64,000 bases of DNA from contig NZ_LNGH01000023.1 of the NCBI RefSeq assembly GCF_011057715.1, positions 62,001-126,000 on the forward strand. Direction: 5' to 3'. Source of the DNA: Marinitoga sp. 38H-ov (GTDB lineage Bacteria > Thermotogota > Thermotogae > Petrotogales > Petrotogaceae). Made by a program: the position numbers and the translations under genes. Below the pieces are notes generated by a model. That model was given only the letters and a program-made list of their open reading frames with translations. It ran no database searches and was not told the origin of the DNA. Shown here piece by piece: positions 1-64,000 of this stretch (position 1 is its first letter; each line of letters opens with the position of its first letter).

Positions 1-1
1 T

Positions 2-289
2 AAATTAATACCTTTTGAAACTAGGGATTTTAGTGCAGGTGGGATTCAAATTGCAGTAAAAGAGGTTTTGGATAATAAAGAATATTTATTAAAATCACTA
101 GCTTTAGATGAAGATTTTATACTAAATGAAATTAAAACACAAGTTGTTCGATATATTGATGAAAATATATTTGGAGAAAAACTATATGGTTTAAAGTTTT
201 TAAACCTTGATTATGAATTAGAAAAAAATATTGTAAGGTATGTTAATTTATATACTATAAAAGCCAAACATCCAAATCAGGGGGAGTAA
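2..289 (+). CDS. C-terminal fragment of an unknown protein at the left edge
   Basis: The reading frame is open from the first bases of the window and ends at a stop just before the PelD-like start, so this is the 3' end of a gene beginning outside the window. About 95 residues are visible. They are charged, mostly helical in character, and contain no motif I recognise. A start can be read at the TTG at 68, but the frame continues upstream without a stop, so that is probably internal. The gene lies 1 base from the next start and is probably the first visible member of the Pel operon. PelB, PelC or another Pel-linked protein is possible, but nothing in the fragment shows it. Confidence 0.6.
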   Translation, partial: KLIPFETRDFSAGGIQIAVKEVLDNKEYLLKSLALDEDFILNEIKTQVVRYIDENIFGEKLYGLKFLNLDYELEKNIVRYVNLYTIKAKHPNQGE

Positions 290-290
290 T

Positions 291-1502
291 ATGAATCAGA
301 GTAAAATATTTGGATTTATTGAAATTTCACTTGTAAACTTTCTATTATTTTTTATAGATATTACCCTTAGATATTTTGGATATGTTTTAATTAATCCAAA
401 TCCATATTTTCTTTTCACATTATTTGTTTCAATAAGGTATGGAATAAATCTTTCATTATATTCTACAGTTACAGGAACATTATTTACTTTTTTGTCAATT
501 TATTTATACAACAAAGAGATTTTTTTTAATATTATTATTACTTGGGAAGTTCTTAAAATACCCTTATTTATGTTATCTTTCGGCGTTATTGTTGGTTTTT
601 TTAGAGATATGTATGTTCAACAAATTAATACATTAAATGATAAATTAGAATTACTAAAACATAAAATAGAATTGTTAGAAGAAGATATTAGAAAGTATAA
701 AAATGTTACAGATGATTTGGAACAAAAATTGGTTTTAGAAAAAAAAGGTGTGTCTTTATTAGTTGATAGATTAAAAGAAATTGAATATGATAGTAGTGAA
801 GACATCTTTAATGAAGCAATAGACTTAATATCAGAATTTATTGGTGCAAAAACTGTATCTATTTACACATTAAGCAAAAATGACTTTCTGAGATTAAAAG
901 TAAGAAAAGGTGAACAATTTTTGCCAAACTCATTTGATTTAAATAAATCTGTTGTTTTAGGATTAGCTAAAGAATTTGGAAGTTCTAATATTAATGTATT
1001 ATTTTTAACTGAAACAGAATATGAATTTGAATATGAACCTGCTATTGCTGTTGCTATAAAAGATAAAGATACAATCTTAGGTTTTATTATTGTAGAAATT
1101 ATAGAACCAGAAAAAATCAATAAAAATACTGAAATATATTTAAAAATATTATCTGACTGGTTAAGTACATTATTATATGCATCTTTAGAATTATCAGAAA
1201 AAAACAAGGATATTGATATTATTGAAAAATTTTCAGATGTTTTAGAAAAAATTGAAGAAAGACGAAAAAGATTTAAAATTCCTTATTCAGTTATAATAGC
1301 TAAAAGTAATAAATATATCCCTGTTGAAAATTTAAAATCATTTATAAGAGATACTGATTATATATTTTTTGACAAAAACACTTTTGAATTTAGGATTATA
1401 TTAACTTCTAGTAGTGACATAGGATTAAAAAGGGTTTTAGAGAAAATTAATAATTACGATCAAGATATTAAAATTTTGGAGGCATATACAAAATATGCAT
1501 AA
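291..1502 (+). CDS. pelD: PelD-like inner-membrane c-di-GMP receptor
   Basis: This 403-residue protein has the PelD layout: about four membrane segments (roughly residues 9-102), a predicted coiled coil (108-160), a GAF-like region (about 160-300) and a C-terminal degenerate GGDEF domain. The GGDEF signature is replaced by NTFEF (363-367), so diguanylate cyclase activity is unlikely. The inhibitory-site motif RxxD is kept as RDTD (353-356) at the spacing seen in cyclases. In Pseudomonas PelD this site binds c-di-GMP and switches on Pel polymer synthesis post-translationally. The family assignment rests on this architecture and on the adjacent PelF and PelG. The ATG at 291 follows a GGGGAG ribosome site. 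The end overlaps the next gene by 8 bases. A second conserved arginine needed for binding in PelD was not verified. Confidence 0.82.
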   Translation: MNQSKIFGFIEISLVNFLLFFIDITLRYFGYVLINPNPYFLFTLFVSIRYGINLSLYSTVTGTLFTFLSIYLYNKEIFFNIIITWEVLKIPLFMLSFGVIVGFFRDMYVQQINTLNDKLELLKHKIELLEEDIRKYKNVTDDLEQKLVLEKKGVSLLVDRLKEIEYDSSEDIFNEAIDLISEFIGAKTVSIYTLSKNDFLRLKVRKGEQFLPNSFDLNKSVVLGLAKEFGSSNINVLFLTETEYEFEYEPAIAVAIKDKDTILGFIIVEIIEPEKINKNTEIYLKILSDWLSTLLYASLELSEKNKDIDIIEKFSDVLEKIEERRKRFKIPYSVIIAKSNKYIPVENLKSFIRDTDYIFFDKNTFEFRIILTSSSDIGLKRVLEKINNYDQDIKILEAYTKYA

Positions 1503-2439
1503 AAGAAAATTTTTTGAGATCTTATCATTTATTGATTTTATTATTGGTACTTTAAGTATATTTTTTATATTATTTAACTTATATATAATTGGTTATATAT
1601 TTATATTATTATATTTAATTATATTTTTAATTATTACTTTATTTGAAAAAAAAGAATTGAAATTTATTATCATAAAAATAAGCATAGCTATTTTTCTATT
1701 TCCTTATTATCCTTTAATTTTATTTTTCCATTATAGAAAAATATCTCCAATATATAATCCTATTGACTTTGAAGAAGCCAAATTAGATATTCATGGAAAT
1801 ATATCTTTTTCATCAATAGATTTAGCACCATTTTATATTATTTTAAAATATGGTGATCCCAAGCAGCGTAAATACGTAATAAGAATGTTATATAACTCTA
1901 TAATCCAAGAAATTATAGAGTTTGTTGATGGCATTCAACTAATAAGAAGTGCTATTAATAATGACTCACATCCCGATGTAGTTCTTTATGCATCAGATGC
2001 ATTGACTAATTTAGAGAAATTTTTAGTTGAGTCAATATATAAATATATGAATAACTTAAATTCATTAGAAGACTATATTAATTTTGGAAAATATTCTTAT
2101 TATTATGCAAAATCTGGTTTTTTGGCTGGAGAACATGAAAGAGAAATATTATGGCAATCTTCTATTATTTTATTGCCCGCAATGGATATTTTCCCAGAAA
2201 GTCCTGATTTATATTATTTTACTTTTAAAATAATGGAATTATTAGGAGAATATGATGAGTTAGAAAATATTTTAAATTCTGTATTATTAAAGTTTAAACA
2301 TTATAAAATTTTAGAATTTGCTATTTTTTACTATATAAAAAGAAAAAATCCAAAAAAAGTTCAAAATTTGATTTCCTTATATATGGAACTCGGATTTTCT
2401 TCCAATAACGATGCTATAAAATTTATGCTCGGAGGATGA
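1495..2439 (+). CDS. pelE: PelE-like membrane/helical-repeat protein, copy 1
   Basis: This 314-residue protein has hydrophobic helices within the first 80 residues, followed by a soluble, mainly helical region suggestive of TPR-like repeats. PelE of Pseudomonas has a similar length, N-terminal membrane segments and a TPR domain, and it binds PelD. Position right after PelD and before PelF/PelG supports the call, although sequence alone is weak. It is clearly homologous to the next gene: both carry DLAPF, ILKYGD, QRK, HPDVVLYA and LEKFL blocks in the same order. The start lies inside the pelD tail, with GGAGG about 12 bases upstream. Confidence 0.6.
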   Translation: MHKRKFFEILSFIDFIIGTLSIFFILFNLYIIGYIFILLYLIIFLIITLFEKKELKFIIIKISIAIFLFPYYPLILFFHYRKISPIYNPIDFEEAKLDIHGNISFSSIDLAPFYIILKYGDPKQRKYVIRMLYNSIIQEIIEFVDGIQLIRSAINNDSHPDVVLYASDALTNLEKFLVESIYKYMNNLNSLEDYINFGKYSYYYAKSGFLAGEHEREILWQSSIILLPAMDIFPESPDLYYFTFKIMELLGEYDELENILNSVLLKFKHYKILEFAIFYYIKRKNPKKVQNLISLYMELGFSSNNDAIKFMLGG

Positions 2440-2440
2440 C

Positions 2441-3385
2441 ATGTTTAAAAAAAAAATATTTCTATTATTATCTATCATTTCATTATTTTTTGGATTTGCT
2501 AGCCTTTTTTTATTTTTATTTAATAATTATTCTTTATCATTTATATTTTTACTTTTATATTTTATATTTATATATATTATATTGTTTTCAGAAAGTCGTC
2601 TTGTTACATCGACTCTATTTAAGTCAATTGTATCTCTTGTTTTATTTCCTTTTTATCCCATAATCCACTACTATTCATATAGAGGATTCGATCCAATTTA
2701 TAATGAAATAGACTTCGAAGAAGGGAAATTATTAGAAACTAAAAAAATTGCCTATTATGCTTTTGATTTAGCACCTTTTAATATTATATTGAAATACGGT
2801 GATGCTTCTCAAAGAAAATTTGTTGTTAGATTAATTTATAATTCTATTAAAGAAGAAAAAATTGATTTGGTAGATGGTATAGAATTAATAAAAAACGCTA
2901 TTAATATTGATATGCATCCTGATGTTGTTTTATACGCTACAGATGCTTTAAATAGTCTAGAAAAATTCTTAATAAATAAAATTGCACATTTATCCAAGGA
3001 ATTAAATTCATTGGAAAATTATTTATATTATGCTAAATATTCTATATACTATTTAAAATCTGGATTTATTATGCCAGGTTTTGAAAATGAATTTATTGAA
3101 GAGGTTATCAGTAATCTAAAAAAAGGAATTGAAATTTTCCAAAACTCTTCAAAATTATACTTATATTATTTAGAAATTCTAGAATATATTGGAAATAATA
3201 TAGAACTAGAGGAAATATTAAATGATATAATAAACAAATATCAATATCCTGAAATATATGAATTTGCCATTTTATATTATATAAAAAAGAAAAATATGAA
3301 AAAAGCACAACAACTAATTTCCAAGTTCTTAGATAACAATTTTACTCCTTCTCACGAATCTATAAAATTTATATTGGGAGGATAA
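2441..3385 (+). CDS. pelE: PelE-like membrane/helical-repeat protein, copy 2
   Basis: This protein is also 314 residues and is a tandem paralogue of the preceding gene, sharing the N-terminal hydrophobic helices and the conserved blocks DLAPF, ILKYGD and HPDVVLYA. Both copies even end in a similar short KF-hydrophobic-LGG tail. The copies differ throughout, so the duplication is not recent. The start at 2441 follows GGAGG at the end of copy 1, one base after its stop, so the two are likely cotranslated. It may be a second PelD partner or form a hetero-oligomer with copy 1; that is inference. It is followed after one base by another membrane-anchored gene. Confidence 0.6.
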   Translation: MFKKKIFLLLSIISLFFGFASLFLFLFNNYSLSFIFLLLYFIFIYIILFSESRLVTSTLFKSIVSLVLFPFYPIIHYYSYRGFDPIYNEIDFEEGKLLETKKIAYYAFDLAPFNIILKYGDASQRKFVVRLIYNSIKEEKIDLVDGIELIKNAINIDMHPDVVLYATDALNSLEKFLINKIAHLSKELNSLENYLYYAKYSIYYLKSGFIMPGFENEFIEEVISNLKKGIEIFQNSSKLYLYYLEILEYIGNNIELEEILNDIINKYQYPEIYEFAILYYIKKKNMKKAQQLISKFLDNNFTPSHESIKFILGG

Positions 3386-3386
3386 T

Positions 3387-4079
3387 ATGAAAAGCAAAAG
3401 AGATTTTATGACTGAATTTATAATCGATAAGTCCCTTATGAAAAAATATTCTAAAAATACATACAATAAAACAAAAGATAAAATAAGAAGTATTCTTTCA
3501 AAAATATATAAATCTTTACCTATATATTATATATTGTTTTTTTCTACTTTATTCTTAATTTTTCTATTAATATTTATAAATTACAAAACCACACGTGATT
3601 TTGATCCTAATTATATAAAAAGCTTGCCTTGGGAAAAAAGAACTTCATTTTTGAGAGAGGTTGAATTGATAAGTAAACTTAAAAATAAAAAAAGTTATAA
3701 AGATGAAGATTTAGCTATTATTAATGAATTAATAAGTGTTGCTATTGCTTTGAAAGATGAAGAAACTTTAAAATTTGCAGAGAAAATTAAATATGATTAT
3801 TTAATAAATTCTTTAAATACTATATCAAATTTAAAATTTATAAGTGATTTTACAAATAATTTAGAATTTAGAAGAAAAATGGGGTTATTTATGTATTCTA
3901 ATAATGATATTTTTTTAAAAAATATAAATAAGAACTTGGATAAAATAGATAAAATCATATTATATTTAACACTATGGAAATATAATTCAAACAAATTAAA
4001 TGCTTTATCTATTTATTATACAAAAGATGAATTAAATTATATAGAAAATATAATAAATACTTTAGGTGATTTAAAATGA
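3387..4079 (+). CDS. Unknown single-pass membrane protein in the Pel locus
   Basis: I do not recognise this 230-residue protein. It has a basic N-terminal segment, one strong membrane helix around residues 47-66, and a lysine-rich, helical C-terminal domain of about 160 residues, probably outside the membrane. It has no cysteine pairs or catalytic motif that I can see. It starts one base after copy 2 of the PelE-like pair and overlaps pelF by ATGA, so it should be made together with the Pel synthase complex. It could be a shortened, diverged relative of the PelE proteins or a lineage-specific accessory subunit. The first ATG is used; a later in-frame ATG at residue 8 would not change the picture. 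Confidence 0.75.
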   Translation: MKSKRDFMTEFIIDKSLMKKYSKNTYNKTKDKIRSILSKIYKSLPIYYILFFSTLFLIFLLIFINYKTTRDFDPNYIKSLPWEKRTSFLREVELISKLKNKKSYKDEDLAIINELISVAIALKDEETLKFAEKIKYDYLINSLNTISNLKFISDFTNNLEFRRKMGLFMYSNNDIFLKNINKNLDKIDKIILYLTLWKYNSNKLNALSIYYTKDELNYIENIINTLGDLK

Positions 4080-5482
4080 AAGTCGGCATAATATTTGAAG
4101 GAACTTATCCATATGTAACTGGAGGTGTATCCAGTTGGGGTAATACTTTAATGCAAAATATGAAAGATATTGAATTTTGTGTTATTCATTTAGGTCCTGA
4201 ACCACAAAAAAGAATTCCCAAATATACATTTTCAGAAAATATTGTTGATTATTTTGAATTTTTTCTTTTTGCAAAATATAATTTTAAGCATAAACACAAA
4301 GTTGATAAGCGTTTAGGCGAATATTTAAAGGAAACAATAAAATATCCATTTGATGAAAAAAAAATGTCTGAAAAATTATACGATATTTTATTAAAATATC
4401 ATAATTATGATTTCACTAGTATTTTAAAGACCGATATATATTGGGATTTTTTATTATATTTTTATAAAACATATATACCTTATGAAGACTTTACAAATTA
4501 CTACTGGACATTACAATCAATGTTATTGCCTGTTTTAAATTCTATGACTATAGATTTTCCAAAATGCGATGTATACCATACTATAACTACTGGTTATGCT
4601 GGTGTGTCTGCTGTTGTTAATGGTTTGCGATACAATGTTCCTGTTATTTTAACTGAACATGGTATATATCATAGGGAAAGACAACTTGAAGTATTAAAAG
4701 CTGATTGGATAAAAGATGAGTATAGAACTGCATGGATAAAATTATTTAACACAATAAGTGCTTTAACTTATAAAGGTTCAAATAAAATAACAACATTATT
4801 CTCTAAAAATCAAATGTTTGAAAAAGAATTTTGTGAAGATACCGAAAAAATGTCTGTAATACCTAATGGAATAGATTATGATAGGTTTTCAAAATTAGAA
4901 TATAGAAAAGAAAAAAATCCATATATTGTAGGATTGGTAGGAAGAGTTGTTGAAATAAAAGATATAAAAACAGCTATTAAAGCAGCTAAAGTTGTTAAGG
5001 AAAAGATTGATAATTTTAAATTATATATTATTGGACCTACAGATGAAGAACCAGAGTATTTTCAAGAATGTAAAGAAATGATAGAAATTTTTAAATTAGA
5101 AGATACTATTGAATTTACAGGTAAAGTGAATGTTTTAGATTATTATCCAAAACTAAATGTGTTACTATTATCCAGTGTTAGCGAAGGACAACCTTTAGTT
5201 ATCTTGGAAGCATTTGCAGCAGGAATACCTGTTGTTACAACTGATGTTGGCGCGTGCTCAGAAATGATATATGGTTCTGAAGAAGATATAATTGGGGATG
5301 CTGGCATTGTGGTAAAGCCAAAAGATTTTATTGGTTTAGCTAATGGCTTAATAAAGTTATATGAAGATGATAATTTTAGAATGAATGCATCTAAAATAGC
5401 TAAGATAAGAGTTCAAAAAAGATATAGACTTGATCAAATGATTAAAAACTATAGAGATTTATACTTATCGGTGGTGAAATAA
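4076..5482 (+). CDS. pelF: PelF, GT4 glycosyltransferase of Pel synthesis
   Basis: PelF is the cytosolic enzyme that polymerises the Pel polysaccharide from UDP-activated amino sugars. This 468-residue protein has the GT4 (GT-B) layout. Its N-terminal domain opens with a glycine-rich FEGTYPYVTGGVSSW segment, which is typical of PelF. An ENGIDY-like PNGID linker follows, and the C-terminal donor-binding domain carries the E-x7-E motif (E370 and E378, in SEGQPLVILE). Length is close to known PelF proteins. It overlaps the upstream gene by ATGA and pelG by TAATG, which points to coupled translation of synthase and transporter. Confidence 0.93.
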   Translation: MKVGIIFEGTYPYVTGGVSSWGNTLMQNMKDIEFCVIHLGPEPQKRIPKYTFSENIVDYFEFFLFAKYNFKHKHKVDKRLGEYLKETIKYPFDEKKMSEKLYDILLKYHNYDFTSILKTDIYWDFLLYFYKTYIPYEDFTNYYWTLQSMLLPVLNSMTIDFPKCDVYHTITTGYAGVSAVVNGLRYNVPVILTEHGIYHRERQLEVLKADWIKDEYRTAWIKLFNTISALTYKGSNKITTLFSKNQMFEKEFCEDTEKMSVIPNGIDYDRFSKLEYRKEKNPYIVGLVGRVVEIKDIKTAIKAAKVVKEKIDNFKLYIIGPTDEEPEYFQECKEMIEIFKLEDTIEFTGKVNVLDYYPKLNVLLLSSVSEGQPLVILEAFAAGIPVVTTDVGACSEMIYGSEEDIIGDAGIVVKPKDFIGLANGLIKLYEDDNFRMNASKIAKIRVQKRYRLDQMIKNYRDLYLSVVK

Positions 5483-6903
5483 TGGCCGGAGTCGGATTTA
5501 AATTAAATAAACTATTTCATAGAGGTGGCGTTTCAACAGATTTATTAGCCGTTGCATACTCTGTTATGGTATCTTCTGGTCCTTGGATCATTACCACATT
5601 TTCATTATGGATATTGTTAACAATTTTTAAAACTGATAATATTTATTTTAATGTATCTATTGTTTATTCTTTTGTAACTTCTATAATTGTATCAGGATTA
5701 TTCATAATGTTTGAATCTAGAAGAATTTCAGATTTGATATTCTTGAAGGATTATAAGAAAATACTACCTGAAGTTATGGGTATATTAACATATAGTTCTA
5801 TGGTTATAATATTAATAATGTTAGTTTTTTTTGCTTTTAATAGAAATGAATTATGGTTTATATTATCCTTTTCTTATTTAAATTTATCTTTATTATCTCT
5901 TTGGATAATTTCAATAGCTTCTTTATCTTCAGACTCCGTAAATTGGTATATATTAGCTTTTTTAATCATGGGAGTTTTTTCTATTATTCTTTCAAATTTT
6001 TTTGGTTCTGATGAAAACCCTTTGGGATATATTTTAGGATATGCTTTTGGTGTTAATATTGGGACATTTTTTCACTATATGATTGCTTTAATTCATTTTG
6101 GAAGTCACATGGGAATATCTTTTGAGTGGACAAAAGAATTAAGGAAATACTGGCAAAATATATTTATAGGTTTTATTTATTATCTAGCATTATGGATTGA
6201 TGACTTTGTTACCTGGTTTTCACCACATTTTGGGGAAATCCCATTAAGAGGCTTCCATTTTTCTTTTATATATGATAGTCCAATGTTTATTGCGTATTTA
6301 ACTATTATACCAACATCAACCATGTTTATTTTAGTTTTAGAAACTAGATTTTACAAGACATATAAACTTTTTTATGATTCACTAAGACAAGGGTTTAATT
6401 ATGCAGAAATAGAAATAAGAAAAAACAACATGTTAAGTGAATTAAAATATGATATAAATCTTGTTGTTAGAATACAATTAGCATTTACCTTTTCATTATT
6501 ATTTTTGAATGAATTAAATTTAATTCCATTTGTATCACAAGTTTTAAAACCAATATTAAGATTAGGATTAATAGGTGCTATGTTAAATTCTTATTATTTG
6601 ATGATTATGCTACTTATTCTTTATTTTGATTTTAGAAATACTGCTTTATACTTGAATATTTTTGTATTTCTAACTAACTTAACATTGAGTTTTCTATTTA
6701 CATATAAACTTGGATATTATGCTTTAGGAGCTAGTTATTCTATCGCTTTTGCATTGGGTACTTTCATCGGGTATAAAGTATTAATAAAAAAAGTTTCAAA
6801 TATTATTCAATTGGAATATTATAGGCAAAAATTAAATGTAGAAGATGGTTATTATATAAATTATAATGATATGAAAAGATTAATGGAGGAAAATCAAGGG
6901 TGA
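5482..6903 (+). CDS. pelG: PelG, multi-spanning Pel polymer transporter
   Basis: This 473-residue protein is almost entirely hydrophobic, with about twelve membrane helices. It starts with the PelG-like segment GVGFKLNKLF followed by a first membrane region after a polar stretch. PelG belongs to the polysaccharide flippase (MOP-like) superfamily. With PelD, PelE and PelF it forms the inner-membrane complex that moves the growing polymer across the cytoplasmic membrane. Length matches the family. The start overlaps the pelF stop, and its stop overlaps the GTG start of the PelA-like gene. Confidence 0.92.
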   Translation: MAGVGFKLNKLFHRGGVSTDLLAVAYSVMVSSGPWIITTFSLWILLTIFKTDNIYFNVSIVYSFVTSIIVSGLFIMFESRRISDLIFLKDYKKILPEVMGILTYSSMVIILIMLVFFAFNRNELWFILSFSYLNLSLLSLWIISIASLSSDSVNWYILAFLIMGVFSIILSNFFGSDENPLGYILGYAFGVNIGTFFHYMIALIHFGSHMGISFEWTKELRKYWQNIFIGFIYYLALWIDDFVTWFSPHFGEIPLRGFHFSFIYDSPMFIAYLTIIPTSTMFILVLETRFYKTYKLFYDSLRQGFNYAEIEIRKNNMLSELKYDINLVVRIQLAFTFSLLFLNELNLIPFVSQVLKPILRLGLIGAMLNSYYLMIMLLILYFDFRNTALYLNIFVFLTNLTLSFLFTYKLGYYALGASYSIAFALGTFIGYKVLIKKVSNIIQLEYYRQKLNVEDGYYINYNDMKRLMEENQG

Positions 6904-9188
6904 AAAAAATATTATTAATTTTATTTTTTATATTGTTATTTATTAACCTTTTTGGGCAAAAAAAATTGTTGCTGTTATACAAAAACTCCGAACAATATGG
7001 TGAATACATGTTTAAATACCATATAATTCCACTATTGGAAAAATACGATATTGACTATGCATTAAGCAATATAGAAGATATAAATTATTATAAGATTAAT
7101 AATAAAGATTATTTTGGTATTATAAGTTGGTATTACTCTCCTACTTTAGAAAATTCAAATTTATACTTAAGACAATTATCTTCTTTTGTTGAAAATGGTG
7201 GGTTTTTCTTTTTTTTCAATAATTTAGGAGTAACTTCTGATATAAGGGAAGTGAATAATCTATTAAATAAATTAGGAATCCATTATATGTACGACTATAA
7301 AGACATTAATAATTATAATATTAATTTTAAAAAAGATTTTTTTATTACATCACCATCTACAAATATTCTGCAACCTGTTGAGAAATATATTACATTTGGA
7401 AATAATGATATAATTTTATCTTATATTTCTAATAATGAATCTTATCCTATGATAATATTATCTAATAATGGTGGAGGAGCTATTTTTAATAGCTTTATTG
7501 ATAAAGATGGGAATGTAATTTTTAATATAGAAAAATTAATTTTAAAATTAATAAATCAAAAAGTTGGCACTCAGAATAAAATTTTAATTATTAAAACAAA
7601 CTTTGATGACGAGAGATTTTTATATTCTCAAAATGAATTAACAACTATTTTTAAGTACGCAAAATTAAATTATGAATTGATAAATGTCGATGAATTTTAT
7701 AACCTATCTTATTTCGACTTAATACCATATAGTTATATAATTTGGAATACAGATGCTGGATATATAAAAACAAAAACTATAGAAAGATATATAAATAATG
7801 GTGGAACATTCATATTTTCAACAAATATTTATAACACTCCTTGGAATATTTACGCTAAAGTTGACAATATTGATATTTCAAAAATTGTTTTCTCCAAAAA
7901 TTTATTCCCTATTGGAAATGATGAAAATGGTAGTGTGTATAATAGAAACTTTAAAATTTCTTTTAATCTTTCCTTAAATGAAAAACACACTACTTTAGCT
8001 TATTTAGAAAATAATAATGTAAAAATACCTGCTATTTGGTATGAAAAAATAAATAATGGATATATTGGTTATATATATCCATATATTATATTTAAAGCTG
8101 TTAGAGGATTAATTTTACAATCTATACTTGAAATGAAAGATACATCTATTGCAGGCTTATTAAATTCATTTATTTTTTATATAGATGATTTCCCATTACC
8201 TTCATATAATGTAGAAAAATTAGTAATTAATGGGAAAAAAATTACAGACGATGAATATTACTATGAAATTTGGTGGCCTTCTATTAAAAAATTTTCAGAA
8301 AAATATAATATAAAATATACATTTGTAACTCCATTAAGTTATAATGGATCTAGTACACCGCCATTTGAATTTACTGAATTTTTTGTTAGTAAAAATAATT
8401 ATCCATACAAAACCATGAGAGAGATTAGTAATTCTGATTTTGAATTAGGATTACATGGTTATAATCATAATTCTTTAACAAAAGATAGATGGGCTAATCC
8501 TGAAAATATTAAGTTAAGTTTAAAAGCAGCTATTAAATTTATTAGTAATATTATTGGTCATGATGCTATTATCAGTAGTTATGTTGCACCTAATAATTTA
8601 ATTGATGAGTTTGGTATAAATAATCTTTTGCAAGCTATTCCAACAATTAAAACTGTTGGTACAATATATGAAGATAACTCTTATTTGTCAGAATATGAAA
8701 TAAGAAATAATTTTACAATAATAATACCAAGATCAACATATGGTTATTATCCTTTAAGTAAAGTTTATTTAACCACTATTAATACCTTAGCTAACTTTGG
8801 AACTTTTCAACATTTTATACACTCAGATGATGTATTTTCAAAAGATAGAAATCCTAAAAATTTAACCTGGGATCAAATGTATAATAATTTAGAAACTTTT
8901 TATAATACAATTAAAAATAAATTTCCCTGGTTAAGAAATCAAACAGCTTCTGAAGCATATCCTTTTTTCTTTGATTATCTAACACAAGATGTTAAATATG
9001 AATATAATGAAAATAATTTAACAGTTATTATTCCAGATTCTTCTTTATTCCCAAAATTTTTTATGATTAAAAGTAAAATGAATATAAGAAAAATATCTGG
9101 AGGTAAAATTATACATTATTATAGAGATAATAATTTATATATAATTGAGATGAATAAAAATATTTTAAATATTGAATTTTTAAGGTGA
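6900..9188 (+). CDS. Exported DUF2194/polysaccharide deacetylase protein (PelA-like)
   Basis: This 762-residue protein starts at a GTG overlapping the pelG stop, with GGAGG in good position. It has an N-terminal signal peptide (about residues 1-19). Residues 20 to about 400 look like alternating alpha/beta glutamine-amidotransferase-like regions. A C-terminal NodB-type deacetylase region follows, with IDDFP (Asp429, Asp430) and HGYNH (His519, His523), which match the metal-binding Asp-His-His pattern. In Pseudomonas PelA a deacetylase domain partly deacetylates Pel, which is needed for export and biofilm function. The GH114 hydrolase domain of PelA is missing here and lies in a separate gene at 11441. 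The function is family-based; substrate was not tested. Confidence 0.8.
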   Translation: MKKILLILFFILLFINLFGQKKLLLLYKNSEQYGEYMFKYHIIPLLEKYDIDYALSNIEDINYYKINNKDYFGIISWYYSPTLENSNLYLRQLSSFVENGGFFFFFNNLGVTSDIREVNNLLNKLGIHYMYDYKDINNYNINFKKDFFITSPSTNILQPVEKYITFGNNDIILSYISNNESYPMIILSNNGGGAIFNSFIDKDGNVIFNIEKLILKLINQKVGTQNKILIIKTNFDDERFLYSQNELTTIFKYAKLNYELINVDEFYNLSYFDLIPYSYIIWNTDAGYIKTKTIERYINNGGTFIFSTNIYNTPWNIYAKVDNIDISKIVFSKNLFPIGNDENGSVYNRNFKISFNLSLNEKHTTLAYLENNNVKIPAIWYEKINNGYIGYIYPYIIFKAVRGLILQSILEMKDTSIAGLLNSFIFYIDDFPLPSYNVEKLVINGKKITDDEYYYEIWWPSIKKFSEKYNIKYTFVTPLSYNGSSTPPFEFTEFFVSKNNYPYKTMREISNSDFELGLHGYNHNSLTKDRWANPENIKLSLKAAIKFISNIIGHDAIISSYVAPNNLIDEFGINNLLQAIPTIKTVGTIYEDNSYLSEYEIRNNFTIIIPRSTYGYYPLSKVYLTTINTLANFGTFQHFIHSDDVFSKDRNPKNLTWDQMYNNLETFYNTIKNKFPWLRNQTASEAYPFFFDYLTQDVKYEYNENNLTVIIPDSSLFPKFFMIKSKMNIRKISGGKIIHYYRDNNLYIIEMNKNILNIEFLR

Positions 9189-9193
9189 TTAAT

Positions 9194-9733
9194 ATGAAAG
9201 ATGGTATTAGAAAAATATTTTTAGAAAAAAGAAAAAAAATGTTAGAATCAGAGTATAATGAATATAGTTTAATCATAAGAGAAAATATTAAAAATTTCCT
9301 AAAAGATTTAGATTATAATAATATTGCTATGTATTATCCTTTTCGAAAAGAAGTTGATTTACTACCTTTAATATATGAATTTAAAGATAAAAACTTATTT
9401 TTTCCAAAAGTTATAGATAAAGATATGAAATTTATAAAAATTTCTTCTATCAACGATTTTAAAAAAGGAAAATTTGGGATAATGGAACCTGCTGGCAATT
9501 ATTATACTGATGAAATAGATGTTTTTTTAATTCCTGGTGTAACTTTTGATAATAATTTATTTCGTTTAGGCTATGGTGGAGGATATTATGATAGATATTT
9601 TTCAAAACATAAACGTGGGTTATTAATTGGTATTGCATTTGATTTTCAAATTATAAAAGAACTACCTGCTTTTGAACATGATATAAAAATGGATGCTATA
9701 ATTACAGAAAAAAGAATATTAAAAGGTGATTAA
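9194..9733 (+). CDS. 5-formyltetrahydrofolate cyclo-ligase
   Basis: The enzyme converts 5-formyl-THF to 5,10-methenyl-THF using ATP, in folate salvage. The 179-residue length is typical. The N-terminus carries the basic helix with REN-type residues. The central MYYPFRKEVDLLPL segment matches the folate-binding region, and LIPGVTFDNNLFRLGYGGG followed by YYDR is the family signature. The start is taken as ATG 9194, preceded by AAGGTG; the overlapping GTG at 9185 sits inside that ribosome site and is less likely. It follows the PelA-like gene at once, although it has no evident link to Pel synthesis. Confidence 0.92.
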   Translation: MKDGIRKIFLEKRKKMLESEYNEYSLIIRENIKNFLKDLDYNNIAMYYPFRKEVDLLPLIYEFKDKNLFFPKVIDKDMKFIKISSINDFKKGKFGIMEPAGNYYTDEIDVFLIPGVTFDNNLFRLGYGGGYYDRYFSKHKRGLLIGIAFDFQIIKELPAFEHDIKMDAIITEKRILKGD

Positions 9734-9734
9734 C

Positions 9735-10520
9735 ATGAAAATTGGATTAGTTCAATTTAGACCGGATCTTTTTCAAGTTAGAGAAAATGTTGAAAAGGGA
9801 ATTAATTTAATAAAAAATGAAAATGCTGATCTTTTTGTTTTCCCAGAATTAGCATTTACTGGTTATACTTTTAATACAAAAAATGAAGTTGAATGGGTTT
9901 CCGAAGACAAAAATGGATATTCTATAAAATCATTTAGAGATATTGCTGTTTCAAAGAAAACAAATATAGTCTTTGGTTTTGTTGAAAAAGAAGAAAACAA
10001 ATTTTATAATTCTTCTATTCTATTAAAAAAAGATGGAAGTTATAGAATATATAGAAAAACACATTTATTCTATGAAGAAAAAATATTTTTTGAAAGTGGA
10101 AATACAGGTTTTTGGGTTGAAGATATTGATGGAGTAAAAATTGGATTAGCTATTTGTTTTGATTGGTTTTTCCCAGAATCATTTAGAACACTAGCTCTAA
10201 AAGGAGCTCAAATTATTGCACATAGCGCTAACTTAGTAATGCCATATTGTCAAGAAGCTAATAAAATTAGATCATTGGAAAATAGAGTGTTTATTGTTAC
10301 TTCAAATAGATGGGGAGAAGAAGTTAATTTATTAAATTCAAATAAATTTACAGGAATGAGCCAAATTACTAATCCAAAAGGAGAAATTTTAATAAGATTG
10401 CCTGAAAAAGGGGATAAAGTTAAAGTTGTTGATATCAATCCAGAGGAGGCAAATAATAAATTTATAAATAAATATAATGATATTTTTAAAGATAGAATGC
10501 CTCAATATTACAAGGAGTGA
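9735..10520 (+). CDS. Nitrilase-superfamily carbon-nitrogen hydrolase
   Basis: This 261-residue cytosolic protein contains the complete nitrilase catalytic triad: Glu38 in FPELAFTGY, Lys108 in YRKTHLF and Cys141 in GLAICFDWFFPE. Such enzymes hydrolyse amides or nitriles; omega-amidase (YafV/Nit2-like) or N-carbamoyl-type amidase are the nearest options, but the substrate cannot be read from the sequence. The start is ATG 9735 with AAAAGGTG upstream; a GTG at 9726 overlaps that ribosome site. It lies 1 base after the cyclo-ligase and 4 bases before the sugar kinase in the same operon. Confidence 0.88.
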   Translation: MKIGLVQFRPDLFQVRENVEKGINLIKNENADLFVFPELAFTGYTFNTKNEVEWVSEDKNGYSIKSFRDIAVSKKTNIVFGFVEKEENKFYNSSILLKKDGSYRIYRKTHLFYEEKIFFESGNTGFWVEDIDGVKIGLAICFDWFFPESFRTLALKGAQIIAHSANLVMPYCQEANKIRSLENRVFIVTSNRWGEEVNLLNSNKFTGMSQITNPKGEILIRLPEKGDKVKVVDINPEEANNKFINKYNDIFKDRMPQYYKE

Positions 10521-10524
10521 TTTA

Positions 10525-11430
10525 ATGTTTTTAGCTATTGGCGAAGTTTTAATTGACATGATAACAGAATCTTTTTTACTAAAAAATGCAACCGTTTTCA
10601 AAAAATATTTCGGAGGTTCTCCAGCAAATATTGCAATAAATATTTCAAAACAAGGTATAGATAGTTATTTGTTGTCAACAATTGGTGATGATCCATTTGG
10701 ACAATATATAATTGACTTTTTAAAAAAATATTCTGTTAAAATAGATTATTTAAATATTTCATCAAAAATTAATACCGATATTGTTTTTGTAAATAAATCA
10801 GAAAATACTCCAGAATTTAAAGCCTATAGAAGCGCTTCTTTAAATTTAAATATTCCTAAAAATTTTGATTTAAAAAAGTTTAAAATATTACATATTTCTT
10901 CATGGGCAATTTCAGAAACAAAACAGTATGAAAATATAGTAAATTTAATTAAATTAGCTAAAAAAAATAATATAATTATTGGATTAGATCCTAATTACAG
11001 GAAAATGTTATGGCATAATAAATATAACATATTAGATGTACTTAAAGAATTGGGGCCATATACTGATATTATTAAACCTTCACTAGATGACGCTGAACAT
11101 ATTTTTGGAAAAGATAGTCTAGAAAACTATATTAAATACTTTAAAGAACTTAATTTTAAAAACATTATTTTCACTTTAGGAAAAGATGGTGTATATATTA
11201 AAAATGATAATATAGATAAAAAAATACCATCTTATGCATCAAAAGTTATTGATGTTACTGGAGCCGGAGATGCTGTGTGGTCTGGCATTTATACAGGTAT
11301 AATTAATAATTTAGATATTATTAAATCAACAAAATTGGGATTAGCATTTGCTGCAGAAAAGTTGAAATATATTGGCGCAATTGCTCCAATTGCACAATGG
11401 GATTTATTAAAAGAAAAATATGAAATATAA
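10525..11430 (+). CDS. PfkB-family carbohydrate kinase (fructokinase-like)
   Basis: This 301-residue protein has both PfkB family signatures: the N-terminal FGGSPANIAIN substrate-binding segment and the C-terminal DVTGAGDAVWSG, with catalytic Asp249. Such kinases phosphorylate sugars such as fructose or 2-keto-3-deoxygluconate; exact specificity is open. ATG 10525 is preferred because AAGGAG lies just upstream at 10512-10517; a longer frame back to 10477 would run well into the nitrilase gene. With the SPS-like glycosyltransferase two genes later, a role in fructose or sucrose-type sugar handling is possible, but this is inference. Confidence 0.88.
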   Translation: MFLAIGEVLIDMITESFLLKNATVFKKYFGGSPANIAINISKQGIDSYLLSTIGDDPFGQYIIDFLKKYSVKIDYLNISSKINTDIVFVNKSENTPEFKAYRSASLNLNIPKNFDLKKFKILHISSWAISETKQYENIVNLIKLAKKNNIIIGLDPNYRKMLWHNKYNILDVLKELGPYTDIIKPSLDDAEHIFGKDSLENYIKYFKELNFKNIIFTLGKDGVYIKNDNIDKKIPSYASKVIDVTGAGDAVWSGIYTGIINNLDIIKSTKLGLAFAAEKLKYIGAIAPIAQWDLLKEKYEI

Positions 11431-11440
11431 GGGGAGTTTT

Positions 11441-12364
11441 ATGACAAAAGAATTATTTACAATATCAACAATTTTAATACTATTTATAACTTTTTTCTTT
11501 TTACCAAAAAAAGAAATTATTGATGTGCCTGTTATTTACCAAATAAACGGTTCTAATATTGAAAATATTATTTCAAATTACAGACCTAAATTTTTAATAA
11601 TAGATTATTCAAAAGATGGTACTGAAAAATTTAAATTCACTAGTAATGATATTAATATATTGAAGAATAAAGGAATTACACCTTTAGCTTATTTAAGCAT
11701 TGGTGAAGCTGAGGATTATAGATATTATTGGAAAAATGAATGGTATAAAAATCCTCCTATATGGTTATACAAGGAAAATCCAAATTGGGCTGGAAATTAC
11801 AAAGTCAAATATTGGCATGATGATTGGAAAAATATTATATTCAATTATTTGGATAAAATAATTGAACAAGGGTTTAGTGGGGTTTATCTAGATTTAATAG
11901 ATTCTTATATATTTTGGTCAAATAATGGTTATGATATTACATACACAGCATCAGAAATGATTAAATTTGTAATTGAGATAGCAGAATATGCTAGAAAAAA
12001 GAATCCAGTATTTTTAATAGTTCCTCAAAACGGAGAAGATATTTTAGACTATGACTATAACCATAAATATTTATATACTATTTCAGGAATAGGTATAGAA
12101 AGTTTATTTTACTTATATAATAAAAAAAATGAAGATAAATATATTAATTCAAGATTAGATTACATATTAAAAATTAAAAGTTATGGTAAATTTGTCCTAG
12201 TTACAGATTACATATATGACCCACAAAAACCAAATGAAGAGATAATTCTTGATTTCATAAAATTATGTAATTATTATGATTTTTATGGATATCCCGCAAA
12301 TAAAAATCAAAAATTAAAAGATTTATCTGGTGCCTTAAAATATTTTAAAGAGGTGAAAAAATGA
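11441..12364 (+). CDS. GH114 endo-alpha-1,4-polygalactosaminidase (PelA hydrolase-like)
   Basis: This 307-residue protein belongs to the TM1410/GH114 family, which cleaves GalNAc/GalN-containing polymers including Pel. After a hydrophobic N-terminal anchor or signal (about residues 5-22), the TIM-barrel domain shows the family landmarks PVIYQING, LIIDYSKDG, LAYLSIGEAEDYR, the aromatic NPNWAGNYKVKYW stretch and GVYLDLIDSY. In Pseudomonas PelA this domain is fused to the deacetylase; here the two are separate genes in one operon. ATG 11441 is chosen over ATG 11420 because GGGGAG at 11431-11436 precedes it and the earlier start would overlap the kinase. Its end overlaps the next gene by ATGA. 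Confidence 0.88.
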   Translation: MTKELFTISTILILFITFFFLPKKEIIDVPVIYQINGSNIENIISNYRPKFLIIDYSKDGTEKFKFTSNDINILKNKGITPLAYLSIGEAEDYRYYWKNEWYKNPPIWLYKENPNWAGNYKVKYWHDDWKNIIFNYLDKIIEQGFSGVYLDLIDSYIFWSNNGYDITYTASEMIKFVIEIAEYARKKNPVFLIVPQNGEDILDYDYNHKYLYTISGIGIESLFYLYNKKNEDKYINSRLDYILKIKSYGKFVLVTDYIYDPQKPNEEIILDFIKLCNYYDFYGYPANKNQKLKDLSGALKYFKEVKK

Positions 12365-13830
12365 GAATTGCATTTTTTAATCCGCAAGGTAATTTTGATA
12401 AAGAAAATTCATATATTACAGAACATCCTGATTTTGGGGGACAGTTAATTTATGTAAGAGAGGTTGCAATGGAACTTTCTAAATTAGGTGTAGATGTTGA
12501 TATTTTCACGAGAAAGATTAATGATAATAATTGGCCGGAATTTAAGGATGATTTTGATTTTTATGAAGATTATCATAATTTAAAAATAATAAGAATTCCT
12601 TTTGGTGGAGATAGGTTTTTAAGAAAAGAATTATTATGGCCATATTTAAAAGATTTTGCTTATGGTATTAATAAATATTATGAAAAAAATAATATTAAAC
12701 CTAGTTTTATAACTACACATTATGGAGATGGCGGTATAACTGGTGCAATTTTTGAAAAAATTACAGGTATTCCTTTTTCATTTACAGCACACTCTTTAGG
12801 AGCACAAAAAATTGATAAATTAGGTGTAAATATTGATAATTTTGAACAATATGATAATGAATATAATTTTTCCATTAGAATCAATGCTGAAAGATTATCT
12901 ATGAACAGATCCGCTTTTAATATTGTAAGTACAAATATTGAAAGATTTGAGCAATATGGACATACATTATATAATGGAGCTATAAATATTAATGACGATT
13001 CAAAATTTAAAGTTATTCCCCCTGGAGTAAATATTACTACGTTTTCTTCAGAAAAAAAAGAAATAGATGACTTTTTTTGGAAAAATATTGAAAATTATTT
13101 AAAAAGAGATATTAAAGAAATTAATAAGCAGTATATTGTGCTATCTAGTAGAGTAGATGAGAAAAAAAATCATCTGGGTGCAGTTAGAGCATATGCAAAA
13201 TCTAAAAAACTTCAGGAAATTTCTAATCTTGTTATTTTTGTAAGAGGATTAAAAAATGGCTTTAAGGATATATATAAATTATCTAAGAAAGAACAAAAAA
13301 TTATAGGAGAAATAAAAAGAATAGTAGAAGACTATGGATTATATGGTAAAATATCCTTATTTGATGTACCAGGGCAGGAAGAACTATCAAGTGCTTATAG
13401 ATATTTTGTTATGAAAAAGTCCGTTTTTGTTTTACCAGCTTTTTATGAACCTTTTGGCTTAGCTCCTATTGAAGCAGCAGCAGTAGGCCTTGCTGTTGTA
13501 GCTACTAAAAATGGTGGGCCTATGGAATCGTTTGATAAAGGTAAATATGGTGTATTAATAGATCCATTTGATATAAAAGATATGGAAAAGGGAATTTTAG
13601 ATGGGTTAAAGAATTTTGATAAATATTCTGAATTAGGAAGAAAAAGAGTTGTTGAAAATTATACTTGGGAAATTACTGCTAAAAAATATCTTGAAAATAT
13701 TAATAACTATTTAAAAAATCCACAAAAGAATAAAGAATATCTTCATATTCCAGCATATTTCTTCGATTATAGTAAAAATATTGAGAAAAATATAATTATA
13801 GATTATCTAAAAAGAAAAAATGCCCAGTGA
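12361..13830 (+). CDS. GT4 glycosyltransferase, sucrose-phosphate-synthase-like
   Basis: This 489-residue retaining GT-B enzyme starts with FFNPQGNF and DFGGQLIYVREVAMEL, which are typical of sucrose-phosphate synthase and mannosylfructose-phosphate synthase relatives. The donor domain contains SSRVDEKKN and the E-x7-E motif (E363, E371, in EPFGLAPIEAAA). The likely reaction is transfer of glucose or mannose from an NDP-sugar to a phosphorylated acceptor, perhaps making a compatible solute. A direct role in Pel is not excluded, because it is the last gene of the operon. The stop codon lies inside the loop of a terminator hairpin. No paired phosphatase gene is seen next to it. Confidence 0.82.
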   Translation: MRIAFFNPQGNFDKENSYITEHPDFGGQLIYVREVAMELSKLGVDVDIFTRKINDNNWPEFKDDFDFYEDYHNLKIIRIPFGGDRFLRKELLWPYLKDFAYGINKYYEKNNIKPSFITTHYGDGGITGAIFEKITGIPFSFTAHSLGAQKIDKLGVNIDNFEQYDNEYNFSIRINAERLSMNRSAFNIVSTNIERFEQYGHTLYNGAININDDSKFKVIPPGVNITTFSSEKKEIDDFFWKNIENYLKRDIKEINKQYIVLSSRVDEKKNHLGAVRAYAKSKKLQEISNLVIFVRGLKNGFKDIYKLSKKEQKIIGEIKRIVEDYGLYGKISLFDVPGQEELSSAYRYFVMKKSVFVLPAFYEPFGLAPIEAAAVGLAVVATKNGGPMESFDKGKYGVLIDPFDIKDMEKGILDGLKNFDKYSELGRKRVVENYTWEITAKKYLENINNYLKNPQKNKEYLHIPAYFFDYSKNIEKNIIIDYLKRKNAQ

Positions 13831-13840
13831 TGGGCATTTT
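13821..13840. terminator. Bidirectional terminator overlapping the GT4 stop codon
   Basis: Perfect 6-bp stem TGCCCA/TGGGCA with loop GTGA, at 13821-13836, followed by TTTTATT on the plus strand. On the minus strand it is followed by TTTTTTCTTTTT, so it can also end the tmRNA transcript. The GT4 stop TGA lies in the loop. Confidence 0.85.
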
Positions 13841-13844
13841 ATTA

Positions 13845-14205
13845 TGGTGGAGACGGCGGGAGTCGAACCCGCGTCCGAAGGCAGAGTAACCCGGACATCT
13901 CCGAGCGCAGCCTATGTTTTAAATTTCGCTTAATCTTCTCCCATAGGCAGGATAAGATTAGGCTATCTCTCTAAGATGTCCCCAAAAACCCGAGAGAATG
14001 ATTTTTGGGTTAGGGTCATAAATATGACGTCCTAATCAACCATTTGACCCAGAACGGTTGGTAGGACGGCTGCTATGTTATATTAAGCAGCTAATGCGTA
14101 ATTTTCTTCGGCAATTCTCTTTTTGACCGATCATTTTACGTGGTAACAGTCTTCCACGGCTCGCTTTCCGACCTACTCTACCCCCGTCGAAACCGTTTCG
14201 TCCCC
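13845..14205 (-). ncRNA. ssrA: tmRNA (transfer-messenger RNA)
   Basis: The 361-nt RNA rescues stalled ribosomes and tags their products for degradation. The 5' end GGGGACG pairs with CGTCTCC before an encoded 3' ACCA, forming the acceptor stem. GGTTCGACTCC near the 3' end is the T-arm, and GAAACGGTTTCGACGGGG near the 5' end is the conserved tmRNA start. The tag frame ends at a TAA at 14083-14085 and encodes AEENYALAA at its C-terminal end. The resume codon is not certain: it could be GCC at 14110-14112 (a 9-residue tag) or an in-frame codon up to AAA at 14122-14124 (13 residues). An in-frame TGA at 14131-14133 sets the outer limit. Confidence 0.97.
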
Positions 14206-14215
14206 GAGCTTAATG

Positions 14216-14244
14216 ATTATAACATATTTATATTTTTTTTTCAA
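14216..14244 (-). promoter_or_regulatory. Sigma-70-type promoter of tmRNA
   Basis: On the minus strand, TTGAAA (14244-14239) and TATAAT (14221-14216) are separated by exactly 17 bases, and the -10 box ends 10 bases before the mature 5' end of tmRNA. The spacer begins with an A-tract. This is the clearest housekeeping promoter in the window. Confidence 0.88.
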
Positions 14245-14273
14245 CTATTTAGACGTTATTATTGTACAAAAGT

Positions 14274-15479
14274 TTAATTATGTACAATTATAGTCTTTAA
14301 ATAATTATTATAATATACATCTACAATAAATTTCTCTGGTATTTTATCTAATGGTATTTTAAATATTCCATTTTTTACTTCCACTCTTTCATTATTACTA
14401 TAAACAAAATATTTTTCAGCTTGAATAATTTCAGAGTTTAAAAAAATTATTTTGGGTTTTTCGATTTTAAATATTGCATAATTTGAGTCTTTCCCTATAT
14501 AATTTATATATACTCTTATATCTGCTATATTTTTCGGATTATTTTCTACCTTTATTTTCTTTATTCCATATATTATTTTCTTATTTATTTCTGCTTTATA
14601 GTATATTTCATAAACACCACTTTTATCAAAAGGTTCTATTAATAATGTATTATCTAAATAAGAAAAATTAATATCTTTAATATTTCCAACAAAATTAAAT
14701 TCAAAAAATTTCATATTAAAATTTTTTATTTCATTATTATATTTATCATAAACTTTGATATTTTTTATTTTAATTAAATTTTCTTCATTTGTATATATTT
14801 TATCTTTATCAAAATCAAATGTTATATTATTAGGGAATGATGGAATTACTTCTAATTTTATTTTTTTTATTAATTTCCTATTACTATATATGTTTACTAT
14901 ATAATTTCCAGATTTAGTAATATTATTTGAAAACCACGCCTCTCCATACATATTTGTTTTTCCCATATATATCATATCAGAATCATTTAGGGTATAAAAT
15001 AAATCTATATTTTGTGCTGGTCTATTATTCCTTGTTCTCGCTATCAATTTAATTAATAATCTTTCACCAGCAATAACTTTTATGTTATCCTTACTTTCTA
15101 AAAAAGCTATTTCGTCTTTTCCAAATTTAATAATTGGCATTTCAAAGTCAATCCCATATATACTACCATTTTTTTTACTATAATTATATTTTATTGAAAA
15201 ATTTTTATACCCTAACTTTATTCCTAAACTGTTAAAAGACGAATAGTTATAATACGGCTCTATTACATAGTTATTGTAATAAAATGGGATCGATATTCCA
15301 CCAGAAAATTGGAAGTCATGTTGACTTCCAATTTTTATTTTTAAAAATTCCAAGTCATATCCCAAATATATATTAGATAAATTATTATTATAATAATCAA
15401 AATTAATAAAAATATTATTAGTTAAAGTGTATACTGGAATGAATAACATTAGTATTAAAAATTGTTTTATTTTTCCCAT
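14274..15479 (-). CDS. Secreted beta-rich protein of unknown function
   Basis: I do not recognise the family. The product is 401 residues with a signal peptide (about residues 1-19). The N-terminal part has alternating short aromatic strands (YYNNN, YLGYDLEF, YNNYVIEPYYNYSSF, LGIKLGYKNFSIKYNYSK), which look like outer-membrane or surface beta-strands. After about residue 115 come Ig-like segments, for example one containing RTRNNRPAQNIDLFYTLND, similar to bacterial Ig or carboxypeptidase-regulatory domains. ATG 15479 is chosen because TAGGAGG precedes it directly; an upstream in-frame start at 15503 would overlap the giant lipoprotein. It is probably cotranslated with that lipoprotein, whose stop lies 8 bases before this start, so the two may act together at the cell surface. 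Confidence 0.72.
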   Translation of the reverse strand: MGKIKQFLILMLFIPVYTLTNNIFINFDYYNNNLSNIYLGYDLEFLKIKIGSQHDFQFSGGISIPFYYNNYVIEPYYNYSSFNSLGIKLGYKNFSIKYNYSKKNGSIYGIDFEMPIIKFGKDEIAFLESKDNIKVIAGERLLIKLIARTRNNRPAQNIDLFYTLNDSDMIYMGKTNMYGEAWFSNNITKSGNYIVNIYSNRKLIKKIKLEVIPSFPNNITFDFDKDKIYTNEENLIKIKNIKVYDKYNNEIKNFNMKFFEFNFVGNIKDINFSYLDNTLLIEPFDKSGVYEIYYKAEINKKIIYGIKKIKVENNPKNIADIRVYINYIGKDSNYAIFKIEKPKIIFLNSEIIQAEKYFVYSNNERVEVKNGIFKIPLDKIPEKFIVDVYYNNYLKTIIVHN

Positions 15480-15487
15480 ATTTCCTC

Positions 15488-18400
15488 CTATGGTGTACTC
15501 CAACCATCTAAATTGGAGTCAGTTTTTATAATATAAGAATTCCCATATGTATGATCAGAAAACTTTGTTTGACCAAAAATTATATAACCATTGTCTGATG
15601 TTTTTATAATTCCCATCGCTTTATCTTCGTATTCTCTTCCAAAATAATGTTTATTAATTACATTAATATTATTATCTAATTCTAATATCTCTATATCCCC
15701 TTCATTATTGTTTAGTGCCATTAAATATCCGTTATCCACTTTTACTATATCCACAAAAGAATTATAAAAATTGTTTTCATATATCGGTTTGTATAATTCA
15801 TTTAATCTATAACTAAATCCCTTTATAACTAAGTCATTATTAATAAATCCCACTGCAAAAAAATCCCTTTCGTTATTTTCTAATTTTACTATTTTATCTA
15901 TATCTACTATTTTCTCATCTTCTAAATTAAAATTTTTGTCAAGCTTTGCCATATAGCCTTTATTATTTTTTTCTCCTGATAATATAAATTTTTCTTTACT
16001 GTCATAATCATAAATTTTAATAATTGAATATAATTTTGTGTTACCAAAGTTTTTTTCAAGCATTTTCAAACCATTTAAAATATTTATTATATAATTATTT
16101 CCCGAATTTTCTCCTAGTATTATATATTCATTATCTGATATTTTAATGAAATCTTTTATAGACGATAAAAAAATATTTGTAAGATTAGATGATATAAGAT
16201 TTAAATTATTATCATATTCTTCAAAAATAATCTGATCATCTTTAATTCCAATTATTAATAAATTAGCATTATTTTCAATAAAGTACGGCGTGTAATTTAT
16301 TGTAATAGATGAATCTTTAGTTGTCTCTGTTCCTGTATAATCTATTTTTGTTAAATAATATTCATTATTTTGCTTTTCGATAAATACATATTCATTTGAG
16401 TTAACTTCTTTAAGATCGATTATAGAATTTTCTATATTATTATTGCCTCTTTCTATAGTAAATATATTTGTATCTATGTTATTTGTTTTAAAAGTTATTG
16501 TTGATTCTACATAATCGTTTTTTTCATCTATAGCTCTTATTTTTAAATAATAATTTGTATCAGGCAATAATCTTCCTAAATATTTTTCAATATCATAAAC
16601 GTTATATAATATTGTACTATAATTACTATCTTCAAATGATTCTAATAAATCAAATCTTATTGTTTGACCTTCAGGATCTTTAACTTCCCAATTAATTTTT
16701 AATTCTAATCCATTATATAACTCATAATTAATTTTTGAAAAAACAGGTGGAGAATTAGTAGTAAAATCATAGATTTCAGATTCACTTTCACCACCAAATC
16801 CGTCTTTTGCAACTATTTTCCAATAATAAGTTTTTCCATTCTCTAAATTATTTATATTATAACTTGTATATACATAATCTGATGCAACTTTTACTAAGTT
16901 ATTTTTAGTATCTCCAAAATATATGTCATATTTTAATTTATCTTTCTCAGAATCTGTAGCTTCCCAATATAATGTGACATTTCTTTCAATTCCAATTGAA
17001 TTATTTTTAGGATAATATATATTTTGAATATTTGGCGATGTATTTGTTTTAAAACTTTTTATATCAGATTCACTTACAGCACCTTTATTATCATATACTT
17101 TTATTTTCCAGTAATAAGTTTTCCCTTCAATTAAATTATTTAGTTTATACTCTTTTTCAGTTGTTGTTGCTATCTTTGTTAAGGAATTCTGAGAAGTTCC
17201 TAAGTATATTTCATAATATATTTCATCGTTATCTGGATCATATGCATTCCAATATATTTTATCTCCATTTTTAAAATGATTTGTATCTTCAACATACATA
17301 GAATTATTATATATTATAGGTTTTCTAGTTGTGCTAAAGTTAAGAATAGTAGAATTTTCTGTACCTTTATCATCAATTACTAACAATTCTAACAAATAAT
17401 TTTTATCAGATTCCAAATTTAAAGTATATGCATTACTCTTTAAATTTTCTTTTAATTTATTTCCATTTAATTTAATGGTATAAGATAAATTATCATTATC
17501 TTTATCATATCCTTCCCATTGTAAATTATAATTTAGTGATATATTTGTTGCATAATCTGATAAATTAACAGATTTAAATTCAGGCCTATATGTTGTCGTG
17601 AATTCTCTAAATTCTGTTTCCGTTACACCATTCATCTCATCTTCTAATTTTATTTTCCAATAATACTTCGTTCCAGGGTTTAATTCCGTTTTTATAGTAT
17701 ATTCTCCCTCTGTTTGTGTATTAGGCATATACTCTTCATTTAATTCTTCTTTATTATACCCAAAATACATTCTTAATGTAAATATTTTCGAATCATAATC
17801 TTCAGCTTTCCATATTATGGTTGGATGCAATGATATATTAGATTCATTCTCTCTAGGAGAATAATCTAATATTATAGGAGGTTTATTTATTTCTAAAGAA
17901 ATTTCATCGCCCTTAGTATAAAACCCTTTATCATTAAATGCCTTCACATATAAATTATATTTTCCGCCATCAGGTATATATATAATTGTATTATTATTTG
18001 TTAAATTGCTAGCAATAATACTTTCTATTCCATCTTTAGATTTGTATACATTGTAATAACTTGAATTATTGGATAAACCCCATATAATTTTAAATACATT
18101 AGGGTATTTTTCTTCATTTAATGAGAGTTCCTTATTTAAATTCCCATTTTCATCATAACCATATATATTTGTTATATTAGGTTTATTATTTGGAGATTTA
18201 TCTGTAGTAAATGTTGCTTCAATAGATGTATTTGTAGCTAAATTAGAATCTATAGCAACTACTTTCCATGTGTATAATGTATCTGGTAATAATCCTGATA
18301 CACTGTAATTTTTATTTGTTGTTGTTCCAATTTTTGTATCATCTAAATATATTTCATAATATATATCATCGTTATCTATATCTGTTGCATTCCAAGTTAA

Positions 18401-20524
18401 AGTGACTGTTGATCCTAAATTTTCTTCTGATATAGGATATATTAATTCAATAACGGGTTTTCTTGATGTAGTAAAATTTGATGAAGCTATAGCTGTTGCA
18501 AAATTACTATCTTCAACTATAACTTCCCATGTATATTCCATATTAGATTCCAAAAAATTAGTATATTTTACTATTGTAGAATCTGTTGATATTTCATCTA
18601 TTATATTTCCATTATTATATATATATAATTTATAATTTAATTTATCATTATCTATATCTGTTGCATCCCATGAAAATACAGGCTTTAATGATTCATTAAA
18701 ACTAGTAGGTGTCAATAATTGAATTTGCGGTTTATTTGTAGTTTCAAAATAATTAATACCAGAACTTGCGGAAGCATTATAAACATCAAAAGCTAATACT
18801 TCCCATTTGTATTTTGTTTCAGGTAAAATATTTAAATCATAATAATTTTCTGTTAATGTTGCCAGTAGCGATAAAGGTTCATTATCTTTAGAAATATATA
18901 GATTATAATACGCTAAGTTTGTATCTTCAAAAAACCATTTTAATTTTGTTTTTAATGAAATATTTACTATATTATTTGTCGGTTCTACACTTTTAAATAT
19001 CGGTTTTTTATTAGTCGTAAAAGTTGCTATATCGCTAATAGATGTTGCATTATTGGTATCAATTGCTTCTACTTGCCAAAAATAAGTTGTTCCATTTTTC
19101 AAATTCTTTAGAGTATAATAATTTTTTGATGTCTCTCCTTCTAAAATTAAATCCGTAGAAGATTCACCATAATATATCCTATAATTCAATTCATTATCAG
19201 GATCATAACATTTCCAGGTTAAAGTTGCAACTTTAGTATCTACATCTATTATTTTATTTGGAAATAGTTCATATGGATTATCCGGACCAACATTAGTTTT
19301 AAATTTAACAATCTCGCTACTTACTTCATTACCTTTCCCATCATCAGCTATAACTTTAAAAGCATAATAACTTCCTTTTTTCAAACCATTTACATTATAA
19401 TACATATTCTTTGTAGAATCATCTATTAATAAATTTCTTGAAAAATCTATATTTTCAATTTTATCTTCCATACTGACTTCTTTTAATTTAATGAAAAAGG
19501 TTAAGTTATCATTATCTATATCAGTTGCATTCCAAGTAATTTTCAGATTTTCCGGCATTCCTACGGGGTAATTTTCCGTTTCTTTGTTTTTTACTGGATA
19601 TGTAATTTTTATTTCTGGTTTATATGATGTTGTAAAACTTTGTATAGAACTTTCAATTTTATTTTTATTATCAATTATCTTCCAATAAAATGTAGTACCT
19701 TCAGGTAAAGAATTTAATGTAAATTCCTTGCTAGATATATTTTTTCTTAAATAATATTTTAAATCATTTGAAAGATCATCATTAGGCGAAAATATTAAAG
19801 TAAAATCATCAGATATACCTGTATATTCAAAAGATAATTTTACATTATTCAACGGTATACTTCTTGAATTATTCGTAGGATTAAAATTGAAAAATTCTAA
19901 ATTCCCTACATTTATTTGAAGTATATCTTCACCAAATGTATTTAAATTATCATATGCTACTATTTTAAAATAATATGTTTCTCTTGTGTTTAAATTTTCT
20001 ATATAATAACTTTTATTTAGCCCTAAATCTACAATATCAAAAAAATCATTTGATTTTGATATATATAATTCATATTTTTTTATACCATCCTTATCTTCTG
20101 CATCCCAAGATAATAATATATGATTTTCATATATAATATTTTTATTTGTTAAAAATTTTACTTTAGGTATATCAGTTGTTGTAAATTCATATATATCTGA
20201 TTCATTAATTTCATTTCCTTTAACGCTAATGATTTGTAAATAATATGTTGTTTCAGGTGATAAATTTTCTATTCTTATATTCTTATTAGATGTTGTAATT
20301 TTTCTATCTAACAAATTCTTATTAGTCCCATACTTAACAATATAATTAATATCTTCTAAAACAACATTACCTTCCAAATCCCAATAGAAATCTATTGAAA
20401 GTGGAAGGTTATTTAATTTTGTAGGATATTTTAATATTGGTTTTGGCGGTTTTGTATTTAAAATACAAGATTGAAGTATTAATATAATTATAATATATAA
20501 TAGACTTTTATATGTTTTTTTCAT
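15488..20524 (-). CDS. Giant lipoprotein with about 14 fibronectin type III repeats
   Basis: This 1678-residue lipoprotein has a lipobox LILQSC with Cys20 as the lipidation site. About 14 FN3-type repeats of roughly 95 residues follow, each ending in a TF-x-TT-x-KP-like border. They recur with WNATDIDND, TYYWKI and SG-LLPDT-type motifs. The final part (about residues 1390-1678) changes to repeats with KTSDNGYIIFGQT-like segments, as in beta-propeller-type surface proteins. FN3 arrays usually act as spacers or as protein and carbohydrate binding surfaces, so a long extracellular or periplasmic stalk ending in a propeller-like head is the likely form. The start follows GAGGTGAT. It lies 47 bases after pgl. 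No enzyme motif is seen. Confidence 0.85.
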   Translation of the reverse strand: MKKTYKSLLYIIIILILQSCILNTKPPKPILKYPTKLNNLPLSIDFYWDLEGNVVLEDINYIVKYGTNKNLLDRKITTSNKNIRIENLSPETTYYLQIISVKGNEINESDIYEFTTTDIPKVKFLTNKNIIYENHILLSWDAEDKDGIKKYELYISKSNDFFDIVDLGLNKSYYIENLNTRETYYFKIVAYDNLNTFGEDILQINVGNLEFFNFNPTNNSRSIPLNNVKLSFEYTGISDDFTLIFSPNDDLSNDLKYYLRKNISSKEFTLNSLPEGTTFYWKIIDNKNKIESSIQSFTTSYKPEIKITYPVKNKETENYPVGMPENLKITWNATDIDNDNLTFFIKLKEVSMEDKIENIDFSRNLLIDDSTKNMYYNVNGLKKGSYYAFKVIADDGKGNEVSSEIVKFKTNVGPDNPYELFPNKIIDVDTKVATLTWKCYDPDNELNYRIYYGESSTDLILEGETSKNYYTLKNLKNGTTYFWQVEAIDTNNATSISDIATFTTNKKPIFKSVEPTNNIVNISLKTKLKWFFEDTNLAYYNLYISKDNEPLSLLATLTENYYDLNILPETKYKWEVLAFDVYNASASSGINYFETTNKPQIQLLTPTSFNESLKPVFSWDATDIDNDKLNYKLYIYNNGNIIDEISTDSTIVKYTNFLESNMEYTWEVIVEDSNFATAIASSNFTTSRKPVIELIYPISEENLGSTVTLTWNATDIDNDDIYYEIYLDDTKIGTTTNKNYSVSGLLPDTLYTWKVVAIDSNLATNTSIEATFTTDKSPNNKPNITNIYGYDENGNLNKELSLNEEKYPNVFKIIWGLSNNSSYYNVYKSKDGIESIIASNLTNNNTIIYIPDGGKYNLYVKAFNDKGFYTKGDEISLEINKPPIILDYSPRENESNISLHPTIIWKAEDYDSKIFTLRMYFGYNKEELNEEYMPNTQTEGEYTIKTELNPGTKYYWKIKLEDEMNGVTETEFREFTTTYRPEFKSVNLSDYATNISLNYNLQWEGYDKDNDNLSYTIKLNGNKLKENLKSNAYTLNLESDKNYLLELLVIDDKGTENSTILNFSTTRKPIIYNNSMYVEDTNHFKNGDKIYWNAYDPDNDEIYYEIYLGTSQNSLTKIATTTEKEYKLNNLIEGKTYYWKIKVYDNKGAVSESDIKSFKTNTSPNIQNIYYPKNNSIGIERNVTLYWEATDSEKDKLKYDIYFGDTKNNLVKVASDYVYTSYNINNLENGKTYYWKIVAKDGFGGESESEIYDFTTNSPPVFSKINYELYNGLELKINWEVKDPEGQTIRFDLLESFEDSNYSTILYNVYDIEKYLGRLLPDTNYYLKIRAIDEKNDYVESTITFKTNNIDTNIFTIERGNNNIENSIIDLKEVNSNEYVFIEKQNNEYYLTKIDYTGTETTKDSSITINYTPYFIENNANLLIIGIKDDQIIFEEYDNNLNLISSNLTNIFLSSIKDFIKISDNEYIILGENSGNNYIINILNGLKMLEKNFGNTKLYSIIKIYDYDSKEKFILSGEKNNKGYMAKLDKNFNLEDEKIVDIDKIVKLENNERDFFAVGFINNDLVIKGFSYRLNELYKPIYENNFYNSFVDIVKVDNGYLMALNNNEGDIEILELDNNINVINKHYFGREYEDKAMGIIKTSDNGYIIFGQTKFSDHTYGNSYIIKTDSNLDGWSTP

Positions 20525-20570
20525 TATAATATCACCTCAAGTTATATTTCTACATAAGGTGATTATTTTC

Positions 20571-21248
20571 TTAATTTTTTGAAATAAAAAATAATAGATT
20601 TTCTTTTGGCGAAACCTTAGATACTGGATATATTCTATTCCTAAATGCTTCTTTTAATCTATTAATTTTACTCTTTCCAGAAATTAAAAAGAGTATATTT
20701 TTACTATTATTAATTGCTTTATAGGTTAATGTAATCCTAGGCACTTTTGGATTAGCATTTTTAGGATACACAAAATCAACATATTTTTTATCAGATATCT
20801 CTACATCTGGAAAAATTGATGCTACATGTCCATCATTTCCCATACCTAATAATATTAAGTCAAACGATATTTCATTAAAAGAATCTTTTATTCTTTTTTC
20901 ATAATCTAGTGCACATTTTTCTATATCTTTAATTTCTGTATTTACATATAAAAAATTTTCTTTAGGAATATTTATTTTTGAAATTAAAATGTCATTTATC
21001 ATTTTATAATTACTATATTCATCATCTAATGGAACATACCTTTCATCACCTAAAACCAAATATACTTTTTCCCAATCAATATTATGATTCATACTTAGCA
21101 TTTCATATAATAATTTAGGGGTATTCCCCCCTGATAAAACCAAAGAGAAATACCCTTGTTTTTTTATATAATAATCATAAAAATTCATTACTGTTTTAAC
21201 TACATCAAAACTCATCTCATTAATATTTTCATATTCAAATATTCTCAT
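20571..21248 (-). CDS. pgl: 6-phosphogluconolactonase
   Basis: The enzyme hydrolyses 6-phosphogluconolactone, the second step of the oxidative pentose-phosphate pathway. The 225-residue length fits the DevB/NagB-fold family. Signatures are LVLSGGNTPKLLYEML (substrate binding), VLGDERYVPLDDEYSN and LGMGNDGHVASIFP (active site). ATG 21248 is chosen because GGTGGAG lies just upstream, which places the start inside the 3' end of zwf (14-base overlap). It follows zwf and gnd, so all three enzymes of the branch are in one operon. Confidence 0.94.
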   Translation of the reverse strand: MRIFEYENINEMSFDVVKTVMNFYDYYIKKQGYFSLVLSGGNTPKLLYEMLSMNHNIDWEKVYLVLGDERYVPLDDEYSNYKMINDILISKINIPKENFLYVNTEIKDIEKCALDYEKRIKDSFNEISFDLILLGMGNDGHVASIFPDVEISDKKYVDFVYPKNANPKVPRITLTYKAINNSKNILFLISGKSKINRLKEAFRNRIYPVSKVSPKENLLFFISKN

Positions 21249-22743
21249 AATTTCTCCACCTTCTACCATCTTTTTCTATTAATCTATCTGATTCTTTTGG
21301 ACCCCAACTTCCTGAAGGATAATAATATAAGTCACTATTCTCCCATCTTTCTAAAATAGGAGTTACCAATTTCCAAGATTCTTCCATAATATCATTTCTT
21401 ACATATAGTGTTTGATCTCCCAACAAAGCATCTAAAATAAGTCTTTCATATGCATCTTGAGGTTCATAATCAAAGAAATTTCTATATTTAAATTCCATAT
21501 TTAAAGTATTTATACATATTTTAGATCCTGGTTGTTTAGCTTGAAGTATTAGTTTAAAACCTTCATCAGGTTGAATTCTAATTACTAATGCATTTGGTTC
21601 AAATTTAACAGGATAAAAATCCGAAAATATTGAATGCGGTACATCCTTAAATACTATTGAAACTTCAGATAATTTTTTCTTTAATCTTTTTCCTGTTCTT
21701 ATATAAAAAGGAACTCCACTCCATCTCCAATTATCTATCAACAATTTTAATGCAACAAATGTTTCTGTTTTAGAATTTTTCCCCACTTCTTCTATATATG
21801 ATTTTTTAAATTCATTATTTATATATCCATCTGTATATTGTCCTCTTACAACAAATTCATCTAAATTATCAACATTAAAACGTCTAATTGATTTTAAGAC
21901 CTTCATTTTTTCATCATGTATCATATTAGCATCAAGTGATGCCGGAGGTTCTATTGCAATTAAAGTTAATAATTGTAATATATGGTTTTGAACCATATCC
22001 CTTAATAATCCAGTGTTTTCAAAATATCCTATTCTATTTTCTACTCCTAATTCTTCTGATACAGTTATTTGAACATGATCAATATATTTATAATTCCATA
22101 TTGGTTCAAAAACAATATTCGCAAATCTCATCATCAATATATTTTGTACCGTTTCTTTTCCAAGATAATGATCAATCCTATATATTTGTTTTTCATTTAA
22201 GTATTTATGCAACTCACAATCTAACTTTTTAGCACTTTCTAAATTATTTCCAAAAGGTTTTTCAATAACCATTCTTGAAAAATTTTCATCTTCGTTATTT
22301 AAATCAAACTTACCCAAATGCCTGATAATTGGAATATATACATTAGGAGGTGTTGCGAAATAAAATAATTTATTATTTTTAGTGTTATGTTTTTTATTTA
22401 AAATATTTATTTTTTCTTTTAAATTAATATATAATTCATCTTGATCATAATCACCAGATAAAAAATATATATGTTCAATAAATTTCTTTACTACATCCTG
22501 TTTAAAATCAAGTGACTCTAAAACCTTATTTCTAAAATCATCATCAGAAAAATTTGATCTTCCAACACCTAAAATATAAAAATCTATTAATTTTCTGTTT
22601 TTAAACAATTTATACATTGACGGAATTAATTTTCTAAAACTTAGATCTCCTGATGCCCCAAAAATAATTATACCTGCAGGCTCTGGAGTTGGATCATCAC
22701 AAAGCTCTACTACTGATCCAATCTTGTTTTCTATAATACCCAT
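21235..22743 (-). CDS. zwf: Glucose-6-phosphate 1-dehydrogenase
   Basis: This 502-residue enzyme oxidises glucose 6-phosphate to 6-phosphogluconolactone with NAD(P)+. The coenzyme loop IFGASGDLSFRKLIP lies near the N-terminus, and the active-site signature RIDHYLGKET is present in full, including the catalytic His. Downstream NRIGYFENTGLLRDMVQNH is also typical. ATG 22743 is chosen because GAAGGTGAT precedes it; the frame extends upstream only into the gnd coding region. It starts 4 bases after the gnd stop and overlaps pgl. Confidence 0.96.
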   Translation of the reverse strand: MGIIENKIGSVVELCDDPTPEPAGIIIFGASGDLSFRKLIPSMYKLFKNRKLIDFYILGVGRSNFSDDDFRNKVLESLDFKQDVVKKFIEHIYFLSGDYDQDELYINLKEKINILNKKHNTKNNKLFYFATPPNVYIPIIRHLGKFDLNNEDENFSRMVIEKPFGNNLESAKKLDCELHKYLNEKQIYRIDHYLGKETVQNILMMRFANIVFEPIWNYKYIDHVQITVSEELGVENRIGYFENTGLLRDMVQNHILQLLTLIAIEPPASLDANMIHDEKMKVLKSIRRFNVDNLDEFVVRGQYTDGYINNEFKKSYIEEVGKNSKTETFVALKLLIDNWRWSGVPFYIRTGKRLKKKLSEVSIVFKDVPHSIFSDFYPVKFEPNALVIRIQPDEGFKLILQAKQPGSKICINTLNMEFKYRNFFDYEPQDAYERLILDALLGDQTLYVRNDIMEESWKLVTPILERWENSDLYYYPSGSWGPKESDRLIEKDGRRWRNYENI

Positions 22744-22747
22744 AATA

Positions 22748-23722
22748 TCACCTTCTAAATTTTTCATCAGGATTTGCAGCTTGAACCTTTCCAGCACCTG
22801 CTATATTACTTTTTACATCTTCAGACTTTTTATATACAGCATGACCTCCAAATTCCCTTCTTAAAGCTGCTACTACTTTATCTGAGAAAACATCTTTTTG
22901 TCTAGATTGAAATCTTTTAAACAATGAGTTTGATATTATAGGAACTGAAACTCCTGTTTCAACAGCTTCTAAAACCGTCCATCTTGCTTCACCTGAATCT
23001 TCTACATACCCTTGTATTTCATCTAAGTTATTATCTTCTTTAAACGCATCTTCCAACAATTCTAACAACCAAGATCTTATAACACTTCCTTGATTCCATA
23101 AATGAGCAACCTTATACAAATCTAATTCTTCGCCATATTTTGATGCCTTTAATAACTCAAATCCTTCACCATATGCTTCCATTAAACCATATTCAATACC
23201 ATTATGAACCATTTTTACAAAATGTCCTGCTCCAGTTGGACCACAATATAAGTAACCATCTTTTGGTGCTAATGTTTTTAAAATAGGTTCTATATATTCA
23301 AAAATCTCTTTTTCACCACCTACCATAGTACAGTAACCTTCTTTTAAACCCCAGACTCCACCTGATACACCTGCATCTACATAATGAATTCCGTGTTTCT
23401 GTAATTTTTCAGCTCTTCTTAAATCATCCTTATAGTAAGTATTTGCTCCATCAATAATAATGTCTCCCTTGTTTAACAAGGGAATTAAATTATCAATATT
23501 ATTATCTGTAATTTCTCCTGCAGGCAACATTAACCATATAATCCTAGGAGATTCTAATTTTTCAACAAACTCCTCTAATGAATAGGAATCTATTGCACCT
23601 TCTTTCTTAATTTCTTCTACTTTTTCTTTTGTTCTATTATATACAACTACATCATGATTTTGTAATAATCTTTTTGCCATGTTCATTCCCATTCTTCCTA
23701 ACCCTATAATGCCTATTTTCAT
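22748..23722 (-). CDS. gnd: 6-phosphogluconate dehydrogenase, short (GndA/YqeC-type) form
   Basis: This enzyme oxidatively decarboxylates 6-phosphogluconate to ribulose 5-phosphate. At 324 residues it is the short monodomain type, which lacks the long C-terminal helical extension of the E. coli enzyme and is often NAD-dependent. The N-terminal Rossmann motif GLGRMGMNMAKRL, the VSGGVWGL substrate loop and the catalytic MVHNGIEYGLMEAY region are all present. The start follows GAGGTGAT. The order gnd-zwf-pgl gives the oxidative branch from one transcript. Whether the coenzyme is NAD or NADP cannot be settled by eye. Confidence 0.94.
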   Translation of the reverse strand: MKIGIIGLGRMGMNMAKRLLQNHDVVVYNRTKEKVEEIKKEGAIDSYSLEEFVEKLESPRIIWLMLPAGEITDNNIDNLIPLLNKGDIIIDGANTYYKDDLRRAEKLQKHGIHYVDAGVSGGVWGLKEGYCTMVGGEKEIFEYIEPILKTLAPKDGYLYCGPTGAGHFVKMVHNGIEYGLMEAYGEGFELLKASKYGEELDLYKVAHLWNQGSVIRSWLLELLEDAFKEDNNLDEIQGYVEDSGEARWTVLEAVETGVSVPIISNSLFKRFQSRQKDVFSDKVVAALRREFGGHAVYKKSEDVKSNIAGAGKVQAANPDEKFRR

Positions 23723-23768
23723 AATATCACCTCTCCCAATTAAAATTTATACATTAAATCATTTAAAA

Positions 23769-24497
23769 TCATTCATTCAAAAAAAGATCTTTTAATATCT
23801 CCCTATAATTTTCATTAATATATATTTTTCCTTTTTCGCCAAACAAAATTCTTTCTTTGTTAGATGGTGAATTTCTTGAAATAGCGCTAGTAAATGCAGA
23901 TATAGATCTTGTATCTTTTAATTTTAACTCTGAAATTATCTCTTCTTTAGAGCTTTTACCCTTTTTAACCATAAACTTTAAAAATTCTTTTGTTGATTCT
24001 GTAAGAGAATTAATTAATCCTTTCAATTCTTCTTTTGACCATTTTTCCTCTGTAATTTTTGTATTGCCAATTAATTCTTTAAATACTTTTATTCTTTTTG
24101 ATAAATCATTTGATAATATTCCAAAAAGGTATTCAGTTGGCAAGTTACTATCAATTAAATCTATAAACTCTCTCAAAAGATTTTCTGATTTGACAACATC
24201 TTTTATTCCTAATTCCTCTAAGCTTATCTTATCATTTCCGTAAATTAAAATTTTCTTTTCTATATCTATTGATATACGTAATCTATTAAATAATGATATA
24301 ATAAATAGTGATAAAAAAACTTCTTCCACTTTTTGAGGAAATGTTTCTAATTTTAAAAAGTCTAAAATTTCATAATAATCAGATTTCGTTGATAATTTAT
24401 CAAAAATCTCAGATTTTAATTTCTTTTGTTCATTTATAATATTTTCACCTAAAAAACTATATAATGTTTTGAGAATTTCCGTATACAATTTTATCAC
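23769..24497 (-). CDS. Unknown helical protein upstream of gnd
   Basis: I do not recognise this 242-residue protein. It is acidic/basic-rich and predicted mostly helical, with no membrane segment or signal peptide. The last 80 residues (from about 160) resemble a winged-helix layout: SKEEIISELKLKDTRSISAF followed by a basic segment and a GEKGKIYIN wing. This could make it a regulator or nucleic-acid-binding protein, but no clear family motif is seen. It is the first gene of the run that continues with gnd-zwf-pgl, separated by 46 bases. It is divergent from the pseudouridine synthase, with 51 bases between the two starts. A GAGGTGATAAA ribosome site precedes the start. Confidence 0.7.
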   Translation of the reverse strand: MIKLYTEILKTLYSFLGENIINEQKKLKSEIFDKLSTKSDYYEILDFLKLETFPQKVEEVFLSLFIISLFNRLRISIDIEKKILIYGNDKISLEELGIKDVVKSENLLREFIDLIDSNLPTEYLFGILSNDLSKRIKVFKELIGNTKITEEKWSKEELKGLINSLTESTKEFLKFMVKKGKSSKEEIISELKLKDTRSISAFTSAISRNSPSNKERILFGEKGKIYINENYREILKDLFLNE

Positions 24498-24548
24498 CTC
24501 TATAATTTTATATATATTATATAATTATACCAAAAAAGGAGCGATAAT

Positions 24549-25436
24549 ATGCAAAATTATATAATTGTAAATGAAAAAAATTATTATAAAAGATTAGATA
24601 AATTCTTGAGAAATAATTTTGATTCATTGAAACTAGGGTTTATATATAAATTAATTAGAAAAGGATTTATTTTTGTAAATGGTAAAAGAGTTAAAAAACA
24701 AGAATTTGAATTAAATATTGGTGATACTGTAGAAATAAGGTATAAGGGGCCATTAGATGAGAGAAAAAAAGAAGAAAAAATATTGCCCAGACATTTAGAT
24801 TTAGACATTATATATGAAGATGAGAAAATTTTAGCTATAAATAAACCCTCTGGCATATCTGTTCATCCTGGCAGAAATGAAGAAAAGGTTACTATTATTG
24901 AAGGAATTTTATATTATGCAAAAGGTAAATTTGAACCACATTTAGTGCATAGATTGGACAAACACACATCTGGTGTATTAGTCATAGCAAAAAATAAGCA
25001 AGTCGCTAGAGAGTTAACTGAAATAATTAAAGGTAGAGATATTACAAAAAAATATCAATCATTAGTAATTGGAAAATTAACTGGAGATGGTAACAAACTT
25101 GAAAACGTCTTAGAAGAAAAAAATGCAGTATTATATTATGATGTATTGGAAAACTATAATATAAATAATATTGATTTAACCCTTGTTGATATTACTTTAA
25201 AAACTGGAAGAAAACATCAAATAAGAAAACAATTTGCAGATATAGGTTCTCCTGTAGCTGGAGATAATAAATATGGTAATTTTGAAATAAATAGATTACT
25301 TAAAAAATCAATAGGATTAAAAAGATATTTTTTACATTCTTACTTTTTAGAATTTGAATATCTTAATAAGAGATATACATTAATTTCTAATTTAACCACT
25401 GATTTAAAGAAGGTATTAGAAAGATTAGAGGTGTAA
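24549..25436 (+). CDS. RluA-family 23S rRNA pseudouridine synthase
   Basis: This 295-residue enzyme isomerises specific uridines in large-subunit rRNA. An N-terminal S4 RNA-binding domain (about 14-75) is followed by the RluA catalytic domain, with the hallmark HLVHRLDKHTSG and catalytic Asp137. NKPSGISVHPG and the later GRKHQIRKQF motif also fit. RluC or RluD type is likely; the exact target position is not readable. An AAAAAAGGAG site precedes ATG 24549. It is followed after 3 bases by a TTG-started membrane protein gene. Confidence 0.93.
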   Translation: MQNYIIVNEKNYYKRLDKFLRNNFDSLKLGFIYKLIRKGFIFVNGKRVKKQEFELNIGDTVEIRYKGPLDERKKEEKILPRHLDLDIIYEDEKILAINKPSGISVHPGRNEEKVTIIEGILYYAKGKFEPHLVHRLDKHTSGVLVIAKNKQVARELTEIIKGRDITKKYQSLVIGKLTGDGNKLENVLEEKNAVLYYDVLENYNINNIDLTLVDITLKTGRKHQIRKQFADIGSPVAGDNKYGNFEINRLLKKSIGLKRYFLHSYFLEFEYLNKRYTLISNLTTDLKKVLERLEV

Positions 25437-25439
25437 TTA

Positions 25440-26738
25440 TTGAAAAAGTATTCTAATATTGTTTTCTTGATAACAATCTTTTTTAGTATTTCAATATTTA
25501 TATATATATCTTATAATGACTATAATTATTTAAAAAGAGGATATCATATAATCGACAATAATTTATTAGAAAAACAATCTACTATGATTGAAAATAAATT
25601 AATTGAATATTATAGTTATAAAGATTATGTTTTAATAAGTGAAAATTCCACTAGTTTAACAATTGAAGAGTTTAAAGCATTTTTATCTGAACACGATAAT
25701 GTTCTTATTGCAGAATTTTCTGATTTTGGTTATTTATTTGATAAATATAAAGTTAATCTAAATAATAATGAATTATATAAGATTAGATATGTACATTATA
25801 TTAAACCTAAAGAGATGGATAAATATAATATTGAACAAATTGAACAGAGATTTTGGAGAGCCTTTAATGAAAGAAGATTAAATATTTTTTATATACCTAA
25901 CCATGAAAAAAGAGATTTGATTATTGAAGGTATTAAGAAAAGAATGAAAAATTATAATAAAGATATTCCTATTTTACCTAAACACAATAAAATTATCCCT
26001 ATATTTTCATCTATATTATCTTCTATTTATATAGGAACATTTATACCTTTACTTTCTATAATCTATCTATTATCATTTTTCTTTTTAAATGGGTGGTCTT
26101 ATGTCTTTTTAGCTATTATATTTTCTTTTATTTCTTGGATTAAATGGAAAAAAGATAAAAAACAAAATATTTTTAAATTTGTTCTGTTAAACATTTTATT
26201 TGGAATCTTAATATATGGCACAGGTTATAATTATCTTTTAATATATAAAATTTCCGTAATAAGAGGGGTTAAATTATTACTTATTATATTACCTTTTGTA
26301 TTATTTCTTGTACAAATAAAAAAATTTAAATTGAATAAAAAAGATATTATTTTTTCAACGATTATATTACTAATTTTTGGAGCTTATTATATTCTTAGGA
26401 GTGGAAATTTTGGATTTTCCAGTATGTATGAAAGAAATATTAGAGATTTCTTAGAGAAAACGTTAATTGCTAGACCTCGTTTTAAGGAATTTTTTGCTTA
26501 TATTTTTATCTTTACAAAACCACCCACAAAATTTTTTAGTATTTTTTGGAATATTGGACAGTCAATTCTTTTTGTATCTATTTTAGATACATTCTTACAT
26601 TTTCAAACACAAATTTATTTGGGTGTATTAAGAACGCTATATGCATTTTTACTATCATATGTTATCATAAGGTTTATTAAATATATAACTTTTATTAGCA
26701 CGGAGGTGCTCTATGGAAAGAAACATTTCAGAATATAA
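25440..26738 (+). CDS. Multi-spanning membrane protein, DUF5693-like
   Basis: The product is 432 residues, with an N-terminal membrane anchor (about residues 8-24), an extracytoplasmic domain of about 160 residues, then seven to eight membrane helices. The segment RDFLEKTLIARPRFKEFF resembles the conserved loop of DUF5693 proteins, which are found beside cell-envelope genes in Firmicutes; that family is often longer. The function is unknown. The start is TTG at 25440, with GAGGTG upstream; no ATG lies near a better site. The gene overlaps the next by 26 bases. Confidence 0.68.
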   Translation: MKKYSNIVFLITIFFSISIFIYISYNDYNYLKRGYHIIDNNLLEKQSTMIENKLIEYYSYKDYVLISENSTSLTIEEFKAFLSEHDNVLIAEFSDFGYLFDKYKVNLNNNELYKIRYVHYIKPKEMDKYNIEQIEQRFWRAFNERRLNIFYIPNHEKRDLIIEGIKKRMKNYNKDIPILPKHNKIIPIFSSILSSIYIGTFIPLLSIIYLLSFFFLNGWSYVFLAIIFSFISWIKWKKDKKQNIFKFVLLNILFGILIYGTGYNYLLIYKISVIRGVKLLLIILPFVLFLVQIKKFKLNKKDIIFSTIILLIFGAYYILRSGNFGFSSMYERNIRDFLEKTLIARPRFKEFFAYIFIFTKPPTKFFSIFWNIGQSILFVSILDTFLHFQTQIYLGVLRTLYAFLLSYVIIRFIKYITFISTEVLYGKKHFRI

Positions 26739-27522
26739 AATTAAAGCTGTTGATGCCGGAAAAAATATTGATATTCAAATGATTGCCGCAAAATTACAGT
26801 TACCAGTCGTGACAAAATGGGAAATGCCACTTATTTTAAGTTATAATCAAAAAAATGTTCATATTTATCAATTTGGAGCTTTTGTTTTTTTTGATTTTTT
26901 AGATAAAGAAATAAAAGAATTTATTTCATATATTGAAAAATTAGTTGATGATGAATTTAAAGCAAAATTTGAAGATGAACTAAATATTGTTATTGATAAT
27001 AATCTTAAAAAGTCATTTTATATTGATTTTAATACAGAAACACTTCATATTAAGGAGGATTACATTTCTAAAGAATCATTATCTTTAATATCTTTAACCA
27101 TTGCTCAAAGCGTAGCTTTAGAAAGATATGAAGAGCTTTCAGATGAATTAGAGGAAGATATTGAAAAAACAATTGAAAAATATAATAAATATAAACACTT
27201 CCTCTCCATTATGAAAAATATTGCTGTTGGAAAGGCTTTAAATCTAATTAAAACAAGACATGAAATAATATCTGATATTATGGTTTTAGATAAACCATCT
27301 ATAACTTGGGAATGGAATATATATGATGAGTTATATGAAATATTGGCTAGATTTTTTGAAATAAATAGAAGGTATAAGATATTATCACATAAATTAGATA
27401 ATGCTTTAGAAAGCTATACAGTTTTAAATGAAATAAACGAAGGCTCAAGAGCAAATTTTTTAGAATTATTAATAGTAATTCTTATAGTTTTTGAAATTAT
27501 AATGGCCTTTTTTCATATATAA
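26713..27522 (+). CDS. RMD1/DUF155-family protein with C-terminal membrane anchor
   Basis: The 269-residue protein has an N-terminal alpha/beta domain containing YQFGAFVFFDF, then long charged helices (about 130-235), and one C-terminal hydrophobic helix (about 249-268). This order is typical of the RMD1/DUF155 family, whose best-known members are yeast Rmd1/Rmd8 and mitochondrial Rmnd1. The bacterial role is not defined. It starts at ATG 26713, following the site ACGGAGGTG inside the 3' end of the upstream gene (26-base overlap). It lies 20 bases before the GH31 glucosidase. Confidence 0.68.
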   Translation: MERNISEYKIKAVDAGKNIDIQMIAAKLQLPVVTKWEMPLILSYNQKNVHIYQFGAFVFFDFLDKEIKEFISYIEKLVDDEFKAKFEDELNIVIDNNLKKSFYIDFNTETLHIKEDYISKESLSLISLTIAQSVALERYEELSDELEEDIEKTIEKYNKYKHFLSIMKNIAVGKALNLIKTRHEIISDIMVLDKPSITWEWNIYDELYEILARFFEINRRYKILSHKLDNALESYTVLNEINEGSRANFLELLIVILIVFEIIMAFFHI

Positions 27523-27542
27523 AAAAAGAAAGGAGAATATTT

Positions 27543-29714
27543 ATGAAAAAAACAAAACTATCTTTTATTACAACACTATATAGGTTTGGTATTCCTTTTG
27601 AAACGGATGCAACCGTTTTCAATAAGAAGGATCTTGCTTTTGAAGATTGTGAAAAAATTGTTTATTTCACATTAAACAAAAAAGAGAATAAAACTATTTT
27701 ATCTCTTAAACTCAACACTAAAGATAGAGTATATGGTTTAGGCGAAACCTTAGGTCCCTTAAATAAAAGAGGTAAAGTATATAGATTATATGCAACAGAT
27801 GATCCTGTGCATACACCTGAAAAAGATTCATTATATGGTTCTCACCCTTTTATTATTATAAGTAATAAATTTGGATTTTTTATAGATTATCCAGGAGAAA
27901 TAATATTTGATATTTGTTATACAAAATTTGATGAAATGAAAATAGAAATTAATTCAAATAATTTTGACTTATATATTTTTGATACAAAAAATGATATTGA
28001 AATAATACAGGAATATTTAAAATTAACAGGTAAACCTTATATACCTCCAAAATGGGCTTTTGGATACCAACAATGCAGATGGAGTTATCCAGACGCTAAA
28101 ACAATACAAGAAATTGCCTATACTTTTAGGGGAAAAAATATCCCCTGCGATGCTATTTATATGGATATAGATTATATGGAAAATTACAAAGTATTTACAG
28201 TAGATAGTAATAAATTCCCGAATTTCCCTGAATTTGTTTCTAATATGAAAAAGCTAGGATTCAATTTAGTTCCTATAATAGATCCTGGAGTAAAAATAGA
28301 AGATGGTTATGATGTGTATGAAGAAGGCGTTAAAAATGGATATTTTTGCAAAGACAAAAATAATGAATATTTTGTTGCTACCGTTTGGCCAGGATACACA
28401 CATTTTCCAGACTTTTTAAATCCAGAAGTTAGAGAATGGTGGGGAGAAAAATATAAATTATTTACCGATTTAGGAATTACCGGATTTTGGAATGATATGA
28501 ATGAACCTTCTATTTTCTTTGTTCCAAAAACTTTGAAAGAATATTTAAAAAAAGTAGACGAACTAAAAGAAAAAGAAGTAGGTTTAGAATTTTTCATGAT
28601 AAAAGATGAAGCTATAAATTTATCAAATAGAAGAGAATATTACAAAAGTTTTTACCATAATACACCACAAGGTATATATTCAAATGATGAATTACATAAC
28701 TTATATGGATATTATATGACAAAAGCTACTGTAGAAGGATTTGAAAAAATTATACCAAATAAAAGATATTTACTATTATCTAGAAGTAGTTACGCTGGAC
28801 ATCATAGAATAGCAACAATATGGATGGGAGATAATATGTCCTGGTGGGAACATATGTTAGTTAATATAAGAATGTTACAATCATTAAATTTATCTGGCTT
28901 TTTCTATACTGGGGCAGATATTGGTGGTTTTGGTGCAAATTCTTCTCCAGAGCTAGTTGTTAGATGGATGCAATTAGGGGTATTTTCTCCATTATACAGA
29001 AATCATTCAGCTTTAGGAACTAGACATCAGGAGCCCTGGGCATTTGATGAATATATAGAAGATATATTAAGAAATACAATAAAATTAAGATATGCATTAA
29101 TTCCATATTTATATTCTGAATTTTTTAGATCTATTGATAATCTAACACCTTTTATTTCTCCTTTATTTTTATACTTTGATGATGAAATATCAAAAGATAT
29201 TGAAGATCAATTTATGGTAGGAGCATCTATAATGGCAACACCTATTATTCAACCAAATGCAAATGGTAGATTTGTTCATTTACCTGAAAATAAATGGTTG
29301 TATTGGAAAGCTTCAAAACATAATAGTAGAAATATTAAAGTATATAATCCTGGAGAATATTATATAGAAGCAAATATAGATGAAGTTCCAATATTTATCC
29401 GTGAAAATTCTTTAATTGCACTAAACGAAGAAGAAATAAATTATGTAAATGAAAAGCAAATAACTGATTTAACTGTAATTGGTTTTGTAACAGATAGTGC
29501 TGAATTTATATATTTTGAGGATGATGGTGAAACATATGATTTTAATAATGGAAGGTTTGCAAAAATAAAAATTCAAGTCAATAAAATCGATAATGGATAT
29601 AATTATGAAATTGAAAAAGATGAATCTGAAGATTTTGAAAGCAGTGTGAAAAGGATCAAATTCGAAATATATGATGAAAATGGACAAAAATATACAGAAA
29701 TTGTAGAATTGTAA
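27543..29714 (+). CDS. GH31 family alpha-glucosidase
   Basis: This 723-residue cytosolic enzyme has the GH31 layout of an N-terminal beta-sandwich, a central TIM barrel and beta-rich C-terminal domains. The nucleophile is Asp318 in GFWNDMNEP. The likely acid/base is Asp430 in WMGDNMSWWEH. The substrate region GYQQCRWSYPDA and the YTGADIGGFGANSSPELVVR segment match alpha-glucosidases. It probably releases glucose from maltose, isomaltose or other oligosaccharides. No signal peptide is seen. It has a strong ribosome site (AAAGGAG) and ends at a terminator at 29716-29737. Confidence 0.94.
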   Translation: MKKTKLSFITTLYRFGIPFETDATVFNKKDLAFEDCEKIVYFTLNKKENKTILSLKLNTKDRVYGLGETLGPLNKRGKVYRLYATDDPVHTPEKDSLYGSHPFIIISNKFGFFIDYPGEIIFDICYTKFDEMKIEINSNNFDLYIFDTKNDIEIIQEYLKLTGKPYIPPKWAFGYQQCRWSYPDAKTIQEIAYTFRGKNIPCDAIYMDIDYMENYKVFTVDSNKFPNFPEFVSNMKKLGFNLVPIIDPGVKIEDGYDVYEEGVKNGYFCKDKNNEYFVATVWPGYTHFPDFLNPEVREWWGEKYKLFTDLGITGFWNDMNEPSIFFVPKTLKEYLKKVDELKEKEVGLEFFMIKDEAINLSNRREYYKSFYHNTPQGIYSNDELHNLYGYYMTKATVEGFEKIIPNKRYLLLSRSSYAGHHRIATIWMGDNMSWWEHMLVNIRMLQSLNLSGFFYTGADIGGFGANSSPELVVRWMQLGVFSPLYRNHSALGTRHQEPWAFDEYIEDILRNTIKLRYALIPYLYSEFFRSIDNLTPFISPLFLYFDDEISKDIEDQFMVGASIMATPIIQPNANGRFVHLPENKWLYWKASKHNSRNIKVYNPGEYYIEANIDEVPIFIRENSLIALNEEEINYVNEKQITDLTVIGFVTDSAEFIYFEDDGETYDFNNGRFAKIKIQVNKIDNGYNYEIEKDESEDFESSVKRIKFEIYDENGQKYTEIVEL

Positions 29715-29715
29715 T

Positions 29716-29741
29716 AAATCCCCCAAAAGGGGGATTTATTT
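29716..29741. terminator. Bidirectional terminator between GH31 and nucleotidase
   Basis: Perfect stem AAATCCCCC/GGGGGATTT with loop AAAA at 29716-29737, followed by TATT-rich sequence. The hairpin sits between convergent stops and has A/T flanks on both sides, so it can serve both strands. Confidence 0.88.
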
Positions 29742-29742
29742 A

Positions 29743-31515
29743 TTATTTAACAGGTTTATAAATAACTAGTTTTTGACCGGTATATATTTTATTTGGATCT
29801 TTTATGTTATTCCATTGAGCTAATGCATATGGATATACATTGAACATTCTGCCTATTTTAAATAATGTATCTCCTTCTTTAACTTCATACATTTCGCTTG
29901 TTGCTACAAACCAGTTATTATCTACTTTAGCTTCTATTATTTTATGTTCCATTATATAATCTGCCATTAATTCGGAAACTTCCATCATAACTTCTTTTAC
30001 AACAGGTTTTCCAGCAAACATAGAATATCCACCGCCGCCGCCAGCTCTATAATTATTTAATACTATCTCATATTCCTTATCCATTTCAATAGGTCTTCCT
30101 TCAAATTCTAAAAATACCACTCTTTCACCAACAGGTTTTGAAACATCAATAATATATGTAATTCCTTCCCACATATCATAATTATAATGCCTTGGTTTTG
30201 GATCTACCCATGATTTATTTACATCAACTTTTCCATTTTCATATACAAAATAATCAGCACTTTTTTCTATAGCATCTTTTATATCTTTTCCAGTTACTTT
30301 TAGAACCTTCAGAGTATTTGGATAAATATATACACCATTAATATCCCTTAAGGTTATATGTCCAGATTTCCATCCTTTAATATAATTATTAAATAATGCA
30401 GTTGAAGATATTTTTACTCCAGAATATTTTTGCTGAACTGTATTTACAAACTGAATTAAAGGATGATCTCCCAATCTTACTTTTAAAGGATCGTCTACGT
30501 AAAAATCGCCTTTAGCCATACCAACTGGTTGATCAAGCCATTTTTGTACCTTATCTTCATAATCTTGTACAAGAGACAATACTTCTTTATCTGATTCTAC
30601 GGTTTTTGAGTCTAACAATTCTGATTTTTTAGAAACTATTTTCCATTTTCCTTCAGAATTATCTAAAGTAAGTTCTATTCTACCAACTTTTTTACCCCAA
30701 CTACTTGGCATAGAAACTGCAACATTATTATATACACCAGAAATAGATCTGTGTTGATGTCCAGTTAACAACACATCTATTCCAGGTATTTCCATTAATA
30801 ATTCATAACCTTCATTTTCACCAGTTAATTCTTCTGTGGGTTCTCCAGTATTTAAATCCTTTTCAAATCCACCATGATATCCAACGATTAAAACATCAAC
30901 CATTTCTTCTTCTTTTAATATTTTTACATACTTTCTAGCAACATCAACTGGATCATAAAAATCTAAGTTTCTTATATTTTTAGGATCCTCCCAATTAGGT
31001 ATAAATTTTGTTGTAAGACCTAAAATCCCTATCTTTATTCCATTATAATCAAATACCAAATATGGTTTAAATATAGGTTTACCAGTGTCTCTATCAACTA
31101 TATTTGCGCTTAAAAATGGGAAATTAGCCTCTGATACCGCTTTGTTTAAAATATTTTTACCATAATTAAATTCATGATTTCCTATAACAGAAGCTACATA
31201 ACCTAAATGATTCATTACTTTTACCATTGGATCAATTGGATCATTTTCTATTCTTGCATGATAATATTCTAAAGGTGTTCCTTGGATTAAATCCCCCGTG
31301 TCAATTAAAAATACATTTGGATTTTTTTCTTTTTCCATTTTATAAAATGTAGCTACACGCCCTAATCCAACGTAATATGGAGAATTTGTAGCATAATTTA
31401 CAGGAAAAATGTTACCATGCAAGTCGCTTGTGTGAAGAATAACCAAATTCATTTGTTCAGCAAAAACAAATAATCCAATAATCAAAATACTCAATAAAAC
31501 TAATAATCTTCTCAT
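29743..31515 (-). CDS. Exported 5'-nucleotidase/2',3'-cyclic phosphodiesterase with LysM domain
   Basis: The 590-residue protein begins with a signal peptide (about residues 1-19). The metallophosphatase motifs LHTSDLHGNIFP, LIDTGDLIQG, VIGNHEFNYG, GYHGGFE and LTGHQHRS follow, and the typical C-terminal nucleotidase domain has NNYRAGGGGGYSMF. A LysM domain (about residues 543-588, starting YEVKEGDTLFKIG and ending near GQKLVIYKP) closes the protein, suggesting binding to peptidoglycan or another amino-sugar polymer. It likely salvages phosphate and nucleosides outside the cytoplasm. It is last in its strand block and ends at a shared terminator. Confidence 0.93.
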   Translation of the reverse strand: MRRLLVLLSILIIGLFVFAEQMNLVILHTSDLHGNIFPVNYATNSPYYVGLGRVATFYKMEKEKNPNVFLIDTGDLIQGTPLEYYHARIENDPIDPMVKVMNHLGYVASVIGNHEFNYGKNILNKAVSEANFPFLSANIVDRDTGKPIFKPYLVFDYNGIKIGILGLTTKFIPNWEDPKNIRNLDFYDPVDVARKYVKILKEEEMVDVLIVGYHGGFEKDLNTGEPTEELTGENEGYELLMEIPGIDVLLTGHQHRSISGVYNNVAVSMPSSWGKKVGRIELTLDNSEGKWKIVSKKSELLDSKTVESDKEVLSLVQDYEDKVQKWLDQPVGMAKGDFYVDDPLKVRLGDHPLIQFVNTVQQKYSGVKISSTALFNNYIKGWKSGHITLRDINGVYIYPNTLKVLKVTGKDIKDAIEKSADYFVYENGKVDVNKSWVDPKPRHYNYDMWEGITYIIDVSKPVGERVVFLEFEGRPIEMDKEYEIVLNNYRAGGGGGYSMFAGKPVVKEVMMEVSELMADYIMEHKIIEAKVDNNWFVATSEMYEVKEGDTLFKIGRMFNVYPYALAQWNNIKDPNKIYTGQKLVIYKPVK

Positions 31516-31543
31516 TCTTACACCCCCTGTTTTTGTGTGGATA

Positions 31544-31918
31544 TTAATTTAATCTAATGATTATTTGATCATTATCAAAAGAAATCTCTTCAAAATAAAT
31601 ATTTCTAGTAATTATATTATCAGGAATATATACATATATTTTATTTTTGTCAATATATATATTTTTAGGTAATTTACCTTTATTAATTTTATCTATAGGT
31701 AAGTTATGTTTAAACTCCAAAATACCATTTAATTTCTCTGGAATGTTATCTATACTAATAAAATATTTAATAAATAAAACTTTTATTTCAATCTTATTTT
31801 TCATAAATCTAACATTTGTAATCATGTTAAATATTTTTCTAATAATATCATATGTCGTGTATTTAATTATACCATTTAAAATGTCCATAATCATATATTT
31901 ATCTACAATTATTTCCAT
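31544..31918 (-). CDS. Unknown small protein, possible partner of upstream gene
   Basis: I do not recognise this 124-residue protein. It is isoleucine/asparagine/lysine-rich, with an N-terminal helix and several beta-strands, and no signal peptide or membrane segment. The order of helix, strand NVRFMKNKIEIKVLF and C-terminal strand pair (KIYVYIP, DNDQIIIRLN) resembles that of the preceding 150-residue protein, so the two could be diverged copies of one fold. It starts 6 bases after the stop of that gene. Function cannot be given. Confidence 0.66.
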   Translation of the reverse strand: MEIIVDKYMIMDILNGIIKYTTYDIIRKIFNMITNVRFMKNKIEIKVLFIKYFISIDNIPEKLNGILEFKHNLPIDKINKGKLPKNIYIDKNKIYVYIPDNIITRNIYFEEISFDNDQIIIRLN

Positions 31919-31924
31919 TAAACC

Positions 31925-32377
31925 TTACTCCTCATAAACTAAATTTAATTTGAATTCTTTGTTTACTATATCAAAATCTTTTATTTTAATAGAATTAAAT
32001 AAAGGTTGAACCTTTTCATCATACTTAATTTTAGAAAAATCTACTATAACCTCATTATTTTTAAATTCAATTATATCAACAAATCTTGAAAATATAGAAG
32101 ACACACCTTCTAATATTTTTTTTATTGCATCATCGCCAGAAAAAACTAATCTTAACATACCTTCAGATAATGATTTTGGCTTTTCTTTAAATATAATCAA
32201 TGTATCAAAAATTGCATCTTTATTTAAAAAGTTTACCTCAACCTGAAAATGTATCCCATCATCTCTCATCTCAATATTCATATTTTTTAGGCCATTTATA
32301 GATATATTATTTTCTATAACTCTATCTATTATTTTATTAATGAAATCCTCATCAACTTTAATTGAAAATCCAGACAT
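31925..32377 (-). CDS. Unknown small protein
   Basis: I do not recognise this 150-residue protein. It opens with an amphipathic helix (DEDFINKIIDRVIEN), then a strand pair with MRDDGIHFQVEVNFL, a helix around residues 85-100, and C-terminal strands NEVIVDFSKI and EFKLNLVYEE. It has no cysteine, signal peptide or membrane helix. It lies between the repeat-bearing TPR gene (18-base gap) and its possible paralogue, so the three are likely cotranscribed. The helix-plus-amphipathic-strands plan is reminiscent of small lipid-binding folds such as DUF2993-type proteins, but this is only a suggestion. Confidence 0.66.
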   Translation of the reverse strand: MSGFSIKVDEDFINKIIDRVIENNISINGLKNMNIEMRDDGIHFQVEVNFLNKDAIFDTLIIFKEKPKSLSEGMLRLVFSGDDAIKKILEGVSSIFSRFVDIIEFKNNEVIVDFSKIKYDEKVQPLFNSIKIKDFDIVNKEFKLNLVYEE

Positions 32378-32395
32378 AATATCATCCCCAAAATA

Positions 32396-33925
32396 TTATA
32401 GTCTATATTTTTCATAAATATTTGGATCATATTTATGTAACATGCTCATTATTTCATTCACTTTTTCACGATAATTATATTGATCATTATTATATAATTT
32501 CAAATATTCTTTTAAAGATTTTTCATAATATTCTTTTGCTTTTTCCGCAATAGCTTTTTCACTATATAAATCTCCTAAATTAATAAAGAGAAGAGCTTTA
32601 TCTTCAGTTGAAATTTCAAATTTATTTAAAATTTCATAAGCCTCATTTAAATATCTTTCTGCAGAATCCAAATTACCCAATTTAATTTCTAACATTCCTA
32701 AATTATTTAAGGAATTAAATAAATAAATATTGTATTTTTCATTTTTTTCTACTAATTTATTTCTTATTTCCAAAGAGGATGCAAAATATTTTTTTGCTTT
32801 ATCATATTTTTTTGAATCAGCATATATTGCTCCTAAATTATTCTGAATTATTGATAAATTAAATTGCATATCTAAAGATTTGTCTTTTTCACAATCTTGC
32901 AATGCTCTCAAGTAATATTTTTCTGCCTTACTAATTTCCTTTATTTCTGAATACAAATTCCCTAAAATATAATTAAATACAAATTTATATTCTTCAGATA
33001 TTTTATCCTTAAATTTTTCTGCTATATTTATTAAATATACTTTATTTTTTTCTGAAATTAATGATTTTATATTTAATATTGAATTGAAAATATCCTTCGT
33101 ATCTCCCAAGGTAACCGATACTATGTTTTTTAATAATATAGCTATCGCTTGTTCAGATTTTTCTATCTTTGAATAATAATTTTCTATTTTTTCTTCTAAT
33201 TTTTTATTTTTTTCCATTAATTCATTTATTTTATTTTCATATTCTTCAAGCTTATTAAATAACCTTGTTTCTACTAATTTTATTCTATCGTCATTTTCTT
33301 TTTTTTCATATTCTGGTACAATTAATTCATTTTCAACTTTTGTTTGCACTAAATCATTTTCCCATTTACTCATTGAACCTTCTCCCTTATTTTCTAAAAT
33401 TTCATTCTTTGTTATATCTGAATTTTGTATATTTTCTTGTTCAGGCTTTTCTTCTAATTCTGGTTTTTCTTCCACTTCCGCAGATTCTTCTATTTCTAGC
33501 TCTGGTATTTCTTCTGTTTCTGTAGATTCTTCTATTTCTAACTCTGGTATTTCTTCTGTTCCTGTAGATTCTTCTATTTCTAGCTCTGGTATTTCTTCTG
33601 TTTCTGTAGATTCTTCTATTTCTAATTCTGGTATTTCTTCTGTTTCTGTAGATTCTTCTATTTCTAACTCTGGTATTTCTTCTGTTTCTGTAGAAGTTAT
33701 TTCACTTTTTTGATCTTCGCTATATTTTTTTTCTAATTCTTCTGCTAATTTTTCTACCTCATTTATATCTGGTTCTTGAGTATCTTCTATATTATCAAGA
33801 GGAACAACTTTTTCGTTAACTTCTTCTATTTTTTCATTTTCTAATGAATCTAAATCCATTAATTCATTGATTTTATCAACATCTAAATCTTCCAAATTAA
33901 TTTCTTTCTTTTCATTATCACTCAT
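32396..33925 (-). CDS. TPR protein with acidic N-terminal repeat
   Basis: This 509-residue cytosolic protein has a very acidic N-terminal third (about residues 1-180) containing five tandem copies of the 14-residue unit STETEEIPELEIEE (78-147) and a degraded sixth. A coiled coil (about 205-250) is followed by a TPR domain of six or so repeats (about 300-480). The TPRs show the usual KAEKYYLRAL and LNNLGMLEIKLGN-like helices. Such proteins act as scaffolds; the partner is unknown. It overlaps the response-regulator gene by 8 bases, so the two are likely coupled functionally. The repeat unit differs by only a few residues between copies, which suggests recent expansion. Confidence 0.86.
   Translation of the reverse strand: MSDNEKKEINLEDLDVDKINELMDLDSLENEKIEEVNEKVVPLDNIEDTQEPDINEVEKLAEELEKKYSEDQKSEITSTETEEIPELEIEESTETEEIPELEIEESTETEEIPELEIEESTGTEEIPELEIEESTETEEIPELEIEESAEVEEKPELEEKPEQENIQNSDITKNEILENKGEGSMSKWENDLVQTKVENELIVPEYEKKENDDRIKLVETRLFNKLEEYENKINELMEKNKKLEEKIENYYSKIEKSEQAIAILLKNIVSVTLGDTKDIFNSILNIKSLISEKNKVYLINIAEKFKDKISEEYKFVFNYILGNLYSEIKEISKAEKYYLRALQDCEKDKSLDMQFNLSIIQNNLGAIYADSKKYDKAKKYFASSLEIRNKLVEKNEKYNIYLFNSLNNLGMLEIKLGNLDSAERYLNEAYEILNKFEISTEDKALLFINLGDLYSEKAIAEKAKEYYEKSLKEYLKLYNNDQYNYREKVNEIMSMLHKYDPNIYEKYRL
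33485..33694 (-). repeat. Five tandem 42-bp coding repeats (14-residue unit)
   Basis: Five direct repeats of 42 bp encode STETEEIPELEIEE (one copy has Gly in place of the second Glu). The copies are nearly identical at DNA level and stay in frame, so copy number could vary by slippage without breaking the gene. A degenerate sixth copy follows in the coding direction. Confidence 0.92.
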
Positions 33926-35246
33926 TATAATCCCCCCACTTTTTTAATTTTGAAAATAATGTCATTTTTGTTATACCTAAAATTTTAGCCGACTGAGTTT
34001 TATTAAAATTATTATATTCTAAAGTCTTATATATATATCTTTTTTCTACTTCATCCAATGTAAGGCCCATTGGTATTTTTATATATTCAATATTTTCAGA
34101 TTCCTTTAAATTTTCTGGTAATAAGCTTATATCTAAAATATCACCATTAGATATAGCGATCATTGAATATACTATATTTTTTAATTCCCTTATGTTCCCT
34201 GGCCAATTATATTTCATAAATATATCTAAAACATCTGGATTTATTCCCTTAATTTTGGTATTAAATTCTTCATTTGCTTTATGTATAAAATAATTTACTA
34301 ACAATGGAATATCTTCTTTATGTTCCTTTAAAGGTTGAATATTTATTTGAAATACCGATAATCTAAAATATAAATCCTCTCTGAAATTTCCCTCTTCAAT
34401 CATTTTATTTAAATCTCTATTTGTAGCAGCAATAATTCTTACATCTACTTTTGTTGGCTTTGTTGAACCAATCCTTTCAACTTCTTTGGTTTCTAACACT
34501 CTTAATAATTTAACTTGCATATTTTTAGGTAATTCTCCAATTTCATCTAAAAATAATGTACCTCCATTTGCCAACTCAAATTTACCAGGTTTTTCCTTTT
34601 CAGCTCCAGTAAAAGCCCCTTTTTCATATCCAAATAATTCACTTTCAAATAAATCCTGTGGTATAGCTCCACAGTTTACAGATATAAACTTTTCTCTACC
34701 ACTAGCTCTATGAATATATTGAGCTACTACATCTTTACCAGTACCACTTTCTCCTGTAATCAATACTGGAATATTTTTATTCGCTATTAAATTAATTTTA
34801 TTTTTTATATCTTCTATAACTACTGATTTACCAATTAATTCTGGAAATTCATTTAATTTTTCCTTTAATTTTTTTATTTCTCTTTTTAGTTTTATAGTTT
34901 CTGCTGCTCTGTTTATTTCATTTATTAAATTTTTCAAATCTAACGGTTTTTCTAAAAAATTATATACACCTAACTTGGTAGCTTTAACCGCATCTGATAT
35001 ATCTCCATGTGCAGTTATTATAATTATTTCATCAATATATTTTTTTATTTTTTCTATTAAATCCATACCATTAACATCTGGAAGTCTGAGATCTAACAAC
35101 ACTAAATCTGGCCTTTCATTTATCGCCATATCAAGGCCCTCAAATCCTCTATGAGCACAAACTGTTATGTAATTAAATTTATTTAAAAAATCACATATTG
35201 TTTTATTTAAAACTATATCATCCTCGATTACTAAAACTTTAAACAT
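33918..35246 (-). CDS. NtrC-family sigma-54-dependent response regulator
   Basis: The 442-residue protein has a receiver domain (phospho-acceptor Asp52 in LLDLRLPDVNG), an AAA+ domain with Walker A GESGTGKD (165-172), the sigma-54 contact loop GAFTGA (210-215), Walker B-like GGTLFLDEIGELP, and a C-terminal Fis-type helix-turn-helix (about 400-438). The intact GAFTGA implies activation of promoters used by RpoN. No histidine kinase gene is adjacent and no RpoN gene is in the window, so the signal is unknown. Its end overlaps the TPR gene, a good candidate for regulation or partnership. Its start overlaps the stop of the upstream membrane protein gene by 8 bases. Confidence 0.95.
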   Translation of the reverse strand: MFKVLVIEDDIVLNKTICDFLNKFNYITVCAHRGFEGLDMAINERPDLVLLDLRLPDVNGMDLIEKIKKYIDEIIIITAHGDISDAVKATKLGVYNFLEKPLDLKNLINEINRAAETIKLKREIKKLKEKLNEFPELIGKSVVIEDIKNKINLIANKNIPVLITGESGTGKDVVAQYIHRASGREKFISVNCGAIPQDLFESELFGYEKGAFTGAEKEKPGKFELANGGTLFLDEIGELPKNMQVKLLRVLETKEVERIGSTKPTKVDVRIIAATNRDLNKMIEEGNFREDLYFRLSVFQINIQPLKEHKEDIPLLVNYFIHKANEEFNTKIKGINPDVLDIFMKYNWPGNIRELKNIVYSMIAISNGDILDISLLPENLKESENIEYIKIPMGLTLDEVEKRYIYKTLEYNNFNKTQSAKILGITKMTLFSKLKKWGDYNE

Positions 35247-35760
35247 TTTCCCCTACCTTATCATCAATTTTTTTTGCTTTTTTATTTGAAAAGAATCCTA
35301 ATATTAATCCCAACACAAAACTCCAAACTGCAGCTAATGTAATTTGCCATTCAATAGGAAGTGAAAACGTAACTGTATGTGCAGGCAACCAAAACCATAA
35401 TAGTGTAAATAAAGCACCTTTTAATCCATCAGTTGGAACTTTTAATTTAGATATATTATCTAAAAATCTATGAATTACTATTAACCATGGACCAAAAAAT
35501 GCGTTTGTAAATAATGATTTAAAGAAAGCTTGATATATTTTCCCAGTTGGAAGGTAATTATGAGATACTAATTCACTAACAAAACCATTAAAACCAGTAA
35601 AAGCAAATTTTATAATAACTCCTAAAATACCCCATACAAAAATTGAATAAATAACTTTAAAAATAGATATTTTGCTTTTAGTTATTATCTTAGATACAAC
35701 TTCCCCTGCTGTACCCAAAATAGCAAATTGGATCATAGCTGATATTAGTGGATTTTCCAT
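35239..35760 (-). CDS. Small membrane protein with Mpv17/PMP22-like features
   Basis: The 173-residue protein has about four membrane helices. Near the end, the segment LWFWLPAHTVTFSLPIEWQ followed by W-x3-LG resembles the Mpv17/PMP22 signature (WP-x2-Q-x2-NF-x2-VP-x3-R, then W). FFGPWLIVIHRFLD resembles the GP-x2-H-x-W/Y part. That family is mainly eukaryotic with scattered bacterial members, so this is a tentative link. ATG 35760 is chosen because AGGAGG lies 7 bases upstream; the TTG at 35766 is only one base from it. It is the first gene of its strand block, divergent from the next gene, so 35761-35848 should hold both promoters. Confidence 0.6.
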   Translation of the reverse strand: MENPLISAMIQFAILGTAGEVVSKIITKSKISIFKVIYSIFVWGILGVIIKFAFTGFNGFVSELVSHNYLPTGKIYQAFFKSLFTNAFFGPWLIVIHRFLDNISKLKVPTDGLKGALFTLLWFWLPAHTVTFSLPIEWQITLAAVWSFVLGLILGFFSNKKAKKIDDKVGENV

Positions 35761-35848
35761 TTTCAAACCTCCTATAATAGTTTTATATATTCATATTATA
35801 TCACTTTTTTCTAATATATGATATAATATCTATAAAGGAGGCGAATTT

Positions 35849-36577
35849 ATGGAAGAAACTATTGTTTCAACTATTACAAATATTATAAAAGAAAATCCGG
35901 AAACTTTAAAAGTATTGTATTCCTTTGCGGATTCGTGGTATATTATTTTGCCTGTTTCTATAATTACTGTTTTATTTTCAAAATTAATTTCCAAAATTAT
36001 CTTTTTTATTTTAGGTTTTATTAGTAGTTATGTATTTATAATTCCTTATCTTTTTCAATTTGAATTTATACAAACACTTTTAAAAGAAGCCGGAAATTAC
36101 GAACCAATTGCTCTATTAGTATTTTCAATTATTATTGGAATTTTAACTTATTCTATATTTAAGTCATCTGTTCAAGTTGGAGGTTTTATTTTAGGAGGTA
36201 TTGTAGGCTTTGAAGTTTCTACTATTATTTTTAAATTTTACCCTGAAATTTTTGAAAAAATAGAATTTTTGAAAAATATTAATCAAGCATATATCCCCTG
36301 GATTTTTATTATATTTTTTGGTTTAATAATATCTATATTAATAGCTAAAAATTTTGACAATGTTGTTTCTATATTAACTATTTTCATTGCATCAACAATT
36401 TCTTCATTTTTTACTGTATATGCTTTAGAAAATTCTCTTTCATTAAAAATTGGAGAAAATACAATATTAAAACAAAATATTAATATAAGCACTATCGAAT
36501 TAATAACTATATTGGTTATATCAAGTATATATATTATTATAGGTATAATGTTTAATTTTAAAAAATCAAAAAAGTGA
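35849..36577 (+). CDS. Multi-spanning membrane protein, DUF4203/TMEM198-like
   Basis: This 242-residue hydrophobic protein has about seven membrane helices and glycine-rich helices such as GGFILGGIVGFEVS, which look like DUF4203 (TM7S3/TMEM198-type) proteins. The function is unknown. It has a strong ribosome site (AAAGGAGGCG). A TATAAT box at 35822-35827 lies 21 bases before the start, although its -35 is poor. It overlaps or touches the uridine kinase gene, whose likely start lies 12 bases after this stop. Confidence 0.6.
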   Translation: MEETIVSTITNIIKENPETLKVLYSFADSWYIILPVSIITVLFSKLISKIIFFILGFISSYVFIIPYLFQFEFIQTLLKEAGNYEPIALLVFSIIIGILTYSIFKSSVQVGGFILGGIVGFEVSTIIFKFYPEIFEKIEFLKNINQAYIPWIFIIFFGLIISILIAKNFDNVVSILTIFIASTISSFFTVYALENSLSLKIGENTILKQNINISTIELITILVISSIYIIIGIMFNFKKSKK

Positions 36578-36588
36578 GGAGTGTTTAT

Positions 36589-37194
36589 ATGTATGTTATA
36601 GGAATTGCAGGAGGGACTGGCTCAGGAAAAACTACAGTAGCTTATAAGATTCGGGATATTTTAGGTGTTCAAAACTGCGAAATTTTACCTATGGATAATT
36701 ATTATAGAGACTTAAGCCATGAAACTTTAGAACAGAGAAAATTACATAATTATGATCACCCTGATATGATAGAAAATGAATTAATGTTTAAACATATAGA
36801 AGAATTAAAAAAGGGAAAAACTATTGATTTGCCTGAATATGATTTTTCTCAATTCACGAGAGTAGGAACTTCAAAATTCGAACCTAAGCCTATAATAATT
36901 GTCGAGGGAATTTTTGCATTATATTATGAAGAATTAAGAGGATTGTATGACTTAGCAATTTTTGTTGATACAGAAAATGATATTAGATTTATACGACGTT
37001 TAGAACGAGATATAAAAGAGCGGGGAAGAGATATTGATTCTGTTATCAAACAATATACTACAACAGTAAAACCCATGCATGATGCATATGTTGAACCAAC
37101 AAAAAAATATGCCGATATAATTATTCCAGAAGGTGGATTTAATGAAAAAGCTATTCAGGTAGTTGTTAATTATATATTTAGAAAAATGTTATAA
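36589..37194 (+). CDS. udk: Uridine kinase
   Basis: This 201-residue enzyme phosphorylates uridine and cytidine for pyrimidine salvage. The P-loop GIAGGTGSGKTT is at the N-terminus. DNYYRDL, the DHPDMIENELM substrate region and RRLERDIKERGR (LID) follow, and all fit the uridine kinase family. ATG 36589 is preferred because GTGAGGAG precedes it; an upstream in-frame GTG at 36574 lies in that ribosome site. It ends at a terminator hairpin at 37191-37212. Confidence 0.95.
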   Translation: MYVIGIAGGTGSGKTTVAYKIRDILGVQNCEILPMDNYYRDLSHETLEQRKLHNYDHPDMIENELMFKHIEELKKGKTIDLPEYDFSQFTRVGTSKFEPKPIIIVEGIFALYYEELRGLYDLAIFVDTENDIRFIRRLERDIKERGRDIDSVIKQYTTTVKPMHDAYVEPTKKYADIIIPEGGFNEKAIQVVVNYIFRKML

Positions 37195-37218
37195 GCGCCA
37201 TTGAGCGCTTATTTTTTA
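37191..37218 (+). terminator. Rho-independent terminator after udk
   Basis: Perfect 8-bp stem ATAAGCGC/GCGCTTAT with 6-base loop CATTGA, followed by TTTTTATA. It starts within the udk stop codon. Confidence 0.9.
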
Positions 37219-37253
37219 TATATAATAATTTTAAATTATATAATAATCTTAGT

Positions 37254-37281
37254 TTGAAAATTTTTAATCATATGATATAAT
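37254..37281 (+). promoter_or_regulatory. Promoter of the chemoreceptor gene
   Basis: TTGAAA (37254-37259) and TATAAT (37276-37281) with a 16-base spacer, 41 bases before the ATG. The spacing and box matches support a housekeeping promoter. Confidence 0.65.
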
Positions 37282-37322
37282 AATTTATATAAAAATTTAA
37301 ACAATATTAAGGGGGTATTTGA

Positions 37323-39509
37323 ATGAAAATTCAAAGTAAAATATTAAGTCTTTTTTTATTTATCATCATCATAGTTTTATTTTCTTTTTACACAATTAGT
37401 ATTACTAATTCTCAAAATTCATTGAAAAATAGCTTTACAGAGAAATTAATATTAGCTAGAGATATAAAATCAAAATTTATAAAAAATGTATTATCTAACT
37501 CAATAGCAAATTTAAATTATGTAAAAGATTTTGAAAAAATAAAAGATGCATTTTTTTCTTCATCAAATTTATTAGATGATTTTAAATTAAGTATGGATTT
37601 AGATGATATTCTAAATACATTAAAAGATATATACATAAAAAATAATCCATATGATGATAAATCAAAACTTTTTGATTATTACTATGATGAAAATTTTAAT
37701 AAAGAGAATTTTGATAATAATATTTTAAGTATGTTCTATGATTATAGTGTGTTACATTCCGATTTACAAATAGATTTTAAAAATTTTGTAGATATACAAG
37801 ATTATGAAGATATGCTTTTAATTTCGCCCGATGGTATAGTGATATACTCTGTGAAGAAATATGATGATTTTGCAACTGACTTAAATAAATCAAATACTAT
37901 ATTATCCGACTTATATTTATTATTAAAAGAAAAGAATGATAACGAAGTTCATTTTTCAAATTTAGGTATTTATTACGGTTATCCTGCATTATTTGCAGGT
38001 ATAAAAGTTGAAGATGAGGATTTCGGTTTATACGGTTATCTTGTTTTTAGACTATCTATTGAAAAAATAAATGACATATTACAAGATAAAAGCGGCATGG
38101 GAAAAACGGGTATAACTTATTTAGTTGGAAAAGATAAGATAATAAGAAACAATATTTCAGAAAGAGATAGTATTTTAAAACAAAAAGTAGAAACAGATTA
38201 CGTAGAAAAAGCATTAAATGGAGAAAGTGGATGGGAAATATCTACAAATTTTGATAATGAGAAAGTTTTAGTTGCATATTCTCCTTTAAAATTTAAAGAA
38301 ATAAATTGGGCAATTATTTCAGAAGTATCCACAAAAGAAGCTTTCCAAGCTGCTAATAACATTAAAAATATATTAATAATAACTTCTTCTATTATATTAA
38401 TAATATCATTAATAATATCATTAATATTTGCAAAAAGAATTTCAAAACCATTAATAGAATTAAGTAAAAAGGTTGATATATATGGTACAGGTGATTTTAC
38501 TGTAGATTTTGAAGTAAAAGGGAAAGATGAAACAGCCATGATAGCTAATTCATTAAAAAATATGTCAAATAAATTAAATTCTACAATAAAATGGTTATTA
38601 GATGCTGGAAAAAAGATAGAGGAGACTTCAAATATATTAATAGATATATCTGAAAGAACAGAACAAGCTAATAATGATGTTATTGAAAAAGCTAAAATAA
38701 TTGAAGAAAACGCTGAAAACTCTGCTGCAACAACAGAAGAATTAACCTCCGGAGTAAACGAAGTATCAATTGCTGCACAAAATGTATCAAGTAATGCAGT
38801 AGAAATTTCACAAGAAGCAAATGAAACAACTATTATAACAGAAGAGGGAGAAAAATCAATAGAAGAAATAGCTAATATCATCGGAATAGCCGTAGAAAAA
38901 GCACAAAAAACAGAATTAACAGTTGAAAATCTAACAGAAAAGGCTAATAATATTGGTGAAATAGTTGAAACAATTACAAATATAACAGAACAGACAAATT
39001 TATTAGCATTAAATGCTGCTATAGAAGCTGCTAGAGCTGGCGAAGCAGGAAAAGGATTTGCCGTAGTAGCGGATGAAATTAGAAAATTAGCAGAAGAAAG
39101 TAAAAAAGCTACAGAAGAAATAGCAAAAATATTAGTTGAAATAAAAAATGGCGCTAAAGATGCTAGCAAAGCCACAGAAGAAACTGCTGATGTAATAAAA
39201 AATGTTGATAATAGGGCAAAAGAAATAAAAGAAAAGTTCCAGAATATTTTGGAAAGAGTCGAAAGTATAAATCAGAGAATAGAAGGTTTAACTGCGAGTG
39301 CAGAAGAACAAAGTACTTCGACGGAGGAAATGGCTGCTGCAAGTGATAAAACTGCGCAAATGATATTAGAAATTTCAAATGAAATATCAGAAATAACAAA
39401 AGAAATAGAAGATGAAAGCAATGCAATAAAGAAAGTAAATAATAAGGCCGATGAACTGAAAAAACTTGTTGATATGCTAAATGATAAACTTAACGAATTT
39501 AAAATATAA
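37323..39509 (+). CDS. Methyl-accepting chemotaxis protein
   Basis: This 728-residue transmembrane receptor has a first membrane helix (about 8-26), a large extracytoplasmic domain of about 310 residues with a dCache-like profile, a second membrane helix (about 345-367), a HAMP domain, and a long cytoplasmic signalling coiled coil. The hairpin tip [19 protein letters not shown] is the conserved CheA/CheW contact. The ligand cannot be read. It is monocistronic, with its own promoter and terminator on each side. A 325-residue open frame on the opposite strand is a shadow of this gene's Ala/Glu-rich coiled coil. Confidence 0.96.
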
Positions 39510-39510
39510 T

Positions 39511-39542
39511 TTTATCCCTAGCTTTGCTAGGGATAAATTTTT
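39511..39542 (+). terminator. Rho-independent terminator after the chemoreceptor gene
   Basis: Perfect 12-bp stem TTTATCCCTAGC/GCTAGGGATAAA with loop TTT (39511-39537) and a following T-run to TTG. The strongest hairpin on the plus strand here; the -35 box of the pnp promoter begins in its tail. Confidence 0.9.
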
Positions 39543-39570
39543 GCGATTTCACAATATTTTATGTTATAAT
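39541..39570 (+). promoter_or_regulatory. Promoter of pnp
   Basis: TTGCGA (39541-39546) and TATAAT (39565-39570), spacer 18 bases, 24 bases before the ATG. The gap holds the AGGGGTGAT ribosome site. Confidence 0.7.
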
Positions 39571-39593
39571 AATATTTAAAAGGGGTGATATAA

Positions 39594-41768
39594 ATGAAAG
39601 TATGGGAAACCGAAATTTTCGGAAGAAAATTAGCTATTGAACATGGCAAAATGGCAAAACAAGCACACGGATCAGTGCTATTAAAATATGGAAAATCTGC
39701 TATATTAGTAACAGCAACTGCTTCAAAAGAAGCTAAAGATGGTGTTGATTTCTTACCTTTAACAGTTGAATTTCAAGAAAAATTTTATGCTGTTGGAAAA
39801 ATCCCTGGCGGATTTTTAAAAAGAGAAGGAAGACCAAGTAGCGAAGCTATTCTTTCATCAAGATTGATAGATAGACCTATAAGACCTTTATTCCCTAAAG
39901 ATTTTCATAATGAAATACAAGTTATAGTAACTGCATTATCTATGGATACTGATGACAGCATTGAAACTTGGGGAATAACCGGTGCATCTTTTGCTTTAAA
40001 TCTATCTCCTATACCATTTGATGGCATGGTTGCTGGAGTTAGAGTTGGATATGTAAATGGAGAATTTATTGTATTTCCAACACAAGAAGAATTAAAAAAC
40101 AGCAAAATGGATATTGTTGTAGCTGGTACTAAAGAAGCTATAACAATGGTAGAAGGTGAATCTTTAGAAGTATCAGAAGAAGAAATGGTTAAAGCATTGT
40201 TATTTGCTCATGATGCTATTAAACAAATTATTGAATTTCAAGAAAGCGTTGTATCAGAATTTAATATTGAAAAGTGGGAAGTTACCCCACCTGAATACCC
40301 TGAAGAATTTGTAAAAGATTTTGAGTCATTAATTGATGATAATGAATTAAAAAGTAGAATATTAGTTAAAGGAAAAAAAGATAGAGATGACGCTATAGAT
40401 TCATATAGAAAAGAATTATTAGAAAAATTCCAAACTGATTATATTGAAAAATGGGATAATGAGACATTTGATAAATATAAACGTTTTATTTTAGAAGCTT
40501 TTGATGAAAAAATAAAAAAATTAATGAGAAAAATGATTATTGAAGAAAATACAAGAGCAGATGGTAGAAAAATAGATGAAATCAGACCAATAACTTGTGA
40601 AATAGGATTATTTGATAAAACTCACGGTTCTGCATTATTTACTAGGGGAGAAACTCAAAGTTTGGGAATTGTTACATTAGGAGAACCTATGGATGTTCAA
40701 ATAATCGATACAGTATTTGAAGAAGGCGAAAGACGATTTATGTTACATTATAATTTCCCTCCATTTTCTACAGGAGAAGTTAAAGGATTAAGATTAAGTA
40801 GAAGAGAAATTGGACATGGACATTTAGCTGAAAGAGCATTAAAGAATTTAATTCCTTCAGAGGAAGAATTCCCATATATTATACGTGTTGTCTCAGAAGT
40901 ATTAGAATCAAATGGCTCGTCTTCAATGGCAACTGTTTGTTCAGGTTCTTTAGCTTTAATGGACGCCGGAGTTCCAATGAAAAAACATGTTGCCGGTGTT
41001 GCTATGGGATTGATTTTTGAGGAAGATAAATTTGTTGTTTTAACAGATATATTAGGAATGGAAGATCATTTAGGTGATATGGACTTTAAGGTTACTGGTA
41101 CAAAAGACGGTATAACTGCATTTCAAATGGATGTTAAAGTTGCGGGAGTTAATGAAGAAGTTTTAAAAGAAGCTTTGGAAAGAGCTAGAATTGCTAGATT
41201 ACATATATTAGATATTATGTATAATACTATACCAGAACCTAAAAAAGAATTATCCCCATATGCTCCTTTAATCAAAACTACAGTTGTACCAATTGATAAG
41301 ATTTCTGATGTTATCGGACCTGGAGGAAGAGTTATAAAAGGTATTAGCAAGGAGTTTGAGGTTGAGGTTTCTATAAATGATGAAACTGGTTTAACAAAAG
41401 TAAGTGGATTTAATGTAGAAAATATAAATAATGCTATTTCATATATTCAAAATTTAATAAAAGAAGTTAAACAAGGAGAAATTTTTGAAGGAAAAGTATC
41501 AAGAATAGAAAACTATGGTGTATTTATTGAAATTGCTCCCGGCAAGGTTGGATTACTTCATATGTCAAACTTAGGAAATGATGCTAAAGAAATATTAAAT
41601 AATATTAAAATTGGCGATATACTAAAGGTAGAGATAGTAAGCATCGATGATAACGGAAGAATTCAACTAAAAAAATTCGGGGTAGAAACACCCCACAAAA
41701 AAAGCAGACGAAGCTATCATTCTAAAAAAACGGGGGAAGATAATGATCAAAAAGAAAACTCTAAATAA
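39594..41768 (+). CDS. pnp: Polynucleotide phosphorylase
   Basis: PNPase degrades RNA 3' to 5' by phosphorolysis and is a core member of the degradosome. This 724-residue protein has two RNase PH domains (about 1-140 and 310-540), the helical linker, a KH domain (about 555-615, with [10 protein letters not shown]) and an S1 domain (about 620-690, with [15 protein letters not shown]). [16 protein letters not shown] and [19 protein letters not shown] are typical. It ends 26 bases inside the M16 peptidase gene, so these are coupled. Confidence 0.97.
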
Positions 41769-42963
41769 TGGTATAGATATACTATTTATTCCTAGAAACA
41801 ATGTACGAAGCATTTCTATTATTGCGGCAGTTAGAGCAGGTTCAGCACACGAGCCAAAAGAATTAATGGGAATATCGCACTTAATTGAACATTCTGTTTT
41901 TAGAGGAACACATAATAGAAATATGGAAGAAATAAAAAGACCCATCGAAGAATTCGGTGGGTTATTAAACGCATTTACTAGCAAAAATATTACTGCATAT
42001 TATGCTAAAGTTCCTTTAAATGCTTCTAAAATTGCATTAGAGATTATAGTTGATATTTTATTTAATGCAAAATTTGATGAAAAAGAAATTGAAAAAGAAA
42101 AGAAAATAGTTTTAGATGAAATTGCAATGTATGAAGATGAACCTGTAGACAATACATTTGAACAATTAAATAATATTATGTACTTAAATGAATTTTCTTT
42201 TCCTGTTTTAGGAACCAAAGAGAGCGTTTCAAATATCACTTCTTATGATATACAAAAATATTATGAAGAAAAATATAATCCAAATAACATTGTTTTATCA
42301 CTTGTAGGACCTGAAAAAGAATTAGAAGAATTATTAAATACTATGGAAAGTTTGATTCCAAATAAGACTGGGGATAAATGTATTTTTAAAAGTCCTAAAT
42401 TTAATGAAAATATAGAAAAAGCGGAAAAAGAAAAAGAAGACTTATCTCAAGTATATGTTGCATATTCTTTTAAGGCTCCATCTAAAATGTCTAAAGATTT
42501 TTATCCAGCAGCTATTCTAAAAACTTTTTTAAGTAGTGGAATGAGTTCATTATTATTCACAAAAATAAGAGAAGAATTAGGATTGGCCTATGAAATTTCT
42601 GCTGATTACTCTGCATATACGGAAAATGGAACTTTTACAATTTTTGCAGCAACTGTTCCAGAAAATTTTGAGAAATTAAATTCTTCTTTATTAAATTTGG
42701 TTCAAAATATTCATAATTTTGATAATATTGACAAATGGATTGATTATGGAAAAAAACGATTATCTGGTAAATATATGCTTGAAACAGAAACTGGTTTAAA
42801 TTTTGGATTTTTAGCATTAGATTTTTATTTAGCATTTGATAAATTAATCAATATTGATGAAATGGTTAAAACAATTAATTCTCAAAAAAACGATGATATT
42901 CTTGAGGTTTCTAAAAAAATTTTTTATTCTAATCCATATATTTCTATTGTTAAGCCAAAATAA
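41743..42963 (+). CDS. M16 family zinc peptidase
   Basis: This 406-residue protein carries the inverted zinc motif HLIEH (His46, Glu49, His50) with the third ligand Glu126 in [14 protein letters not shown], exactly 76 residues after His50, so it is likely an active peptidase. The length fits the PqqL/YmxG group, which is often encoded next to pnp. The second half is the typical inactive-like domain. ATG 41743 is preceded by GGGGGAAG. It overlaps pnp by 26 bases and abuts the HD-GYP-like genes. Confidence 0.93.
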
Positions 42964-42978
42964 ATGGGGATGATTTTT

Positions 42979-43986
42979 TTGAAAGTAAAAGTTTTTAATT
43001 TAAAACCTGGAATGATTGTTCAGGAAGATATATATAATTTAAAAAACAGATTAAATTTTAAAAAAGGTCAAGTTCTTGATGAAAAAACTATTGAACTTAT
43101 TAAAAAAAGTAATATAATTGAACTAGAAGTTTCTTTTGATGAAACTTCTAGTTTTATGCAAAAAAGTTTTGAAGATTTTGACCTTATAGTTGATGAAAAA
43201 AAATACTCTAAATGGTTAGAGAATATTAGCGGTATTTTTTCCCATTTCTCAAAAGAAGAGTTTTATGTTGCATTGAATAATATTTCTGAAGAAATATATA
43301 AAACTTTAAATGTTTCCGAATATTTCGTTTTAAACTTTATGAATTCTTTTGGAAATGATAGTTTAATGTATCATTCTTTAAATACCGCTATATTAGTTTC
43401 TATTATAGCAAAAAAATTAGATACTCCTTATATTATGTACAAACAAACAGTAAAATTTGCTTTAATACATGATATTGGTTATGCCATGTTAAATGATAGG
43501 ATAATAAATGATTTTGACAGTAATGATAAAATTTCTGTTATACATAATGTTATAGCTTACAAAAAATTACAAACATTAAAATCAGCTTTAAATTATGAAA
43601 TTTTGGATAGCATTTTATATCATCATGAAAGATATGATGGAAAAGGGAAATTCCATTTAAAAGGAGAAAAAATTCCTCCTTTAGTTAGAATGACTCAAGT
43701 TGCTGATGCATACACTTCTTTAACCGAATTAGGTTATACACCCTATCAAGCATTATCTTGGATATTAAAAAGATGTGGTTTTATCTTCGATCCATTCTAT
43801 GTAAGTTTATTGTATGAAGTGACAGGTTACTATCCCACAGGAACGCAAGTAAAATTAAGTGATGGTTCTATTGGAATCGTAATGAGAAGAAATGATATAG
43901 AATTTTTCCCTGATGTTTTAGTAGATGGGAAAATTATAAAAACTGGTCCAGATACTAATATATATATAAAGGAAGTGGTAGAATGA
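42979..43986 (+). CDS. Degenerate HD-GYP-like protein, copy 1
   Basis: This 335-residue protein, first of three tandem paralogues, has the MKVKVFNLKPGMIVQEDI N-terminal domain of the family, then the HD fold with HSLNTAIL, ALIHDIGYA and HHERYDGKGKF. The GYP part is replaced by GKF, the lysine normally following HDIG is Tyr, and the DALTSxRSYK segment is TSLTELGYTP, so c-di-GMP phosphodiesterase activity is doubtful. A C-terminal TQVKLSDGSIG domain follows. TTG 42979 is chosen because it lines up with the starts of copies 2 and 3 and follows GGGGATG; ATG 42964 overlaps that site. Copy 2 overlaps its stop by ATGA. Confidence 0.82.
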   Translation: MKVKVFNLKPGMIVQEDIYNLKNRLNFKKGQVLDEKTIELIKKSNIIELEVSFDETSSFMQKSFEDFDLIVDEKKYSKWLENISGIFSHFSKEEFYVALNNISEEIYKTLNVSEYFVLNFMNSFGNDSLMYHSLNTAILVSIIAKKLDTPYIMYKQTVKFALIHDIGYAMLNDRIINDFDSNDKISVIHNVIAYKKLQTLKSALNYEILDSILYHHERYDGKGKFHLKGEKIPPLVRMTQVADAYTSLTELGYTPYQALSWILKRCGFIFDPFYVSLLYEVTGYYPTGTQVKLSDGSIGIVMRRNDIEFFPDVLVDGKIIKTGPDTNIYIKEVVE

Positions 43987-45053
43987 AAATTATACCACTT
44001 AATAAAGCAAAATATGGTATGATATTAGCCATGGATATCAGAGATACAACTGGAAAAATTATATTCAAAAAAAATTCAGAAATAAATGAAGAAGTGATAT
44101 CAACATTAAAAAAATTTGGAATTTTTAATATTCCTGTCTCTTCATTAAAAGTTACACAAAAAATATCTCAAGAAGCTTTCAAGCATTCTGTTATTTCACC
44201 AGAAATTTTAGATTTAAATTATGAGAAAATAAAGGATGTTTTTAAAAATTTGGAAAGTAATAATAATTTAGATATTGATGCTGTTATAGATATAGCTTCA
44301 TCAATAAAAAATGAAATAGAAAATAATTATTCTGATATACTATTTGTTCCTTTAAAAAAATTAAAATCTTTTGATGAATATTTATACGCACACTCATTAA
44401 ATGTTATGATAATAAGTTCGCTATTAGCAGTTGAAAGTAAAATTTTGGGTGATGAACTTTTAGATATATCAATATCTTCATTATTACATGATATTGGAAA
44501 AACTAAAGTTCCTATTGAAATTATGAATGCTCCAAGAGTTTTAAACGAAGAAGAAATGAATATTATGAGAAATCATGTATTATATGGAAAAAAAATTGCA
44601 ATTGAAAGTGGTATTAAAGATAAGAATATTATAGGTGGAATATACGAGCATCATGAAAGAGTTGATGGTAAAGGATATCTAGAGAAAAAAAATGGCAATG
44701 AAATTACCGTTTTTGGTAAAATTGTAGCAATAGCTGATGTTTATGATGCTCTAACAAGCGTTAGAAGTTATAAGGGTCCTTGGTCTCCATATAAGACAAT
44801 TTCATTTATTCTAACTAATGTAGAAAAACAATTTGATGGTACGTTTGCACAAGGTCTTATTAACGCTTTCGGTATTTATCCAGCAGGGACACGGGTTCAA
44901 CTTAGTAATGGCCAATTTGGTACAGTTATTGCTTCTAATAGATCAAATAAAATACGTCCATTGATAAAAATAGATCACGGAGATGTTTTAGATTTAAGCA
45001 AAGAGAAAAATTTAAGAATTGTAAAGGTATTGGACTATATTTTAATAGAGTGA
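43983..45053 (+). CDS. HD-GYP-type phosphodiesterase, copy 2
   Basis: This 356-residue protein has the conserved HD residues: His137 in AHSLNVM, His169-Asp170 in LLHDIGKTKVP, and His223-His224 in YEHHERVDGKGYL. The GYP triplet reads GYL (231-233). DVYDALTSVRSYK is intact. HD-GYP enzymes hydrolyse c-di-GMP to pGpG or GMP with a di- or tri-iron centre; activity is plausible, with the GYP change a caveat. A C-terminal GTRVQLSNGQFG domain matches the other copies. It overlaps copy 1 and lies 9 bases before copy 3. Confidence 0.9.
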   Translation: MKIIPLNKAKYGMILAMDIRDTTGKIIFKKNSEINEEVISTLKKFGIFNIPVSSLKVTQKISQEAFKHSVISPEILDLNYEKIKDVFKNLESNNNLDIDAVIDIASSIKNEIENNYSDILFVPLKKLKSFDEYLYAHSLNVMIISSLLAVESKILGDELLDISISSLLHDIGKTKVPIEIMNAPRVLNEEEMNIMRNHVLYGKKIAIESGIKDKNIIGGIYEHHERVDGKGYLEKKNGNEITVFGKIVAIADVYDALTSVRSYKGPWSPYKTISFILTNVEKQFDGTFAQGLINAFGIYPAGTRVQLSNGQFGTVIASNRSNKIRPLIKIDHGDVLDLSKEKNLRIVKVLDYILIE

Positions 45054-45062
45054 GGGGTTTTT

Positions 45063-46127
45063 ATGAAGTTTCTATCTATAGATAAAGTATTACCAAACAT
45101 GGTATTAGCAATGGATGTAAAAGATTTTTCTGGAAAAATTTTATATAAAAAAGGAACATTATTAGATGAATCAAAAATTAAAAACATTAAAAATAATGGG
45201 ATTTTTAGAATTCCAATTAAAGATGTATCTAATATGAATTTTGATACTTATATAAATACAACAATTAGTAAAGAACTTCTAGAAAAAAGTTTTATAAAAA
45301 TTAAAAATATTTTTGAAACGCTAATTTCTACAGGAAATTTGAATATTCCAGAAATTGAAAATATCACTACTGAAATTGTGAAAGAAATGAGTAATAATTT
45401 TTCAGATAAAATCTTTGTCCCTCTAAAAAAATTAAAAAATTATGATGACTATTTATACTCCCATTCTTTAAATGTAATGATTTTAAGTACCTTAATTGCT
45501 TTAGATATGGGAATTAAAAATGATGAATTAGTAGAAATAGGTTTAAGCGGTATATTACATGATGTTGGAAAAACAAAAATACCTTTAGAGATATTAAATG
45601 CTCCTAGAAAATTATCTGAAAAAGAATTTGAATTTGTAAAAAAACATGTACTATATACTAAAGGAATATTAGAAAAATCTGGATTTAACCAAAAAAAAGT
45701 TATTGATGGTTCCATTGAACATCATGAAAGGTTTGATGGTACTGGATATATTTTTAAGAAAAAAGGAAAGGACATATCTTTATACGGTAGAATATTAGCT
45801 TTAAGCGATGTTTATGATGCGTTAACTAGCAAAAGGAGTTATAAGGAACCTTGGTCTCCTTATAAAACAATATCGTATATTTTATCTCATGTGAATAAAG
45901 ACTTTGATCCGGAAATTTCACAAAATCTTATTAATTCTCTTGGCCTGTTCCCTCCAGGTATGAAAGTAATGCTAAATGATAATTCAGAAGGAATTATCGT
46001 TGGAACTAATAGGAATAATAAAATGAAACCTATTGTTAAAATAAATAACGAAATTATAGATTTAAATGAAGATAAAAAACTAAGAATTATTAAAATTTTG
46101 GATTATCAACATATTGAAGATTTTTAA
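45063..46127 (+). CDS. HD-GYP-type phosphodiesterase, copy 3
   Basis: This 354-residue close paralogue of copy 2 has HSLNVMI, ILHDVGKTKIP (His166-Asp167), IEHHERFDGTGYI (His220-His221; GYP reads GYI) and DVYDALTSKRSYK. The C-terminal MKVMLNDNSEGI domain is shared. All metal-ligand positions appear kept, so an active c-di-GMP phosphodiesterase is likely. GGGG precedes the ATG. The 3' end overlaps the oppositely oriented DnaN-like gene by 38 bases with no terminator between. Confidence 0.9.
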   Translation: MKFLSIDKVLPNMVLAMDVKDFSGKILYKKGTLLDESKIKNIKNNGIFRIPIKDVSNMNFDTYINTTISKELLEKSFIKIKNIFETLISTGNLNIPEIENITTEIVKEMSNNFSDKIFVPLKKLKNYDDYLYSHSLNVMILSTLIALDMGIKNDELVEIGLSGILHDVGKTKIPLEILNAPRKLSEKEFEFVKKHVLYTKGILEKSGFNQKKVIDGSIEHHERFDGTGYIFKKKGKDISLYGRILALSDVYDALTSKRSYKEPWSPYKTISYILSHVNKDFDPEISQNLINSLGLFPPGMKVMLNDNSEGIIVGTNRNNKMKPIVKINNEIIDLNEDKKLRIIKILDYQHIEDF

Positions 46128-47172
46128 ATTCTTTTACATATATTTCTAGATACTTATTTTTATCTATAAATGTTATTTTCTTTTCATTTGTCTTTACTAT
46201 TATCTCATCATCCATTCTAGAAAGAATAGATCTAAATTTTCTATGATTAATCTCCATTAAATATTGATTTTCAAATTTTAAATTTATTTTCCAAGATAAA
46301 GTTGTTTTTCCATCTTTTGCTAAAATATAAGAATCTTTTCCAAAAATTATATATACTTTTATATGAACTGGTAAGGCAGTAAATGCTTTGTTCATAATTT
46401 TTTTTATTTCTTTAATATTTAATCTCTTTTCTTCCAAACTTTTAAACTCCATATTTATAGATTCTATAACCGGATTTATTACATTGCAAATTTTTATATT
46501 ATAACCCTTACCCTTTAAAATTATAGAATCATCTAAAAAAAAGATATCTATTATTTCTTCAGATAATAACGACAATGACTTTATTATATGTCGTACAGTC
46601 ACATACGGTATTCCTCTTGAAAAAGATATATTCGATTTACCTATAAAACTATATGTGCTCATATTAAAACTTTGATAATAATTCCACATATTTCCATTAC
46701 TATCAGAAATTATATTTATTATGTCTCCTTCCATTGCTAATATACTGGAAAAATCTAAAGAATCAACAAAAGTTTTTTTATTAATTTTTATTGGCGATTT
46801 ATTAAATATTTTATCTATTTTAAATTCGGGTTTTGTTTTATCTTCTGATTCTATGTTTAATGCCATATTTTCTAAATCTATTTTTAATCCTTCATCTAAA
46901 GCCAACATTCTAATAAAAGGATTTTCCTCTTCTTTTAAACCTTTTAATAATCCTTTTAAATGTTGTATAGAGATCTTATATGTTTGTTTAAATGGGAAAA
47001 ATTCTTTTGAAAAAAACATATCTGCAATAGCGCAACCATCTGTCATGGAAACTCGCAAGACTTTATCAAAATATAAATATATATATCTATGAATAGGTTC
47101 AGTTTTCCCGCAAAATTTATCTGCAAATTCTGTAATTTTTAATAACCTTCTTGTTGGAATCCATCCTTCCAT
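46090..47172 (-). CDS. Divergent protein with DnaN sliding-clamp-like three-part layout
   Basis: This 360-residue cytosolic protein matches the length of the bacterial beta clamp and appears to hold three repeated alpha/beta units. Each has a helix after a strand, then beta-strands, then a segment like TVRHIIKSLSLLSEEIIDIF or EINHRKFRSILSRMDDEIIV, resembling the PAK-x-L-x-EL-x-KL/DDE helix of DnaN. The DnaN signature is not conserved and no clamp-loader peptide pocket can be proven by eye, so it could be a second, specialised clamp or a fold relative. ATG 47172 is chosen just after the upstream stop; a TTG at 47184 overlaps its ribosome site. It ends inside the convergent HD-GYP gene. Confidence 0.6.
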   Translation of the reverse strand: MEGWIPTRRLLKITEFADKFCGKTEPIHRYIYLYFDKVLRVSMTDGCAIADMFFSKEFFPFKQTYKISIQHLKGLLKGLKEEENPFIRMLALDEGLKIDLENMALNIESEDKTKPEFKIDKIFNKSPIKINKKTFVDSLDFSSILAMEGDIINIISDSNGNMWNYYQSFNMSTYSFIGKSNISFSRGIPYVTVRHIIKSLSLLSEEIIDIFFLDDSIILKGKGYNIKICNVINPVIESINMEFKSLEEKRLNIKEIKKIMNKAFTALPVHIKVYIIFGKDSYILAKDGKTTLSWKINLKFENQYLMEINHRKFRSILSRMDDEIIVKTNEKKITFIDKNKYLEIYVKEFKNLQYVDNPKF

Positions 47173-47173
47173 T

Positions 47174-47467
47174 CTATTCTTCAAACTCCTCTTTAGTTAT
47201 AATTTTTCCTCCTATTAATTCAAAATTTAATAATTTATATGAACCATCAAATTCAGCATTTAATTGTATTTTTTCTGAGCATTTAGAACCTATATATTCC
47301 TTATTAATAACATAAACAGCTTTTCCATCATAAGAATTTGAAAAATCATATCCCTTCCTAAGATAACTTCTAAACTTTTCACCACAATTATCACATGTAA
47401 AATAAATAACTAAAGCATTACCTTCATTATAAAATGGATTATTTTTTTTCTTTTTAAACCAAAACAT
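47174..47467 (-). CDS. Small protein with a CxxC motif
   Basis: The 97-residue protein has a basic N-terminal segment, then YFTCDNCGEKF and a later GSKCSEKIQL, giving three cysteines that could form part of a zinc or rubredoxin-like site. A final TKEEFEE lies on its stop and overlaps the ribosome site of the clamp-like gene. I do not recognise the family. Being between tmk and the clamp-like gene, it may work in DNA metabolism, but this is inference only. Confidence 0.72.
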   Translation of the reverse strand: MFWFKKKKNNPFYNEGNALVIYFTCDNCGEKFRSYLRKGYDFSNSYDGKAVYVINKEYIGSKCSEKIQLNAEFDGSYKLLNFELIGGKIITKEEFEE

Positions 47468-47480
47468 ATTATCCCCTTCT

Positions 47481-48077
47481 TTAAATATATTTCTTTACTA
47501 TATCCAATAATAATTCGAATTCTTCATTTAAAGTAAGTTCCCCATTAATTATTTCTATATTCCTATTTGGAAACCATTCCTTTAATTTTAAAAAACCTTC
47601 TCTTGCTCTTTCAAAAAATTCTTTTCCTTCACTCTCTATTCTATCTCTATTTTTATTTTTCATCCTATTAAATGAAACATCAACTGAAATATCAACAACA
47701 ATAGTTAAATCTGGCATTATTCCATTTAAAGCATGTTTATTTATTTCAAAGACCTTTTCCCAACCAAGTTCCCTAGCATAACCTTGATAAACTATAGATG
47801 AATCTACAAATCTATCCAAAATAATAATTTTATTTTTATTTGGTCTTATTAATTCTTCAACTAACTGAGCCCTACTTGCAGCAAATAATAAAGCTTCGCT
47901 TATGCTGCAAATATTATAATCTCCCAATAATAATTCTCTTATTCTTTCGCCCAATTCTGTTCCACCTGGTTCTCTGTTCCATATAACATCATAATTTTTC
48001 GATTTAAAATATTCAGCTAATTTTTTTGATAATGTGGATTTCCCTGAACTTTCTATACCTTCAAATGTAATTAACAT
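47481..48077 (-). CDS. tmk: Thymidylate kinase
   Basis: This 198-residue enzyme converts dTMP to dTDP. The P-loop FEGIESSGKSTLSKKL, the substrate motif NREPGGTELGERIRELLL and the DR[FV]VDSSIVYQG segment (DRFVDSSIVYQ) are diagnostic. ATG 48077 is chosen because AAGGAGGATAAT precedes it; the frame extends a few codons further but overlaps the upstream stop. It is followed by the small CxxC protein gene after 13 bases. Confidence 0.95.
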   Translation of the reverse strand: MLITFEGIESSGKSTLSKKLAEYFKSKNYDVIWNREPGGTELGERIRELLLGDYNICSISEALLFAASRAQLVEELIRPNKNKIIILDRFVDSSIVYQGYARELGWEKVFEINKHALNGIMPDLTIVVDISVDVSFNRMKNKNRDRIESEGKEFFERAREGFLKLKEWFPNRNIEIINGELTLNEEFELLLDIVKKYI

Positions 48078-48087
48078 ATTATCCTCC

Positions 48088-48738
48088 TTAATTCCCACTA
48101 CTTTTTAAAAACACTGGTGGATGTATTATTAAATTTTCCCCACCATTTTTTCTTAAAATACCTCCAATTAGTTGTGCATTACTATCTTTCTTTCCATATG
48201 CTATATACATTTCTTGGAGTATTAAATTATATCTTTTTGCCAATTTTAAAAAAGTCATAAAATATGTTGGATGATATACAAATATCATTCTTTTTTTATT
48301 TTTTAAAACATAGTTTGCTGCAATAAAAAATTTTTTCAGCTCATCTTCGTTGAATGTCCTAGCGGTTTTTCTTTCATCATAAGGACTAATTAGAGACTTA
48401 CTAGAATAATGAGGTGGATTAGTAACAATACAATCAACAGATTCCCTTTCCAAATAATTGGATATATTTGCAATATCATCATTAATAAAAGATACATTTA
48501 ATTCATTTATTTTAGCATTCTTTAATGAATATTCATAAGGCTCTTTTTGTATTTCAAAACCTATAACTTCTATATTATTATATTTTTTTGCTAAAGATAA
48601 AGATACACTACCTATTCCTGACCCTAATTCAAGTATTCTCTTTTCATTTTTCATTAATTTACATATTTCTATAAGAAATGTTGTTCCGTGAGTTGGTGAA
48701 TGGAACTTATTAGGTGATTCTAATATTAATTCTTTCAT
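48088..48738 (-). CDS. TrmN6-like SAM-dependent methyltransferase
   Basis: This 216-residue Rossmann methyltransferase has motif I in RILELGSGIGSVSLSLA and the substrate motif TNPPHYSS (the NPPY position carrying His), resembling the tRNA1(Val) adenine-37 N6 methyltransferase (YfiC/TrmN6) group. The change from NPPY to NPPH is seen in that region but leaves the target uncertain. It overlaps the upstream lipoprotein gene by ATGA. A closer match to another N6-adenine methyltransferase cannot be excluded. Confidence 0.8.
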   Translation of the reverse strand: MKELILESPNKFHSPTHGTTFLIEICKLMKNEKRILELGSGIGSVSLSLAKKYNNIEVIGFEIQKEPYEYSLKNAKINELNVSFINDDIANISNYLERESVDCIVTNPPHYSSKSLISPYDERKTARTFNEDELKKFFIAANYVLKNKKRMIFVYHPTYFMTFLKLAKRYNLILQEMYIAYGKKDSNAQLIGGILRKNGGENLIIHPPVFLKSSGN

Positions 48739-50507
48739 TTAATCACCACACTAGATTCCGATTCTATACTTTCAACTTCGCTATTATATATAACACTCTT
48801 AGAATAATTTGAAATTAATAATTTATTTATATTTGAATTAATAAATTTAGACCAAGAAAAATTCTTTTGTGTTATAGTGTTTACAATACTATTATTTAAA
48901 AATATTTTACTTAATCCATTAACAATTAAATTATTAAATGATGATTTTATAACTTCTAGTTTATTTATGTTATATAATGTTATATTTTTAAAGGAACTAT
49001 CTTTAATATATATTTCTTCAGAATTATGAAAATTCAAATTGCTATTATATCCTAAATTATTATATAAACAGATTCTAAAGTCATTTGTAGATAAAATATC
49101 AGAGCCTTCTAAAAATTCGGAATCTTCTAAATAAATTAATTTTGCTTTATTACCTATAATCCTAACTTTATCAAATATTGTTTTTGAGGCTATTAATATA
49201 CCTCCATCCACAATTATTTCACCATTACCGCTAATTAACGATTTACCTGCCCCTGGCATTATAAAAAATAAACCCTTAATTATTAATTGCGAATTAGATA
49301 CGAATTTTAAAACACTACCAGATTCTACCATAACAACACTTTTCTCACCTAAAACAGTTTTTCCACCTATTAAAAATTCGGAATTTATTTGTGGGAGATA
49401 TAAATTTTCTTCTGATGATTCAAGAATATTTCTAACTAAATGAACAAAAGTTCCAGAAAATCTAATAGTAGGATATGATGGAAAACTTAATGTTGAAAAT
49501 TGACTTTTTTCTCTTATCATAGCTACATTAGATTCTGTAACTCTTGCAAATGCAGCTTTCGTTTCTAAATTTTGTTTCCATCCATATAAATATGGTGTCT
49601 CTACAATATATGAATAGGAATCCGTTTCATAATTCCAACCAAATGTATCTATAGAAAAATCAATTAATCTTGGATTACCTGTTGGAATAGAGGGTAAATC
49701 TTTTTCTAATTTAATATTTACTTTTTTTTCTACTCTATTATCCCCATTATCTATAGCGATTAATGTACCTTCTTTAGAATTATCTAATAATACTTCATCT
49801 ATATTAATTAACGAATATATATTTTTTTCAGTTTTTAAAATTAATTTAATTTCATTTACAGGAGTCCAATCATCCAATACTTTTATATTTGTATTACCAT
49901 ATATTGATATATCCAAATTTTGACTTAATATTTGTGGAGGTTCATCTTTATTTGTATCTATTTCTATTATTTTAGGTTCAGAAATATTATTATATTTATC
50001 CTTTGCGTATAATTCATATTTTAAAACACCATTATTTTTTTTAATAGGAAGTGAAAAATTAATATTAAATTCATAGGAATTATTATCGGTTTTTAAAATA
50101 AATTTTTCCAAATCTGTAGCATTTGAAGATGCTGTTATATTAAGTTCTCCATTTCTAATATAATAATTTAAAAAAGATATATCTGGTGAAGTATTATCAT
50201 AATATACTGAAAAAGTTTTTTCTTGAATAACCTTATTTTTATAAACTACATTCATTTTTATATTATTCTTTCCTTCTTTCAAATTAAGGAAATAGATTTT
50301 TTCATTATCTTTTCTAAAAGAAATCTCATTATTGTTTTTATCATAAAATTTTAATATATATTCATCTATATTACTAACATTGATTTTTATGGGAAAAGAA
50401 GGTGACGCAATGTCACCTTCGATTTTAATATAGATTTTTTTCTGTATATTAGAACATGAATTCAAAAATAAAATAATTAAAAATATTGCTGTTATAACTT
50501 TCTTCAT
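48735..50507 (-). CDS. Lipoprotein with Ig-like and beta-helix-like regions
   Basis: This 590-residue protein starts with a lipobox FLNSC (Cys18), so it is likely lipid-anchored. The N-terminal part (about 25-280) looks like Ig-type beta-sandwiches. From about residue 380 it forms repeated short strands and turns with many Asn/Ser/Ile, such as NINKLLISNYS and SVIYNSEVES, typical of a right-handed beta-helix. No catalytic motif is visible. It is cotranscribed between hflC and the TrmN6-like gene, abutting hflC directly. Confidence 0.78.
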   Translation of the reverse strand: MKKVITAIFLIILFLNSCSNIQKKIYIKIEGDIASPSFPIKINVSNIDEYILKFYDKNNNEISFRKDNEKIYFLNLKEGKNNIKMNVVYKNKVIQEKTFSVYYDNTSPDISFLNYYIRNGELNITASSNATDLEKFILKTDNNSYEFNINFSLPIKKNNGVLKYELYAKDKYNNISEPKIIEIDTNKDEPPQILSQNLDISIYGNTNIKVLDDWTPVNEIKLILKTEKNIYSLINIDEVLLDNSKEGTLIAIDNGDNRVEKKVNIKLEKDLPSIPTGNPRLIDFSIDTFGWNYETDSYSYIVETPYLYGWKQNLETKAAFARVTESNVAMIREKSQFSTLSFPSYPTIRFSGTFVHLVRNILESSEENLYLPQINSEFLIGGKTVLGEKSVVMVESGSVLKFVSNSQLIIKGLFFIMPGAGKSLISGNGEIIVDGGILIASKTIFDKVRIIGNKAKLIYLEDSEFLEGSDILSTNDFRICLYNNLGYNSNLNFHNSEEIYIKDSSFKNITLYNINKLEVIKSSFNNLIVNGLSKIFLNNSIVNTITQKNFSWSKFINSNINKLLISNYSKSVIYNSEVESIESESSVVIK

Positions 50508-51368
50508 TTATTTCTCCTCATATAGAAATTTTAATATTGGTGAATCTGGAGATAAAATTAACATTCCATCCTTAAATGAGTTTTGATAAATATCTGCTAT
50601 TCTCCTTAATTCAAAGAATTCCGGATCCGCACCAAAAGCATCAGCAAAAATAGATATAACACTTGCATCAGCTGTACCTCTAATTATTTCTGCATTTTTT
50701 TGAGCTTCTGAAGTGATAATTTTTACTTTTTTATCTGCTTCTGCTTTAATTATTTCTGATTCTCTTTGCCCTTCAGCCCTTATTTGTGCTGCAATTGAAT
50801 ATCTTTCTGCCATCATTCTATTATATACTGACTTTGAAATATCTGGTGGAAGATCTGTTCTTTTTACTCTTACATCAACAATATCAATACCAAATTGTTT
50901 TAAATTCTCTCCACTTCTTTTTGTTATTTCCGATAACATTTCTTCTCTTTTCTTTGACAACACTTCCTCAAATGTATACTTAGCTACTAAATCCCTTACA
51001 TTAGAATATACAACATCATCTATCCTTGTTAAGGCTAAATCAACTGATCTCATACTTTCAATAAATGTTTTGGGATCATTTATTCTCCATATTGTATATG
51101 TATCAACTATTATTGTTTTTTTATCTGCTGTTATTATTCTCTCTGGCTCAATATCGTATAACATTAACCTTTTCTCAAATTTTACCACATTATCAACAAA
51201 TGGTGTTTTAAAACTAATACCTGGTTCTGTAACAACTTTTTTAATTTGCCCAAACCTTAAAACCACTGCTTGTTGTTCTTGGTTTACAATAAAGACAGAA
51301 GTATATATAAATATTACTATCAATAATATTAATAATCCGAATATAATAAATCGTGTTTGTTTTTTCAT
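50508..51368 (-). CDS. hflC: HflC, SPFH membrane protein
   Basis: This 286-residue protein has a single N-terminal membrane helix (about 7-27) and an SPFH/band-7 domain with LRFGQIKKVVTEPGISFKTPF. The DVRVKRTDLPPDIS segment and the coiled coil after it are typical of HflC. In E. coli HflC and HflK form a cage around FtsH and modulate membrane protein turnover. It overlaps hflK by ATGA. No ftsH gene is in the window. The adjacent lipoprotein begins at the next base after its stop. Confidence 0.93.
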   Translation of the reverse strand: MKKQTRFIIFGLLILLIVIFIYTSVFIVNQEQQAVVLRFGQIKKVVTEPGISFKTPFVDNVVKFEKRLMLYDIEPERIITADKKTIIVDTYTIWRINDPKTFIESMRSVDLALTRIDDVVYSNVRDLVAKYTFEEVLSKKREEMLSEITKRSGENLKQFGIDIVDVRVKRTDLPPDISKSVYNRMMAERYSIAAQIRAEGQRESEIIKAEADKKVKIITSEAQKNAEIIRGTADASVISIFADAFGADPEFFELRRIADIYQNSFKDGMLILSPDSPILKFLYEEK

Positions 51369-52348
51369 TTTACATCACCACCAATTTCTGGTAAGTTTAA
51401 TAGTTTAAGCGTATCTGAACTATCAACTATAATCTTTTCTTTAGAATTCTCAACTAAATCTTGTATTGCTTCTAATATAATTCTTTTTTTAGTTATATCT
51501 TTTGCATTGGTATATTCTTTCAACATTTCCTTAAATCTTTGAGCTTCACCTGTTGCAAGTGCTACTTTTTCATATGCATATGCTTCGGCTTCTCTTAATA
51601 TTTTTTGAGCTTCACCTTCTGCTTTAGGAATAACATCATTTGAGTATCTTTTAGCTTCATTTATGAATTTCTCTTTATCTTGCTTTGCACTATTAACATC
51701 ATCAAAAGCCTTTACAACCTCATTTGGAGGAGATACTTCTTGCAAATAAACATTTTCTACCTTAATACCTGCTCCATATTCATCAAGTATTTTTTGAACT
51801 TTTTCCGCTGTTTCCATTGCAATTCTATCTCTTTCAGAAGTTAATACAGAATCAATAACATTAATAGCAACCATTTCCCTTAATACACTTTCTGTTGCAA
51901 ATTTAACCATATCAAAACCATTTAATATTCTAAAAGCAAATTTAACCGGATCAGCAATTCTATATTGAACTACAGCTTCAAGGTTTACTATATTTTCATC
52001 ACCTGTAATCATTAATGCTTCTTCGGAAACTGTTTGGTATTCTATTTTTCCTCTATAATTTACTGTTCTAAATCCTATTTCTACTTTTTTTAATGTCTTA
52101 ATATCAACTATCCTATGACTTTGAAATGGATATGGCAAGTGCCAATGAATACCTGGTCCTGTACTTGATGTATATTTACCAAAAGTAAGTACTAATCCCA
52201 TTTCAGATGGCCCTACTTGATATACACTTGTGCTAAAATACCCTAAAATTAATAAGACAATTACTAACCAAAAAACGCGTTTAAAAATGTTTTTTCTCTT
52301 TTTCGGCTTTTCTTCTTGAACATCAAAAATTTCAAAATTATCCGTCAT
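51365..52348 (-). CDS. hflK: HflK, SPFH membrane protein
   Basis: This 327-residue protein has an N-terminal cytoplasmic segment, a membrane helix (about 24-42), and the SPFH domain with YQVGPSEMGLVLTFGKY, GPGIHWHLPYPFQS and VVQYRIADPVKFAF. EVSPPNEVVKAFDDVNSAKQ and the following coiled coil are typical of HflK. It acts as the partner of HflC. It lies 15 bases after the endonuclease IV stop. Confidence 0.94.
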   Translation of the reverse strand: MTDNFEIFDVQEEKPKKRKNIFKRVFWLVIVLLILGYFSTSVYQVGPSEMGLVLTFGKYTSSTGPGIHWHLPYPFQSHRIVDIKTLKKVEIGFRTVNYRGKIEYQTVSEEALMITGDENIVNLEAVVQYRIADPVKFAFRILNGFDMVKFATESVLREMVAINVIDSVLTSERDRIAMETAEKVQKILDEYGAGIKVENVYLQEVSPPNEVVKAFDDVNSAKQDKEKFINEAKRYSNDVIPKAEGEAQKILREAEAYAYEKVALATGEAQRFKEMLKEYTNAKDITKKRIILEAIQDLVENSKEKIIVDSSDTLKLLNLPEIGGDVK

Positions 52349-52363
52349 TTTGTCACCCCTTCC

Positions 52364-53215
52364 TTATATTCCCAATATACTTTTAACAACTTTAATATCT
52401 TCTGCATGCTCTAAATCATCACCAGGAGTTTCGAGATGCATAGGCAATTTTGCTATTTCATTAAAAGATAAAAATGTTTCAAAACCTCTAATACCGATTT
52501 CTCCTTCACCAATAAATTCATGCCTATCCTTACCAGCTCCCAGTGGAAACTTTGAGTCATTAAGATGTATCATTTTAAATTTATTTAATCCTATATATTT
52601 TTCAATTTCATCCAATAATCTTTTCACATCATTTTTGTCTTTAATATTATAATTTGAATCAAATCCATGACATGTGTCAAATGTAATACCTAATCTTTCG
52701 GGAAAATTACTTCTTTTAATTATTTCTCCTAATTGTTCTATTTTCCAACCTATATTACCGCCCTTTTTTGCTACATTTTCTAATAATATATCAACATTCA
52801 AATCTTTAACCTCGTTCAAAATAATATCCAATGCTTTTGCAATTCTGTCATAACCAAATTCATCACCTTCGCCTAAATGCGATCCTGGATGAACATTAAA
52901 ATATCTAATTCCTAATTTTGAGGTTATCTTTATTTCTTCAATCATTAAATTTATTGATTTTTCCCAGTTTTCATAATTCGGCGTTGCTAAGTTTATTAAA
53001 TACCCAGAATGAACCAAAACGTCTTCAAATGATATATTGTTTTTTTTCATATTTTCTTTAAATTTTATAATATCCTCTTCCATAGGTTCTTTTACCTTCC
53101 ATGTTCTAGGACTATGGCAAAATATCTGAAAAGTATTCCCATCTATTGCTAAAGTATCAAGAGGTACTTTATGAAACCCTTTAGATGTACTCATATGAGC
53201 TCCAATTTTAAACAT
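52364..53215 (-). CDS. nfo: Endonuclease IV (AP endonuclease)
   Basis: This 283-residue TIM-barrel enzyme cuts DNA at abasic sites in base excision repair. The family motifs are clear: KIGAHMSTSKGF, the zinc-ligand regions FNVHPGSHLGEGDE, LLENVAKKGGNIG, GITFDTCHGFDSNYN, MIHLNDSKFPLGAGKDRHEF and LPMHLETPGDD. ATG 53215 is chosen, preceded by GAAGGGAAAATTA, which makes it overlap the ispD end by 8 bases. Confidence 0.96.
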   Translation of the reverse strand: MFKIGAHMSTSKGFHKVPLDTLAIDGNTFQIFCHSPRTWKVKEPMEEDIIKFKENMKKNNISFEDVLVHSGYLINLATPNYENWEKSINLMIEEIKITSKLGIRYFNVHPGSHLGEGDEFGYDRIAKALDIILNEVKDLNVDILLENVAKKGGNIGWKIEQLGEIIKRSNFPERLGITFDTCHGFDSNYNIKDKNDVKRLLDEIEKYIGLNKFKMIHLNDSKFPLGAGKDRHEFIGEGEIGIRGFETFLSFNEIAKLPMHLETPGDDLEHAEDIKVVKSILGI

Positions 53216-53897
53216 TAATTTTCCCTTCCTCAATCAACCAATTTGCAAATTTCAAATCAAATTCAGTAGTTATTTTTATATTATATTCTTCACCTTCAAC
53301 AATTCTAACAAAATTCCCCGCCTTATGATATATACTAGCATCATCAGTAAAACTTTTTAATTCATTCTCAAAATTTGTATATGCCTTATATAACTTTTGA
53401 AAATCAAATGTTTGTGGTGTTTGATGAATATATATTTCATTCCTATCTAAAATTTTATTAATTACATTATCATTTACTTGTGAAAGTGAATTTTTCTCAG
53501 GTAAAGCTAGTATTGCAGAACCATATTTTTTTGCTGTTTCTAATCCTTCATTTATTTTTTTTGTAGAAACAAAAGGCCTTGCAGCATCGTGGATAGACAC
53601 TATTGTTATTAATCCAAGATTATCATATATATATTTTAAAGCATTAAATACAGATTCTTGTCTTGATTCCCCACCTTCTATTATATCATATACTTTGTTA
53701 ATTCCATAACATTCTTCTTTTGTTTCATTTATGAAATCTTTATTAGCTACAACAATTATTTTATCAATTTTTGAATATTCATATTTTTCTAATGCAATTC
53801 TTAACAAACTTTTACCTAAAATCTGGTAAAATTGTTTAGGGTAGGCTAATTTTGTTCTTTCACCATTTCCAGCAGCAACAATTATACCTATATTCAT
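53208..53897 (-). CDS. ispD: 2-C-methyl-D-erythritol 4-phosphate cytidylyltransferase
   Basis: This 229-residue enzyme makes CDP-methylerythritol in the non-mevalonate isoprenoid pathway. VAAGNGERTKLAYPKQF is the nucleotide-binding loop, SIHDAARPF and IHQTPQTFDF match the family. A closely related group makes CDP-ribitol; the isoprenoid role is more likely. It is the first gene of its strand block and overlaps nfo; GAGGTGATT precedes ATG 53897. Confidence 0.93.
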   Translation of the reverse strand: MNIGIIVAAGNGERTKLAYPKQFYQILGKSLLRIALEKYEYSKIDKIIVVANKDFINETKEECYGINKVYDIIEGGESRQESVFNALKYIYDNLGLITIVSIHDAARPFVSTKKINEGLETAKKYGSAILALPEKNSLSQVNDNVINKILDRNEIYIHQTPQTFDFQKLYKAYTNFENELKSFTDDASIYHKAGNFVRIVEGEEYNIKITTEFDLKFANWLIEEGKINV

Positions 53898-53964
53898 ACA
53901 ATCACCTCTTTTATATTATTATACAACAATTTTATGTTAAAATAACAACGAAGGGAGAGATAAT

Positions 53965-54915
53965 ATGTATTTAGTTGGAGTTGATTTAGGTGGCACCGAA
54001 ATAAAAACAGGACTTGTTTCTAAAGATAAAGGAATTATTAATAAGGTTTCTATACCAACAGAAGCTGATAAAGGTGCTAATATTGTTGCTCAAAACATTA
54101 TCAAAACTATAAAAATTGTTGCTGAAAATACTTTAGATAAAATAGAAGGAATTGGAATAGGTTCTCCAGGTTCAATTGACAGAGATAATGGTATTGTAAG
54201 ATATGCCCCAAACCTTCCTTTTCACAACTTTGAATTAGCTAAAGCTATAAAAGAAGAATTAAATATCCCAACATTTGTCGAAAATGATGCTAATGCTTTT
54301 GCGTTAGGCGAATGGTATTTTGGAGCTGCTCAAGGGTTAAAACATTTTGTTGCATTAACATTAGGTACAGGTATAGGCGGTGGAGTAGTTTCACATGGAA
54401 TACTTATTACTGGTAAAGATGGAATAGGAACAGAGTTAGGTCATGTTATTGTTCAACCAGATGGCCCTTTATGCGGATGCGGATCAAGAGGATGTATTGA
54501 AACAATAGCCTCTGCTAGAAATACAGCTAGATGGGCAAAAGAGTTTTCTGTAAAAATCCCAAATAATGCAGTTATTAAATTAGCTGGTTCAATTGAAAAC
54601 ATAGAATCAAAACATGTATTTATGGCTTTAGAAAAAGGGGATATTGTAGCTAAAATGGTGGTAGAAAAAATATCTGATGCTTTAGCAAAAGCAATTTCAA
54701 ATTTTGTTCATATTTTTAACCCTGAAATGGTAATTATAGGTGGAGGCATGAGTAAAGCTGGAGACTTATTATTAAATCCTATAAGAGAAAAAGTGGAATT
54801 TTATTTAATGCCATCATTTAAAAATTCATTTAAAATAATGCAATCTTCATTAGTTGAGGAAGCTGGAATTCTTGGCGCATCAGCTGCTGCAATTTATCAT
54901 TACGAGGTGAAATAA
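53965..54915 (+). CDS. glk: ROK-family glucokinase
   Basis: This 316-residue enzyme phosphorylates glucose at C6. GVDLGGTEIKTGLV is the phosphate-binding loop, and GIGSPGSIDRDNG, ENDANAFALGEW and LGTGIGGG follow. The ROK zinc motif CGCGSRGCIE is intact. The start follows AGGGAGAG. It feeds the zwf branch elsewhere in the window. The stop overlaps the rhomboid start (TAATG). Confidence 0.93.
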   Translation: MYLVGVDLGGTEIKTGLVSKDKGIINKVSIPTEADKGANIVAQNIIKTIKIVAENTLDKIEGIGIGSPGSIDRDNGIVRYAPNLPFHNFELAKAIKEELNIPTFVENDANAFALGEWYFGAAQGLKHFVALTLGTGIGGGVVSHGILITGKDGIGTELGHVIVQPDGPLCGCGSRGCIETIASARNTARWAKEFSVKIPNNAVIKLAGSIENIESKHVFMALEKGDIVAKMVVEKISDALAKAISNFVHIFNPEMVIIGGGMSKAGDLLLNPIREKVEFYLMPSFKNSFKIMQSSLVEEAGILGASAAAIYHYEVK

Positions 54916-55637
54916 TGAATTATTTTAGAAATTTTTTTAATTGGAATAGAAATATTTTTGAAAATGTATCTCAAAAGATTTTTACAGTAAATATAATAGT
55001 TTTTGCTTTAATGTTTGTTTTTGGTGGAGGATTTAGAGCTTTTTCTAATATATATACTTTAATATTAGCAGGTGCTCAATATGGAAAGTTAATAACAATT
55101 TCAAATCAATATTTTAGGTTTATTACTTCTATGTTTGTACATGGCGGTATATTGCATATATTCTTTAATATGTATGCATTATATTATTTGGGGAATATTG
55201 TCGAAAGAGTATATGGCCCATATAAGTTTTTAACAATTTATTTGTCTTCAGGTATAGGCGGGGCATTATTAACTCAACTGTTTATGCCAGATGCGTTCTC
55301 AGTTGGTGCAAGTGGTGCAATTTTCGGACTTATTGGATTGCTATTTGGGGCTGGTTTTAGACCGGATACTCCATTATTATTAAAACCAATGACAGGAACT
55401 GCATTATTACCAGTAATATTAATAAACCTATTTTTAGGTTTTACTGCATCTGGAATTAATAATTTTGCACATATTGGAGGATTATTAGTAGGATTTACAT
55501 TTGGATGGTTAACATCTGTATCTGATACTTACACCTCATATAAAAAGTGGAAAATAGCTGGATATATTAGCTTAATTTTAATAATAATATCTTTTATATG
55601 GCTTATAATATTTGATATAACATATTTAATTAGTTAG
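54915..55637 (+). CDS. Rhomboid family intramembrane serine protease
   Basis: This 240-residue protein has about six membrane helices. The catalytic Ser sits in GASGAIFGLIG and the His in NFAHIGGLLVGF; HIFFNMYALY supplies the conserved His and Asn of helix 2. It should cleave membrane proteins within the bilayer. The start overlaps the glucokinase stop. It is followed after 10 bases by the HD phosphohydrolase. Confidence 0.95.
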   Translation: MNYFRNFFNWNRNIFENVSQKIFTVNIIVFALMFVFGGGFRAFSNIYTLILAGAQYGKLITISNQYFRFITSMFVHGGILHIFFNMYALYYLGNIVERVYGPYKFLTIYLSSGIGGALLTQLFMPDAFSVGASGAIFGLIGLLFGAGFRPDTPLLLKPMTGTALLPVILINLFLGFTASGINNFAHIGGLLVGFTFGWLTSVSDTYTSYKKWKIAGYISLILIIISFIWLIIFDITYLIS

Positions 55638-55647
55638 GGGGAATAAT

Positions 55648-57162
55648 ATGGAAAAATTATATTTTAAAGTTTCAAGAGATCCAATTTATTCAGAAATTTT
55701 TATATATCCATTGGAAATAGTTATAGCAGACACTCCTTTGGTTCAAAGATTAAGATACTTAAGTCAATTAGCTGGAGCAGAATATGTTTATCCTAGCGCA
55801 ACTCATACAAGATTTGGACATTCATTAGGAGTAATGCACATTGCAGGATTATATGCAAAAAAACTTTTTGAAAATGATCATCAAAAAACGAGAATATTAA
55901 GACTTGCAGGATTAGTTCATGATTTAGGTCATGGCCCATATAGTCATCAGTTTGATGATGTTATTTACAAAAGAATGGGACTTGATGATGGTCATGATGA
56001 ATATAGGAAAAAGATTTTAAATACAAAACTAATTGATCAAGCATATGCAGTATATAGTAAATTAAATGACTCAAGAACCAAAAAAGACTTTTTAAAAGAT
56101 TTATCATTAACCGTAGAAAGAGAAATTAAAGATGATGAATCATCTATTAAAGAAGGTCTAAAAGATGTTATGAATATGATTAATGAATTATTCGAAGCAG
56201 AAAATACCGGAGGAAGTCCTGAATTTAATATAGTACAAGGGCCATTGGGTGCTGATAGATTAGACTTTGTTTTAAGAGATTCATATTATGCAGGAACTAG
56301 AGATTTTGGAACTGGAGACTTAGATAGAATTATTAGAAATGCTTCTATAAAATCTGTTAATGGCAAAAAGAAATTATGCTATAATGCAAAAATAATCGAT
56401 AATATCTATACTGTTTTATTTGCTAGATTTATGATGTATAAAAATGTATATTTCCACAAAACATCAAGAGCTGCAGATCAAATGATTCAAGAAATTTTAA
56501 GACTTGCAGATGATATATTAGATTTAAAATCGCGTGTTGAAGATTTAGATAAGTTTGCATCTTTAACTGATCAAAGAATTATAAACGAAATAGAAATTGT
56601 ATATGAACAATTGTATAGCAGTAATAATGAATTGTTCAATATTAACCCAGAATTAATGCAAAAAGCCGACAAAGTAGCAAAAGCATATGATTTAGTAAAA
56701 AGATTAAAAGCTAGAGATTTGTGGAAATTATTAATTGAAATACCTTTCTCTACAACTGGTCTTGATCCATCAGTAATTAGTGTTAGTGTTGCTGAAAATG
56801 TTCTTAAACAATTAAAAACAAATATTGAGAATGCAATGAAAACTAATATTTCAAAAGAAGATAAACAAGAATTAAGCTATATTCTAGATAATTTTGATAA
56901 ATTGTTTATTATTGATACACCATATAAATTAGCATTAATGCATCCTAAAGAATTTTTATCTACAGATGTATCTATTCTTGATTATAATGGTGATGTTTTA
57001 AGATTTGACCAAGTATTTGAAAAATATCCTGCTTATAAGTTTATGGAAAGTAATTTAATTCAAATTTCAAGAATATATTTAACTGAAGACAAAAGAGAAA
57101 TACTAAAAAAACTTGATTTAATCCCAAAGGTCGGCGGAATAAATATTACAACAAGGTGGTAA
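55648..57162 (+). CDS. HD-domain phosphohydrolase (YwfO/dGTPase-like)
   Basis: This 504-residue cytosolic protein has the dNTPase-type HD fold: QRLRYLSQLAGAEYVYPSA, HTRFGHSLGVMHIAG and LVHDLGHGPYSHQFD, with the later QGPLGADRLDFVLRDSYYAG. Members hydrolyse dNTPs to nucleosides and triphosphate and can be allosterically regulated; the substrate is open here. GGGGAAT precedes the ATG. It overlaps the gatA ribosome site region but not its start codon. Confidence 0.92.
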   Translation: MEKLYFKVSRDPIYSEIFIYPLEIVIADTPLVQRLRYLSQLAGAEYVYPSATHTRFGHSLGVMHIAGLYAKKLFENDHQKTRILRLAGLVHDLGHGPYSHQFDDVIYKRMGLDDGHDEYRKKILNTKLIDQAYAVYSKLNDSRTKKDFLKDLSLTVEREIKDDESSIKEGLKDVMNMINELFEAENTGGSPEFNIVQGPLGADRLDFVLRDSYYAGTRDFGTGDLDRIIRNASIKSVNGKKKLCYNAKIIDNIYTVLFARFMMYKNVYFHKTSRAADQMIQEILRLADDILDLKSRVEDLDKFASLTDQRIINEIEIVYEQLYSSNNELFNINPELMQKADKVAKAYDLVKRLKARDLWKLLIEIPFSTTGLDPSVISVSVAENVLKQLKTNIENAMKTNISKEDKQELSYILDNFDKLFIIDTPYKLALMHPKEFLSTDVSILDYNGDVLRFDQVFEKYPAYKFMESNLIQISRIYLTEDKREILKKLDLIPKVGGINITTRW

Positions 57163-57173
57163 GGAGGAATTAT

Positions 57174-58520
57174 ATGAAAGATTTTGTTTTTGATATAGAA
57201 AAGTCTAAAAAAATAAATGAAAAAATAAATGCTATATTAGAATTTAAAACAATTGAAGGTAATAAAAATGGAAAATATTATAATATACCTTTTTTAGTAA
57301 AGGATAATATACAAGTATTAGGCACAAAAAATACTTGTGCCTCTAAAATATTGGAAAATTATAATTCAACTTATACCGCTACTGCTGTTCAAAAATTACT
57401 TGATGCTGGATTTACTGTTGTTGGTAAAACAAATTTAGATGAATTTGCTATGGGCGGATCAAATGAAAACTCTGCTTTTGGACCTGTTAGAAATCCATGG
57501 GATTTAGAAAGAATCCCAGGTGGATCTAGTGGTGGTTCTGCAGCTGCAGTTGCTGCTAAAATTGTTCCCTTTGCATTAGGTTCTGATACTGGCGGTTCAG
57601 TGAGGCAACCAGCTTCATTTTGTGGAGTTGTAGGGTATAAACCTACATATGGAGCGATTTCTAGATATGGACTTTCAGCTTTTTCATCATCATTAGATCA
57701 AATAGGTGTTTTAGCAAACAATGTTGAAAATGCTGCTATTGCTGTAGAAGTTATGAGCGGAAAAGATGAAAATGATTCAACATCTTTAGATATAAAATGG
57801 GATTTAACTTCAAATTTAAAAAATAAACCAGATAATTTAAAAATAGCTGTCCCAAAAGAAGTATTTGAATTAGATGGTGTTGATGAAAAAGTGTTAAATA
57901 AATTCAATGAAATAATTGATACTTTAAAAAGCAATGGGGTTACTGTTGATGAAATAAATATCCCTCATTTAAAGTACGCAGTATCAATATATTATATTAT
58001 TGCTCCTTCTGAAGCTAGTTCAAACCTTTCCAGATATGATGGTATGAGATATGGTTTGAGAAAAGAGTATGATTCATTAAAAGATACATATATGGAAACT
58101 AGAGATCAAGGATTAGGAATAGAAGTTAAAAGAAGAATATTTATGGGGGCTTTCACACTAAGTTCCGCATATTATGATGCATATTTTGCAAAGGCTTCTA
58201 AAATAAGAGCATTATTAAATAAAGATTTCGAAAATGCTTTTGAAAAATATGATGCTATATTGACTCCAACTGCACCTATTTTACCTCCAAAAATCGGAGA
58301 ATTAAAAACACCTTTAGAAAATTATCTAATGGACTTATTTACAATTCCAGCAAATATGATTGGGTCTCCTGCAATTAGTATTCCAGCAGGATTAATTGAT
58401 AATTTACCTTTTGGAATACATTTAGTTTCAAAACCTTTAGAAGATGCAAAAATGCTACAAATAGCCAAATATTTTGAAGAATTATTTGGAACACTTGAAT
58501 TACCGGAGGTGCAATTATGA
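57174..58520 (+). CDS. gatA: Asp-tRNA(Asn)/Glu-tRNA(Gln) amidotransferase subunit A
   Basis: This 448-residue amidase supplies ammonia to correct mischarged t[12 protein letters not shown] holds the catalytic Lys, and [14 protein letters not shown] and [16 protein letters not shown] hold the two serines of the Ser-cisSer-Lys triad. ATG 57174 is chosen because AAGGAGG precedes it; the frame can be read from 57156 but lacks a site. The stop overlaps gatB by ATGA. Length is a little shorter than usual, without any gap in the core. Confidence 0.95.
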
Positions 58521-59950
58521 AATATAAGACAACAATTGGTCTTGAAATACATACACAACTATTAACAAAAACAAAAGCTTTTTGTTCATGTTCATCAAAC
58601 GCTTTTGATAGTGATCCTAATACAAATATATGTCCAGTATGTACTGGACAACCAGGAGCATTACCAGTTTTTAATGAAGAAGCTCTAAATCTCGGTATTA
58701 AAGCAGCTATTGCATTAAATGCTAAAATAAATGAATTTTCTAGATTTGATAGAAAAAATTATTTTTATCCTGACTTACCAAAAGGATATCAAATAACTCA
58801 ATACTTTTTTCCTTTAGCTAATAATGGATACATTGAAATAGATGGTAAAAAAATTAGAATTAACAGAATACATCTCGAGGAAGATTCTGGGAAAATGTTT
58901 CATGAAGGGGAAGATTTAGAAAATGCTTCTTTTAGTTTTGTTGATTATAATAGAAGTGGAATTCCATTAATAGAAATAGTTACAGAACCAGATATAGAAT
59001 CACCTGAAGAAGCTAGAAAATTTATGGAAAAATTAAGAAATATATTAAGATATGCTGAAATATCTTCAGGAGACATGGAAAAAGGAGCTTTGAGATGCGA
59101 TGCGAATATATCAATTACTGATATCGAAAAAAATATCAGTAGTAATAGAGTAGAGGTTAAAAATATTAATTCATTCAAATTTGTTGAAAAGGCATTAGAA
59201 TACGAAAGAGATAGAATAATAAACGCTATGGAAAATGGAGAAAATATCCCTCAAGAAACTAGAGGTTGGAACTTTGCAACAAGATCAACTTTTTCTATGA
59301 GATCAAAAGAAGAGGAAGCTGATTATAGATATTTCCCTGAACCCGATATTCCTCCAATTTTAGTTACAAATGAAAAAATTGAAGAAATAAGAAAAACAAT
59401 GCCAGAAATGATTGATGAAAAAGCCAAAAGATTTATAAAACAATATAATATTAAAGAATATGATGCTGATATATTGGCTTCGGATAAGGTATTAGCTGAA
59501 TATTTTGAAAATGCTGCTAAAGTAGTTAAAAATCCTCAATTTGTAAGTAATTTAATTATTACCGATTTAATGAGAGAAATGAATAAAAATAATATAGAAT
59601 TAAGCGATGTAAAGATTAAAGCTGAACATTATAAGGAGTTAGAAGAATTAATTGATACAGGAAAGATTTCAACAAAAATCGCTAAAGATATTTTTATCGA
59701 AATATTCCAAAATGGGAAAATGCCATCTGAAATTGTTAAAGAAAAAGGGTTAGAACAAATTGATGATGATTCTGTAATTGAAGAAATAGTAAAAAAGATT
59801 ATTGAAAATAATCAGAAACAATATGAACAGTATAAGAACGGAAAAACCAAATTATTTGGATTCTTTGTAGGACAAGTAATGAAAGAAACAAAAGGTAAGG
59901 CTAATCCAGAAAAAGCTAATAAAATTGTTAAAAAATTACTTGATTCATAA
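58517..59950 (+). CDS. gatB: Asp-tRNA(Asn)/Glu-tRNA(Gln) amidotransferase subunit B
   Basis: This 477-residue kinase-like subunit activates Glu/Asp-t[19 protein letters not shown], the zinc site CSCSSNAF and [27 protein letters not shown] and the C-terminal YqeY-like tail (about 330-477) are all present. No gatC is next to it, so gatC must lie elsewhere. It ends at a bidirectional terminator. Confidence 0.97.
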
Positions 59951-59951
59951 T

Positions 59952-59975
59952 AAAAAGCGGGGATCCCCGCTTTTT
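59952..59975. terminator. Bidirectional terminator between gatB and the ABC permease
   Basis: A perfect palindrome, from the A-run at 59952-59956 through GCGGGGATCCCCGC to the T-run at 59971-59975, gives a long GC-rich stem with both tails. It lies between convergent stops. Confidence 0.92.
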
Positions 59976-59978
59976 TAT

Positions 59979-62735
59979 TTAATCTAATGATCTCATAGCT
60001 TCATTAGGCGATAGTTTCGATGCTGATTTTGAAGGAATATATATAAATATAGCTGAAATAATATAAAATATAAATGACATTAATAATAGTTTTAAATATG
60101 GAATTTGGAATATAGCTCCACTGTCTGCAAAAAGTCGTTTAAAAATTAAATAACTAGTAAATGTTCCAGAAGCTATGCCAATAAAAATACCTAGCAATAT
60201 TATAATAGTTGCTTCGATAAAAAATGATAAAAATACCATATTTTTTGTAAACCCAATTGCTTTTAACATTCCAATTACTCTTCTTCTTTCATTAACTGCT
60301 TTCATCATAGTAATCGCAATACCTATAATTCCAACTATTAATCCAAAGTATAAGAAAGAGTTAAATATTGAAATCATTCCTTGAGATGCTTTTAATCCTA
60401 AATCCAATAAATCATCTGCAAAAATATAAAATTGATTTTTCTTTTTTAAATAGTCTTCAACCTGAGATTTATAATTTGGATTTATAGAAAAGAAATAACC
60501 ATGAATTGCCAAGTCCTTATATTTATCCAAATAAGGATTTTCTATACTTAATACAGGCCCCATAGCTAAAGATTCACTTATTTTAGATGTAACAGCCACT
60601 ATTTTATAGCTTATTGTCCCCACTGTAGTATCATCGCTATTTGGACCAAATGATTGTGATGGTATATATGCAATATATTCATTTCCTAGTTTAAAATCAT
60701 AACCAAATTCTGGTTCTGTTAATCTTTCTGGCATAATTGCAAAATTAGGATTATTATATGATTTTAACCATATATCATTATCTGATAATCCTTTATATTC
60801 CTCTAAAGAATCTGATATTTTTATTTTATTTTTTTCAAAAAACTCTTTTGACCCAAAAACTAAACCATAGTCCTGCTTTTTTTCATCTAAAGCTCTTAAA
60901 AAATAAAATTCTCCAACTGTTTCTATTCCTTCTAAACTTTTTAATTCTTCTTTATCTAATTTTATTGGAAAAATATTTGATGGGATTTCTACTACAACAC
61001 CATCAAATCCTGCAAAAAGTTGATCTCTTGCTCCTTTTAATTGTTGTTCTTGAGTATACGGTAATATTGTTAAAATTACTATAATAAATATAACCATTCC
61101 ATATAATGTTATTATCCCACCTGTTCTTTTTCTATTTCTCATTGGATAGGAAAAAGATATTTTTAAAATAGGTACAAATTTACCTTTTAACTTAATAACA
61201 TTAATAAGAAATATTTCTATATATTTCAAATTAAATGTAATTATCAAAATTGCTGATATTAAAATTAAAAAGCTTTTAACTCCTAATATAACCAAACTAT
61301 CTATTTTTAATAGCATCGCTATAATAAATACTATTATTGCAAATGCATTTTCTATATAATATTTATATTTTTCAAACTTTGATTTTTTTCTTTCATCCTC
61401 TAATTCTTTTATTGCATTTACTATATTTAATTTTCCTATAGAATATGAATACCAAAAGGTTATTGTTAATGGCAATAAGATTCCTACTGCTAAACCTATT
61501 AATATTGAATTAATAGATATATAATAAGAGTCAATTAATGGTATTTCACCAATAATATTTTCAAATTTTGATAAACTTTTGAATAAAGAGGTAACTCTAG
61601 AAAATGTGAATCTAGATATTAAAATACCAGTACCTATCCCAAAAGGAATAGAAAATATTGTATAAAAAATACTCTCATAGAATATTACATTTCTTATATC
61701 TTTCTTTTTAAAACCTATAGCCCTCAATACTCCAAGTTCTCTTTTCCTTTCGCCCACCAACATAGAATACATATTAACTATCAATACTCCACCAGATACT
61801 ATAGAAAATAAACTTAGAGCTAAAAATACATATGAAACTCCGCCTCTATCTACAGCTTTTATCTGATTATCTTTAACTGGTATAAATTCAGCATCTATAT
61901 TTATTTTTTCATAAATACTTTTTACTGTTTCTGTTAATTTATTTCCTTTAATATAATCTCCTTTATTAGAGATTAATATTTGATAATAATTATTAGATGG
62001 TATTTTTGTAATATTTTTACCTGCATTAATGGTTATAAAAACTGTACCAATCCCATTATTAGCATCTAACCCTCTATAATTTAATATTCCTTTAGATTCA
62101 ATAATTTTAACTATTTTAAACCTTCGAGGAAATAATATATTTATAGGCGATGCCCCTGTAATAATTTCTATTTCATCTCCTTCTTTTACATTTAACCTTT
62201 CTGCTAATCTTTTTGTTATAACCGCTTCATTATCTTTAAGATTTAATAATTCTTGAGGGATTTCAATTTTATTTTGTCCAAAATTAGAAAGCAATGAATA
62301 ATCCATTCCAACTAAACTAGCTTGAGATAACTCAGAAATTTTTAACCCTCTTATATTACCCTTCTTTGTAACAGGATATAACTTAAAGAATATTGGTAAA
62401 ACTCCATCTATTAAATCTTTTTCTTTTAATTCTTCAATAAATGGTTCTATTTTATCATAATCAATACTTACCTTAGAATTTAAAACTTCATCTATTTCTC
62501 CAAAATATAAATCCACGCTTTTGTATACATAATTCTTAAATGAATCATTCATTCCTAAAGATCCTATAATAAATGCAGTTCCAACCATAGAACCTAATAT
62601 CATTAAAAATGATTCTCTTTTTATTCTAAATATATTTCTAAAGGATATTTTTAAAATATATGATTTAAATGATGCTTTTATAAAAATATATGCAATAATA
62701 AGAATTACGGCAAATATAATGATCCAATTTATCAT
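59979..62735 (-). CDS. ABC transporter permease with two FtsX domains
   Basis: This 918-residue protein has an extra N-terminal helix, two FtsX-type permease halves and two large extracytoplasmic domains (about 50-290 and 580-760), ten or so membrane helices in all. ELGVLRAIGFKKKDI and RRVIGMLKAIGFTKNM are the conserved cytoplasmic FtsX loops. Such MacB/LolC-like transporters move lipids, lipoproteins or peptides, or act mechanically, rather than import solutes. ATG 62735 is chosen because GAGGGGTGAT precedes it. The gene follows the ATPase with 4 bases between. The cargo is unknown. Confidence 0.9.
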   Translation of the reverse strand: MINWIIIFAVILIIAYIFIKASFKSYILKISFRNIFRIKRESFLMILGSMVGTAFIIGSLGMNDSFKNYVYKSVDLYFGEIDEVLNSKVSIDYDKIEPFIEELKEKDLIDGVLPIFFKLYPVTKKGNIRGLKISELSQASLVGMDYSLLSNFGQNKIEIPQELLNLKDNEAVITKRLAERLNVKEGDEIEIITGASPINILFPRRFKIVKIIESKGILNYRGLDANNGIGTVFITINAGKNITKIPSNNYYQILISNKGDYIKGNKLTETVKSIYEKINIDAEFIPVKDNQIKAVDRGGVSYVFLALSLFSIVSGGVLIVNMYSMLVGERKRELGVLRAIGFKKKDIRNVIFYESIFYTIFSIPFGIGTGILISRFTFSRVTSLFKSLSKFENIIGEIPLIDSYYISINSILIGLAVGILLPLTITFWYSYSIGKLNIVNAIKELEDERKKSKFEKYKYYIENAFAIIVFIIAMLLKIDSLVILGVKSFLILISAILIITFNLKYIEIFLINVIKLKGKFVPILKISFSYPMRNRKRTGGIITLYGMVIFIIVILTILPYTQEQQLKGARDQLFAGFDGVVVEIPSNIFPIKLDKEELKSLEGIETVGEFYFLRALDEKKQDYGLVFGSKEFFEKNKIKISDSLEEYKGLSDNDIWLKSYNNPNFAIMPERLTEPEFGYDFKLGNEYIAYIPSQSFGPNSDDTTVGTISYKIVAVTSKISESLAMGPVLSIENPYLDKYKDLAIHGYFFSINPNYKSQVEDYLKKKNQFYIFADDLLDLGLKASQGMISIFNSFLYFGLIVGIIGIAITMMKAVNERRRVIGMLKAIGFTKNMVFLSFFIEATIIILLGIFIGIASGTFTSYLIFKRLFADSGAIFQIPYLKLLLMSFIFYIISAIFIYIPSKSASKLSPNEAMRSLD

Positions 62736-62739
62736 ATTA

Positions 62740-63414
62740 TCACCCCTCGTTTTGTACCAATAAACCACTATCCATCCTTAAAATTCTTTGCGTATATTCG
62801 GTAATTCTTGGATCGTGAGTTACTATTACAAATGTTTGATTATTCTTTTCATTTAATTCCTTAATTAAGTTCATTATTGTCATTCCAGTTTTTGTATCCA
62901 ATGCTCCTGTTGGTTCATCAGCCCAAACTATTTTAGGTTTAGTAACCAACGCTCTAGCTATTGCAACTCTTTGCGCTTCACCACCACTTAACATATTTGG
63001 AAAGTTCTTCATTCTATCTTTTAATCCAACTTCCACTAACATTTCTTCTGCCAATTCCCTTGCTTCTTTTTCGCTATATCCTAATACTAATAATGGCAAT
63101 TCGACATTTTCTACAGCATTTAATACAGGAATTAAATTAAAAAATTGAAATATAAACCCCATCTTTTGTGCTCTAAAATTCGTTAGTTCATCATCTTTTA
63201 AAGTAGTTATATCAACACCATCTATAATAACATTTCCTTCTGTAGGTTTGTCTATACCAGATAAACAATTTAATAATGTAGATTTACCAGAACCAGAAGG
63301 ACCTAAAATAGATACCATTTCCCCTTCGAAAATTTCTAAATTTATACCTTTTAAAGCATGAACTTCTATTTCTTCATTTCTATATATTTTTTTCAAATTT
63401 ATAGTTTTTATCAT
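62740..63414 (-). CDS. ABC transporter ATPase, LolD/MacB type
   Basis: This 224-residue ATPase has Walker A GPSGSGKST, signature LSGGEAQRVAIARAL and Walker B IVWADEPTGALD. ADEPTGALD is typical of the LolD/FtsE/MacB-associated group, and fits with the FtsX-type permease that follows. GGAGGTG precedes the start. It is the first gene of the pair. Confidence 0.95.
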   Translation of the reverse strand: MIKTINLKKIYRNEEIEVHALKGINLEIFEGEMVSILGPSGSGKSTLLNCLSGIDKPTEGNVIIDGVDITTLKDDELTNFRAQKMGFIFQFFNLIPVLNAVENVELPLLVLGYSEKEARELAEEMLVEVGLKDRMKNFPNMLSGGEAQRVAIARALVTKPKIVWADEPTGALDTKTGMTIMNLIKELNEKNNQTFVIVTHDPRITEYTQRILRMDSGLLVQNEG

Positions 63415-63463
63415 TTATAACACCTCCAAATTTGTCACTATTATAATTATACACCTAAAATAA

Positions 63464-63490
63464 CAAAAAAAAGGAAGGCAAAGCCTCCCT
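63464..63490 (-). terminator. Rho-independent terminator after ackA
   Basis: On the minus strand the stem AGGGAGGC/GCCTTCCT (63490-63472, one G-T pair, loop TTT) is followed by an eight-T run. It lies 26 bases downstream of the ackA stop. Confidence 0.88.
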
Positions 63491-63515
63491 ATTTTAAATA
63501 ATATTTTAATTTTTT

Positions 63516-64000
63516 TTATATTTTTAATTCATCTAAACCCTTTTCAATTATTTCCTTTGTATCTTTAGCAATCATTAATTCTTCATTTGTAGGAACAACC
63601 ATAGCTATAACTTTTGAATCTGGAGTTGATATTATTTTTTCTTCTCCTTTAAAATCATTTGCTTCTTTATCAATTTTTATCCCTAAATACCCTAAATAAT
63701 TCTCAATTATTTCTTCTCTCATTATTGGAGAATTTTCACCAACACCTGCTGTAAATACAATAGCATCTACACCATTCATTGCCGCTGCATATGCACCGAT
63801 ATATTTAGCGATTCTATATTCATATACATCAAATGCTAATCTACATACAGGATCTCCTTCAATAGCATTATCTTCAATATCTCTCATATCACTACTAAAA
63901 CCTTTTGTTAATCCATATACTCCACTTTTCTTGTTTAATATATTTACTACTTCTTTAGCTGATAGTCCTTCTTCTTTTTCTAAAAATTCTACAATCGCTG
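63516..64000 (-). CDS. ackA: Acetate kinase, C-terminal part (5' end outside window)
   Basis: About 161 C-terminal residues are visible. The frame stays open to the window end, so the ATG at 63887 is internal. GLTKGFSSDMRDIED and AAMNGVDAIVFTAGVGENSP are acetate kinase signatures, including the phosphate-binding GVGENSP motif. The enzyme makes ATP from acetyl phosphate in fermentation. It is followed by a terminator. Confidence 0.95.
   Translation of the reverse strand, partial: AIVEFLEKEEGLSAKEVVNILNKKSGVYGLTKGFSSDMRDIEDNAIEGDPVCRLAFDVYEYRIAKYIGAYAAAMNGVDAIVFTAGVGENSPIMREEIIENYLGYLGIKIDKEANDFKGEEKIISTPDSKVIAMVVPTNEELMIAKDTKEIIEKGLDELKI

Follow-up and report, generated by a model that had tools for sequence, protein, structure and literature searches.

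Introduction

Bacteria are usually taken to have a single sliding clamp, the ring that keeps DNA polymerase in place on DNA, which serves all of their polymerases and repair enzymes, and archaeal PCNA can be heterotrimeric. Second bacterial clamps are so far known as close duplicates, for example in Bacillus spp., which carry a second beta clamp, DnaN-2, about 40% alike to DnaN-1 according to a secondary account of Yang and Miller 2008 (PMC3290774). The replisome of the Thermotogota, a phylum of heat-loving bacteria, is already known as odd, since the DnaE3 of Thermotogae is reported to be unusually reduced (PMC3919608), and the same source reports that Thermotogae have one extra, Exo-less PolC and that PolC usually has a C-terminal clamp motif. 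In our literature search we found no description of a clamp paralogue in Thermotogota, and the family databases searched held no curated model dedicated to the family described below.

We analysed a stretch of 64,000 nucleotides from Marinitoga sp. 38H-ov (contig NZ_LNGH01000023.1, positions 62,001 to 126,000), referred to here as the window. On its minus strand lies a reading frame of 360 amino acids plus stop (46090..47172), with the ATG at 47172 and the stop codon at 46090-46092. Judging from its orthologues and from profile comparisons with DnaN, this gene almost certainly encodes a full-length, three-domain, distant homologue of the beta clamp.

Homology and domain structure

Taken singly, the window protein gave no convincing match in Pfam, NCBIfam, PHROGs or the PDB, and the curated DnaN models of Pfam and NCBIfam do not recognise it. 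Two weak single-sequence Pfam matches, to P22_AR_N (E=0.0014) and to an EML propeller (E=0.19), were set aside as being below the cut-off and absent from relatives. HolB (delta'), whose gene comes after tmk in Firmicutes, was the first candidate and was dropped, the profile matches being all to beta clamps.

Two profiles were used, A1 with 54 family members and the broader A6 with 35 sequences. When A1 was run with hmmsearch against all PDB sequences, beta clamps accounted for the first 12 of 15 matches (best 3T0P, 4.1e-6), and the first non-clamp match came only at E=0.15. With A6, all 13 matches at E<=1 were beta clamps, and the best of them, DnaN of T. maritima (1VPK, E=2e-6), aligned collinearly, with positions 3-324 on 15-351. 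Only a few of the 35 members reach the DnaN models themselves, the best values being 1.1e-5 for Pfam DNA_pol3_beta (PF00712) and 9.8e-6 for NCBIfam dnaN (TIGR00663). Profile-profile alignment with hhalign against 28 DnaN sequences of Thermotogota ran over the full length for A1 (E=5.9e-13) and over profile positions 3-351, which include all three domains, for A6 (E=2.3e-15), as against 0.064 for reversed DnaN and 0.011-0.82 for 20 column shuffles. A second hhalign alignment placed domains 1-2 on DnaN domains 2-3 (P=2e-7), which fits an internal repeat. In many of the same genomes, the second match of the family profile is canonical dnaN itself, down to E=8e-17. The original prediction had described a protein of beta-clamp length with three DnaN-like units, possibly a divergent second clamp, and as far as homology and fold class are concerned these searches support it; the low identity to known DnaN that it reported is likewise borne out, at about 10% in the hhalign alignment. 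A chance resemblance, with the protein being unrelated to clamps, would explain why the single sequence lacks a significant family match, but the profile searches, their controls and the Foldseek comparison given below indicate clamps and nothing else, which makes this reading scarcely credible.

The three domains follow one another on the minus strand. Domain 1 (approximately residues 1-122, 46807..47172) was delimited by the A6 alignment and by alignment with DnaN domain 1, and includes the motifs G22-x-x-E25-P26 and T44-D45-G46-C47, the latter (TDGC, 47032..47043) being the equivalent of the DnaN ATD motif in the alignment. Domain 2 (approximately residues 123-246, 46435..46806) contains the helix motif IPYVTVRHIIK with the invariant R194 and K198, and within it the invariant basic RHIIK (46579..46593) falls in the presumed DNA-facing helix 2. 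Domain 3 (approximately residues 247-348, 46129..46434) rests on an AlphaFold2 segment and on Foldseek, and its conserved basic motif FRSILSR (46216..46236) lies in the presumed DNA-facing helix 2 according to model and alignment.

For the full-length AlphaFold2 model, the input consisted of the window protein together with two pieces of the M. lauensis orthologue, whose gene is frameshifted; mean pLDDT was 38.7 and only domain 3 was usable. In this part, residues 247-345 (pLDDT ~57-76) are predicted to follow the order b-a-b-b-b-b-a-b-b-b, which is clamp-domain topology. Domain 1 alone reached a pLDDT of 40.2 and no fold was obtained. The top 50 Foldseek matches of the model were all beta clamps or PCNAs, with E from 2.9e-5 and with TM-scores kept low by the unreliable remainder of the model. 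Of the three clamp domains that the original prediction expected in a predicted structure, the third shows the topology, and domains 1-2 stayed unfolded with the few input sequences. On sequence grounds, the collinear three-domain profile alignment covers this structural gap.

Distribution and genome context

A single-sequence search found an orthologue, essentially single-copy, in 56 of 61 relatives, and canonical dnaN was found in 59 of the 61. With profile A1, 100 of the 103 Thermotogota genomes gave a match, and all 38 genera were represented; the matches in two of these genomes (G048 and G090) are canonical dnaN only, and the gene is present, as a single copy, in about 98 of the 103. A reading frame conserved to this extent leaves the predicted gene on firm ground. 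The gene is apparently missing from both genomes of genus g18, both of genus g34 and genome G072, and the broader profile A6 did not recover it in any of these. Its absence from two genera suggests, within the limits of draft genomes, that the clamp-like gene is not universally essential. Loss of polC was ruled out as the cause, as the genomes without the clamp-like gene keep polC. A single-sequence pattern scan across the genomes had matches in Marinitoga only, with the nearest named relative in Marinitoga lauensis, a search of viral contigs with the near-family profile gave none, and no phage or plasmid copies were found by tblastn.

The original prediction proposed looking for a separate canonical dnaN as a check, and one is indeed present in the same Marinitoga genome (G000:C7:28677). 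The DnaN of this genome (L156:2669-3880) has an extra acidic insertion of about 30 residues in domain 1, and in several Marinitoga genomes this insertion splits the Pfam domain match. In a mixture-model tree, the new family and DnaN each formed one group with 100/100 support, on long branches; the tree was midpoint-rooted and its root does not date the duplication. Clades inside the new family track taxonomic families, which is the pattern that vertical descent in Thermotogota would give, and the family evolves fast. A recent duplicate of the DnaN-2 type was ruled out by the ~10% identity and the separate, fully supported clade. The orthologue of M. lauensis (L032:6001-7066, G003:C9:270606-271671) is broken by frameshifts, which may be sequencing error or mark a pseudogene. 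At L131:6053-7598 (genome G068), the clamp-like gene is either followed immediately by a partial second copy comprising the C-terminal half or is itself interrupted.

In the window, the clamp-like gene begins 1 base past the stop of a 97-residue Cys-rich protein (47174..47467, minus), with tmk, whose sequence reads as that of a thymidylate kinase, further upstream (47481..48098, minus). Our reading of the open reading frames agrees with the original prediction that tmk and nfo belong to this operon. The arrangement stressed there is a peculiarity of Marinitoga, and more can be learned from polC, which is the conserved neighbour in the two nearest groups. The 97-residue protein, whose position next to the clamp-like gene is limited to some Marinitoga, has a CxxC, one further Cys and a weak match to the TFIIS zinc ribbon (E=0.13). 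Convergent to the clamp-like gene are three neighbouring paralogous HD-domain proteins of 340, 356 and 354 residues (42964-46127, plus strand) with motifs resembling HD-GYP by eye, and the third of their genes shares 38 bases with the 3' end of the clamp-like gene. We also noted a lipoprotein-like protein of 590 residues (48735-50507, minus), whose C-terminal half is repetitive and which matched nothing in Pfam at E<=0.001.

Directly upstream of the clamp-like gene, within about 15 bases, polC was found in 30 of 30 testable genomes of 12 genera, comprising family f1 without Marinitoga together with family f2. The identity of polC was confirmed by NCBIfam, and ruvC precedes it in the f1 genome examined. 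The PolC C-termini of f1 and f2 keep a near-canonical clamp motif (NQISLF, EQITLF), which presumably serves DnaN. The link to polC is absent in Marinitoga, where in this genome polC lies about 52 kb off on the same contig, and in the checked genomes of other families, where the neighbours are alaS, topA/ddl, tsaD, ychF and others. Many f1 genomes (G008-G010, G013-G020) also encode another PolC-like protein, a shorter one of about 970 amino acids.

At one locus (L118), the clamp-like gene (6393-7442, minus strand) sits between alaS and hslO, and the hslO product matches PDB 1VQ0, which we take to be a T. maritima protein, essentially letter for letter. Because of this match the locus is, as judged by sequence, that of Thermotoga maritima or of a near-identical strain. 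By locus numbering the T. maritima orthologue is presumably TM1395, an assignment to be used as a lead only.

Conserved residues and charge

On the A6 alignment, G22, E25, D45, G46, C47, E148, P189, R194, K198 and C229 are invariant or nearly so, and R194 and K198 are unchanged in all 35 sequences. Mostly Lys or Arg is found in 14 columns, 11 of which fall in the six presumed inner helices that would line the hole of a clamp. These helices have a mean net charge of +9.5 and are positive in 35 of 35 sequences, against -3.0 for the rest of the protein and about -0.8 for the equivalent helices of Thermotogota DnaN. Compared with random placement of equal windows, the helix charge has p=0.00025, a value that is indicative only because we placed the helix limits of domains 1 and 2 ourselves from the clamp-topology alignment. 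The mean net charge of the whole protein is +6.5 in the new family versus -16 in DnaN.

Conservation is higher in the helix columns (0.32) than in the other columns (0.20). Residues 157-180, the equivalent of the DnaN pocket hairpin, are among the least conserved, at about 0.12. The motif of the DnaN partner pocket, with ATDGHRL in domain 2 and MPxR at the C-terminus, is not kept in the alignment of the new family, and a C-terminal LPxx or IPxx is kept in some families only. As far as the alignments indicate, conservation is inverted relative to DnaN, in that the presumed DNA side is conserved and the partner side is not. The dimer edges of Thermotogota DnaN are basic in domain 1 (+1.4) and strongly acidic in domain 3 (-4.2) in 28 of 28 sequences. 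Such charge-complementary edges are absent from the new family, where both are about 0, and an interface of a different kind, for example hydrophobic, is possible.

Discussion

These comparisons point to an ancient, highly diverged DnaN paralogue that would have been kept across Thermotogota beside the normal DnaN. By a narrow margin we favour the view that the protein encircles DNA as a second clamp, forming its own homodimer and serving a small, different set of partners in place of a general hub role. Two subunits with three clamp domains each would form a closed ring, the strongly conserved basic helices would line its hole, and the ring would ride on DNA. We infer ring formation, DNA binding, sliding, partners and any PolC link from these features of the protein and its gene. 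An own homodimer and different partners are suggested because neither the canonical pocket nor the charged DnaN dimer edges are kept. Because of the gene pair, a search for its function would best start with the PolC replisome or with repair coupled to that replisome; a direct link between the clamp-like protein and PolC is itself doubtful.

Several other readings share part of this evidence. The strongest is that a clamp-derived protein forms no ring at all and grips DNA as a monomer, an open basic half-ring with, for instance, a part in repair, in recombination or in the nucleoid. Loss of the DnaN edge charges leaves ring closure without support from conserved interface residues, and the positive overall charge and the prominence of the basic helices as the most conserved part of the protein would suit such a DNA binder. 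However, a simple DNA binder does not obviously need three full-length domains in about 98 genomes, and a hydrophobic interface is compatible with the loss of charged edges, and we consider a ringless protein unlikely, if a serious rival to the homodimeric clamp. Rather improbable is a mixed ring, in which the protein would pair with canonical DnaN and alter the number of partner pockets. DnaN co-occurs in the genomes checked, and a mixed ring could use one common clamp loader, but the acidic domain 3 and basic domain 1 edges of Thermotogota DnaN are not mirrored in the new family, and this mismatch of edge charges makes a heterodimer less likely. The protein might also regulate the clamp system or act as its decoy, binding the clamp loader or PolC and limiting loading without any function on DNA. 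The lost partner pocket and the pairing with polC are consistent with such a role, but a decoy would have no need of basic, presumed DNA-facing helices as its most strongly conserved feature, and we regard it as very unlikely.

Returning to the homodimeric clamp, it is conceivable, at rather less than an even chance, that the phylum has two clamp systems, the DnaN hub and a dedicated, more basic ring with partners of its own, encoded next to polC in some lineages and perhaps used for PolC synthesis, recombination or repair. If true, a deep, phylum-wide second clamp would amount to clamp specialisation in bacteria, much in the spirit of PCNA and 9-1-1. The orthologue in Thermotoga maritima, a species whose proteins lend themselves to expression and crystallisation, makes the proposal directly testable.

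Compared with known clamps, the new family shares with canonical DnaN (1VPK; PF00712/PF02767/PF02768; TIGR00663) its length, three-domain order and collinear alignment, the position of the ATD/TDG motif and the clamp-domain topology in domain 3. It differs from DnaN in its ~10% identity, the unconserved pocket (domain 2 hairpin and C-terminal MPxR), the lack of dimer-edge charges, the far more basic inner helices and the positive mean net charge. With PCNA, including heteromeric archaeal PCNA, it shares the domain fold, to judge by domain 3 in Foldseek, whereas PCNAs are two-domain trimeric clamps and the sequence profile of the new family matches bacterial beta clamps only. As with DnaN-2, which is summarised in the account cited above, the same genome carries a further gene of the beta-clamp kind in addition to dnaN. 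In contrast to that Bacillus protein, which the account gives as about 40% alike to DnaN-1, the new family is about 10% identical to DnaN, spans a phylum and forms a deep, separate clade.
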